From Dialister succinatiphilus YIT 11850 (GTDB lineage Bacteria > Bacillota > Negativicutes > Veillonellales > Dialisteraceae), in the NCBI RefSeq assembly GCF_000242435.1, contig NZ_JH591189.1:6730-42605 (forward strand): 35,876 nucleotides of DNA, read 5' to 3'. How positions within the stretch are numbered: position 1 is the first letter of the stretch; each line of letters starts with the position of its first letter. The notes under the pieces were generated by a model, which was given only the letters and a program-made list of their open reading frames with translations, had not been told where the DNA came from and did no database searches. The position numbers were made by a program, and so were the translations under genes. Below are positions 1-35,876 of this stretch, piece after piece.

Positions 1-658
1 TCCTGTTGCCATTTTTCCTGACTCCCTCATATACCTGGAGGCGGTGCACTTCCGAAACGCCGCCTTTCTCCTTGTTCTTGAGTACAATTCCATCTCCTTC
101 AATCGCTATAATTTCCGGCTGTGTCGGCTTTTCAACCTTTTCCTCTTCTGCCAATGCTTTTTCGTAAGCCTTTGCCTTCTTACCGGCATAATTCTTGAGT
201 GAGATAACGGACTGATGGGAGATGGTAATCCCTGCCAGGCTTTGCAGGAGTTCGCTGGCACTGCGAGATGTGGTAATTGCGACAGCCTCGACAATCCGCT
301 CAATCATTCCCAGGCTGTAGTGTTTTCTGGACTCAAAGCCCATTTTGCAGTCCAGGGGATAGAAGCTCTTCCCGTCTTTCTGCAGAAGTCTTCGGGTATA
401 GGTCAGCTCTCCATAGCGGCAGCAAATCGTCCTAGAGTCCCGGCGCGCCACACGCCACCCCTGTACCTTGTAAATCTGATACAGCTCAGTGTCAATACGC
501 GCCAGGGCCATAGCTATAAGCTGACAGTTCATTTCAGTGAGCCAATGAGTTAGCTTTCTTTCAGCCTCGATAGAGTCATCAGATTCCTTAATGAGAGAAA
601 TGACTGCACCAATTGCATTTTCACTCCAAATTTCTCCAGTTTTTGTTATAATATCCAT
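1..658 (-). mobile_element. ISLre2-family transposase, N-terminal part (runs off left edge)
   Basis: Reading the minus strand from an ATG at 658 gives 219 codons open to the window edge. The protein starts MDIITKTGEIWSENAIG and shows the layout I associate with ISLre2 (UPF0236) transposases: a helical N-terminal part, a CCRYGELTYTRR segment near residue 80, a helix-turn-helix-like stretch (SASELLQSLAGITISHQSV) near residues 131-149, and an EGDGI motif near residue 195 that would hold the first acidic residue of the catalytic triad. The remainder, with the other acidic residues and the right terminus, lies outside the window, so intactness cannot be judged. A perfect 12-bp palindrome at 763-774 lies close to where the element end should be. 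Family assignment is from memory of motifs and is fairly secure. Confidence 0.85.
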
Positions 659-1002
659 GAGGAAAGCCCTTTCTTTGTTTTATTTGTGCACGGAAATTAT
701 AACATTTCCACTCAAGGGGAGGCTTTCCTCTTTTATTGTTTCTGGAAAAATTCCCCTACCGAGTAAAATTTTACACTAAGTCCATCGGGAAAGTGCTTTC
801 CCTGCCGGCGGAAGCACTTTCCGGCTGCCCAATTCTCCCCCAGTCCCCAGTCCCCAGTCCCCAGTCCCCATTTCATAGGCCTCTTTCCTGGCCCATCGGA
901 CCGGGTGGCAGAGGATTTCCTTTCGTGGTATACTTTCATTAATTACTTTCCAAGCAGGGGTATCCCTGGGGGAGGATAGAAGTATAGGAGGAGTTTTAAT
1001 AA
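659..1002. other. IS flank and intergenic region before the TRAP operon
   Basis: No gene seen. From left to right it holds the untranslated leader of the IS transposase, a palindrome GTAAAATTTTAC at 763-774 probably near the IS terminus, an 11-bp stem hairpin (788-798 with 812-822, 13-nt loop, no T-run), a heptamer array with five C4 runs at 837-869, an extended -10 TGGTATACT at 926-934 that is the likely promoter of the TRAP operon, and a CAGGG/CCCTG hairpin at 955-968 just before the ribosome site. Confidence 0.6.
837..869 (-). repeat. AGTCCCC heptamer array, G-quadruplex motif on minus strand
   Basis: Five runs of at least four C (837-841, 845-848, 852-855, 859-862, 866-869) are separated by exactly three bases (AGT). 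The minus strand therefore has five G4 runs with 3-nt loops, a textbook intramolecular G-quadruplex pattern. A related array lies at 14073-14110. Confidence 0.8.
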
Positions 1003-3000
1003 ATGAACAACGAAAAAGCAGACGTCCGCCTGGAAGATGTGGAGGAGACGAAAGCGGAGCTGGATAAGAAGGCTCAAAAAATGCTGGAGGATAAGGATGC
1101 CGATTCCCGTATGAGGATCTATGATGGACCTCTGGGAAAAGCCATTGTGGTGCTTTTATGTGTGTGGACAGCCTTTCAGCTGTATTTCACCACCATCGGC
1201 GCCATCAGTGCCATCAACCTTCGGGCTATCCACTGCATTTTCCTTCTGGTATTTACTTTTCTTTTATTTCCTACGTATAAGAAGGAGAAAAGACGGAGGA
1301 AACTGCCGCCGCTGTGGGACTGGTTCTTTATTCTGGGGTCCGCAGGGTCTTTCCTGTATCTGATTTTCAACTATACCCGCATTGCCCAGACGGGAGGACG
1401 CATCAGCAGTCTGGAAATTGGCATCGCCTTTGTAGCCATTATCTGCGTATTTGAAGCAGCCCGGCGTGCTTCGGGAAATCTGGCCATTCTGGCGGCCCTG
1501 TTCCTGGCGTACAACTGGTTTGGTGCTTACCTGCCGGGATACCTGGGACATAACGGATTTACGCTGAAGCGTGTGCTCATTACCCAGTTCTGGGGCACCC
1601 AGGGCCTTCTGGGCACCGGTATCGGTGTATCGGCGACCTATATTTTCCTGTTTGTCGTTTTCGGTGCGTTTTTGAAATACAGCGGATTTTCCCATTTCAT
1701 CAATGATTTTTCCCTCACCCTGGTGGGCCGCACCTCCGGCGGTCCTGCCAAGGTGGCAGTCATTGCCTCGGGCCTCATGGGCATGATCAATGGTTCCGCC
1801 ATTGCCAATGTGGCTACCACCGGCACCATTACCATTCCTCTCATGAAGCGTACCGGCTACAAGAAGGAATTTGCCGGCGCCGTAGAAGCGGTGGCATCCA
1901 CCGGCGGCCAGTTTACGCCGCCTATTATGGGGGCCGTGGGCTTCGTGATGGCGGAATTTCTGAATCTGTCCTATACCTATGTGGCTCTGGCTGCGGTAAC
2001 ACCGGCGCTTCTCTACTATGTGGGTCTTCTTCTGGCCGTTCACTTTGAAGCCAAAAGGCTGGGCCTATCCGGCATTGCCAAAGAAAATATTCCTGATGCC
2101 ATGAAGGTCATCAGGGAGCAGGGCCACCTGGTACTGCCTCTGATCAGCCTTATCGGCCTCATGTTTGCAGGATTCACACCTCTCTATGCAGCGGTGATTT
2201 CCATTTTCGTTACCATCGGAGCCAGCTGGCTTCGGAAGGATACCCGCATGACGCCGGACAAGATCCTGGCAGCTGTGGTGGAGGGCTCCAAGAGTGCCAT
2301 TTCCGTCGGGGTCTGCTGTGTCATCATCGGTGTTATCATCGGTACGGTGACCCTCACATCCCTGGGACTCAATATGGGATATCTGATCCTTTCTGTGGTG
2401 AATGGAGGAAGCATTTATCTGGCCGGTTTCCTGGTCATGATTATGTCCGCCATTCTGGGCATGGGCGTTCCCGGTGTGGCTGCCTACGTTATCGTGCAGG
2501 CCGTAGCAGTACCGGTGCTGATTAAAGCAGGGGCCATGCCTCTCATTGCTCACCTGTTCTGCCTGATTTACGCCTGCCTGTCCAACATTACTCCGCCGGT
2601 AGCCATGTCTGCCTATGTGGCATCGGGCATTGCTGATTCGGACCAGACGAAGACAGGCCTTTGGGCGGTGCGTCTGGGACTGATCGGATTTATTATTCCT
2701 TTCTTTTTCCTGGATAATCCGGTGCTTCTCATCGGCGTGTCCAAGACAGCCACTCTCTTTGATACGGGATGGGCAGTCTTTACGGCCATGGTGGGTACCT
2801 TTGCCCTGGTGGCCGGGCTGGAAGGATGGATCCTTCGCCGCTGCACATTGGTGGAAAGGATTATCCTCATCGTATCATCGCCGTTCCTGCTTCTGCCCGG
2901 CGTCCTTACCGATGCGGCCGGTGCTGCAGGTATTGCGGCGGTATGCATTTACCAGTGGATGAGAAGAAATAAAGAGAAGAAAGAAATCGAAGCAGCATAG
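1003..3000 (+). CDS. TRAP transporter fused permease (DctQ-DctM), TAXI type
   Basis: A 665-residue polytopic inner-membrane protein matching fused 4TM/12TM TRAP permeases of the TAXI class. A cytosolic N-terminus (residues 1-40) is followed by hydrophobic segments from about 46 onwards, and the large-subunit core has the GLMGMINGSAIANVATTGT signature around residues 258-276 and ASTGGQFTPPIMGAVGF around 298-314. The energy source for such carriers is an ion gradient; the substrate is not visible in the sequence and is typically an organic acid or amino acid. Start supported by AGGAGGAG at 986-993. The solute-binding partner follows 83 bases downstream on the same strand, so the two form an operon, probably read from an extended -10 at 926-934. 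Confidence 0.93.
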   Translation: MNNEKADVRLEDVEETKAELDKKAQKMLEDKDADSRMRIYDGPLGKAIVVLLCVWTAFQLYFTTIGAISAINLRAIHCIFLLVFTFLLFPTYKKEKRRRKLPPLWDWFFILGSAGSFLYLIFNYTRIAQTGGRISSLEIGIAFVAIICVFEAARRASGNLAILAALFLAYNWFGAYLPGYLGHNGFTLKRVLITQFWGTQGLLGTGIGVSATYIFLFVVFGAFLKYSGFSHFINDFSLTLVGRTSGGPAKVAVIASGLMGMINGSAIANVATTGTITIPLMKRTGYKKEFAGAVEAVASTGGQFTPPIMGAVGFVMAEFLNLSYTYVALAAVTPALLYYVGLLLAVHFEAKRLGLSGIAKENIPDAMKVIREQGHLVLPLISLIGLMFAGFTPLYAAVISIFVTIGASWLRKDTRMTPDKILAAVVEGSKSAISVGVCCVIIGVIIGTVTLTSLGLNMGYLILSVVNGGSIYLAGFLVMIMSAILGMGVPGVAAYVIVQAVAVPVLIKAGAMPLIAHLFCLIYACLSNITPPVAMSAYVASGIADSDQTKTGLWAVRLGLIGFIIPFFFLDNPVLLIGVSKTATLFDTGWAVFTAMVGTFALVAGLEGWILRRCTLVERIILIVSSPFLLLPGVLTDAAGAAGIAAVCIYQWMRRNKEKKEIEAA

Positions 3001-3083
3001 CAGAAACAGGGGCCTTGGTTTTTGGGTTTACGCCGGGCTTCTGTGATATATTAGTGAAGAATTGCAGTAAGGGAGGAAACAGT

Positions 3084-4085
3084 ATGAAAAACTGGAAAAA
3101 AGTATTGGCTGTATCCATGGCGGCCATGGTGATGGCAGGTGCCCTGGCAGGGTGCGGAGATGACAAAAAAGGCGGCAGTGCCAAGCCGGCTGCAGGACAG
3201 ACCCTGAAAATCAATTTCCCCACCGCCGGAGCATCGGGGGCCCTCTATGCCGTAGGGGCAGCTATTACCAATATGTGGAGCAATAACGTTCCCGGCGTCC
3301 AGGCAGCCAGCCAGGCTTCTGCCGGCGGCATTGAAAACCTGAACATGGTATCTGACGGGGAAGCCCAGGTATCCATTGCCATTGCCAGCAATGTGTACCA
3401 GTGCTATAAAGGACTGGATTCCTTCAAGGACCATGCCTATCCGGACCTGAAGGTCATCGGCGGATTGTACCTCAATCCGAACCAGGTGGTGGCCAGCGCC
3501 AATTCGGGTATTGAAAACATTCAGGATATCAAAGGCAAACATTTTGCCGTAGCTTCCGCCGGCTCTTCCGTGTATAACGAAGCAGAGGCTCACCTTACCA
3601 CGGCAGGCATGAAGTTCCCTGACGACATCAAGGCAGAATATATTACCTTCGGCGATGCAGCTGATATGATTCAGAACGGTTCCATCGACGGCGCCTGGAT
3701 CATGTCCGGCGCTCCCGCTTCCGCTGTTACCCAGGCTCTTACCAGCGGTGCCCATCTGGTGCCCATTGACGACAACCTTATGAAGGAACTGAAAGCTAAG
3801 TACCCCTGGTACACCAGCTACACCATCAAGGCAGGCACCTATCCAAACCAGGATAAGGACATTCAGACTTCTGCCATTAAGATGGTTATGTTCTGCCGCG
3901 GCGATCTTCCTGACGATGTGGTGTACCAGCTCACCAAGACCCTGTGGGAACACATGGATGAAATGGGACAGTCCCAGAAGAACCTGAAAGGCCTCACTGC
4001 AGAAAATGCAGTGAAAGACATTGCCGGCGTACCGCTCCATCCGGGCGCTGAAAAGTACTACAAGGAAATCGGAGTGCTGAAATAG
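3084..4085 (+). CDS. TAXI family TRAP solute-binding lipoprotein
   Basis: A 333-residue exported binding protein. The N-terminus has a basic start (MKNWKK), a hydrophobic stretch and a lipobox ALAGC with Cys near residue 25, so it should be a lipoprotein. The mature part has TAXI features: FPTAGASGALYAVG near the N-terminus, a GGIENLNMVSDGEAQVSIA stretch, and GSIDGAWIMSGAPASAV in the second half. ATG at 3084 is chosen because GGGAGG at 3071-3076 lies at good spacing and the signal peptide starts there. Works with the permease encoded immediately upstream; a terminator at 4097-4124 closes the operon. Confidence 0.93.
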   Translation: MKNWKKVLAVSMAAMVMAGALAGCGDDKKGGSAKPAAGQTLKINFPTAGASGALYAVGAAITNMWSNNVPGVQAASQASAGGIENLNMVSDGEAQVSIAIASNVYQCYKGLDSFKDHAYPDLKVIGGLYLNPNQVVASANSGIENIQDIKGKHFAVASAGSSVYNEAEAHLTTAGMKFPDDIKAEYITFGDAADMIQNGSIDGAWIMSGAPASAVTQALTSGAHLVPIDDNLMKELKAKYPWYTSYTIKAGTYPNQDKDIQTSAIKMVMFCRGDLPDDVVYQLTKTLWEHMDEMGQSQKNLKGLTAENAVKDIAGVPLHPGAEKYYKEIGVLK

Positions 4086-4096
4086 TCTGCAGCCAA

Positions 4097-4124
4097 AAAC
4101 GCTTCCCCCTGGAGAGGCGTTTTT
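4097..4124 (+). terminator. Intrinsic terminator after TRAP operon
   Basis: AAACGC pairs with GCGTTT through an imperfect stem around TTCCCC/GGAGAG, and is followed by six T. It lies 12 bases after the TAXI gene. Confidence 0.75.
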
Positions 4125-4129
4125 TGAGT

Positions 4130-4182
4130 TAGTGGACTAGTGGAATAGTGGACCAGTGGACTAGTGAACTAGCCCACTATCT
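4130..4182. repeat. Degenerate tandem AGTGGACT-type repeat
   Basis: Five to six imperfect units of about 8-10 bp (AGTGGACT, AGTGGAAT, AGTGGACC, AGTGGACT, AGTGAACT) between the TRAP terminator and the cupin promoter. The same kind of sequence flanks the MITE at 9896-9912 and 10080-10110, so it is a recurrent intergenic filler in this genome. Confidence 0.7.
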
Positions 4183-4190
4183 CCCCCCCC

Positions 4191-4221
4191 TTGACTAAAG
4201 TTAACTTTAACTTTCTATACT
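4191..4221 (+). promoter_or_regulatory. Promoter with 19-bp spacer and AAAGTTAACTTT operator (MerR-like)
   Basis: TTGACT (4191-4196) and TATACT (4216-4221) are 19 bp apart. The spacer holds the perfect palindrome AAAGTTAACTTT (4197-4208). An over-long 19-bp spacer with a dyad inside it is the hallmark of promoters activated by MerR-family regulators. No MerR gene is visible in the window. It drives the cupin gene at 4291. Confidence 0.6.
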
Positions 4222-4290
4222 ATAGAGAAGATGAAAGCTTTCCCTATTTCCTTCTCTCTATGATAAAATAAGCATAGAACAGGAGGACAT

Positions 4291-4734
4291 ATGATACATC
4301 GCTTTCATCAGGACAAAAACAGGTGGGACGGCGTGGAGCCCCATATTTACAAAGAGAACCCCGGCGTTTTCCGGGATGTGACCAAGCAGGTCCTTTTTGA
4401 CAACGAGGCGGACCTTCCGGTGCAGTTCCGCTATTTCCAGGTGGAAAAGGGAGGCTTTTCCTCCTTTGAGCACCATAAGCACATGCACGCGGTTATGATT
4501 TTCAAAGGGAAGGGTCATGCCCTTCTGGGAAATCAGGTGGTGGAAGTCCATGAAGGAGATTTCATCACCATTGCTCCCTGGGAATGGCACCAGTTTAAGG
4601 CGGATATGGGAGACATCCTTGGATTTCTCTGTCTGGTGAACCATGACAGGGATATTCCGGTGTATCCTACGGAAGAGAATATACGGGAAATCCGGAAAAA
4701 TCCGGAGGCGGCGCGCTTTCTGGACGAAGAGTAG
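4291..4734 (+). CDS. Cupin-domain protein
   Basis: A 147-residue soluble protein with a single cupin 2 barrel at about residues 45-115. The first metal motif is visible as HHKHMHAVMIFKGKG (His-rich, residues 64-78) and the second as HEGDFITIAPWEWHQF, giving the usual His/Glu metal ligands. No DNA-binding or enzymatic second domain is present, so function is open: a small dioxygenase, isomerase or ligand sensor are all possible. Start supported by AGGAGG 5-10 bases upstream. It is a single-gene unit: its own MerR-like promoter lies upstream and a terminator directly follows. Confidence 0.85.
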   Translation: MIHRFHQDKNRWDGVEPHIYKENPGVFRDVTKQVLFDNEADLPVQFRYFQVEKGGFSSFEHHKHMHAVMIFKGKGHALLGNQVVEVHEGDFITIAPWEWHQFKADMGDILGFLCLVNHDRDIPVYPTEENIREIRKNPEAARFLDEE

Positions 4735-4739
4735 AAGGG

Positions 4740-4762
4740 CCTGCCGAAGGGCAGGTTTTTCT
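4740..4762 (+). terminator. Intrinsic terminator after cupin gene
   Basis: CCTGCC (4740-4745), GAAG loop, GGCAGG (4750-4755), then five T. It lies between the cupin stop and the DUF362 start. Confidence 0.85.
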
Positions 4763-4781
4763 TATGAAAGGAGAAAAAGAA

Positions 4782-5777
4782 ATGGAACAGGAGAAAAAAG
4801 CAGGACTTGGCGGGGAGCATTACATTCCCTATGAGGAAAGAAAGGGAAACGAATCCATTGTGTACTTCACCCGTGATTTATCGGCAGAGGGACTTATCCG
4901 GCTGTATGAGAAAATCAAAGAGAACCTTACCGGCAGAGTGGCAGTGAAGCTGCATACCGGGGAGCAGCATGGCCCCAATATCATTCCCCGTCCCTGGGTG
5001 AAGGAACTGATGGAGAAGGAAATCCCCAATGCCGCCATTGTGGAAACCAATACCTATTATGACGGAGACCGCTATACTACGGAAGAGCATCGGAAAACGC
5101 TGGAAGTCAACGGCTGGACCTTTGCACCGGTGGATATTATGGACGAAGAAGGCACCACCATGCTTCCGGTGAAAGGAGGCAAATGGTTCACCGAAATGTC
5201 CGTAGGCAGCCATGAGACCCAATACGATTCCATGCTGGTGCTCACCCATTTCAAAGGCCATACGATGGGAGGCTTTGGCGGTTCCAATAAGAATATCGGC
5301 ATCGGCTGCGCCGACGGACGTATCGGCAAGGCCATGATTCATACCTATCCGGGCAAGGGCCAGTGGTCCATTGCAGAGGAAGAGTTTATGGAACGAATGA
5401 CCGAATCGGCCAAGGCCACGGTGGATTATTTCGGCAGACACATTGCCTTTATCAATGTGATGCGGAATATGTCCGTATCCTGCGACTGCGAAGGCGTGAA
5501 TGCCCAGCCTGTGGTGACGCCGAACGTGGGCATTCTGGCATCGCTGGATATCCTTGCCATCGACCAGGCTTCGGTGGACATGGTATATGCCATGAAAGAA
5601 GAGGACCATCATGACCTGGTGGAACGGATGGAATCCCGCCACGGCCTTCGCCAGCTCACCTATATGAAGGAACTGGGCATGGGCAATGACCGTTACGTGC
5701 TCATCGATATGGATCACGGAGAAAAGCGGATTGACGCCAGAGAAGCAGTGGCAGGAGTGAAGCCCTTTGGGAAATAG
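4782..5777 (+). CDS. DUF362 domain protein
   Basis: A 331-residue protein of the DUF362 family (COG2006/COG2768-like). Recognisable parts are GRVAVKLHTGEQH near residues 46-58, the central LVLTHFKGHTMGGFGGSNKNIGIGC near 155-180, and a C-terminal region with ILAIDQASVDM. Many DUF362 proteins carry ferredoxin-type CxxCxxC clusters; none is present here, only isolated cysteines such as in CDCEG. Biochemical role unknown. Start at 4782 is preferred over an in-frame ATG at 4764 because AAAGGAG at 4767-4773 gives 8-nt spacing. The 3' end overlaps the HAD phosphatase gene by 11 bases, implying translational coupling. Confidence 0.85.
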   Translation: MEQEKKAGLGGEHYIPYEERKGNESIVYFTRDLSAEGLIRLYEKIKENLTGRVAVKLHTGEQHGPNIIPRPWVKELMEKEIPNAAIVETNTYYDGDRYTTEEHRKTLEVNGWTFAPVDIMDEEGTTMLPVKGGKWFTEMSVGSHETQYDSMLVLTHFKGHTMGGFGGSNKNIGIGCADGRIGKAMIHTYPGKGQWSIAEEEFMERMTESAKATVDYFGRHIAFINVMRNMSVSCDCEGVNAQPVVTPNVGILASLDILAIDQASVDMVYAMKEEDHHDLVERMESRHGLRQLTYMKELGMGNDRYVLIDMDHGEKRIDAREAVAGVKPFGK

Positions 5778-6498
5778 GACATCTTTCCTTCAGAGAAATA
5801 CCATCATTTTTGATATGGACGGTACCCTCATCGATTCCATAGGCATATGGAACCAGGTGGACCAGGCCCTCATGGCAGCCATGGGAGGAGCGGCAGAAGA
5901 GGAAATGGCGGTGGGAAGAAGGCGGGATGCCTTTCTTGCAGACCATGGGAATGAAGAAAACCCCTACCTTTCCTACTGCCTTTTTCTGGCCAGGCACTGC
6001 GGCTGCTCCTGGAGCGGCGAAAAAGTATTCCAAAAGCGCTATGAAATCTCCCGGGATTTCCTCATCCATAAGGTGGACTACAAGAAAGGGGCGCCGGAGG
6101 TGATTCAAAGGCTCCATGGTCTGGGAAAGACCCTGGTCATTGCCACCACCACCAAAAGGGCCAACATGGATATATACCGCCATCTGAATGAAAATATCCG
6201 GTCCAAAGCGCCGCTGGACAAGTACTTTACAGCCATCTATACCAGAGAGGATGTGTCTTCCATCAAGCCGTCGCCGGAGGTTCATGAGAAGCTCATGACA
6301 GACCTGGAAAAGACAAGGGAAGACTGCTTCATTTTTGAAGATTCCCTGGCAGGACTCATGGCAGCCCGGGCAGCGGGCATTCCGGCAGGCCTTATCTATG
6401 ACAGGTATTCAGAAAAGGACAGGAATCGCATGGTTCCTCTGGCAGAGGCATGGTATGACAGCTGGGAGGATGTACTAAGCGAAATGAAAACTGATTGA
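5767..6498 (+). CDS. HAD-superfamily phosphatase, beta-phosphoglucomutase-like
   Basis: A 243-residue cytosolic HAD hydrolase. Motif I is IIFDMDGTLIDS (nucleophile Asp16, acid/base Asp18), motif II is the TTTKR segment near 127-131, the motif III lysine is in SIKPSPE (Lys167), and motif IV is FEDS (Glu191, Asp192). A helical cap between motifs I and II places it near phosphoglycolate phosphatase/beta-phosphoglucomutase enzymes; substrate not predictable. No ATG is available before motif I, so translation must start at TTG 5767, preceded by AGGAG at 5753-5757. That start overlaps the end of the DUF362 gene, so the two are coupled. Confidence 0.88.
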   Translation: MGNRTSFLQRNTIIFDMDGTLIDSIGIWNQVDQALMAAMGGAAEEEMAVGRRRDAFLADHGNEENPYLSYCLFLARHCGCSWSGEKVFQKRYEISRDFLIHKVDYKKGAPEVIQRLHGLGKTLVIATTTKRANMDIYRHLNENIRSKAPLDKYFTAIYTREDVSSIKPSPEVHEKLMTDLEKTREDCFIFEDSLAGLMAARAAGIPAGLIYDRYSEKDRNRMVPLAEAWYDSWEDVLSEMKTD

Positions 6499-6543
6499 GA
6501 ATGAATTTCGATTAGAAAATTCAGTATTTATGGGCCTTTTCCT

Positions 6544-6572
6544 TTGACAAGGGGAGAGGAACATGGTATGAT
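6544..6572 (+). promoter_or_regulatory. Sigma-70 promoter of the mntP riboswitch transcript
   Basis: TTGACA (6544-6549), 17-bp spacer, TATGAT (6567-6572). The transcript would start about 6580, just at the 5' end of the riboswitch. Confidence 0.8.
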
Positions 6573-6579
6573 TCTCAAT

Positions 6580-6740
6580 AAGTGAGGGAGTAGCAGCCAC
6601 CCTGTGGAGTAAGTCAACATACTGGCGTGAAGGAAAAACTGATGACATCCTGTGGCATGAAAAATCAGTATTTCCGGCCTGGCTTTCCTTGAAATTGCGA
6701 GACTCACGTGCATGGTTTTTACCTGCACGGAGTCTTTTTT
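6580..6740 (+). ncRNA. yybP-ykoY manganese riboswitch with terminator
   Basis: The leader of mntP shows the conserved pieces of the yybP-ykoY class: GAGGGAGTAGC at 6584-6594 (loop L1) and CCTTGAAATTGCGAGAC at 6688-6704 (loop L3), with pairing segments between. The 3' side overlaps a strong terminator: 6701-6712 pairs with 6724-6734 (one bulge) and is followed by six T. By family knowledge Mn2+ binding prevents termination, turning on the exporter. The aptamer class and the downstream mntP gene agree with each other. Confidence 0.88.
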
Positions 6741-6778
6741 GATGGCTTCGTGAGGTCATTCTTTCAGGAAGTGGGACG

Positions 6779-7348
6779 ATGGATTTTTTATTTCTTTTTA
6801 ACAGTGTGCTTCTGGGAGCGAGCCTAGCCATGGACGCTTTTTCCGTATCTTTGGCCAATGGGATTCACGAGCCTTTCATGAGGAAGAGGAAAATGGCCCT
6901 TATTGCCGGCACCTTCGGCTTTTTCCAGTTCCTCATGCCCCTTCTGGGATGGATATGTGTCCACTGGGTGGTAGATCTCTTTCAGAGCCTTCTTCCCTAT
7001 ATTCCCTGGATTTCCCTGGTTCTTCTCTTCGCCCTGGGTCTTATGATGATTCGAGACGGCCTTTCGGGAGAGGAGGAAGAGGTGTGTCCGGAAACCAGTT
7101 TCCAATGCCTTCTTCTTCAGGGACTGGCCACATCCATGGATGCGCTGTCCGTGGGCTTCGCCATCGCCTCTTTCGGGGCGAGGGAAGCTGTGGCATCATC
7201 TGCCATCATCGGCGTGGTGACTTTTCTTATCTGCCTTGCCGGCATTGTTCTGGGCAGGTACTTCGGCATGAAGCTGGCGGACAAGGCCACCGTGGCCGGC
7301 GGATTGATCCTCATGAGCATCGGACTGGAAATCTTCCTTTCGGCGTGA
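6779..7348 (+). CDS. mntP: Manganese efflux pump MntP
   Basis: A 189-residue inner-membrane protein with six predicted membrane segments arranged as two repeats, as in MntP (DUF204). The paired acidic motifs AMDAFSVSLANG (residues 17-28) and SMDALSVGFA (second half) are the metal-handling signature. It expels Mn2+ to prevent toxicity. The start codon follows AGGAAG at suitable distance. Expression is controlled by the riboswitch directly upstream, which independently supports the function. Confidence 0.95.
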   Translation: MDFLFLFNSVLLGASLAMDAFSVSLANGIHEPFMRKRKMALIAGTFGFFQFLMPLLGWICVHWVVDLFQSLLPYIPWISLVLLFALGLMMIRDGLSGEEEEVCPETSFQCLLLQGLATSMDALSVGFAIASFGAREAVASSAIIGVVTFLICLAGIVLGRYFGMKLADKATVAGGLILMSIGLEIFLSA

Positions 7349-7487
7349 GGCAGAGGAAATGGGGGAAAAAGGGGCTGTCCGTTTACCGCTGGGTTGTATT
7401 CCTGCCTTCTATGAACCATTTTCCCCTGCCCTCTTGGCGGCCATGGGGAAAAACGTGGTATGATACTGATAGAGAAGGAGGCAGGCA

Positions 7488-8138
7488 ATGACTAGGGTAT
7501 ACATGATACGGCATGGAGAAACGGACTGGAATAAAGCCCACCGTTTGCAGGGGTGGAGCGACATTCCCCTGAATGAAAGGGGGAGAGCCCAGGCAGCCTG
7601 TGCGGCGAAAATGATGGCCTCAGTCCCGCTGGATGTGATTTACACCAGTCCCCTGAAAAGGGCGGTAGAAACGGCGGACATCATCCGGGGAAAAAAGGCT
7701 GTCCCGATGATTTCTGAAAAAGGTTTCATTGAAATCAACCTGGGCCGCTGGGACGGGCATTCGCCGGATGAAATGGATGAGCTTTATCCGGGGCAGTATG
7801 ATATATGGCGGAGCACGCCCGGCGATGTGCACATTGACGGCGGGGAAAGCTTTGCAGCCGTGCAGGAACGGGCGTGGAAATCTTTCCTTTCCATGACGGA
7901 GAAGAACAAGGGAAAACGTATACTGCTGGTATCCCATATGGGCTGCCTCAGCACCATCCTTTTCAAAATCGCCGGCTATGGGCTCAATGATTTGTGGAAG
8001 CACCCCATCGGAAACTGTGCTCTCTGCAGAGTGGATATCGGGGAAGAGGGGACCATGCATATCGGGGAGTGGGGAAGGGATGACTACATTCCTGACGATT
8101 TAAAGATGAAGGTACCCTTCGGCAGGGTGAAAGATTGA
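7488..8138 (+). CDS. Histidine phosphatase family protein
   Basis: A 216-residue cytosolic member of the phosphoglycerate mutase/histidine phosphatase branch. The catalytic RHGET motif is at residues 8-12 (phosphoryl-accepting His9), YTSPLKRAVETA holds the conserved Arg, and VSHMG near residue 148 supplies the second catalytic His. Similar proteins are annotated GpmB or alpha-ribazole phosphatase (CobC); no cobalamin genes are nearby, so a general sugar-phosphate or metabolite phosphatase is as likely. Start supported by AAGGAGG about 8 bases upstream; terminator at 8149-8175. Confidence 0.9.
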   Translation: MTRVYMIRHGETDWNKAHRLQGWSDIPLNERGRAQAACAAKMMASVPLDVIYTSPLKRAVETADIIRGKKAVPMISEKGFIEINLGRWDGHSPDEMDELYPGQYDIWRSTPGDVHIDGGESFAAVQERAWKSFLSMTEKNKGKRILLVSHMGCLSTILFKIAGYGLNDLWKHPIGNCALCRVDIGEEGTMHIGEWGRDDYIPDDLKMKVPFGRVKD

Positions 8139-8148
8139 TTTCCTTATG

Positions 8149-8175
8149 GAGACAGCGCGAGGAGCTGTCTCTTTT
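8149..8175 (+). terminator. Intrinsic terminator after histidine phosphatase
   Basis: GAGACAGC (8149-8156) pairs with GCTGTCTC (8164-8171) across a 7-nt loop, followed by TTTTC. Confidence 0.85.
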
Positions 8176-8178
8176 CTA

Positions 8179-8208
8179 TTGAAAGGGCCTTTCCCTTCGT
8201 GGTATAGT
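8179..8208 (+). promoter_or_regulatory. Promoter of the ybaK-like/aminotransferase pair
   Basis: TTGAAA (8179-8184), 18-bp spacer, TATAGT (8203-8208) with TGG directly before it (extended -10). Confidence 0.65.
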
Positions 8209-8247
8209 TAATCATTATGGAGAAAAATTACAGCAAGGAGGGTTCTT

Positions 8248-8727
8248 ATGTCCTTTGAAAAAGTAAAAGCCTATCTGGCACCCTTTGGCCTCTCGGACCG
8301 GTGCATTGATTTGAAAGAATCCAGCGCCACTGTGGCACTGGCGGCAGAAGCACTGGGAACCGAGGAGGCGCGGATTGCCAAGACCATGTCCTTCCTGATA
8401 GACGATGCGCCGCTCATTGTAGTGGTGGCAGGCGATGCCCGGGTGGACAATCATAAATATAAGGAAACCTTTCATAAGAAAGCCAAAATGATTCCCGGAG
8501 CAGACTGCGAAAGGTATATCGGCCATCGCCCTGGCGGCGTATGCCCCTTTGCCCTTCCCGAGGCAGTGCCGGTGTACCTGGATGTGTCCCTGAAGCGTTT
8601 TGACATTGTGTATCCCGCGGCCGGTACGGACCACAGCGCCGTGAAGCTGACGCTGGAGGAACTGGAAAGAGCGTCCCGGGCCAAAGGCTGGGTGGATGTA
8701 TGCAAGAACTGGCAGAGCGGGGAATAA
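8248..8727 (+). CDS. YbaK/EbsC family aminoacyl-tRNA deacylase-like protein
   Basis: A 159-residue single-domain protein of the YbaK/ProRS-INS fold. Visible family residues are the lysine in RIAKTMSF (near 45-52), the glycine/proline loop GGVCPFALP near 96-104, and GTDHSAVKLT near residue 128. Family members hydrolyse mischarged aminoacyl-tRNAs (for example Cys-tRNA-Pro or Ala-tRNA-Pro), protecting translation. Whether this one edits tRNA or has another role (EbsC-like proteins are less well characterised) cannot be told. AAGGAGG precedes the ATG. It is followed closely by the aminotransferase gene, probably in one transcript. Confidence 0.88.
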   Translation: MSFEKVKAYLAPFGLSDRCIDLKESSATVALAAEALGTEEARIAKTMSFLIDDAPLIVVVAGDARVDNHKYKETFHKKAKMIPGADCERYIGHRPGGVCPFALPEAVPVYLDVSLKRFDIVYPAAGTDHSAVKLTLEELERASRAKGWVDVCKNWQSGE

Positions 8728-8761
8728 AAGCGTTTCATATGGTATGGATGGAGAATAAGAC

Positions 8762-9895
8762 ATGATTGTTGAGCAGTTTGGCGTAGAAGACTGGATGGAC
8801 CGGTATGAGGAAGGGGCCCGGTACAATATTACCGATACCTGTGCAAAGCCCCTGACCCTGAATGAACTTTTTGCCCTTTCCGGGGAAGATAAGCAGGATT
8901 TCATGGAAACCTTTTTCCAAAGGGAGCAGACCTATGGTCCCATCTGGGGCGACCGGGGGCTGAAGGAGGAAATTTCGCACCTTTATGAGCATATTTCTCC
9001 TGATGACATCCTGACGGAGCATGGTGCTACCGGCGGCAACCAGCATATTTTCTTTTCCCTCATCCGGCCCGGCGACAGGATCATTGCCTATGCGCCCAGC
9101 TATCAGCAGTTCTATTCGGCGCCCCGGTCCCTGGGAGCCCAGGTGACAGTGCTCCATCTGAAAAAAGAAAGGGGCTACATGCCGGACCTGGATGAACTCA
9201 GGCAGGCAGCCAGGGAAGGGGTGCGCATGATCTGCCTCAATAACCCCAACAACCCTACGGGCTCTTTGATTCCAAAGGATATGATGGAAGAAATCGTGGA
9301 CATTGCAAGAGAAGCAGGGGCCTATCTGTTCTGTGATGAAGTCTATGCCGGCGTTTCCCAAAGGGAAGAGGACCGCTGCCCTTCAGTGGCGGACCTCTAC
9401 GAGAAAGGCATTGCCACAGGCTCCATGTCTAAGGCCTTCTCCCTGGCAGGACTCCGTCTGGGCTGGCTGGCCACAAAGGATGAGGAAGCACTGGCCCAGT
9501 TCCGGCGGGTAAGGGACTATGACCTGGTGAGCTGCAGTCTCTTCGATGAAGCCGTGGCAGCCCTGGCCCTTCGCCATAAGGAAAAAATCCTGCAGCGCAA
9601 CAGGGCCATCCTCCAGCACAACCTTCCCATTCTGGAAGACTGGGTGCATGAGGAAAGCCATGCCTCCTTCGTGAAACCAAAGGCAGGCACCATGGCTCTG
9701 GTCTACTATGATTTCCCTCTGCCCTCTACCCTTTTTTCCCATCGCATGTACTATGAAACCGGCGCCTTCACCGTACCGGGAGACTGTTTCGATGAGCCCT
9801 TCTCCTTCCGCGTAGGCTACGGCCACGACGAGGAAACCCTGAAAAAAGGGCTGGCAGCGGTGAGCGAATTTTTCCGGATACTGGAAGGAAAGTGA
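8762..9895 (+). CDS. PLP-dependent aminotransferase, class I/II
   Basis: A 377-residue fold-type I PLP enzyme. Diagnostic motifs are NNPNNPTG near residue 160, CDEVYAGV near 191 (Asp and Tyr contacting the cofactor), and SMSKAFSLAGLRLGW near 222-236, with the Schiff-base lysine in SMSK. The N-terminal half has GATGGNQHIFF, the usual phosphate-binding turn. Substrate cannot be assigned; it is more like capreomycidine-synthase/aspartate-type members than AspC. It starts 34 bases after the YbaK-like gene with GGAGA upstream. Confidence 0.88.
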   Translation: MIVEQFGVEDWMDRYEEGARYNITDTCAKPLTLNELFALSGEDKQDFMETFFQREQTYGPIWGDRGLKEEISHLYEHISPDDILTEHGATGGNQHIFFSLIRPGDRIIAYAPSYQQFYSAPRSLGAQVTVLHLKKERGYMPDLDELRQAAREGVRMICLNNPNNPTGSLIPKDMMEEIVDIAREAGAYLFCDEVYAGVSQREEDRCPSVADLYEKGIATGSMSKAFSLAGLRLGWLATKDEEALAQFRRVRDYDLVSCSLFDEAVAALALRHKEKILQRNRAILQHNLPILEDWVHEESHASFVKPKAGTMALVYYDFPLPSTLFSHRMYYETGAFTVPGDCFDEPFSFRVGYGHDEETLKKGLAAVSEFFRILEGK

Positions 9896-9912
9896 GCTGG
9901 TGGACTGGTGTG

Positions 9913-10079
9913 CTAGGGAAGCACTGATTAATTCATAGAGTTTTCTTTTATAAGAATTTTTATGCACTGTTTCGTCATGGGCTTCCTTAAATAGCTCGCT
10001 ATTCGCGTCAGCCCATTCCTTGCATTGCATAAAAATTCAAGAATAAAAGCAAACAATGATTTAATCAGCGCTTCCCTAG
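9913..10079. mobile_element. 167-bp near-palindromic MITE
   Basis: CTAGGGAAGC (9913-9922) is mirrored by GCTTCCCTAG (10070-10079), and the match continues inward: CTGATTAA against TTAATCAG, TTTTTATGCA against TGCATAAAAA, and ATGGGCT against AGCCCAT. The whole element can fold into one long hairpin. If the terminal TA is target duplication, the inverted repeats begin GGGAAGC. It has no transposase and sits inside a CTAGTG-type simple repeat. Family not assigned; TA- or TNA-duplicating elements (IS630/Tc1 or an IS5 subgroup) are candidates. Confidence 0.8.
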
Positions 10080-10335
10080 TGAGCTGGTGGGCTAGTGAGC
10101 TAGTGGGAGAGTAGAAGCTGCTATCGGCTATTCGCTTTCCGCCGGACGCTGTCATCCTGAGCGGAGCGAAGGATCTCGGTGCGTGGAGGCAGTGGGATAA
10201 ATACTGATAAATACCGGTCGGCGGGAAGACGTTAGTCTGTCAGACGGCAGACATCAGAAGGCTGAATTCCTCAATGCAAATGGATTCAAAGAAAGTTATA
10301 AAGCCCACTCCGTGGAGACAAAGTGGGCGCCTTTG

Positions 10336-10374
10336 GCGCCATTTTATAATGCGGCGAAGCCGCCACCACAACCC
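10336..10374. repeat. Dispersed hairpin repeat, copy 1
   Basis: Shares TATAATGCGGC, then GAAGCCGCCA and CACAA, with a second copy at 11577-11616. GCGGC-GAA-GCCGC forms a stem. Confidence 0.65.
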
Positions 10375-10485
10375 TCGGGCCAAGGGCCCGTCAAACTTAA
10401 GAACCCTCCGGCCAAAGGCCGGTCAAACTTCATAACCTTATGTTCTTAACCCTTCTGTACAATCTGCCTTCGTCGGCGGGCCGCA

Positions 10486-10512
10486 GCCGCCGGCGAAGCG
10501 GCACCTTTTTTT
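10486..10512 (+). terminator. Terminator-like hairpin
   Basis: GCCGC (10486-10490), 7-nt loop, GCGGC (10498-10502), then ACC and seven T. No gene directly precedes it; it may end a transcript from the repeat block or insulate the DMT promoter. Confidence 0.5.
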
Positions 10513-10700
10513 ACTTTATGAACATGGGGCGGCGAAGCCGCTCCCCTTATGCTATAATATGATTACACACTGCTTCGCCACCGGGTGGGGCAGAGGATTT
10601 ATGAATCCAGGTGTTTTCCCTATTTCCGCAGGTACGGCAGTGAGCCGGGAGAAATGGGGAAAACACTTTTTTTATACCGCAGGAAAGGAAGGAGGAAAAC

Positions 10701-11132
10701 ATGGAACTGTGGAATCTTTGGTGGCCGGTGGGGCTTGTGGTGCTGGCTGATGTGTTTTACCAGGTCTGCGCCCGCCGGCTGTCTACCCTGAAAAGTCCGC
10801 TGGCAGCGCTGGGTATGACCTACCTGGTCAGTGCCTGCCTCTGCGCCCTTCTTTTTGAAATACTCATACCGGGCGGCCATATTTTCCATGAAATCTGGCC
10901 GCCCCATCCGGCGGCCCTCATGGTGGGGCTTGCCATAACGGGACTGGAGGTGGGTTCCATTTTCATGTATCGGGCCGGCTGGCCTATGAATATCGGATTC
11001 CTTGTGTATACAGCCCTGGCCATTGTGGTGCTGCTCATGGTGGGCCATTTCATGTACGGGGAATCGCTGCGCCCTCTGCAGCATGTGGGAATCATTCTGG
11101 CCGCAGCGGGCATGTTTCTGATTGTGAGGTAG
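10701..11132 (+). CDS. Half-size DMT/EamA-type transporter, subunit A
   Basis: A 143-residue inner-membrane protein with about five hydrophobic segments, roughly one EamA repeat. It lacks the second half of a normal 10-TM EamA protein. Its C-terminal half has VGSIFMYRAGWPMNIGF and MYGESLRPLQHVGI, which match VGVVYMYRAGW-type and FYGEKLKLRQLAGA-type segments in the next gene, so the two are paralogues. By analogy with paired SMR and EamA half-proteins they probably form an antiparallel heterodimer. Substrate unknown. AAGGAGG precedes the start; only 3 bases separate its stop from the next start. Confidence 0.8.
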   Translation: MELWNLWWPVGLVVLADVFYQVCARRLSTLKSPLAALGMTYLVSACLCALLFEILIPGGHIFHEIWPPHPAALMVGLAITGLEVGSIFMYRAGWPMNIGFLVYTALAIVVLLMVGHFMYGESLRPLQHVGIILAAAGMFLIVR

Positions 11133-11135
11133 CCT

Positions 11136-11564
11136 ATGAAATTCTGGTGGCCCATTGGCCTTATTGTATGCTGCAGCACTGCCTACCAGGTGGGAGTCAA
11201 GGAAATTTCCAGCGGCATCCATCCCCTGGCAGCACTGGTGCTGACCTATCTTTCCGCCTCTTTCGCATCCTTCCTTTTATATTTCTTCCTGGCGCCGAAA
11301 GGGGAAAACCGGAGGAAGGCACTGCTTTCCTGGAATCCCTGGGCTCTGGGCCTTGGATGTTCCATTGTAGGCATCGAACTGGGCGTGGTGTACATGTACC
11401 GGGCCGGCTGGACGGTGCAGACCTCCTTTATTCTGACTAACAGCCTCATTGTGGCGGCCCTCATGGTGACCGGCGCCCTTTTCTATGGAGAAAAGCTGAA
11501 GCTCCGCCAGCTGGCAGGCGCAGTGCTTACCCTGGCAGGGATTGCCTGCATTGTGTGGCAGTAG
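11136..11564 (+). CDS. Half-size DMT/EamA-type transporter, subunit B
   Basis: A 142-residue inner-membrane protein with about five hydrophobic segments and the same MYRAGW and YGEKL motifs as the gene before it. The charged loop in the middle (PKGENRRKALLSW) fixes one side to the cytosol. Co-transcribed and almost certainly translated together with subunit A (3-base gap). Transport of a small metabolite or drug is inferred from the superfamily only. Confidence 0.8.
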   Translation: MKFWWPIGLIVCCSTAYQVGVKEISSGIHPLAALVLTYLSASFASFLLYFFLAPKGENRRKALLSWNPWALGLGCSIVGIELGVVYMYRAGWTVQTSFILTNSLIVAALMVTGALFYGEKLKLRQLAGAVLTLAGIACIVWQ

Positions 11565-11576
11565 AATGGAGTCATG

Positions 11577-11616
11577 GGCGGCATTGTATAATGCGGCAAA
11601 GCCGCCATCACAATCC
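11577..11616. repeat. Dispersed hairpin repeat, copy 2
   Basis: GGCGGCATTGTATAATGCGG with the following CAAAGCCGCC folds into two small stems (GCATT/AATGC and GCGGC/GCCGC) and matches copy 1 at 10336-10374. It directly follows the DMT pair but has no T-run. Confidence 0.65.
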
Positions 11617-11703
11617 TTTGAACCCTTTGAATCTTCGGAATCCTTTTTCACAGCCCTTCGATAAAGCCTGCAGCCGCCAGGCAGTTCTTCACAGCCCCAC
11701 CCT

Positions 11704-11731
11704 TTGCATTATGCCCATCCTATTGTATAAT
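11704..11731 (+). promoter_or_regulatory. Promoter of the helicase gene
   Basis: TTGCAT (11704-11709), 16-bp spacer, TATAAT (11726-11731). Confidence 0.7.
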
Positions 11732-11761
11732 GGACTTAGAATATAAGTTCGGAGGGCAGCT

Positions 11762-13918
11762 ATGGACGCATTATGGAATGAGCTGAATGAAAAGCAGAAA
11801 GAGGCAGTCACTTCTACGGAAGGCTATGTACGGGTCATTGCCGGGGCAGGGTCAGGAAAGACAAGAGCCCTTTCCTACCGGTTTGCCTACCTGGTGAATG
11901 AGCTGGGCATCCTGCCGGGTCATATTCTCTGCGTTACATTTACCAATAAATCAGCCCGGGAAATGGCGCGGCGCATCCACAGCCTCACCGGAGACAATGA
12001 TACGGGATACATCAATACCTTCCACGGCTTCTGCGTGTCGGTGCTGCAGGAAGACAGCCATGCCGTATCCTATCCGAAAAATTTCCTGGTCATCGACAAT
12101 TCGGACATTGATGACATGCTGCAGATGATTTACGAGGAGCGGGGCCTGACCCTTCGGGACATGCCCTTCAACAAAGCCAGGGACATGATTGAAATGAAGA
12201 AGTGCGTGTGGCAGCCGGAGTATTACAAGGACATGATTGCCATGCCCCTGTCCCTCCTTTATGAAAAGTACCACCAGGCCCTTACGGTGGAGGATATCAT
12301 TTTCTACGGCTACCTGTACCAGGAAAAGAAATGCTTTGCCCTGGACTACAATGACCTCATCAAGTTTACTCTCTATATTTTTGAGGAAAACGAGGACATC
12401 CGGCTGAAGTGGCAGAAGCGGCTGGAGTATATCATGATTGATGAATTCCAGGATATCGACCCTCTCCAGTACAGGCTCATGAAGGCCCTCTGCGGATATC
12501 ACAACAACCTTTTCATCGTGGGAGATCCGGACCAGACCATTTATACCTGGCGCGGCGCCGATGTGCGGTATCTCTTGCATTTTGACAGGGAATTTCCCCA
12601 TGTGAAAACCATCATTATGGATGACAATTACCGGTCCACGCCGGATATCCTGGATGCCGCCAATTCCCTGATTGACAAGAATGAGAACCGCATCCCCAAG
12701 AATCTGATTTCCCATAAGGAAAAAGGAAAGCCTGTGACCCTGATGGCAGCGGCCAACGGCGGGGAAGAAGCCAAAGCAGTGGCATCGGCTGTCAAAAAAC
12801 TCCATGAATCGGGCCGGAAATACAGCGACATAGCCATCCTCTACCGGGCCCATTATGTGACCCGGAACCTGGAGGAAGGGCTGATAAAGGCGGATATTCC
12901 CTATGTGATTTACAGCGGTGCCCAGTTCTTCGACCGCATGGAAATCAAGGATGCTCTCTGTTATCTCCGCATGATTTCCTCCAGAGATGACATGGCTTTC
13001 CGCCGCATCGTCAATAAGCCGAAGAGAAATATAGGAAGGCGCCGTATGGATTTTCTCACGGAAAAGGCGCAGGAAGAGAACACAAGCCTCTATGAAACGC
13101 TGAAGAAGTATGCGGAAGATCCCCTTTTCAAAAAGACAAAGGCCGGAGATTTCATAGACCTTATCGAATACTTTACCAAGGACAGCGAAGGGAAGCAGGT
13201 GTCCGAGGTTTTGTCTGCCATTCTGGATGAAAGTGGCTACGAAAAAATGCTCCGCACCGAAGGCAGCCAGGAGCGGCTGGATGATCTGGCAGAGCTGAAG
13301 CAGTCTATTTTTGAGTATGAATCAACGGCAGGGGAAGAAACGTCCATTTCCGACTATCTGGACCATGCGGCCCTCTTTTCCAATATGGACCGGGGGCCGG
13401 AGAGGGATGCGGTGCGGCTTATGACCGTCCATACCGCCAAGGGTCTGGAATTTCCGGTGGTGTTCCTCTGCGGCATGAATGAAGGAATCTTTCCCTCTCG
13501 GAAGACAAGGACGAAAAGAGGCATGGAAGAGGAAAGGCGCCTGGCCTTCGTGGCCATGACCCGGGCAGAGGATGAGCTCTACCTCACGGAGGCGGAGGGA
13601 ACGAATCTGGACGGCACGCCCCGTTTTCCCTCCCGTTTCATTCTGGACATAGACAGAAAATACCTCTCCTTTGATCCGCCGGTGAATGAATCCCTCTGGA
13701 AGGCGGGGAAGGCTTATGTGGAAAGAACCAGCGCCTACCTGAAGGATGATGGGGACAAAGGCCATTTTCCCGTGGGCTGCCGGGTGCGGCACACCGTCTT
13801 TGGCATGGGTACCATTGAAGAGGTGGATGAAAAGAACAATTCCTACCGCATCCGTTTTGACAGCATGGATACCACCAGGGATATCGCCTTCAGGGCCAGA
13901 CTGGTGAAGGCGGATTGA
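11762..13918 (+). CDS. pcrA: UvrD/PcrA-type ATP-dependent DNA helicase
   Basis: A 718-residue superfamily 1A helicase that unwinds DNA 3' to 5' in repair and replication. Motifs in order: Walker A GAGSGKT (28-34), motif Ia TFTNKSAREMARR, motif II DEFQD, motif III GDPDQTIYTWRGA, motif IV DNYRST, motif V VHTAKGLEFPVVF, and motif VI EEERRLAFVAMTRAEDELYL. The C-terminus has VGCRVRHTVFGMGTIEEV, the Tudor-like end found in PcrA, which supports PcrA over Rep. Slightly shorter than the usual 720-770 residues. Start follows GGAGGG. Single-gene unit. Confidence 0.93.
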   Translation: MDALWNELNEKQKEAVTSTEGYVRVIAGAGSGKTRALSYRFAYLVNELGILPGHILCVTFTNKSAREMARRIHSLTGDNDTGYINTFHGFCVSVLQEDSHAVSYPKNFLVIDNSDIDDMLQMIYEERGLTLRDMPFNKARDMIEMKKCVWQPEYYKDMIAMPLSLLYEKYHQALTVEDIIFYGYLYQEKKCFALDYNDLIKFTLYIFEENEDIRLKWQKRLEYIMIDEFQDIDPLQYRLMKALCGYHNNLFIVGDPDQTIYTWRGADVRYLLHFDREFPHVKTIIMDDNYRSTPDILDAANSLIDKNENRIPKNLISHKEKGKPVTLMAAANGGEEAKAVASAVKKLHESGRKYSDIAILYRAHYVTRNLEEGLIKADIPYVIYSGAQFFDRMEIKDALCYLRMISSRDDMAFRRIVNKPKRNIGRRRMDFLTEKAQEENTSLYETLKKYAEDPLFKKTKAGDFIDLIEYFTKDSEGKQVSEVLSAILDESGYEKMLRTEGSQERLDDLAELKQSIFEYESTAGEETSISDYLDHAALFSNMDRGPERDAVRLMTVHTAKGLEFPVVFLCGMNEGIFPSRKTRTKRGMEEERRLAFVAMTRAEDELYLTEAEGTNLDGTPRFPSRFILDIDRKYLSFDPPVNESLWKAGKAYVERTSAYLKDDGDKGHFPVGCRVRHTVFGMGTIEEVDEKNNSYRIRFDSMDTTRDIAFRARLVKAD

Positions 13919-14131
13919 GCATCTGCCTGCATTGATGGGGAAACGGCATCCCCGAAGGCTGGCCCGCTTTCGCAGGCGGGGATTGACGGCCCCCGAATCA
14001 GCTGCCCTCTCTAGAGCTTAGCGAATACAGCCTTTTGTCTGCAGGGCAAAGATTCTGCCCCAAAGCGGCGCTCCCCAATCCCCAATCCCCATTCCCCAAT
14101 CCCCATTCCCACTAAACTATATAGAAAATCC
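13919..14131. other. Intergenic stretch between helicase and ZTP leader
   Basis: No gene seen. CCCGC/GCGGG and GGGCA/TGCCC small hairpins near 13965-13982 and 14043-14061 could end the helicase transcript, though neither has a T-run. The stretch ends in the G-quadruplex-type array at 14073-14110, just before the promoter at 14132. Confidence 0.45.
14073..14110 (-). repeat. CCCCAAT/CCCCATT heptamer array, G-quadruplex motif on minus strand
   Basis: Five C4 runs plus a final C3 run at 7-bp period with 3-nt loops (AAT or ATT). The minus strand has the matching G4 runs. Same period and design as the array at 837-869 but different loop bases. Confidence 0.8.
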
Positions 14132-14160
14132 TTGACATACTTCTCTTTCCATGGTATTCT
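14132..14160 (+). promoter_or_regulatory. Promoter of the ZTP riboswitch/MFS transcript
   Basis: TTGACA (14132-14137), 17-bp spacer, TATTCT (14155-14160). Confidence 0.8.
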
Positions 14161-14175
14161 GTATGCACAAACGAA

Positions 14176-14280
14176 AGAGGTACCGGAACTGACGGAGAAA
14201 TGTGGAATTGACCACGTGAACCGGTATTATCTGAATCAGCCGACCGTCTGGGCAGGGAAACCTACTCAGACGGTCTTTGC
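14176..14280 (+). ncRNA. ZTP (pfl) riboswitch with terminator
   Basis: P1 is TACCGG (14181-14186) with CCGGTA (14221-14226); inside it GAACTGACGG gives the conserved asymmetric loop, and P2 is GTGG (14202-14205) with CCAC (14212-14215). The second domain is CCGACCGTCTGGGCA (14240-14254), close to the class signature CCGCCTGGGCA. GACGG (14191-14195) is exactly complementary to CCGTC (14244-14248), the expected pseudoknot. The same 3' strand also forms a competing hairpin, 14242-14250 with 14267-14275 followed by TTT. By family knowledge ZMP/ZTP binding should prevent termination and switch on the downstream gene. Confidence 0.88.
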
Positions 14281-14326
14281 GTCTCCGGTTTCCCTTCATT
14301 GCTTACTGCTTATGGAGGGATTTCAA

Positions 14327-15628
14327 ATGAAAAAGAAAAATCGCTGGCTTATTGCCCTGGCAGCTGTGGGCATCCACATCTGCATCGGCAGTGTGTATGC
14401 ATGGAGTGTGCTGACGAAGCCGGTTATGGCGGCTATGGGTCTTTCCCTCTCGGAAACCACCTGGGCCTTTTCTATTGCTATTCTGTTTCTGGGACTGTCT
14501 GCCGGCTTTCTGGGCGGCGTGGTGGAACGGATGGGGCCGTCCCGGTCCGGTCTGGTATCGGCAGTTTTCTTCGGCACCGGCCTTCTGGGCACAGCGCTGG
14601 CTGTCCATGTCCATTCGCCGATGCTCCTTTATATATTTTACGGCATGATCGGCGGCATCGGGCTGGGCACCGGCTATATCACCCCTGTGTCCACCCTGGT
14701 GAAATGGTTCCCGGAACACCGGGGCTTCGCCACCGGCCTGGCTATCATGGGTTTTGGCTTTGCAGCCCTTGTGGCAGGACCGCTCATGCGTTATCTCACT
14801 GACGCCTATGGCCTGACTGCCAATTTCCTCATCCTTGGCATTGCCTATGCGGTGATTATTTCCCTTTCCGCTTCTTATCTTCGTCCGCCGAGGAAGGGTG
14901 AAATCCCGGTTATGCTGGAAGAAGTGCTTCGCCGGGAAGCGGCCATGGGCAGGAAACGCACCGTGGTAGGTCCTCAGATGACGAGAAAAGAAGCCATGCA
15001 TAGCTGGAAATGGTTTGCTCTGTGGTGGATTTTCTTTACCAATATTACCTGCGGCATCGGTCTTCTGGCTGTGGCTTCCCCCATGGCCCAGGAAGTCATC
15101 GGCATGACGCCGGTGGAAGCAGCTTCCCTGGTGGGGATTATCGGTATCGTCAACGGCGGCGGCCGTATCGTATGGTCCACCGTTTCTGACTGGATCGGCC
15201 GCGGCGTGACTTACATGGTATTCTTTGCCCTGGAAGTATGGGCTTTCTACCAGCTTTCCATTACCACGGAAGGTCTCATTTTCCAGGCCCTGGTTCTTCT
15301 TATTATCAGCTGCTACGGCGGCGGCTTCTCCTGCATGCCCGCTTACCTGTCCGATATTTTCGGCGTAAAACAGCTTTCCTCCATTCATGGGTCCATCCTC
15401 ACGGCCTGGGGCATTGCCGGTGTAGCCGGTCCCCTGATTCTGGCCTTCATGAAGGAAAACACCGGCGGCTATGCAGCCACACTTCATCTTTTCTCCGCCA
15501 TGCTGGCGCTGGCCTTCCTTATCGCCGCCGTGCTTCGCTGGAGAAATGAAGTGGATAAAAGAAAATGGGAAGTGAAGGAAGAAAAAAATTTTCATGGCCC
15601 CGTGGCAAAAACCACCACAGTCTCCTGA
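14327..15628 (+). CDS. OFA-type MFS transporter (oxalate/formate antiporter family)
   Basis: A 433-residue inner-membrane protein with twelve predicted membrane segments. It matches the OFA family of the major facilitator superfamily: GIHICIGSVYAWSVLTKP at the N-terminus, GGIGLGTGYITPVSTLVKWF around residues 109-128, then HRGFATGLAIMGFGFAALVAG. OFA members exchange oxalate, formate or other small monocarboxylates. ATG 14327 is chosen because GGAGGG at 14314-14319 gives proper spacing and upstream codons lie in the riboswitch. Control by the ZTP riboswitch suggests a cargo linked to one-carbon or purine synthesis, with formate the obvious candidate; this is inference. Confidence 0.9.
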   Translation: MKKKNRWLIALAAVGIHICIGSVYAWSVLTKPVMAAMGLSLSETTWAFSIAILFLGLSAGFLGGVVERMGPSRSGLVSAVFFGTGLLGTALAVHVHSPMLLYIFYGMIGGIGLGTGYITPVSTLVKWFPEHRGFATGLAIMGFGFAALVAGPLMRYLTDAYGLTANFLILGIAYAVIISLSASYLRPPRKGEIPVMLEEVLRREAAMGRKRTVVGPQMTRKEAMHSWKWFALWWIFFTNITCGIGLLAVASPMAQEVIGMTPVEAASLVGIIGIVNGGGRIVWSTVSDWIGRGVTYMVFFALEVWAFYQLSITTEGLIFQALVLLIISCYGGGFSCMPAYLSDIFGVKQLSSIHGSILTAWGIAGVAGPLILAFMKENTGGYAATLHLFSAMLALAFLIAAVLRWRNEVDKRKWEVKEEKNFHGPVAKTTTVS

Positions 15629-15635
15629 AGAAAGA

Positions 15636-15664
15636 TTGACTTTCCTCCGGAAGGGGACTATACT
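15636..15664 (+). promoter_or_regulatory. Promoter of the nitrilase gene
   Basis: TTGACT (15636-15641), 17-bp spacer, TATACT (15659-15664). It starts only 8 bases after the MFS stop codon and lies upstream of a terminator. Confidence 0.75.
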
Positions 15665-15687
15665 GAAGCCATACAAATCAAGCAAAG

Positions 15688-15722
15688 GTGCTTATAGGGA
15701 TTTTCCCTGTAGGCACTTTTTT
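15688..15722 (+). terminator. Strong intrinsic terminator, possibly an attenuator
   Basis: GTGCTTATAGGG (15688-15699) pairs over all 12 positions (with G-T wobbles) to CCCTGTAGGCAC (15705-15716), followed by six T. It terminates the MFS transcript but also lies inside the 5' leader made from the promoter at 15636, so it may attenuate the nitrilase gene. Confidence 0.85.
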
Positions 15723-15742
15723 GTTTACAAGGAGGGTTTATC

Positions 15743-16648
15743 ATGAAGGATATCTGTACGATTTCGGTGGTTACTTTTCATCCTGTGTGGGGCGATAAGG
15801 CGTCCAACCTGAGACGGATTGAAGAATATATCGAATGCGCTTACCGCAAGGGCAGCCAGATCGTTATATTCCCGGAAATGAGCCTCACCGGCTACGACGA
15901 TGAAGCAGATAAGCCTTTCAAAGAAAAAATGCAGTACAAGCTGGCGGAAACGGTGCCGGGTCCAAGTACGCTGGAGGTGGCAGAGCTCACGAAGAAGCTG
16001 GGCCTGTATGTCATTTTCGGCATGCCCATCAGGGACGATAAGAATCCGGATATCATCTATAACGGGCTGGCCATTTTCTCACCGAAAGGACTGGAAGGGG
16101 CTTATCACAAAATGCACCTGCCTTCTCCGGAACCGAACTGGGCCACCCGGGGGGACAAGCCTTTCATCCTCCATTCCGAATGGGGCCCTATTGGCTGCGC
16201 CATCTGCTATGATAACTATGCCTTCCCGGAACTGACCCGCTACTATGTGGCCAAGGGCTGCCGCCTCCTCATCAACAGTACAGCCCTGGCCAAATGCCAT
16301 GGCCCTTATTTCGGTTCGCCCACCCTGGAAGCCTCGGTGATCCAGAATGGCATTTACATCGCTTCTGCCAATATTGGCGGCCTGGATGTGGATAACTATT
16401 TCTGGGGCGGTAGCTCCATTATCGGACCGGGACAGAAGCATCCATGGTCTTTCTATTACTATGCAGGACGGAAATTTACCGATGAAGATGCACCGGAAAT
16501 TGAAATGTTCACCGCCACCGTGGACCTGTCCCTGGCAAGCCGGTATGCCTTTAAACATAATCCCGCAGTAGACGGAACGGACTGGAGACCGGATAAGTAC
16601 ATTGAAATGTACAAGGATATCCTGAAGGATCCGGATTTCGGAAAATAA
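15743..16648 (+). CDS. Carbon-nitrogen hydrolase (nitrilase superfamily)
   Basis: A 301-residue cytosolic amidase-type enzyme with the Glu-Lys-Cys triad: FPEMSLTGY (Glu45), YHKMHLPSPE (Lys123) and GCAICYDN (Cys155). Such enzymes hydrolyse or transfer C-N bonds in amides such as omega-amides or N-carbamoyl compounds. Length and motifs fit a single-domain aliphatic amidase-like member; the substrate is not visible. AAGGAGG precedes the start. It has its own promoter followed by a terminator-like hairpin in the leader, and faces the RuBisCO-like gene convergently with a shared bidirectional terminator. Confidence 0.9.
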   Translation: MKDICTISVVTFHPVWGDKASNLRRIEEYIECAYRKGSQIVIFPEMSLTGYDDEADKPFKEKMQYKLAETVPGPSTLEVAELTKKLGLYVIFGMPIRDDKNPDIIYNGLAIFSPKGLEGAYHKMHLPSPEPNWATRGDKPFILHSEWGPIGCAICYDNYAFPELTRYYVAKGCRLLINSTALAKCHGPYFGSPTLEASVIQNGIYIASANIGGLDVDNYFWGGSSIIGPGQKHPWSFYYYAGRKFTDEDAPEIEMFTATVDLSLASRYAFKHNPAVDGTDWRPDKYIEMYKDILKDPDFGK

Positions 16649-16652
16649 GGCA

Positions 16653-16704
16653 TAAAAAAGGTCTGCGAAGAAATGATTTCCATTTCTTCACAGACCTTTT
16701 TGTA
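16653..16704. terminator. Bidirectional terminator between nitrilase and RuBisCO-like genes
   Basis: AAAAAGGTCTG, then GAAGAAATG, pairs with CATTTCTTC, then CAGACCTTTTT, with A-runs on one side and T-runs on the other, so it works on both strands. Nearly the same hairpin is at 28486-28533. Confidence 0.9.
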
Positions 16705-16709
16705 TGATG

Positions 16710-17894
16710 TTACTGCTGTGCTTCTTCCAGCTTTTCAAGGAAGAACTTCACATTGTCCGTCAGGTTTGGCCCTTCGGTCTGGAGAGCGCCGCCTACGAGG
16801 AAAATGGTATCGGCACCGTAGGTCTTGTACATGTCTTTGAAGAGCTGCCATCTCATGCCGCCGGAGGGGATGGGGAAAATGGGGCGGAGGTAGGCCATTT
16901 TTTCATTGGTGCCTTCGCAGATGTTGGTGCAGGTCTCCCGGGAGAAGGAGAAGCGGCCGCCGAAGCTGGTGAAAATGACGGCGTCGGCGCCGGCCAGGCG
17001 GGAGAGCTGGCCGTAGTAGCAGAAGGGGGAAATGCCCGATTCTCTGGAAAGAACCTGGGGGCCGGAGAAGCAGGGATGGAGGAAAATGGGAAGGTTAAAG
17101 TCCGGATCCCTGGCCAGGTCGCGAATCATGGTGAAACCGGTAATGGCAGGCGCTGCCATGATGCCGTCGGCACCGATTTCCTTTGCCTTGTAAGCCCGAT
17201 CCAGGAACTGGAGGCCGTCGGCGGTGCAGTTGGCAATGTACATGCTCTTTTTACCGGTTTTCTCTTTAGCATCGGCCAGTGCCATGACGCACTGAAGCAC
17301 TCTTTCCTCAAAGGGGGCATAGTCCTGGTTCATGAGGCTGTGGTCGTCTTTGATGATGGGGCAGCCTCCCATGGCCAGGTCGTATACCATCTGTCCCAGT
17401 TCCTTGGGGCTTCTGCCCAGAGGTTTGATGGCGCTCATGAGAATGGGGCCCCGGGGTACGCCGCAGAGATCCCGAAGGCCCGTGCGGCCGAAGCGGGGAC
17501 CGGGATAATTGTCATACATGGCTTCAGGAAGGTCGAAGGACATGAGCTTGATACCGGGCTGGAGGCTTGTATTGCCGAAGAGCATGTTCAGAAGCTCCGC
17601 CATTTCATTGCCCACTGCCGTTGGGTCATAGGAAATGGTGGCGTAGTAGGCGCCGGGCTCTGCTTTTTTCAGGTCTTCGATCTGGCCTACGATGGTATCG
17701 CCGATGGGAGTTCCTTTCACCAGCTCGTAGGGGCATTCTACGGTCTGTTCGACGCAGATGCCAAAAGCCAGTTTCTTGGCTTCTTCATAGTCCGGGGCCG
17801 CAATGCGGTAGGTGGCAGTAAAACGGGAAGACTGGGTCAGGTCTTCTTTCAGCTCTGCAAAAAGTTCGCTTTCAAAAAAAGGGGTATCACTCAT
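16710..17894 (-). CDS. RuBisCO-like protein (form IV), large-subunit family
   Basis: A 394-residue protein with the RuBisCO large-subunit architecture: an N-terminal ferredoxin-like domain (about 20-125) and a barrel with SAIKPLGRS (Lys157), GGCPIIKDDHSL (Lys182, Asp183, Asp184), a LHP strand (His273) and IPSGG/LVGGA phosphate-binding loops. True carboxylases have KDDE where this has KDDH, and the loop-6 lysine of a VGKLEG motif is replaced by FGGRFSF, so it should not fix CO2. Form IV proteins act as enolases, isomerases or decarboxylases in methionine salvage or sugar-acid pathways. No salvage genes are nearby. ATG 17894 follows GGAAGGA; earlier in-frame codons lie in the intergenic region. 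Confidence 0.88.
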   Translation of the reverse strand: MSDTPFFESELFAELKEDLTQSSRFTATYRIAAPDYEEAKKLAFGICVEQTVECPYELVKGTPIGDTIVGQIEDLKKAEPGAYYATISYDPTAVGNEMAELLNMLFGNTSLQPGIKLMSFDLPEAMYDNYPGPRFGRTGLRDLCGVPRGPILMSAIKPLGRSPKELGQMVYDLAMGGCPIIKDDHSLMNQDYAPFEERVLQCVMALADAKEKTGKKSMYIANCTADGLQFLDRAYKAKEIGADGIMAAPAITGFTMIRDLARDPDFNLPIFLHPCFSGPQVLSRESGISPFCYYGQLSRLAGADAVIFTSFGGRFSFSRETCTNICEGTNEKMAYLRPIFPIPSGGMRWQLFKDMYKTYGADTIFLVGGALQTEGPNLTDNVKFFLEKLEEAQQ

Positions 17895-17994
17895 AACTCT
17901 ATCCTTCCCGGCAGGGGACACTGCAAAGGAGCGGGGGCATTCCTCCGCTTCTGCAAGGCAGCCTTCTGCCTTATGAAATTGGAAAAACGGGGAA

Positions 17995-18960
17995 TCACCG
18001 GGGGTTCCCGTTACTGTGGGTTTTATAATAAGGGTTGTCCTCGTGGGCGGCGCTGTCATCGGAGAGCCAGTAGAGGGGGCGGTTTCTTGTTTCTTCAAAT
18101 ACGTGGCCTATGTATTCGCCCAGAATGCCAAGGCACATGAGATTGAGACTTCCGAAAATGGAAATCAGGATGGTCATGGTGGCCCAGCCGGGCACGGCCT
18201 GTCCGGTAATGACGCAGTAGAGGACGTGGAGAATCAGCAGAAATCCGGCAAAGGCGGACAAAAGGCCGATGTAGAAGGAAATGCGCAGAGGGATGGTGGA
18301 ATTGGTAATAATGCCATCCATGGCAAAGTGAATCATTTTCTTCATGGAGAATTTGGAAACCCCTGCATGACGGGCAGGCGCTTCAAACTCGATGGATGTC
18401 TGTCTGAATCCAAGGCCTCCTACGATACCGCGGATGAACCGGCTGTGCTCCCGGAACTTCAGGAACGTATTCAGCGCTTTCCGGTCCATCAGCCGGAAAT
18501 CGGAACCTCCCGGGACCACCCGGGTGGTGGAAATGGAATTAATCACCGCATAGTAGCCGGAGGAGGTTATCTTTTTTAAAAATCCGGCGTCCTCAGTGGC
18601 AGTGCGGATGGTCTGCACAATGTCATAGCCTTCCTGCCATTTTTCGATGAGCTTGGGAATGAGGGCCGGCGGATGCTGCATGTCTCCGTCCATGGTAATC
18701 ACCGCATCGCCTTTGGCAAAGTCCATGCCGCAGGTAATGGCAATCTGGTGCCCGAAATTCCGGGCGAAGGTCAGGGCCCGCACGTGGGGGTCCCGGTCTG
18801 CCAGCTGATGAATCAGCTCGTCCGTGCGATCCCTGGATCCATCATTTACATAAATGATTTCATAATCCATGGCCAGTTCCTTCATGACTTTTGTCACTTC
18901 ATCATGAAAGTATACCACGTTGCCTTCTTCGTTATAGACAGGCGTCACAATTGATATCAT
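17995..18960 (-). CDS. GT2 family glycosyltransferase (GtrB/DPM1-like)
   Basis: A 321-residue membrane-bound enzyme. The N-terminal GT-A domain begins ISIVTPVYNEEGN and shows VNDGSRDRTDELI and the metal-binding DGDMQHPP segment; a RHAGVSKF turn precedes the C-terminal membrane part with two hydrophobic segments (around residues 230-255 and 265-290). This layout matches undecaprenyl-phosphate or dolichyl-phosphate sugar transferases that make lipid-linked sugars for envelope glycans. ATG 18960 is chosen because GGAGG is six bases upstream. The RuBisCO-like gene follows after 100 bases on the same strand and may share the transcript, though the two have no obvious functional link. Confidence 0.9.
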   Translation of the reverse strand: MISIVTPVYNEEGNVVYFHDEVTKVMKELAMDYEIIYVNDGSRDRTDELIHQLADRDPHVRALTFARNFGHQIAITCGMDFAKGDAVITMDGDMQHPPALIPKLIEKWQEGYDIVQTIRTATEDAGFLKKITSSGYYAVINSISTTRVVPGGSDFRLMDRKALNTFLKFREHSRFIRGIVGGLGFRQTSIEFEAPARHAGVSKFSMKKMIHFAMDGIITNSTIPLRISFYIGLLSAFAGFLLILHVLYCVITGQAVPGWATMTILISIFGSLNLMCLGILGEYIGHVFEETRNRPLYWLSDDSAAHEDNPYYKTHSNGNPR

Positions 18961-19092
18961 AATCATCCTCCAGGTCAGGCTGTATGCCAATGTATATTAT
19001 AGCACATAAATGAGTTCTTCTTTCTTTCCAGATTATATATAATCGGAAGGGCCTGCAGTTTAAGGAATTTTAAAATTTTTATAAAAGACAGG

Positions 19093-19140
19093 AAACAGGG
19101 GCTGTGAGGAAATGATTTACATTTTTTCACAGCCCCTGTT
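19093..19140. terminator. Terminator hairpin before the GT2 gene
   Basis: CAGGGGCTGTGAGGAAATG pairs with CATTTTTTCACAGCCCCTG around a short loop; on the minus strand it is followed by a T-rich stretch. It ends the small-exported-protein transcript. Core similar to 16653-16704 and 28486-28533. Confidence 0.75.
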
Positions 19141-19219
19141 GTCAGAGGGTATTGGGTTATGATAACAGTCAAATACAATTTCTTATGAAATCAGACGGTG
19201 CCAGTGAATCATCGCTTCG

Positions 19220-19786
19220 TCAGAATCGGGCATCTTCCGGCTGCATAGCGGCCGATCTTCTTTCGCCCCTGTCATGGTGACGGCCGCCGGGTCTGCCCCG
19301 GCCGGGGTCTTTGTCTTTGTCAAAACGGCGCTGACGGTGCTCATCGAAGCGATGGTCCCGGTCATTATCGTCTTTGTCAAAGCGGCGCTGACGGTGCTCA
19401 TCGAAGTGATGGTCCCGGTCATTATCGTCTTTGTCAAAGCGGTGCTGACGGTGTTCTTCCAGGCGCTGGCTTTCCTCTCTGTCATGGTGACGGAGGGAAG
19501 GGGATGTTTCTCTGTAAGCGCTGCCTTCATTGGCGTCATTTGTTTCTCCGGGACGGGAGACAGGATTTTCCTTTTCTTCCTTCAGTGGCTTATGAATGAC
19601 AGGGCCCCTGGTATTTTCCGCATTGATTAAGGCGATGCGGTAGTCCCGGCCTGTATTGGATACGGGACCGGCAGGTTCGGCAGCCTGCAGGGAGGCGGCG
19701 GATACATCATTTCCCAGGGCGGCGCCGGCGGCAGAGAAGGAAATCAAAAGAGCTGCGGCTAATATGGTTCTTTTCAGGTTTCTCAT
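19220..19786 (-). CDS. Exported His/Asp/Arg-rich repeat protein, probably frameshifted at its end
   Basis: A 188-residue protein with a signal peptide (residues 1-30, likely cut near DVSA). Residues 111-167 hold a 19-residue repeat, EHRQHRFDKDDNDRDHHFD, present twice in full and once in half (57-bp DNA units at 19343-19399 and 19400-19456). The mature chain is very rich in R, D, E and H; metal or polyanion binding is possible but unproven. The reading frame stops at 19220, while the next frame continues to 19183 and ends DEAMIHWHRLIS, matching the DDGMTWHRL end of the neighbouring gene. This suggests a one-base indel near the 3' end. AAGAGGT precedes the start. Confidence 0.7.
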   Translation of the reverse strand: MRNLKRTILAAALLISFSAAGAALGNDVSAASLQAAEPAGPVSNTGRDYRIALINAENTRGPVIHKPLKEEKENPVSRPGETNDANEGSAYRETSPSLRHHDREESQRLEEHRQHRFDKDDNDRDHHFDEHRQRRFDKDDNDRDHRFDEHRQRRFDKDKDPGRGRPGGRHHDRGERRSAAMQPEDARF

Positions 19787-19824
19787 AGTAAGACCTCTTT
19801 TGAAGTAGACGGTAAGTCTATCTA

Positions 19825-20193
19825 TTACAGACGGTGCCAGGTCATGCCGTCATCATCTTCTACATTTCTCTTTTCAGGATTTCCTTTCTTCGCATCCCTT
19901 TCTCTGGCTTCCGGATGCTGTTCATAGTACTTTTCTTCCCAGGGTTTCAGTTTGCGCTGAGGACCCTGGTCTTTTTTATCTCTCATTTCTTCCCGGTCTT
20001 TCTTATCCTTATGGACTTTCTGCTTCTTTTCTACATGTTTCTTTTCCTTGTGCACCTGGGGACGGCCATTGTCCTGCTGCATTTCCGGCGGATGTCTGTA
20101 GTCTTCTGCGGAAGCGGTGCCGGCAAAGAAGAAACCGCCTGCCAGTGCCAGGCCTGTCATGGAAGCAATGATGAGTGCGTTTAATTTTTTCAT
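19825..20193 (-). CDS. Small exported polyampholyte protein ending WHRL
   Basis: A 122-residue protein with a clear signal peptide (MKKLNALIIASMTGLALAGG, likely cut after ASA near residue 29) followed by a very charged, helix-prone region with KEKKHVEKKQKVHKDKKD-like content. The C-terminus DDGMTWHRL resembles the out-of-frame end of the next gene, so the two are related. No family recognised. A ribosome site AAGGAAGG lies upstream. The gene follows the PadR/DUF1700 operon by 128 bases and may be co-regulated. Confidence 0.75.
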   Translation of the reverse strand: MKKLNALIIASMTGLALAGGFFFAGTASAEDYRHPPEMQQDNGRPQVHKEKKHVEKKQKVHKDKKDREEMRDKKDQGPQRKLKPWEEKYYEQHPEARERDAKKGNPEKRNVEDDDGMTWHRL

Positions 20194-20321
20194 AATAGAA
20201 CCTTCCTTTCAAAATGGGTCAATCTGTTCGAGGGAGTTTCCCTGAAACCCCCTCACTTTATTCTGGGGATATATATAAATCAATGGACGGGGCTGGTATC
20301 CCCGCCATGATGGACGAAGGA

Positions 20322-20627
20322 TTACTCTTTATCGGGCCCTTTCGTATCTTTCTGGCGGTCCTGCCGGTTATCGGGCATATCTTTCCGGTCCTGGTCCATG
20401 GTATTTCTGTCGTGATGGTCTTTCCTGTCTTCCCGCAGGCGGTCGTTGGAAGGAATCTTCTTTGTGTCCTTCCGGTCCTTCCCCCAGCGGTCAAAATTTT
20501 CCATCATCCGGGGCCCGTTGTCCGCCATCCACCGGTGGTAGGCGGGCAGGTCATTGATGATAAAGGAAAAGGTGCCTACCATGAGCGATATAATGGCAAG
20601 AACAGAAGAAATGATGATTTTCTTCAT
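20322..20627 (-). CDS. Small membrane-anchored or exported charged protein
   Basis: A 101-residue protein. Residues 3-25 are hydrophobic (an uncleaved anchor or signal peptide), and the rest is an Asp/Arg/Lys-rich tail with repeated DRKD elements (GKDRKDTKK, REDRKDHHD, DQDRKDMPD). The start ATG overlaps the stop of the DUF1700 gene (ATGA), so it is translationally coupled and belongs to that operon. No family recognised; its linkage suggests it is an effector or partner of the DUF1700 sensor. Confidence 0.75.
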   Translation of the reverse strand: MKKIIISSVLAIISLMVGTFSFIINDLPAYHRWMADNGPRMMENFDRWGKDRKDTKKIPSNDRLREDRKDHHDRNTMDQDRKDMPDNRQDRQKDTKGPDKE

Positions 20628-21226
20628 TTCGTTTCACCGCCTTTGTCATGGTCGGTGCCGATCAGGCTTGTTTCAATGGCCCGGCTCCCTTCCCTGGCAA
20701 TAAGGTAGATGGAAAGGGCTGTAAAGATACCAAAGCTTCCGATGGAGGCCAGGGTAAGGAAACTGAACTGGGGCAGCGGAGTCATGCCGTGGAAAGGAAC
20801 CAGATTGGTGGAGAAGAGGCCGATGACCAGCCCCGCAGCCGCCAGGACCACGATGGCCATGATGATACCGGCTGCCGTAAGAAGGCGGGCAGTCATGCGG
20901 GCTGTGGCTTCTGCAGCTCCGGGGAGCCGGGGACTTACGGCATCCCAGGTCTTTCCCATCTTGTCCTGGGCGTCCTTAGCCATGTCCAGGGCCCTGCTTT
21001 TCAGCGGGCTGCCTTTGGCCTTTTCATCCACCACTCCTTCGGACTGGAAGGAATTGTAGATATCCTTCGGACTGCCAAGCTCTCTGGCGATTTCTTCCTC
21101 CGAAAGGCCTCTCTTTTTTCCCTCTTCAAAATGGGATTCATAATCGGCCAGGATTTCTTCTACCTCTTCGGTTTTTGCATTTCGGAAATAGTAGCGCAGC
21201 AGATCTAAAAATTCTGTTTCATTCAT
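20624..21226 (-). CDS. DUF1700 (HAAS-type) membrane protein
   Basis: A 200-residue protein. The N-terminal 70 residues carry the DUF1700 signature: a helical start (MNETEFLDLLRYYFRN), EEILADYESHFEEGKKRGLSEEEIARELGSPKDI. Two hydrophobic segments follow (about 114-138 and 150-172). Such proteins are regularly encoded directly after PadR repressors and are thought to be membrane sensors or accessory proteins. The start overlaps the padR stop by 8 bases, and the stop overlaps the next small gene by 4, which indicates tight coupling. Confidence 0.88.
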   Translation of the reverse strand: MNETEFLDLLRYYFRNAKTEEVEEILADYESHFEEGKKRGLSEEEIARELGSPKDIYNSFQSEGVVDEKAKGSPLKSRALDMAKDAQDKMGKTWDAVSPRLPGAAEATARMTARLLTAAGIIMAIVVLAAAGLVIGLFSTNLVPFHGMTPLPQFSFLTLASIGSFGIFTALSIYLIAREGSRAIETSLIGTDHDKGGETK

Positions 21227-21545
21227 GGATATCGCCTCCTTCTTCCAGTATCTTCTTGACGGCTTTTGTAAATTCGGTCCATTCCCTGAGGGATTCTGTG
21301 AATTCCTCCCGTCCGGCGTCGGTGATGCGGTAATATTTTCGGGGAGGACCGTTATGTGATTCCGCCAGGTAGGTATCTACCAGGCCGTCCTTCTTGAACC
21401 GGTTCAGCAGGGGATAAATGGTACCCTCCGACATTTCAATGTACTTTGAAATCTCCGTGACCAGCTCATAACCATAGTAGTCTTTTCGCCTGAGCATAGA
21501 TAGAACCACAATTTCCATGACGCCTTTTTTCAGTTGGATGTTCAT
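21219..21545 (-). CDS. PadR family transcriptional repressor
   Basis: A 108-residue DNA-binding protein with the PadR winged helix: VMEIVVLSMLRRKDYYGYELVTEI, then MSEGTIYPLLNRFKKDGLV (recognition helix) and PPRKYYRITDAGREEF (wing). The short C-terminal helix for dimerisation is present. It should repress its own operon through the large palindrome at 21640-21674. AAAGGA precedes the start. It leads an operon with DUF1700 and a small charged protein. Confidence 0.93.
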   Translation of the reverse strand: MNIQLKKGVMEIVVLSMLRRKDYYGYELVTEISKYIEMSEGTIYPLLNRFKKDGLVDTYLAESHNGPPRKYYRITDAGREEFTESLREWTEFTKAVKKILEEGGDIHE

Positions 21546-21633
21546 GGCTTTTCCTTTCTGAGGAATCCGGGGTTCTTAAGAGGAAATCGGCCTGCCGGTG
21601 AGTGAACCGGTAGTCAATTCCCTCGTTGCTAAC

Positions 21634-21674
21634 AATATATCACAAAGTACTTTGCAATGCAAGGTACTTTGTGA
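21634..21674 (-). promoter_or_regulatory. padR promoter with PadR operator palindrome
   Basis: On the minus strand TTGCAT (21662-21657) and TATATT (21639-21634) are 17 bp apart. TCACAAAGTAC (21640-21650) and GTACTTTGTGA (21664-21674) form an 11-bp inverted repeat extended inward by TTTGCA/TGCAAG, so the operator covers the spacer and -35. This is the usual position and look of a PadR site. Confidence 0.8.
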
Positions 21675-21747
21675 AACAAAATGATATATCTGTCAAAATC
21701 ATGGAGAGAGCTGTTTATGCTAAATCTGCAATGCTGCTTTTTACCTG

Positions 21748-21776
21748 TTGACGGATGGAAGAAAATCATGTATCAT
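21748..21776 (+). promoter_or_regulatory. Promoter of the T-box transcript
   Basis: TTGACG (21748-21753), 17-bp spacer, TATCAT (21771-21776). Confidence 0.7.
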
Positions 21777-21799
21777 CATAGCCATATCAAAACCAGTAC

Positions 21800-22112
21800 A
21801 TGCTGTGAACGAGAAGGAAACAGACAGGAAGCTTCAGAGAGCCGGCGTATGGTGAAAGCCGGTGCGGAAAATCTGCGGACTATCACTCGTGAGCTTCCTG
21901 ATTGAAAGAATTTCCGTAAATCAGGACGGAAGTCCCCGTTACAGGACAGGCCTTCAGAGTATAATGCAGGGTGGTACCGCGATTTCGCCCCTGTCCCATG
22001 GTGGACAGGGGCTTTTTGTTTCCTCCCTTCCTATGCCTGGCGGCTGAGAGATAAACCGGAGTGGTACCGCGCCATGCGCCTCTGTCTGATATTTCAGATA
22101 GAGGCTTTTTTT
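21800..22112 (+). ncRNA. T-box leader with two antiterminator/terminator platforms (Ile specifier likely)
   Basis: Stem I is closed by GGAAGCT (21827-21833) with AGCTTCC (21892-21898); the AG bulge AGAGAGCCGG and GGTGAAAGCCGG follow the class pattern. A probable specifier is ATC (21882-21884, Ile), followed by A. The T-box sequence AGGGTGGTACCGCG is at 21968-21981, then terminator GCCCCTGTCC/GGACAGGGGC (21987-22012) with five T. A second GAGTGGTACCGCG at 22059-22071 is followed by another terminator (22078-22089 with 22094-22105) and seven T. The second platform has no stem I of its own. Confidence 0.85.
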
Positions 22113-22174
22113 ATGGCTCCTCCGGGAAGAGTGAAGATTGCACATGTGCTATTTCATCCAAAGGAGAAATGAAA

Positions 22175-23323
22175 ATGATGGACTGGAAAAAAGGACTCAA
22201 ACTGGCAGGCCTTGGCCTTATGATGACAGCTGCATGTGCAGGACTTTCCGGCTGCGGCGGAAAGGGAGAAGGACAGGGCAGCGGAAAGACCGCCAAGGTA
22301 GGCTTTATCAACGGCGTTTCCGGCGGCGTGGCTTCCTACGGCCTGGCGGAAAAAGAAGGCTTTGACATGGCGGTGGATGAAATCAACAAAGAAGGAAAAA
22401 TCCACATGGATGTGGAAATGGTGGACACCAAGGGCAATGTGCAGCAGGCGGTGGCGGCGGCCCAGAAACTCATTGCCGCTAAAAAGGTGATCGTGGTGGG
22501 ACCTTTGATTTCCGGTGAATACAAGGCAGTGGGGCCTCTTTTCCAGCAGGCGAAGATTCCCCTTCTGGGCGTGGCCACCACGGCGGAAGGGCTTATGGAT
22601 ATAGGAGACTATATGTTCCGGAACTGCGTACCGGAATCGAAAAATATCCCCCAGACTGTTGAGAAAACCCATAAACTCCTGGGCTATAAGAGAGTGGCCG
22701 TGCTTTATTCCAACAACAATGAGCATCAGGTGTCCGCGTACAAGACCTTCAAAAAAGCACTGGAACAGGAGGGCGTGGAAATCGTGGCGACAGAAACCTT
22801 TGCTGATAAGGACACGGATTTTTCCGCCCAGCTCACCAAAATCCACAATGCCAATCCTGATGCCGTGGTGGTGGCAGGCTACTACCAGGAAGGAGGGCTC
22901 ATCCTCAAGAAAATGAGAGACCTGGGCATGAACCAGCCGGTACTGGGAGACAACGGTTTCATGTCTCCGGAACTGGTGAAAATTGCAGGTCCTGCAGCAG
23001 ACAATGTGTACGTATCCTCCATGTGGTCCCCGGACAGGGACTCCGAGGCTACAAGAAAATTTGTGAAGGACTTCCGGGAGCGGTATAATCATGACCCCGA
23101 CAACTTTGCCGCCTGCGCCTATGTATCGGCCAAGCTGGCAGCCAAAGCCATGGAAAATGCAGGCACCACCACGGATTCCAAAAAGGTGCGGGACGCCCTG
23201 GCCCATATCAAAAACTTTGAAAGTGCCGCCGGCCCCATGACCTTCAACAACTCCGGAGACCCGGAAGTGGACCTGGTGCTTCTGAAAGTGGAAGACGGGA
23301 AATATAAGGCAGTGAAAGTGTAA
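22175..23323 (+). CDS. Branched-chain amino acid ABC transporter substrate-binding lipoprotein (LivJ-like)
   Basis: A 382-residue exported binding protein of the periplasmic binding protein 6 class. The N-terminus has a lipobox LSGCGG (Cys near 26). The mature part starts KVGFINGVSGGVASYGLAEKEGFDMAVDEINKEG, a typical Leu/Ile/Val-binding opening, and includes AAAQKLIAAKKVIVVGP and PDAVVVAGYYQEGG. ATG 22175 is chosen because AAGGAG at 22161-22166 is 8 bases away; an ATG at 22169 is too close. No permease or ATPase genes adjoin it, so it must work with LivHMGF encoded elsewhere. The T-box leader in front supports an amino acid substrate, probably isoleucine. Confidence 0.93.
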   Translation: MMDWKKGLKLAGLGLMMTAACAGLSGCGGKGEGQGSGKTAKVGFINGVSGGVASYGLAEKEGFDMAVDEINKEGKIHMDVEMVDTKGNVQQAVAAAQKLIAAKKVIVVGPLISGEYKAVGPLFQQAKIPLLGVATTAEGLMDIGDYMFRNCVPESKNIPQTVEKTHKLLGYKRVAVLYSNNNEHQVSAYKTFKKALEQEGVEIVATETFADKDTDFSAQLTKIHNANPDAVVVAGYYQEGGLILKKMRDLGMNQPVLGDNGFMSPELVKIAGPAADNVYVSSMWSPDRDSEATRKFVKDFRERYNHDPDNFAACAYVSAKLAAKAMENAGTTTDSKKVRDALAHIKNFESAAGPMTFNNSGDPEVDLVLLKVEDGKYKAVKV

Positions 23324-23335
23324 AGCACCGCTGCC

Positions 23336-23381
23336 AAAAAAGGCAGGGAAGAAAGGATTGCTGTTTCTTCCCTGCCTTTTT
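23336..23381 (+). terminator. Terminator after LivJ-like gene
   Basis: AGGCAGGGAAGAAA (23341-23354) pairs with TTTCTTCCCTGCCT (23364-23377), A-run before and T-run after; could act in both directions. Confidence 0.9.
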
Positions 23382-23389
23382 CTATGAGG

Positions 23390-23670
23390 GCTTCCTGCCG
23401 GGGTGGATACCCATGTGTATCACTGTCATAGGAAACTTTTCGCAGCCAGTTTCCTGTCGGTGTGGATGCCCTATGTGTATCATCACCATAGGAAACCCTT
23501 CGCAAGCAGTTTCCTGCCGGTAAGAATGACCAAAGTGTAACACTGGCATGGGAAAATTTTCGCGAACAGTTTCCCGCCGGTATGGATGCCCCATGTGTAT
23601 CATCACCATAGGAAACCCTTCGCAAGTAGTTTCCTGCCGTCATGAATGACAAAAGTGTATCATGCTGCCA
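23390..23670. repeat. 60-bp tandem repeat, about 4.6 copies
   Basis: Units start with TTTCCTGCCGG at 23450, 23510, 23570 and 23630 (exact 60-bp steps), with a first 59-60 bp unit from about 23390. Units 2 and 4 are most alike and share ATGTGTATCATCACCATAGG. Each unit contains TTTCCT near its start and AGGAAA about 40 bases later, so each can form a hairpin. Because the period is divisible by three, several frames stay open, giving 20-residue repeat peptides; no ribosome site supports any of them. Confidence 0.9.
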
Positions 23671-23674
23671 TGGG

Positions 23675-24373
23675 CTACACCGTTATGGAAATGGCCGTTT
23701 CCGCATCGATGGCTTCACCGTCGGGATTTTTGGCGGGCGCAAAGGTCCACTGCCGGAGGGACCGTTCTATATAGGAAGAAAGGATTTTGAAATCGGCATC
23801 GCTCAGGCCGGTCCCTTCCTTTTCAATTACCGGCGGGGCGCTCATTTTTCCATTCCTGTCTATGGAGAGCTTCACCGTAAAGGAAGGGTGACCGGATCTT
23901 TCGGCGGCCTGCTCTTCCTTTTCCTTCATGTCTGCCATCACCTGCTTTTCCGGTGCCGGCGGCACGGATACCATGGCTGACATGAAACGGACGGGAATAC
24001 GGACAGTCAGGGGAATATCCTTATCTCCCCGGCGGGCGGGACGGAAGGTCCAGGATGCAGCAGAGGAAGCGGCATACTGGTCCAGGACCAGGGAGGATGA
24101 GCTTTCAGCGATTTCCTCATGGGTGACGGCACCGTCTTCATCAATGGAAAGAATGAGCACCGTAGATGCTGCATGGGGCAGCTGGGAGAGGGCTTCGTGG
24201 ACAGCGGCGGACTGCGGCAGCATGGGAGTTGATTTCACCGAAGGCGGCACCATCTGCTCTTCCGTTATGGGGCTGCCTTCTTTATCCAGATACACGCCTT
24301 CTTTGGGAAGGGCGGCAGAGGCGGTCAAGCCCAGGGTAAGCAGGAGAGACAGGGAGATGAGGATTTTTTTCAT
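23675..24373 (-). CDS. Exported protein with two TonB C-terminal-like domains
   Basis: A 232-residue protein with a cleavable signal peptide (MKKILISLSLLLTLGLTASA). Two similar domains follow: one near residues 58-130 (TVLILSIDEDGAVTHEEI, then SWTFRPARRGDKDIPLTVRIPVRF), and one near 163-232 (SFTVKLSIDRNGKMSAP, then RQWTFAPAKNPDGEAI), both with the beta-strand and W-x-F-x-PA pattern of TonB C-termini. Unlike TonB it has no uncleaved anchor or Pro-rich span and should be free in the periplasm. Role unknown; outer-membrane receptor interaction is the family-based guess. AAAGGAG precedes the ATG. Confidence 0.8.
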   Translation of the reverse strand: MKKILISLSLLLTLGLTASAALPKEGVYLDKEGSPITEEQMVPPSVKSTPMLPQSAAVHEALSQLPHAASTVLILSIDEDGAVTHEEIAESSSSLVLDQYAASSAASWTFRPARRGDKDIPLTVRIPVRFMSAMVSVPPAPEKQVMADMKEKEEQAAERSGHPSFTVKLSIDRNGKMSAPPVIEKEGTGLSDADFKILSSYIERSLRQWTFAPAKNPDGEAIDAETAISITV

Positions 24374-24479
24374 AGGGGCTCCTTTGACAGATTTGCATTC
24401 TGACTCATGTAATATACATTTTACACATCAATTTCTCCATTTATTTTAATAAATAGGAAAGGGAAGCGCAACCGGTTTT

Positions 24480-24510
24480 CTATCTGCCGTGGTACAATCA
24501 TGGCAGATAG
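24480..24510 (+). promoter_or_regulatory. Inverted repeat around an extended -10
   Basis: CTATCTGCC (24480-24488) and GGCAGATAG (24502-24510) are perfect 9-bp arms flanking 13 bases that contain TGGTACAAT, an extended -10. This arrangement resembles an operator that would block RNA polymerase. A small reading frame follows. Confidence 0.55.
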
Positions 24511-24554
24511 TACAAGGAGATGATGCAAAGGAGGCCGTCACGAAGAGAGAGGAT

Positions 24555-24656
24555 ATGGAAGAGCTCATAAAGGAGGCCCGGAGGGCGGGGCAGATAATGA
24601 AAATGGTGGATGTCACCCGGGTGAAGCGGCAGGCCGCCTGGGGCCATAAGCATTGA
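24555..24656 (+). CDS. Possible small protein (33 aa)
   Basis: ATG 24555 to TGA 24656 encodes MEELIKEARRAGQIMKMVDV and a basic end (VKRQAAWGHKH). The frame stays open upstream to 24498 without an ATG or GTG, while a strong AAAGGAGG at 24528-24534 lies too far from the ATG; an unusual start at the ACG near 24540 would fit the ribosome site. It lies between the inverted-repeat promoter at 24480 and the terminator at 24659. Weak evidence; may be chance. Confidence 0.3.
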   Translation: MEELIKEARRAGQIMKMVDVTRVKRQAAWGHKH

Positions 24657-24658
24657 AA

Positions 24659-24703
24659 AGAGTGCTGCGAAGAAGGGAGCTTCTTCACAGCACTCTGTAT
24701 TCC
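24659..24703. terminator. Terminator hairpin, mainly for the minus-strand carboxypeptidase operon
   Basis: GAGTGCTG, then GAAGAAG, pairs with CTTCTTC, then CAGCACTC; on the minus strand it is followed by TTTTC. Shares the GAAGAA/TTCTTC core of the other hairpins in this window. Confidence 0.75.
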
Positions 24704-24725
24704 GGCGCCGAAAGGCACCTGCTTT

Positions 24726-25559
24726 CTAAGCCTTCTTCTTATCAGAAGAGGGCTCTTTTTTTATGAGGGAAAAGCCGTAGTCCAGCAGTTGGGCCGCTTC
24801 TGTAAACCGGCTGTCCATATCCCGGGAATGCATGATGATGACGATGAGCTCATGATTGTCCCTGATGGCTGAGGCAGCCAGGCATCCGCCGGCAGCGCGG
24901 GTGTAGCCGGTTTTGATGCCCGTGGCGCCGGGGTAGGTGTAGAGGAGTTCATTGCTGTTTTCACAGGTGAAGATTTCTGCAGGGCGGATATATCGGATCT
25001 GTTTCCTTTTGGTAGAAACGATGGAGCGGAAATTTCGATTTTCCATGGCGTATCGGGCAAGGCGGGCCATGTCCTCGGCGGTGGAATAATGATTTTCATC
25101 AGGCATGCCGTTGGCGTTGACGAAATGGGTGCCGGTCATGCCGATATCCTTTGCTTTCTGGTTCATCATATCCGCAAAGGCCGGAAGACTTCCGGCCGTG
25201 TTTTCTGCAATGGCCGTGGCGGCGCCGTTGTCGGAAATCATCATCATCTGGTTTCGGAGATCCCCCAGAGAGAGCCATTCGCCGCCGTTTAGGGCCGTAG
25301 ATTCCACGTCCGCTGCCTTTGGGCTCACAGTGACGGTTTGATAGGTGTTTCCCTTTTCAAGAGAAAGAATGCAGGTCATGATTTTGGTCATGCTGGCAGG
25401 ATACTCTCTTTTGGTCCCGTTTTTTTCGTAGAGGAAACGGCCGTCAGAACCGTCCATAATGACTGCGGCATCGGCGGTAATGTCCGGCGCTGCCGCATGG
25501 AGGGGAGAGCAGGATATACAGGTGAAGGTGAGAGCCAGGAGGAACATTTTATATGTCAT
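24726..25559 (-). CDS. D-alanyl-D-alanine carboxypeptidase (PBP, family S11)
   Basis: A 277-residue exported penicillin-binding protein that trims the terminal D-Ala of peptidoglycan pentapeptides. A signal peptide occupies residues 1-23. The three active-site motifs are SMTK (56-59, nucleophile Ser56), SDN (109-111) and KTG (216-218). It lacks the extra C-terminal domain and membrane helix of long DacA proteins, so it resembles the short DacB/DacF type. GGGAGG precedes the start. It lies 12 bases after the SMR gene and is co-transcribed with it. Confidence 0.93.
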   Translation of the reverse strand: MTYKMFLLALTFTCISCSPLHAAAPDITADAAVIMDGSDGRFLYEKNGTKREYPASMTKIMTCILSLEKGNTYQTVTVSPKAADVESTALNGGEWLSLGDLRNQMMMISDNGAATAIAENTAGSLPAFADMMNQKAKDIGMTGTHFVNANGMPDENHYSTAEDMARLARYAMENRNFRSIVSTKRKQIRYIRPAEIFTCENSNELLYTYPGATGIKTGYTRAAGGCLAASAIRDNHELIVIIMHSRDMDSRFTEAAQLLDYGFSLIKKEPSSDKKKA

Positions 25560-25571
25560 AGAAACCTCCCG

Positions 25572-25895
25572 TCAGGACTTTGTGCCGAAGAAGTTCAGCA
25601 GCACACAGCCTGCAATAATGAGGAATATGGCCAGCATTCCAGTGGCCGTCAGCTTCTCGCCGAAAAAGAACCAGGAAATGAAGGTGGTGGCCAGAATGCC
25701 TACACCGCTCCAGGTGGCATAGGCCAGCGCCAGGTTCAGGGACGTAAGGGCCCGGGAGAAGGAGAAAAAGCAGAGGCCGTAGGAACCAAGGCATGCCAGG
25801 GTGGGAAGGGGGAGGGTAAAGCCATGGGACATTTTCAGGAAGGTAGTGCCGGTGAGCTCCATGGCAATGGCAAAGAACATGAGAAAATAGGCCAT
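25572..25895 (-). CDS. Small multidrug resistance (SMR) family efflux protein
   Basis: A 107-residue inner-membrane protein with four membrane segments, the standard SMR length. The key glutamate is in IAMELTGTTFLK (Glu13), and YATWSGVGILATTFISWFFFGEKL is the conserved third-fourth segment signature of EmrE/QacC. Proton-coupled export of cationic compounds or guanidinium is expected from the family. It acts as a dimer; only one gene is present here. Terminator of the upstream permease gene lies just before it. Confidence 0.92.
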   Translation of the reverse strand: MAYFLMFFAIAMELTGTTFLKMSHGFTLPLPTLACLGSYGLCFFSFSRALTSLNLALAYATWSGVGILATTFISWFFFGEKLTATGMLAIFLIIAGCVLLNFFGTKS

Positions 25896-25913
25896 GCGGA
25901 ATTCCTTTCAAGT

Positions 25914-25940
25914 AAAAAGCCTGCACCTTCCGGCGCAGGC
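25914..25940 (-). terminator. Terminator after purine permease gene
   Basis: On the minus strand GCCTGC (25940-25935) pairs with GCAGGC (25924-25919) and is followed by five T. Confidence 0.85.
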
Positions 25941-25954
25941 CTGGATAGTAGAAA

Positions 25955-27349
25955 TCAGAGGAAAATATACTTCAGAATGAAAATCACAGTGAGTGCCATC
26001 ATGAGGGCGCTTACCTTGCTTCTCCGTCCGGTGAGGAGGTTAATCAGGGTGTAGGTGATGGTGCCGAAGGAAATGCCTTCTGCAATGCTGTAGGCAAAGG
26101 GCATGGCAATGATGGTGAAGTAGCAGGGAATGGCTTCGGTGGGATCATTGAAGTCAATGCCGGTGACAGCGGTGAACATGAGGAATCCTACGATAATCAG
26201 GGCCGGTGCGGTAGCAAAGGCAGGAATGGCCATGAACACAGGGGAAAGGAACATGGAAAGAAGGAAGAGCACTGCCACGGTGACAGCGGTGAGGCCGGTG
26301 CGGCCGCCTTCGGAAACGCCGGAGGCACTTTCCACATAGGTGGTGGTGGTGGACACGCCGAGCACAGCACCTACGGAGGTGGCTACGGCATCTGCCATGA
26401 GGGCACCCTTGATATGGGGCAGCTTGTTGTTCTCATCCAGCATATTGGCTTTGGAGGACACGCCGATGAGGGTGCCGATGGTATCGAAAATATCGACAAA
26501 GAGGAAAGCCAGCAGCACCACTACGAAATTGAAGGTGCCTACCTGGGAGAAGTCCAGCTGCATGAAAATGGGGGCCATGCTCTTCGGTTCAAAGGCGGAA
26601 AGGCCGCCGGAGAAATTGGGGAGGGTGCTGAATGCGCCTACGGAAGGATCCGGCACATAAAGTCCGGAGATTTCACAGAGAACGCCCAGAAGCCAGGTAA
26701 AGAGAATGCCCCAGAGGATATTGCCTCTCACCTTCTTTACCATGAGGATAGCCGTGAAAAGAACGCCGATAATGGCCAGCACCACTGTAATGCCGGTGGT
26801 ATGGAAGGTGCCGGCGGCCATGGCCTGCTTGAAGGAAAAGAGGGAAATCTTGGTGGCAGGATTGGCCACGATGATCTGGGCAGAGCCTAAACCGATGAAG
26901 GCGATGAAAAGGCCGATGCCTGCAGATACGGCTTTCTTCAGATTAATGGGGATGGCGTTGAAGATGGCTTCACGCACATTGGTGAGGGACAGGACGATGA
27001 AGATGATCCCTTCCACAAAGACCGCAGCCAGTGCCATTTCCCAGGAATAGCCCATCTGCTTTACTACGGTAAAGGCAAAGAAAGCGTTGAGCCCCATGCC
27101 CGGTGCCAGGGCAAAGGGGTAATTGGCGAAAACGGCCATGAGCATGGTGCCCAGGAAGCCGGCCAGGGCAGTGGCAGTGAGGACGGCGCCCTTGTCCATG
27201 CCGGTGGTACTCATGATAGAAGGGTTGACGGCGAGGATATAGGCCATGGTCATAAACGTGGTAATCCCTGCCATGATTTCGGTCTTTACGGTGGTGTGAC
27301 TTTCCGACAGATGGAAAATTCGCTCCATGAGACCTGCATTGTTTTCCAT
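25955..27349 (-). CDS. NCS2 family purine permease (guanine/hypoxanthine type)
   Basis: A 464-residue inner-membrane protein of the AzgA/PbuG branch of NCS2, with about twelve to fourteen hydrophobic segments. Characteristic parts are AGITTFMTMAYILAVNP near residue 27, the NYPFALAPGMGLNAFFAFTVV motif near 75-95, and SSTTTTYVESASGVSEGGRTGLTA-like SASGV region in the C-terminal half. It imports purine bases with protons. A sigma-70 promoter lies at 27425-27453; I looked for and did not find a purine riboswitch in the 75-base leader. AAAGGAG precedes the ATG. Confidence 0.93.
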   Translation of the reverse strand: MENNAGLMERIFHLSESHTTVKTEIMAGITTFMTMAYILAVNPSIMSTTGMDKGAVLTATALAGFLGTMLMAVFANYPFALAPGMGLNAFFAFTVVKQMGYSWEMALAAVFVEGIIFIVLSLTNVREAIFNAIPINLKKAVSAGIGLFIAFIGLGSAQIIVANPATKISLFSFKQAMAAGTFHTTGITVVLAIIGVLFTAILMVKKVRGNILWGILFTWLLGVLCEISGLYVPDPSVGAFSTLPNFSGGLSAFEPKSMAPIFMQLDFSQVGTFNFVVVLLAFLFVDIFDTIGTLIGVSSKANMLDENNKLPHIKGALMADAVATSVGAVLGVSTTTTYVESASGVSEGGRTGLTAVTVAVLFLLSMFLSPVFMAIPAFATAPALIIVGFLMFTAVTGIDFNDPTEAIPCYFTIIAMPFAYSIAEGISFGTITYTLINLLTGRRSKVSALMMALTVIFILKYIFL

Positions 27350-27424
27350 GAATAAGCTCCTTTCGTGTTGAAAAGTATTCCGGCGTCTGGAAAAATAACG
27401 CCATAGAACATTTTTTACGCTCTT

Positions 27425-27453
27425 ATTATATGATTTTTAACAGCTTGAATCAA
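27425..27453 (-). promoter_or_regulatory. Promoter of the purine permease gene
   Basis: Minus strand: TTGATT (27453-27448), 17-bp spacer, TATAAT (27430-27425). Confidence 0.75.
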
Positions 27454-27575
27454 TGAATTTTATCTATTCATGGAATGCAGATATATCATTCTTCCATGAG
27501 GAAAAGGAAGTCCTTGGCTTCCTGTGCTACAATAAAAAAATAACCGGCAAAGAGCCGGCGGAAAGGGAGTACATC

Positions 27576-28484
27576 ATGAGTATATGCAACCTGTGCCCCA
27601 GGGCATGTAAAATAGAAAGAAAAATATCGGTAAAGGATAAAGGAAATGTGGGATACTGCCGCTCCGCCATGCTTCCCGTCATTTCCAGGGCTGCCCTCCA
27701 CCATTGGGAGGAACCCTGCATTGCAGGCAGCCGGGGCGCCGGCACCGTTTTCTTCGCCGGCTGCAACCTGTCCTGCGTATACTGCCAGAACTATGAAATA
27801 TCGGAAATGAGAAAGGGCATCGAAGTGTCCGTGGAGCGGCTTCGGGAAATCTATTTCGAGCTTATCGCAAAGGGGGCCCACAACATCGACCTGGTCACCC
27901 CTACCCACTACACCCATGCCATTTTCCAGAGCCTGCGGGACCCGCTCCCCGTGCCGGTGGTATACAACTGCGGCGGCTATGAAAGCGTGCACACCGTGGC
28001 CTTCCTTAGAAACAAGGTGCAGTGTTGGCTGCCGGATCTGAAATATGCAGACAGCATCGCTGCCGCCCGCTACAGCGATGCGCCGGACTATTTTGAAAAG
28101 GCCACCGCCGCCATTGAGCAGATGTTCCGCCAGACCGGTCCCTATGACATAGACAGCAGCGGCATCCTCAGGAAAGGCGTACTCATCCGCCACCTGATCC
28201 TTCCGGGACAGGTGGAGAATACGAAGAAAGTGCTGGAGTATGTGGCAGATACCTTTGCTCCCGGCGAAGTACTCTTCAGCCTCATGCGCCAGTATGTGCC
28301 CTGTGGAAGGGCAGCGGAATATCCTGAAATCAACCGCCCCATTACCGATGAGGAATACGAAGAATGCGAAAGCTATATGGAAGAACTGGGCATCGTAGAC
28401 GGCTACGTCCAGCAGAAAGCCAGCTCCGACAAAATGTTCATTCCCGCCTTTGACGGCACAGGGGTGCTGAAAAGGGAGGAATAG
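27576..28484 (+). CDS. Radical SAM protein, PflX-like (COG1313)
   Basis: A 302-residue cytosolic enzyme. The radical SAM cluster motif is CNLSCVYC (Cys63, Cys67, Cys70). An extra N-terminal cysteine group (CNLCPRAC, then GYC; Cys4, 7, 11, 28) and the HHWEEPCI motif are typical of the PflX family, related to pyruvate formate-lyase activase but of unknown substrate. ATG 27576 is chosen because AAAGGGAG is 6-12 bases upstream and the protein then begins with the conserved MSICNLCPR; a longer in-frame form from 27453 would have a poor N-terminus. It is followed by a bidirectional terminator. Confidence 0.88.
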   Translation: MSICNLCPRACKIERKISVKDKGNVGYCRSAMLPVISRAALHHWEEPCIAGSRGAGTVFFAGCNLSCVYCQNYEISEMRKGIEVSVERLREIYFELIAKGAHNIDLVTPTHYTHAIFQSLRDPLPVPVVYNCGGYESVHTVAFLRNKVQCWLPDLKYADSIAAARYSDAPDYFEKATAAIEQMFRQTGPYDIDSSGILRKGVLIRHLILPGQVENTKKVLEYVADTFAPGEVLFSLMRQYVPCGRAAEYPEINRPITDEEYEECESYMEELGIVDGYVQQKASSDKMFIPAFDGTGVLKREE

Positions 28485-28485
28485 A

Positions 28486-28533
28486 AAAGGGTCTGTGAAA
28501 AAATGGAAATCATTTCTTCACAGACCTTTTTGC
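28486..28533. terminator. Bidirectional terminator between PflX-like and GNAT genes
   Basis: AAAAGGGTCTGTGAAAAAATG pairs with CATTTCTTCACAGACCTTTTT around a short loop. Nearly identical to the hairpin at 16653-16704. Confidence 0.9.
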
Positions 28534-28560
28534 TGTTTTTGACCGGTGCAGCAGGAAAAT

Positions 28561-29151
28561 TTACAGCCTGGAGGACAGTTGGGAGAAGGGGATGAAAGCT
28601 CCGGGATGGAGAGGCCGTTTCCCGATTTCCTTTCCCATCCAGATCATGTCATACCAGCGGCCGAATTTATACCCGCACTTTTCAAAGCGGCCCAGGGTTT
28701 TGAATCCAAGGCTTCTGTGAAAAAGGGGACTGTCTTTGGGAAGGAAAGGGTCCTCTCTTCTGGTGACGGCAATGCAGGCATAGAGGTTGAATACCTGCTG
28801 GGACAGGAGGATGGACTCCAGCTGGCCATAGAGCGCCTTCCCCAGGCCCCGGTGATGGAAGGGAGGAGCTATATAGATAGAAAGTTCTGCGGCGTGGTCA
28901 TAGGCTTTCCGGGGGTGGAAGGGTCCGGCATAGGCATAACCTGCTATCCGGCCATCAGAAAGGGCGGCAAGATAGGGGTACCGTTCCAGGGTAGAGGTCA
29001 TGCGATGCTGGAAATCTTCCAGGGCCGGCAGGTCCTCTTCAAAGGTAATCGCCGTGTTTTCCATATAGGGCCGGTAAATGGAAAGAAGGGAAGGCGCATC
29101 TTCTATGGACGCCTGGCGGATGAAAAAGGAAGGGTTACTGCTTTTTTCCAT
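28561..29151 (-). CDS. GNAT N-acetyltransferase, phosphinothricin acetyltransferase-like
   Basis: A 196-residue cytosolic acetyl-CoA-dependent acyltransferase. FFIRQASIEDAPSLLSIYRPY at the N-terminus, FHHRGLGKALYGQLE (acetyl-CoA loop, near residue 98) and SLGFKTLGRFEKCGYKFGRWYDMIWM near 145-170 match the PAT/MnaT group, which acetylate glutamate analogues such as methionine sulfoximine. The natural substrate here is unknown. The start overlaps the end of the thioesterase gene by 17 bases, so both come from one transcript. Confidence 0.9.
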   Translation of the reverse strand: MEKSSNPSFFIRQASIEDAPSLLSIYRPYMENTAITFEEDLPALEDFQHRMTSTLERYPYLAALSDGRIAGYAYAGPFHPRKAYDHAAELSIYIAPPFHHRGLGKALYGQLESILLSQQVFNLYACIAVTRREDPFLPKDSPLFHRSLGFKTLGRFEKCGYKFGRWYDMIWMGKEIGKRPLHPGAFIPFSQLSSRL

Positions 29152-29530
29152 TTCTTTGTTCCGCTTTTTCCATAAACCTTACGCCATCTACCAGAAAGCG
29201 GTCGTGGTCTGCTTCTCCGATGTCTCCATTCTCATCGGCAGCAGTGATGTGGAAGGAAATTTTCTTTCCCTTCACCTCTGTCACTGTGGCGGTGACGGTA
29301 ATCACATGGCCCGGAAGGGTGGGGGCTTTATGGATAAGGGAAATGGAACCGCCTACGGTGGTTTCCCCTTCCGTAAGATGCGGTGCCAGCGCCTTGCAGG
29401 CCGCTTCCTCCATGGCCGCCGACAGCACCGGCGTGGCCAATACGGGCAGGGACCCGCTTCTTACCTTTTCCGCCGTATCCTTTTCGGTAATGGTTCTTGT
29501 AATCTGTGCAGTGATTCCTTTGATAATCAT
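29135..29530 (-). CDS. FlK-like hotdog thioesterase
   Basis: A 131-residue single hotdog-fold protein. TPVLSAAMEEAACKAL (Thr/Glu of the FlK triad) and ISLIHKAPTLPGHVITV (His) match the fluoroacetyl-CoA thioesterase family, where the motif ends in VGGSISLIHKAP. Widespread bacterial homologues probably remove small unwanted acyl-CoAs; none need be specific for fluoroacetyl-CoA. AAAGGAG precedes the ATG. It is the first gene of a two-gene minus-strand unit with the GNAT protein, and diverges from mltG. Confidence 0.88.
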   Translation of the reverse strand: MIIKGITAQITRTITEKDTAEKVRSGSLPVLATPVLSAAMEEAACKALAPHLTEGETTVGGSISLIHKAPTLPGHVITVTATVTEVKGKKISFHITAADENGDIGEADHDRFLVDGVRFMEKAEQRNGKKQ

Positions 29531-29603
29531 AATAAACTCCTTTCTTTTATCAGCATTCCAAAGAGAGTGCTGAATAAAGAATATGAATCCTTTTCATAGT
29601 ATA

Positions 29604-29612
29604 TGATATAAT
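29604..29612 (+). promoter_or_regulatory. Extended -10 of the mltG operon
   Basis: TGATATAAT (TGnTATAAT form) with no good -35, about 70 bases before the start codon. Confidence 0.55.
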
Positions 29613-29680
29613 TATAAGATAATTTATGATTATTTCCATATACGATCTGGAATCCCTTGAAATTTCTTGAGAGGTGCAAT

Positions 29681-30739
29681 TTGGAAGATAAAAAGACAGA
29701 AGACACGGGAGAAACGGAAAGGACCCTCTTTCCCCGGAAGGAGGACCGCCGGAAATGGTCAGCTCTGGGAGGCATTCTTTTCGTTCTGGTCCTTCTTATG
29801 GCCGGTGTGTATTTCTATGCCTTCGACAGGGTGGGACTTCATGGCACGGCCATGGTGGATGTGCCCCGGAATTCTACAGGCCGGGACATTGCAGATACCC
29901 TGGAAAAAAAGGGGGTCATCCGCAGCAGCACCCTGTTCCGGATGTATTCCAGGATTCTGGGAAGCGGCAAGAGCCTGCAGAGCGGGACCTATAAGATGAA
30001 ACAGGGAATGACAGTGAAAGAGGCCATGACCAAGCTCCGTTCAGGCATGACAGAATCCGTATTTGTTACGGTGCCCGAAGGGTATACAGTACACCAGATA
30101 GCGGCTCTTCTGGATGAAGCCGGTGTCAAGGGGGCCGATGATTTTGAAGGAGAGGCCGCTTCCTACGGCCCCTTGAAATACCAGTACGGTCCGCTGCCGG
30201 TATCGGTAAAGGCAGAGGGATTCCTCTTCCCTGACACCTATAATATTCCCAAAGAGTATACAGCCCGGCAGATCTGCGATATGATGTACAAGCGTACCGA
30301 TGACATGCTGACGCCGGAGATTCGAAAGAAGGCGCAGGCAAAGCATTTGACCCTCCATGATCTCATGACCCTGGCCTCCATGGTGGAAAAGGAAGCCCGG
30401 TTCAAGGAAGACCAGGAGCCCATTGCATCGGTGATGCTGAAGCGTCTTTCCATAGGCATGCCTCTCCAGATAGACGCCACCATCCAGTATGCCCTGGGCA
30501 GTCCGAAGGCGGAGCTTACCATACAGGATACCCGCATCGACTCCCCTTACAATACCTATACCCATAAAGGACTGCCGCCAGGACCCATTGGAAGCCCCGG
30601 CATGGATGCCATTGAAGCCGTGCTGGACGCAGAGCCGGGAGAGTACCTTTACTATGTAGCCCAGCCTGACGGACACCACGTCTTTACGAAATCCTATGAG
30701 GAGCATCAGGCGGAAACGGAGAACATTTATGGGAAATGA
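29681..30739 (+). CDS. mltG: Endolytic murein transglycosylase MltG
   Basis: A 352-residue inner-membrane enzyme that cleaves nascent glycan strands near the division/elongation machinery. A charged cytosolic N-terminus (1-28) is followed by one membrane segment (about 29-47), a LysM-like region (VPRNSTGRDIADTLEKKG) and the YceG domain with ASMVEKEA (catalytic Glu near 236) and PYNTYTHKGLPPGPIGSPG near the end. No ATG precedes the membrane segment; TTG 29681 is preferred because GAGAGGTG lies just before it, although another TTG at 29657 is possible. Overlaps trmR by 11 bases. Confidence 0.9.
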   Translation: MEDKKTEDTGETERTLFPRKEDRRKWSALGGILFVLVLLMAGVYFYAFDRVGLHGTAMVDVPRNSTGRDIADTLEKKGVIRSSTLFRMYSRILGSGKSLQSGTYKMKQGMTVKEAMTKLRSGMTESVFVTVPEGYTVHQIAALLDEAGVKGADDFEGEAASYGPLKYQYGPLPVSVKAEGFLFPDTYNIPKEYTARQICDMMYKRTDDMLTPEIRKKAQAKHLTLHDLMTLASMVEKEARFKEDQEPIASVMLKRLSIGMPLQIDATIQYALGSPKAELTIQDTRIDSPYNTYTHKGLPPGPIGSPGMDAIEAVLDAEPGEYLYYVAQPDGHHVFTKSYEEHQAETENIYGK

Positions 30740-31319
30740 CTGGCAGGTCCTGAAAAGGGAACTGGAAGAATACGCAGAGAAAAAGGGAGTGCCCATTATC
30801 CGGGGGCCGGAGCGGGAGCTCCTCCTCAAGGCGGCAGCCCTGGCGGAGCCCCGCCGCATGCTGGAAATAGGAACGGCCATCGGCTACTCTGCTCTTCTTC
30901 TGGCAGAGCGTTTTCCAAAGGCCCAGATCCATACGGTGGAGCTTGATGAAGAGCGATATCACATGGCGGTGCAGGTGATGGAAAGAGCGGGCCTCACGGG
31001 CCGGGTCCACTGCATTCTGGGGGATGCGGGACAGGTGATTCCTACCCTTTCGGGGCCCTATGATTTCCTTTTCCTGGATGGCCCCAAGGGACAGTACCTG
31101 AGAGAACTGAAGGCTATTGAGCCTCTCCTGTCCGAGCGAGCTGTCATTGCGGCGGATAACGTCCTTTTCCGGGGGCTGGTGGAAGCAAAGGATCCTGTGC
31201 CTCACCGGTACCGCACCCTGGTGATGAGGCTTCGGGAATATATAGATTATGTGAACGAAAAATATGAAACTCGTATATATAAAGAAGGAGACGGTTTGGC
31301 CGTTTCTCTTAAAAAATAG
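30729..31319 (+). CDS. trmR: tRNA 5-hydroxyuridine methyltransferase TrmR (O-methyltransferase family)
   Basis: A 196-residue SAM-dependent methyltransferase. Motif I is MLEIGTAIGYSALLLA, followed by HTVELDEERY (acidic loop) and DFLFLDGPKGQY, the class signature of the family-3 O-methyltransferases. In Bacillus subtilis the homologue YrrM methylates 5-hydroxyuridine 34 to 5-methoxyuridine in tRNA; the same gene order (mltG, trmR, trhP) supports this identity. ATG 30729 with CGGAGA upstream; the start lies within the end of mltG, so translation is coupled. Confidence 0.88.
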   Translation: MGNDWQVLKRELEEYAEKKGVPIIRGPERELLLKAAALAEPRRMLEIGTAIGYSALLLAERFPKAQIHTVELDEERYHMAVQVMERAGLTGRVHCILGDAGQVIPTLSGPYDFLFLDGPKGQYLRELKAIEPLLSERAVIAADNVLFRGLVEAKDPVPHRYRTLVMRLREYIDYVNEKYETRIYKEGDGLAVSLKK

Positions 31320-31331
31320 AAAGGAACATAT

Positions 31332-32561
31332 ATGAAGAAAATGGAACTTCTCGCTCCGGCGGGAACAATGGAAAAAATGAAAATGGCTCTCCTCTACGGG
31401 GCAGACGCGGTCTATCTGGCAGGCAAGGTCTTCGGCCTCCGCGCCTACGGCGGCAATTTTTCTATGGAAGAACTGAAGGAAGCCGTTTCCTATGCCCACA
31501 GCATGGGTAAAAAGGTGTACGTCACCGTGAACATTATCCCCAGAAATGAAGATCTGGAAGGACTGGACGACTATCTCAAATATCTGGAATCCATTCATGT
31601 CGATGCGGTCCTGATTTCCGACCTGGGAGTCTTCTCCCTCTGCCGGGAAGTGGCGCCCCATCTTCCCATCCATGTATCCACCCAGGCAAGCTCCGCTAAC
31701 TGGCGCACGGTGAAGATGTGGAAAGACCTGGGCGCCGAAAGGGTGGTGCTGGCAAGAGAAGTGTCTGTGAAAGAAATGGCAGACATCCGTAAAAAAGTGG
31801 ACATTGACCTGGAAGTTTTCGGCCACGGTGCTATGTGTATTTCCTGGTCCGGCCGCTGCCTTCTTTCCAATTTCTTTACCAACGGCAAAAGGCAGTCCAA
31901 CCGGGGCGAATGCATCCAGGCCTGCCGCTTCCGCTATGCGGTCATGGAAGAATCCCGGCCCGGACAGTACTGGCCGGTGGAAGAAGATGAGCATGGCACC
32001 TACATTTTCAACAGCAAAGACCTCTGCATGATCGACCACATTCCAGAACTCATCGAAGGCGGCGCTGCTTCCCTTAAAATCGAAGGACGCATGAAGAGCG
32101 TATACTACGTGGCAGCCGTGGTGGCAGCCTACAGAAAAGCCATCGACGCCTACTACGCCGAAGGCGGTGCCTACAGGGTGCGGCCGGAATGGCGGGAGGA
32201 ACTGGAAAAGGTATCCCATCGTCCCTACACCACCGCCTTTGCCTTCCAGAATCCGGACCACAGCGCCCAGGAATATGTGAAATCCCAGCCGGAGCAGCCC
32301 TATGACTTTGTGGGACTCATTCTTCCGGGCCACGGGGAAGAAGGCACAAACCAGGTGCAGCAGAGAAATCATTTCAAGGTAGGGGAAATCCTGGAATACC
32401 TGACGCCCCAGGGCCAGGTGGGCCTTGTGAAAATTACCAGACTGGTGAACCGGGATGGAGAAGAGGTGGACAAAGCCCCCCATCCGCTGGAAGAACTGAC
32501 CATGACAGGAGACAAAACCCTTCCTGCTTTCTCCATTCTGAGGAGGCGTGCAAAGAAATGA
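31332..32561 (+). CDS. trhP: tRNA hydroxylation protein TrhP (U32 peptidase family)
   Basis: A 409-residue protein of the U32/collagenase-like family. The N-terminal part (ELLAPAGTMEKMKMALLYGADAVY) and the core (HVSTQASSANWRTVKMW, FGHGAMCISWSGRCLLSNF, NRGECIQACRF, SLKIEGRMKSVYYVA) match TrhP, including the cysteines expected to bind an iron-sulfur cluster. TrhP installs 5-hydroxyuridine at tRNA position 34 from prephenate; TrmR upstream then methylates it. B. subtilis has two consecutive trhP genes (yrrN, yrrO) here; this genome has one in the same spot. It overlaps the next gene by four bases. Confidence 0.9.
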   Translation: MKKMELLAPAGTMEKMKMALLYGADAVYLAGKVFGLRAYGGNFSMEELKEAVSYAHSMGKKVYVTVNIIPRNEDLEGLDDYLKYLESIHVDAVLISDLGVFSLCREVAPHLPIHVSTQASSANWRTVKMWKDLGAERVVLAREVSVKEMADIRKKVDIDLEVFGHGAMCISWSGRCLLSNFFTNGKRQSNRGECIQACRFRYAVMEESRPGQYWPVEEDEHGTYIFNSKDLCMIDHIPELIEGGAASLKIEGRMKSVYYVAAVVAAYRKAIDAYYAEGGAYRVRPEWREELEKVSHRPYTTAFAFQNPDHSAQEYVKSQPEQPYDFVGLILPGHGEEGTNQVQQRNHFKVGEILEYLTPQGQVGLVKITRLVNRDGEEVDKAPHPLEELTMTGDKTLPAFSILRRRAKK

Positions 32562-32794
32562 CAGAAGATACAAGGGTATATATAGAAATCCCGCCGGAAG
32601 AAGTGAACTACATCAACCGCATTATCGAAGGCTACGAATATCTGGGCGTGCTCACCACCTTAAACGCCAAAAGGGCCACCTGCCAGATCAACTCCACCAG
32701 GGACACCAGGGATACAGTGATTGATGTGCTTACCCATCTGCCTGATGTAAAGGTCAAAATTCTTTCCAGCAGGGAAGAAGCACTGAAGGACTAA
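32558..32794 (+). CDS. DUF4911 small protein
   Basis: A 78-residue acidic cytosolic protein, start overlapping the trhP stop (ATGA). VYIEIPPEEVNYINRIIEGYEYLGVLTTLN fits DUF4911, a small family often found beside U32 proteins. Probable alpha/beta single domain; function unknown. The coupling to trhP suggests an accessory role in the U34 modification or a regulator, by inference only. Confidence 0.8.
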   Translation: MTEDTRVYIEIPPEEVNYINRIIEGYEYLGVLTTLNAKRATCQINSTRDTRDTVIDVLTHLPDVKVKILSSREEALKD

Positions 32795-32956
32795 GGGAAA
32801 CTTCTTCCTCCTTTTCCGACTATACCCATAGAGAAGCGAAAAGACCGGAAAAACCGGCTGGCCCATCCCGCTGGCGCCCATCCATGGAAAACGGGAATGC
32901 CGGAGTTTCCTGTCCTATCCTTCTTCCTCAGCCGGCTGAAACAATCAAAACATACG

Positions 32957-33035
32957 AAAACTTCCCGCAAATCCTTCAAGGCCCTGCCTGAAGCGGTCAC
33001 TGGCGCGCCCGCTTTTGGATTTCGGGAAGTTTTTT
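32957..33035 (+). terminator. Large terminator-like structured RNA
   Basis: AACTTCCCGCAAATCC (32959-32974) pairs with GGATTTCGGGAAGTT (33017-33031) with one mismatch or bulge, followed by six T. The 42-base apical part contains AAGCGG/CCGCTT, a second stem. It is larger than an ordinary terminator and lies 165 bases after the DUF4911 stop, so it could be the 3' end of a small RNA. Confidence 0.65.
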
Positions 33036-33185
33036 GCGTGTCCGGAAATGCAATGATTCATACCGATATCAGTCTCTCTGCAGCAGCCCTTTTCTGCCAT
33101 GGGAAGAAAAAAGAGCAGGCGCCGGCGGGAAAGGCATGGCATCCGGGAGCCATCCCTTTCCCTTTACCAGAAATCTCTGGAGCCT

Positions 33186-33213
33186 TTGCATTTCCCCCTG
33201 CTCTGTGTACAAT
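33186..33213 (+). promoter_or_regulatory. Promoter of the PNPOx-fold gene
   Basis: TTGCAT (33186-33191), 16-bp spacer, TACAAT (33208-33213). Confidence 0.65.
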
Positions 33214-33248
33214 AATAATGACAAAGAATGAAATCAAGGAGGCTTATG

Positions 33249-33662
33249 ATGGATTCTGTGAAGCTGGTACTGGAATATCTGAGGGAATGTGAAGTGTTTT
33301 ATATGGCTACCGTGGACGGACTGGAGCCCCGGGTGAGGCCCATGAGCGGGGTATGCGAGGTGGAAGGAAGGCTCTGCTTCCTTTTCTCCCGGTCCTCTGC
33401 CCTCTATCATGAAATCATGGGAAACCGCCATGTGGAAATCTCTGCGGTGCACCCGGACAAGTCCTGGATTTCCCTCCGGGGCTGGCTGAAGGAAGAAGAG
33501 GAGAAGGAGACCAGGGACACCATGCTGAAGGCCTGCCGGGATGATATCGAGGATATGGGCCTGGTGGACAGGGAGGATATGGCTGTCTTCAGTCTCCATG
33601 GGGGCAGTGTATATCTGCGCGACCGGAATGAGGGAAGAGAGAAAGAGCTGAATCTGGGCTAG
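33249..33662 (+). CDS. Pyridoxamine 5'-phosphate oxidase-fold flavoprotein
   Basis: A 137-residue split-barrel protein. VFYMATVDGLEPRVRPMSGVCEVEGRLCFLFS is the flavin-binding opening of the PNPOx-like family, followed by ISLRGWL. Members bind FMN or F420 (or haem) and act as small oxidoreductases; PdxH itself is longer and has other conserved residues, so this is not pdxH. AAGGAGG at 33236-33242 favours ATG 33249 over the ATG directly before it. Single-gene unit with its own promoter. Confidence 0.85.
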   Translation: MDSVKLVLEYLRECEVFYMATVDGLEPRVRPMSGVCEVEGRLCFLFSRSSALYHEIMGNRHVEISAVHPDKSWISLRGWLKEEEEKETRDTMLKACRDDIEDMGLVDREDMAVFSLHGGSVYLRDRNEGREKELNLG

Positions 33663-33806
33663 CCATTACGACAGTGCCGGCTATACACCTGAAGGGTCAT
33701 ACATTTTGTGCTTTGCAGATGTCATAGAAAAGGGCCGTACCTTCTTCGCTGGCGTGAACCTTCGGGCATGCCGTTTCATGCCCTGTCCAGACTGTAAAAT
33801 TATGAT

Positions 33807-33840
33807 TTAATGCGCCATTAATGGCATTAAGTGTTATAAT
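33807..33840 (+). promoter_or_regulatory. pncB promoter region with nested palindrome
   Basis: TTAATGC (33807-33813) and GCATTAA (33824-33830) flank GCCATTAATGGC (33814-33825), a perfect 12-bp palindrome; the -10 TATAAT is at 33835-33840 with TG two bases before it (extended). A regulator bound here would cover the -35 area. Which protein binds is not known; a niacin- or NAD-responsive repressor would fit the gene. Confidence 0.6.
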
Positions 33841-33890
33841 GGTTTCAATCTACCTATTGTCATGACAATGGGAATACAAAGGGGGATATT

Positions 33891-35336
33891 ATGGCATCCA
33901 ATGGACTTATCACTGATTTGTATCAGCTCACGATGACCAATGCTCTTTTCAAGAAGGGCATGCATGAAAGAAAAGTCGTATTTGACCGTTTTTATCGGGT
34001 GAATCCCTTCAAGGGCGGCTATACCGTGGTGGCAGGACTGTCCCATCTGGTGGATTTTGTAAAGAATTTTACCTACAGCGATGAGGATATAGAATATCTC
34101 CGGAGCCTTCATATTTTCTATCCGGAATTTCTGGATTATCTTTCCCATTTCCATTTCACCGGAAATATTTATGCCATGCCGGAAGGTACGGTGGCTTTCC
34201 CGGGGGAACTGCTTCTCCGGTTTGAAGGGACCACCACCGAGGCCATGCTGCTGGAGACCGGACTTTCCATGATTATGAACCATGAAAGTTTGATTGCCAC
34301 CAAGTGCCGCAGGGTGCGTACCGTGGCGCCGAAGGATGCGCTCATGGAATTCGGTCTGCGCAGGGCCCAGGGCCATTCGGCAGGACTCTGGGGCGCCAGG
34401 GCTTCCATGATCGGCGGTTTCAACGGCACTTCCAATGTGGAAGCAGGAAAGCTTTTCGGCATTCCCGTGCTGGGCACCATGGCCCACAGCTGGGTCATGA
34501 GCTTCGATACGGAGCTGGAGGCCTTTGAGGAATATGTGAAGCAGTACCATGACAATCTCATCCTTCTGGCAGATACCTATAATGTGCTGGAAATGGGAGT
34601 ACCCCATGCCATTCAGGTATTCCGGGAACTGAAGGCAGCCGGAAAGCTGCCGAAGAAGTACGGCATCCGCATTGACAGCGGTGATCTGGGCTACCTTTCC
34701 CAGGAAGCATCCCGCATGTTCCGGGAAGCCGGTTTCCCGGATGCCATCATTTCCGGTTCCAACGATCTGGATGAATACCTGATCCAGTCTCTGAAGGAAC
34801 AGGGCTGCACGGTAACAAGCTGGGGCGTCGGCACGAAAATCATTACGGCTGACGGCACGTCCGCCCTGGGCGGGGTGTTCAAGATGAGTGCCCGTGAAAA
34901 GAATGGCACCTTTGAACCGGTGATGAAGATTTCCAATGATGTGAGCAAAATGACAAATCCCGGCATCAAGGCAGTGCGCCGCTTCTACAAGAAGGGCACC
35001 GGCAAGATGATTACGGACCTGGTATGCCTGGCCGATGAGCCTTTCCCTGACGGCGGTGATTTTACGCTGGTTACGGAATCGGCCAAGTGGAGAAAGAAGG
35101 AACTGAAGGCAGGCACCTATACCTGTGAGGACATGTTAAAGCCTGTCATCCTTCAGGGGAAGGCAGTGAAACTTCCAAGCCTTGATGAAACCATTGCTTA
35201 TGCCAACAGGCAGATGGAAACCCTGTGGCCCGAGTATACAAGGCTTCTGAATCCGAACATTATGGAAGTGAACCTGTCGGATAAGCTGCAGGATCTGAAA
35301 AGTCATATTATTGACGAAGATTTGAAGAAAAAATAA
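33891..35336 (+). CDS. pncB: Nicotinate phosphoribosyltransferase
   Basis: A 481-residue cytosolic enzyme that joins nicotinate to PRPP in NAD salvage. GLITDLYQLTMTNALFKKGMHERKVVFDRFYR at the N-terminus, RRAQGHSAGLWGARASMIGGFNGTSNVEAG near residues 161-190 and the catalytic His in LGTMAHSWVMSF near 199-210 are diagnostic. The C-terminal part has GVGTKIITADGTSALGGVFKM, the phosphate-binding region. ATG follows AAAGGGGG. It has its own palindrome-bearing promoter and a UUCG-loop terminator, so it is monocistronic. Confidence 0.95.
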   Translation: MASNGLITDLYQLTMTNALFKKGMHERKVVFDRFYRVNPFKGGYTVVAGLSHLVDFVKNFTYSDEDIEYLRSLHIFYPEFLDYLSHFHFTGNIYAMPEGTVAFPGELLLRFEGTTTEAMLLETGLSMIMNHESLIATKCRRVRTVAPKDALMEFGLRRAQGHSAGLWGARASMIGGFNGTSNVEAGKLFGIPVLGTMAHSWVMSFDTELEAFEEYVKQYHDNLILLADTYNVLEMGVPHAIQVFRELKAAGKLPKKYGIRIDSGDLGYLSQEASRMFREAGFPDAIISGSNDLDEYLIQSLKEQGCTVTSWGVGTKIITADGTSALGGVFKMSAREKNGTFEPVMKISNDVSKMTNPGIKAVRRFYKKGTGKMITDLVCLADEPFPDGGDFTLVTESAKWRKKELKAGTYTCEDMLKPVILQGKAVKLPSLDETIAYANRQMETLWPEYTRLLNPNIMEVNLSDKLQDLKSHIIDEDLKKK

Positions 35337-35349
35337 TCATGAAATGGAA

Positions 35350-35377
35350 ATGCCTCTCTTCGGAGAGGCATTTTTTT
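35350..35377 (+). terminator. Terminator after pncB
   Basis: ATGCCTCTC (35350-35358), TTCG loop, GAGAGGCAT (35363-35371), then T-run. Textbook tetraloop terminator. Confidence 0.95.
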
Positions 35378-35668
35378 CTGAGCTGTCCTTCTCCATCACT
35401 CTTTTTCGGGAGAAAATTTCTTCTAATGATGGAATTGACTTTAGATAATTTTGGGTATACATTAGTCACATGAAAAAACACAAGATTTTATAAATGATTA
35501 TATTTTATAATTGACTTCAGGAAAACAGGGATTTATAGATTCTGGTGTGCTGCGAATTTATGGCACCGGCTGCATGGTACTGCTCTCTAGAGGACATACT
35601 ATGCCTGAAAAAATCAGTAAGCCCTTTCACAGGCGTTTCCTGGAGAAAATAGGAACAGTGAGGATAGA
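35378..35668. other. AT-rich intergenic stretch
   Basis: No gene seen. It contains promoter-like TTGACT-17-TATAGA near 35513-35541 and runs of A/T different from the GC-richer genes around, which may mark the edge of an acquired or degraded segment leading into the PAS fragment. Confidence 0.45.
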
Positions 35669-35833
35669 GTGAAAAATTGGAAAGAAGACCGGTCCCGGTT
35701 TATGGAGGCTGTGTGTGACCATTTTCCCGGCGGCGTCATGGTATACCGTGACGATGAGGAAAAGGAAATTATATTTGGAAACTCAAACTTCGCACACGGA
35801 AAACATCCCGTATGCCTTGATAAATCAGCTTGA
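35669..35833 (+). pseudogene. PAS-domain sensor fragment (broken)
   Basis: A GTG start at 35669 (GAGGAT upstream) reads 54 codons: after VKNWKEDRSRFMEAVCDHFP comes GGVMVYRDDEEKEIIFGNSN, the opening of a PAS domain of the kind that precedes GGDEF modules in Negativicutes. It then stops at 35831-35833, with the last 15 or so residues not PAS-like. This is probably the 5' remnant of a sensor or diguanylate cyclase gene, cut by deletion or frameshift; the rest may lie beyond the window or be lost. Confidence 0.5.
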
Positions 35834-35876
35834 ACTGAATGTCGAAAGCCATTCACGCACACTTCTGTGCACGCAG

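Follow-up and report, generated by a model that had tools for sequence, protein, structure and literature searches.

T-box leaders are usually treated as one tRNA sensor coupled to one switch. The leader of a LivJ-like gene in Dialister succinatiphilus YIT 11850, located within the 35,876-nucleotide stretch of DNA analysed here (the window), raises the question of how a single sensor can serve two terminators placed in series. A reading made from the sequence only had described this leader as a T-box with one Stem I, a probable AUC (Ile) specifier and two complete antiterminator/terminator platforms, controlling an orphan LivJ-like lipoprotein. The leader and its gene consist of the following elements.

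21748..21776, plus strand: promoter-like TTGACG-17-TATCAT (consensus scan, 10/12 matches)
21802..21894, plus strand: Stem I, the single tRNA anticodon/elbow sensor (RF00230 alignment, model 7-103)
21882..21884, plus strand: specifier AUC (Ile), followed by A (specifier column of the RF00230 alignment)
21895..21950, plus strand: Stem II and the Stem IIA/B region, with F-box CCGTTA (RF00230 alignment)
21957..21965, plus strand: purine-rich AGAGUAUAA, the Stem III flanks (RF00230 alignment; kept in relatives)
21966..21994, plus strand: antiterminator 1, with helix A1 GCAGGG/CCCUGU, bulge UGGUACC at 21972-21978 and helix A2 GCG/CGC (model match)
21987..22017, plus strand: terminator 1, 10 bp (hairpin 21987-22012) and a T tract, overlapping the 3′ half of antiterminator 1 (fold, terminator scan)
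22046..22055, plus strand: purine-rich GAGAGAUAAA ahead of platform 2, the counterpart of 21957-21965 (as GAGUGAUAAA in relatives)
22057..22084, plus strand: antiterminator 2, with helix A1 CGGAG/CUCUG, bulge UGGUACC at 22062-22068 and helix A2 GCGC/GCGC (model match, covariation)
22078..22112, plus strand: terminator 2, 12 bp (hairpin 22078-22105) and a T tract, overlapping the 3′ half of antiterminator 2 (fold, terminator scan)
22160-22166, plus strand: Shine-Dalgarno sequence AAAGGAG of the LivJ-like gene
22175..23323, plus strand: LivJ-like branched-chain amino-acid substrate-binding lipoprotein (Pfam Peripla_BP_6, 216 bits)

Rfam reported one RF00230 match in the window, at 21796-21995 (105.2 bits, above the gathering cut-off of 93; E 1.9e-22; model positions 1-219). 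The Stem I of this match has a specifier ending in C, and its apical T-loops AGAGA and GGUG were aligned. Stem III itself was absent from both copies of the module, appearing as a deletion in the RF00230 alignment. The ~40 nt that separate antiterminator 2 from the T tract of terminator 1 contained no second Stem I with a specifier. By the features tested, the leader is a T-box and not a full tandem T-box; it combines one sensor with more than one antiterminator/terminator, the layout of a partially tandem T-box. The gene located 3′ of it is amino-acid related, its product having PRK15404 (LivJ) as the best NCBIfam match, under the cut-off of that model.

The T-box sequences, AGGGTGGTACCGCG at 21968-21981 and GAGTGGTACCGCG at 22059-22071, placed the two platforms 90 nt apart, and both platforms contained the same UGGUACC bulge. 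A covariance model trained on first platforms alone, in which one paralogue row is identical to the window's own platform 1, gave exactly two significant matches in the window, 21966-21994 (E 1e-12) and 22056-22085 (E 2.5e-7). The second GTGGTACCGCG can fold as CGGAG-UGGUACC-GCGC(CAU)GCGC-CUCUG. Since the 3′ half of this antiterminator is the 5′ half of the terminator, antiterminator 2 and terminator 2 are mutually exclusive, and in both platforms an antiterminator with a UGGN bulge excludes a terminator. The terminator hairpins reached -22.0 kcal/mol (z -4.3) and -21.7 kcal/mol (z -7.4), respectively; the scan found four terminator-like sites in the region, compared with a mean of 0.5 in shuffles, and these two were the only strong ones. 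Judged by its sequence, platform 2 is a real antiterminator. The two-platform layout stays hidden in standard annotation because Rfam reports the first platform only. The anatomy given by the sequence-only reading was thereby borne out at each point, from the single Stem I, its AUC specifier and the sensor-free stretch between the platforms to the T-box positions, the strong terminator after each and the LivJ-like target; the outcome that it had named as fatal, a second T-box unable to form an antiterminator, did not occur.

Relatives of the leader also retained platform 2. In 26 distinct leaders, 97% of the cells of the platform-2 antiterminator helix were paired, whereas shuffles reached 88% and slid controls no more than 70%. 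Two-sided changes were found in 23 cells of this helix, with 7.8 expected from shuffles, and this covariation is partly shared by descent among paralogues, so that it represents fewer events than cells. The second pair of helix A1, invariant in first platforms, was G-C in 16 leaders and A-U in 10. A purine stretch of the type that flanks Stem III, which presumably binds the tRNA/T-box duplex (PMC7583486), was present ahead of both platforms. We also looked in the linker between the platforms for a conserved hairpin resembling Stem III; the 31 linkers had no common fold, sharing only the purine-rich GAGUGAUAAA. The comparison with livJ-orthologue leaders, proposed with the sequence-only reading, came out in its favour: orthologues of the window livJ found by protein search kept both platforms while the linker had diverged (L021, L022), and a 63% paralogue had two platforms with the variant UGGUAAC in its first bulge (L023). 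The pattern that collected most leaders required the T-box core, and conservation of the bulge is independent evidence only in leaders reached by protein.

A pattern search for leaders in which nothing but a terminator and a short linker stands between two T-box cores matched 9 of the 12 family genomes, 29 of the 61 genomes sampled from the order (two kinds of leader included) and 19 of 398 genomes (~5%) drawn evenly from the phylum. The reversed pattern, used as a control, gave zero matches in all genomes searched. A pattern with a wider gap added further cases, two Veillonella-family genomes among them. The sensor-platform-platform arrangement (SPP) is a lineage-wide design and not a single oddity. 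One Leu T-box leader, located before a LivJ-like gene, even carried three platforms in series (L077 1502-1685; G011:C13:9548-9741).

A second kind of two-platform leader, with 61-80 nt spacing, was also observed (L002 ~1685-1747, L070, L075, L078, L083, L092, L101-L109, L114-L120). In its first terminator the T-box's own GGGUGGUACC pairs with GGUACCACCC ahead of the T tract, and because of this pairing the 3′ strand of the terminator includes ACCA and so mimics the tRNA 3′ end in cis.

Within the Dialister genome, 37 T-box matches were read as ~35 leaders, ~10 of which had two platforms. All five Peripla_BP_6 (LivJ-type) genes were preceded by two-platform leaders; the specifiers other than that of the window were read by eye from the same position.

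C3:29021: LivJ-type gene of the window, specifier Ile
C1:37374: LivJ-type gene, specifier Ile
C1:240094: LivJ-type gene, specifier Leu
C2:216579: LivJ-type gene, specifier Leu
C2:209052: LivJ-type gene, specifier Val

The further targets of two-platform leaders were a methylisocitrate-lyase-like gene (Val), a membrane protein (Ile), serC (Ser) and a polar amino-acid binding protein. The gene that follows the Val two-platform T-boxes L065-L068 is methylisocitrate-lyase/PEP-mutase-like, which one would not expect to be under valine control, and the leader before serC (L153, minus strand, G000:C1:78223-78498) has a probable UCC (Ser) specifier. The genome contains a single LivH gene, followed by livM- and livG-like genes, and the orphan binding proteins therefore probably share one permease. 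No tRNA-Ile was found among the loci of the genome that were scanned for anticodons.

The leader of the LivHMGF operon contained two complete sensors head to tail, CUC (Leu) and then AUC (Ile), with no platform between them and two platforms after them. In two relatives, Rfam recognised the first sensor of the livH leader as Stem I alone. The paired-sensor layout occurred in 7 of the 12 family genomes and, among the matched sequences, nowhere else in the phylum sample. Two platforms follow the Leu CUC and Ile AUC sensors in L198/L098 (G000:C1:21834-22263), L072, L074, L076, L079 and L082. Repeated platforms recur on the whole Liv uptake system. A two-codon T-box, reportedly described by Saad et al. 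in 2013, is said to have one Stem I with two codons and to bind two tRNAs; it and the livH leaders both address two tRNA identities from one leader, whereas the livH leaders do so with two whole Stem I-Stem II units.

In one single-contig genome (G001), the two sensors of the livH leader (L159) are followed by one platform. The 5′ flank of this platform is like platform 1 of the orthologues and its 3′ part like platform 2 (L009: 42/47 aligned positions vs 25/50), meaning that it apparently arose by recombination, as a natural platform deletion. Because two sensors serve one platform here, there is no fixed one-to-one link between sensors and platforms. From their layout, the dual-sensor livH leaders are candidates for a natural OR gate, most clearly in G001. 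According to PMC9481103, OR logic has not been naturally observed in tandem riboswitches and could arise from two interacting ON switches, which the livH leaders resemble.

On balance, we consider it probable that the window leader is a transcriptional tRNA-Ile T-box in which one sensor is followed by a duplicated discriminator/terminator module, acting as a double checkpoint with hand-over of the same tRNA. RNA polymerase would meet two conditional terminators in series, each switched off only when its own UGGU bulge pairs with the uncharged ...ACCA 3′ end, and both would have to be defeated for expression. One tRNA-Ile would stay anchored on Stem I and open platform 1; once the polymerase has moved past it, the same tRNA-Ile may pass its free 3′ end to platform 2, as the topology of the leader suggests, with flexible RNA tethering platform 2 to the Stem I-bound tRNA. 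The gene would then be read only with uncharged tRNA-Ile held through two successive decisions, and the expected benefit would be a multiplicative suppression of leaky transcripts. Platform 2 would also be expected to respond to tRNA in the cell. The sharing of one platform by two sensors in G001 supports a loose coupling of sensor and platform. Taken one step further, one bound tRNA interrogated twice, with its 3′ end passed from platform to platform, could make the leader a kinetic-proofreading T-box, and the Leu and Ile leaders of livH could be natural OR gates, since a sensor could serve any downstream platform; we put this forward tentatively, as a possibility that falls short of being the expected one.

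The intact UGGU bulge and antiterminator of platform 2 could also point to two tRNAs acting in turn, tRNA-Ile on Stem I opening platform 1 and a second uncharged tRNA binding platform 2 by its NCCA end alone. The six two-sensor/two-platform leaders have as many sensors as platforms, in line with such a scheme. Nevertheless, the window leader has no second specifier or Stem I. Anchoring of the anticodon and elbow normally provides the affinity and specificity of a T-box. The second tRNA would miss this anchoring, and a four-base contact would answer to any uncharged tRNA with discriminator A. We regard this scheme as unlikely. Of the two mechanisms offered by the sequence-only reading, one tRNA beating both terminators and two tRNAs in succession, the first is favoured because platform 2 lacks a separate site for anchoring a tRNA.

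Could platform 2 be an insurance terminator only, which has lost its tRNA response and cuts the leak by a fixed factor? In 27 of 30 leaders the strength of the last terminator exceeded that of the first (mean -26.0 vs -20.7 kcal/mol; Wilcoxon p 5e-7), and three platform-2 copies had an A-C mismatch in the second pair of helix A1 (L005, L051, L071), as would suit such a role. On this view it would be unexplained why platform 2 shows compensatory change in A1 and has kept A2 and the flanking purines, and we find this explanation unlikely as well.

A coupling of the platforms by RNA pairing appeared decidedly unlikely. As a relay, the 3′ arm of terminator 1, freed by antiterminator 1, would pair with the 5′ arm of terminator 2; as a veto, T-box 1, free when terminator 1 forms, would pair with the quasi-palindromic T-box 2 and block antiterminator 2. 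Both pairings can form in the window, with -17.7 kcal/mol for the relay and -25.5 kcal/mol for the T-box:T-box duplex, and the latter is part of the minimum-energy fold of the whole leader, but both follow automatically from the repetition of the T-box. Across relatives, neither pairing was stronger within a leader than between the parts of leaders combined at random (fraction of permutations as good, 0.12 for the relay and 0.26 for the T-box:T-box pairing).

Full tandem T-boxes are common in Bacillota (PMC12452182), but recent decay of one by loss of its second Stem I is highly improbable, as the short linker is repeated in many paralogous leaders and genera, a stretch like the Stem III flank precedes platform 2, as duplication of the discriminator module alone predicts, and no Stem I lies between the platforms in any relative examined, within or outside the family, so that the full second Stem I which the sequence-only reading had named as contrary evidence did not appear. 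The leaders examined outside the family were either single-platform or of the same two-platform layout.

In terms of known systems, the window leader has the Stem I with specifier, Stem II, F-box region, UGGN bulge, antiterminator and terminator of a transcriptional T-box (RF00230), but contains the discriminator/terminator module twice and misses Stem III in both copies. "Partially tandem" T-boxes were mentioned in a 2020 review, with modes of action unknown and no anatomy given (PMC7583486); they presumably have the same layout. The present analysis adds to that mention that the layout pervades a lineage, that its second antiterminator covaries, that the genes under its control follow a logic, and that variants exist with three platforms or with a platform naturally deleted. 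In a survey of contiguous riboswitches, T-boxes figure as complete tandems (PMC12452182); fully tandem T-boxes, such as those of trp, thrS and ilv, likewise place two terminators in series before the gene, but they carry two complete sensors and presumably require two tRNAs, whereas the window leader has one sensor. Unequal numbers of sensors and platforms are also found in the tandem glycine riboswitch and in interactive aptamer logic gates (PMC9481103). The glycine RNAs, with two sensors and one platform, are the inverse of SPP, and one sensor with several platforms is not among the types of tandem architecture listed in the passages of that survey covered here. The G001 livH leader has the 2:1 ratio of the glycine RNAs, but for two different ligands, both ON.

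Evolution has altered the sensor:platform ratio to 1:2, 1:3, 2:2 and 2:1 in closely related genomes, within one coherent transport system. Such natural variants allow a direct test of the way in which partially tandem T-boxes act, and of whether several transcription decisions can follow from one ligand-binding event, or from one starvation signal. Among them, the 2:1 and 2:2 leaders are candidate OR gates, a type missing from natural RNA logic.

We must also note some neighbours of the leader in the window. Just 3′ of livJ, imperfect direct repeats with a 60-nt unit occupy 23409-23648. A PadR-family regulator gene (21219-21545, minus strand) lies beside a 17+17 nt palindrome, TCACAAAGTACTTTGCA/TGCAAGGTACTTTGTGA, at 21640-21674; the palindrome is located just upstream of the T-box promoter and is probably the operator of the PadR-family gene. 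Farther upstream, we observed a ZMP/ZTP riboswitch (14175-14260, 57.9 bits) and a RuBisCO-like protein (16710-18098, minus strand), for which the nearest NCBIfam models were those of 2,3-diketo-5-methylthiopentyl-1-phosphate enolase, under their cut-offs. The open reading frame list also contained a predicted secreted protein (19220-19786, minus strand) with charged tandem repeats, HRFDEHRQRRFDKDDNDRDH.
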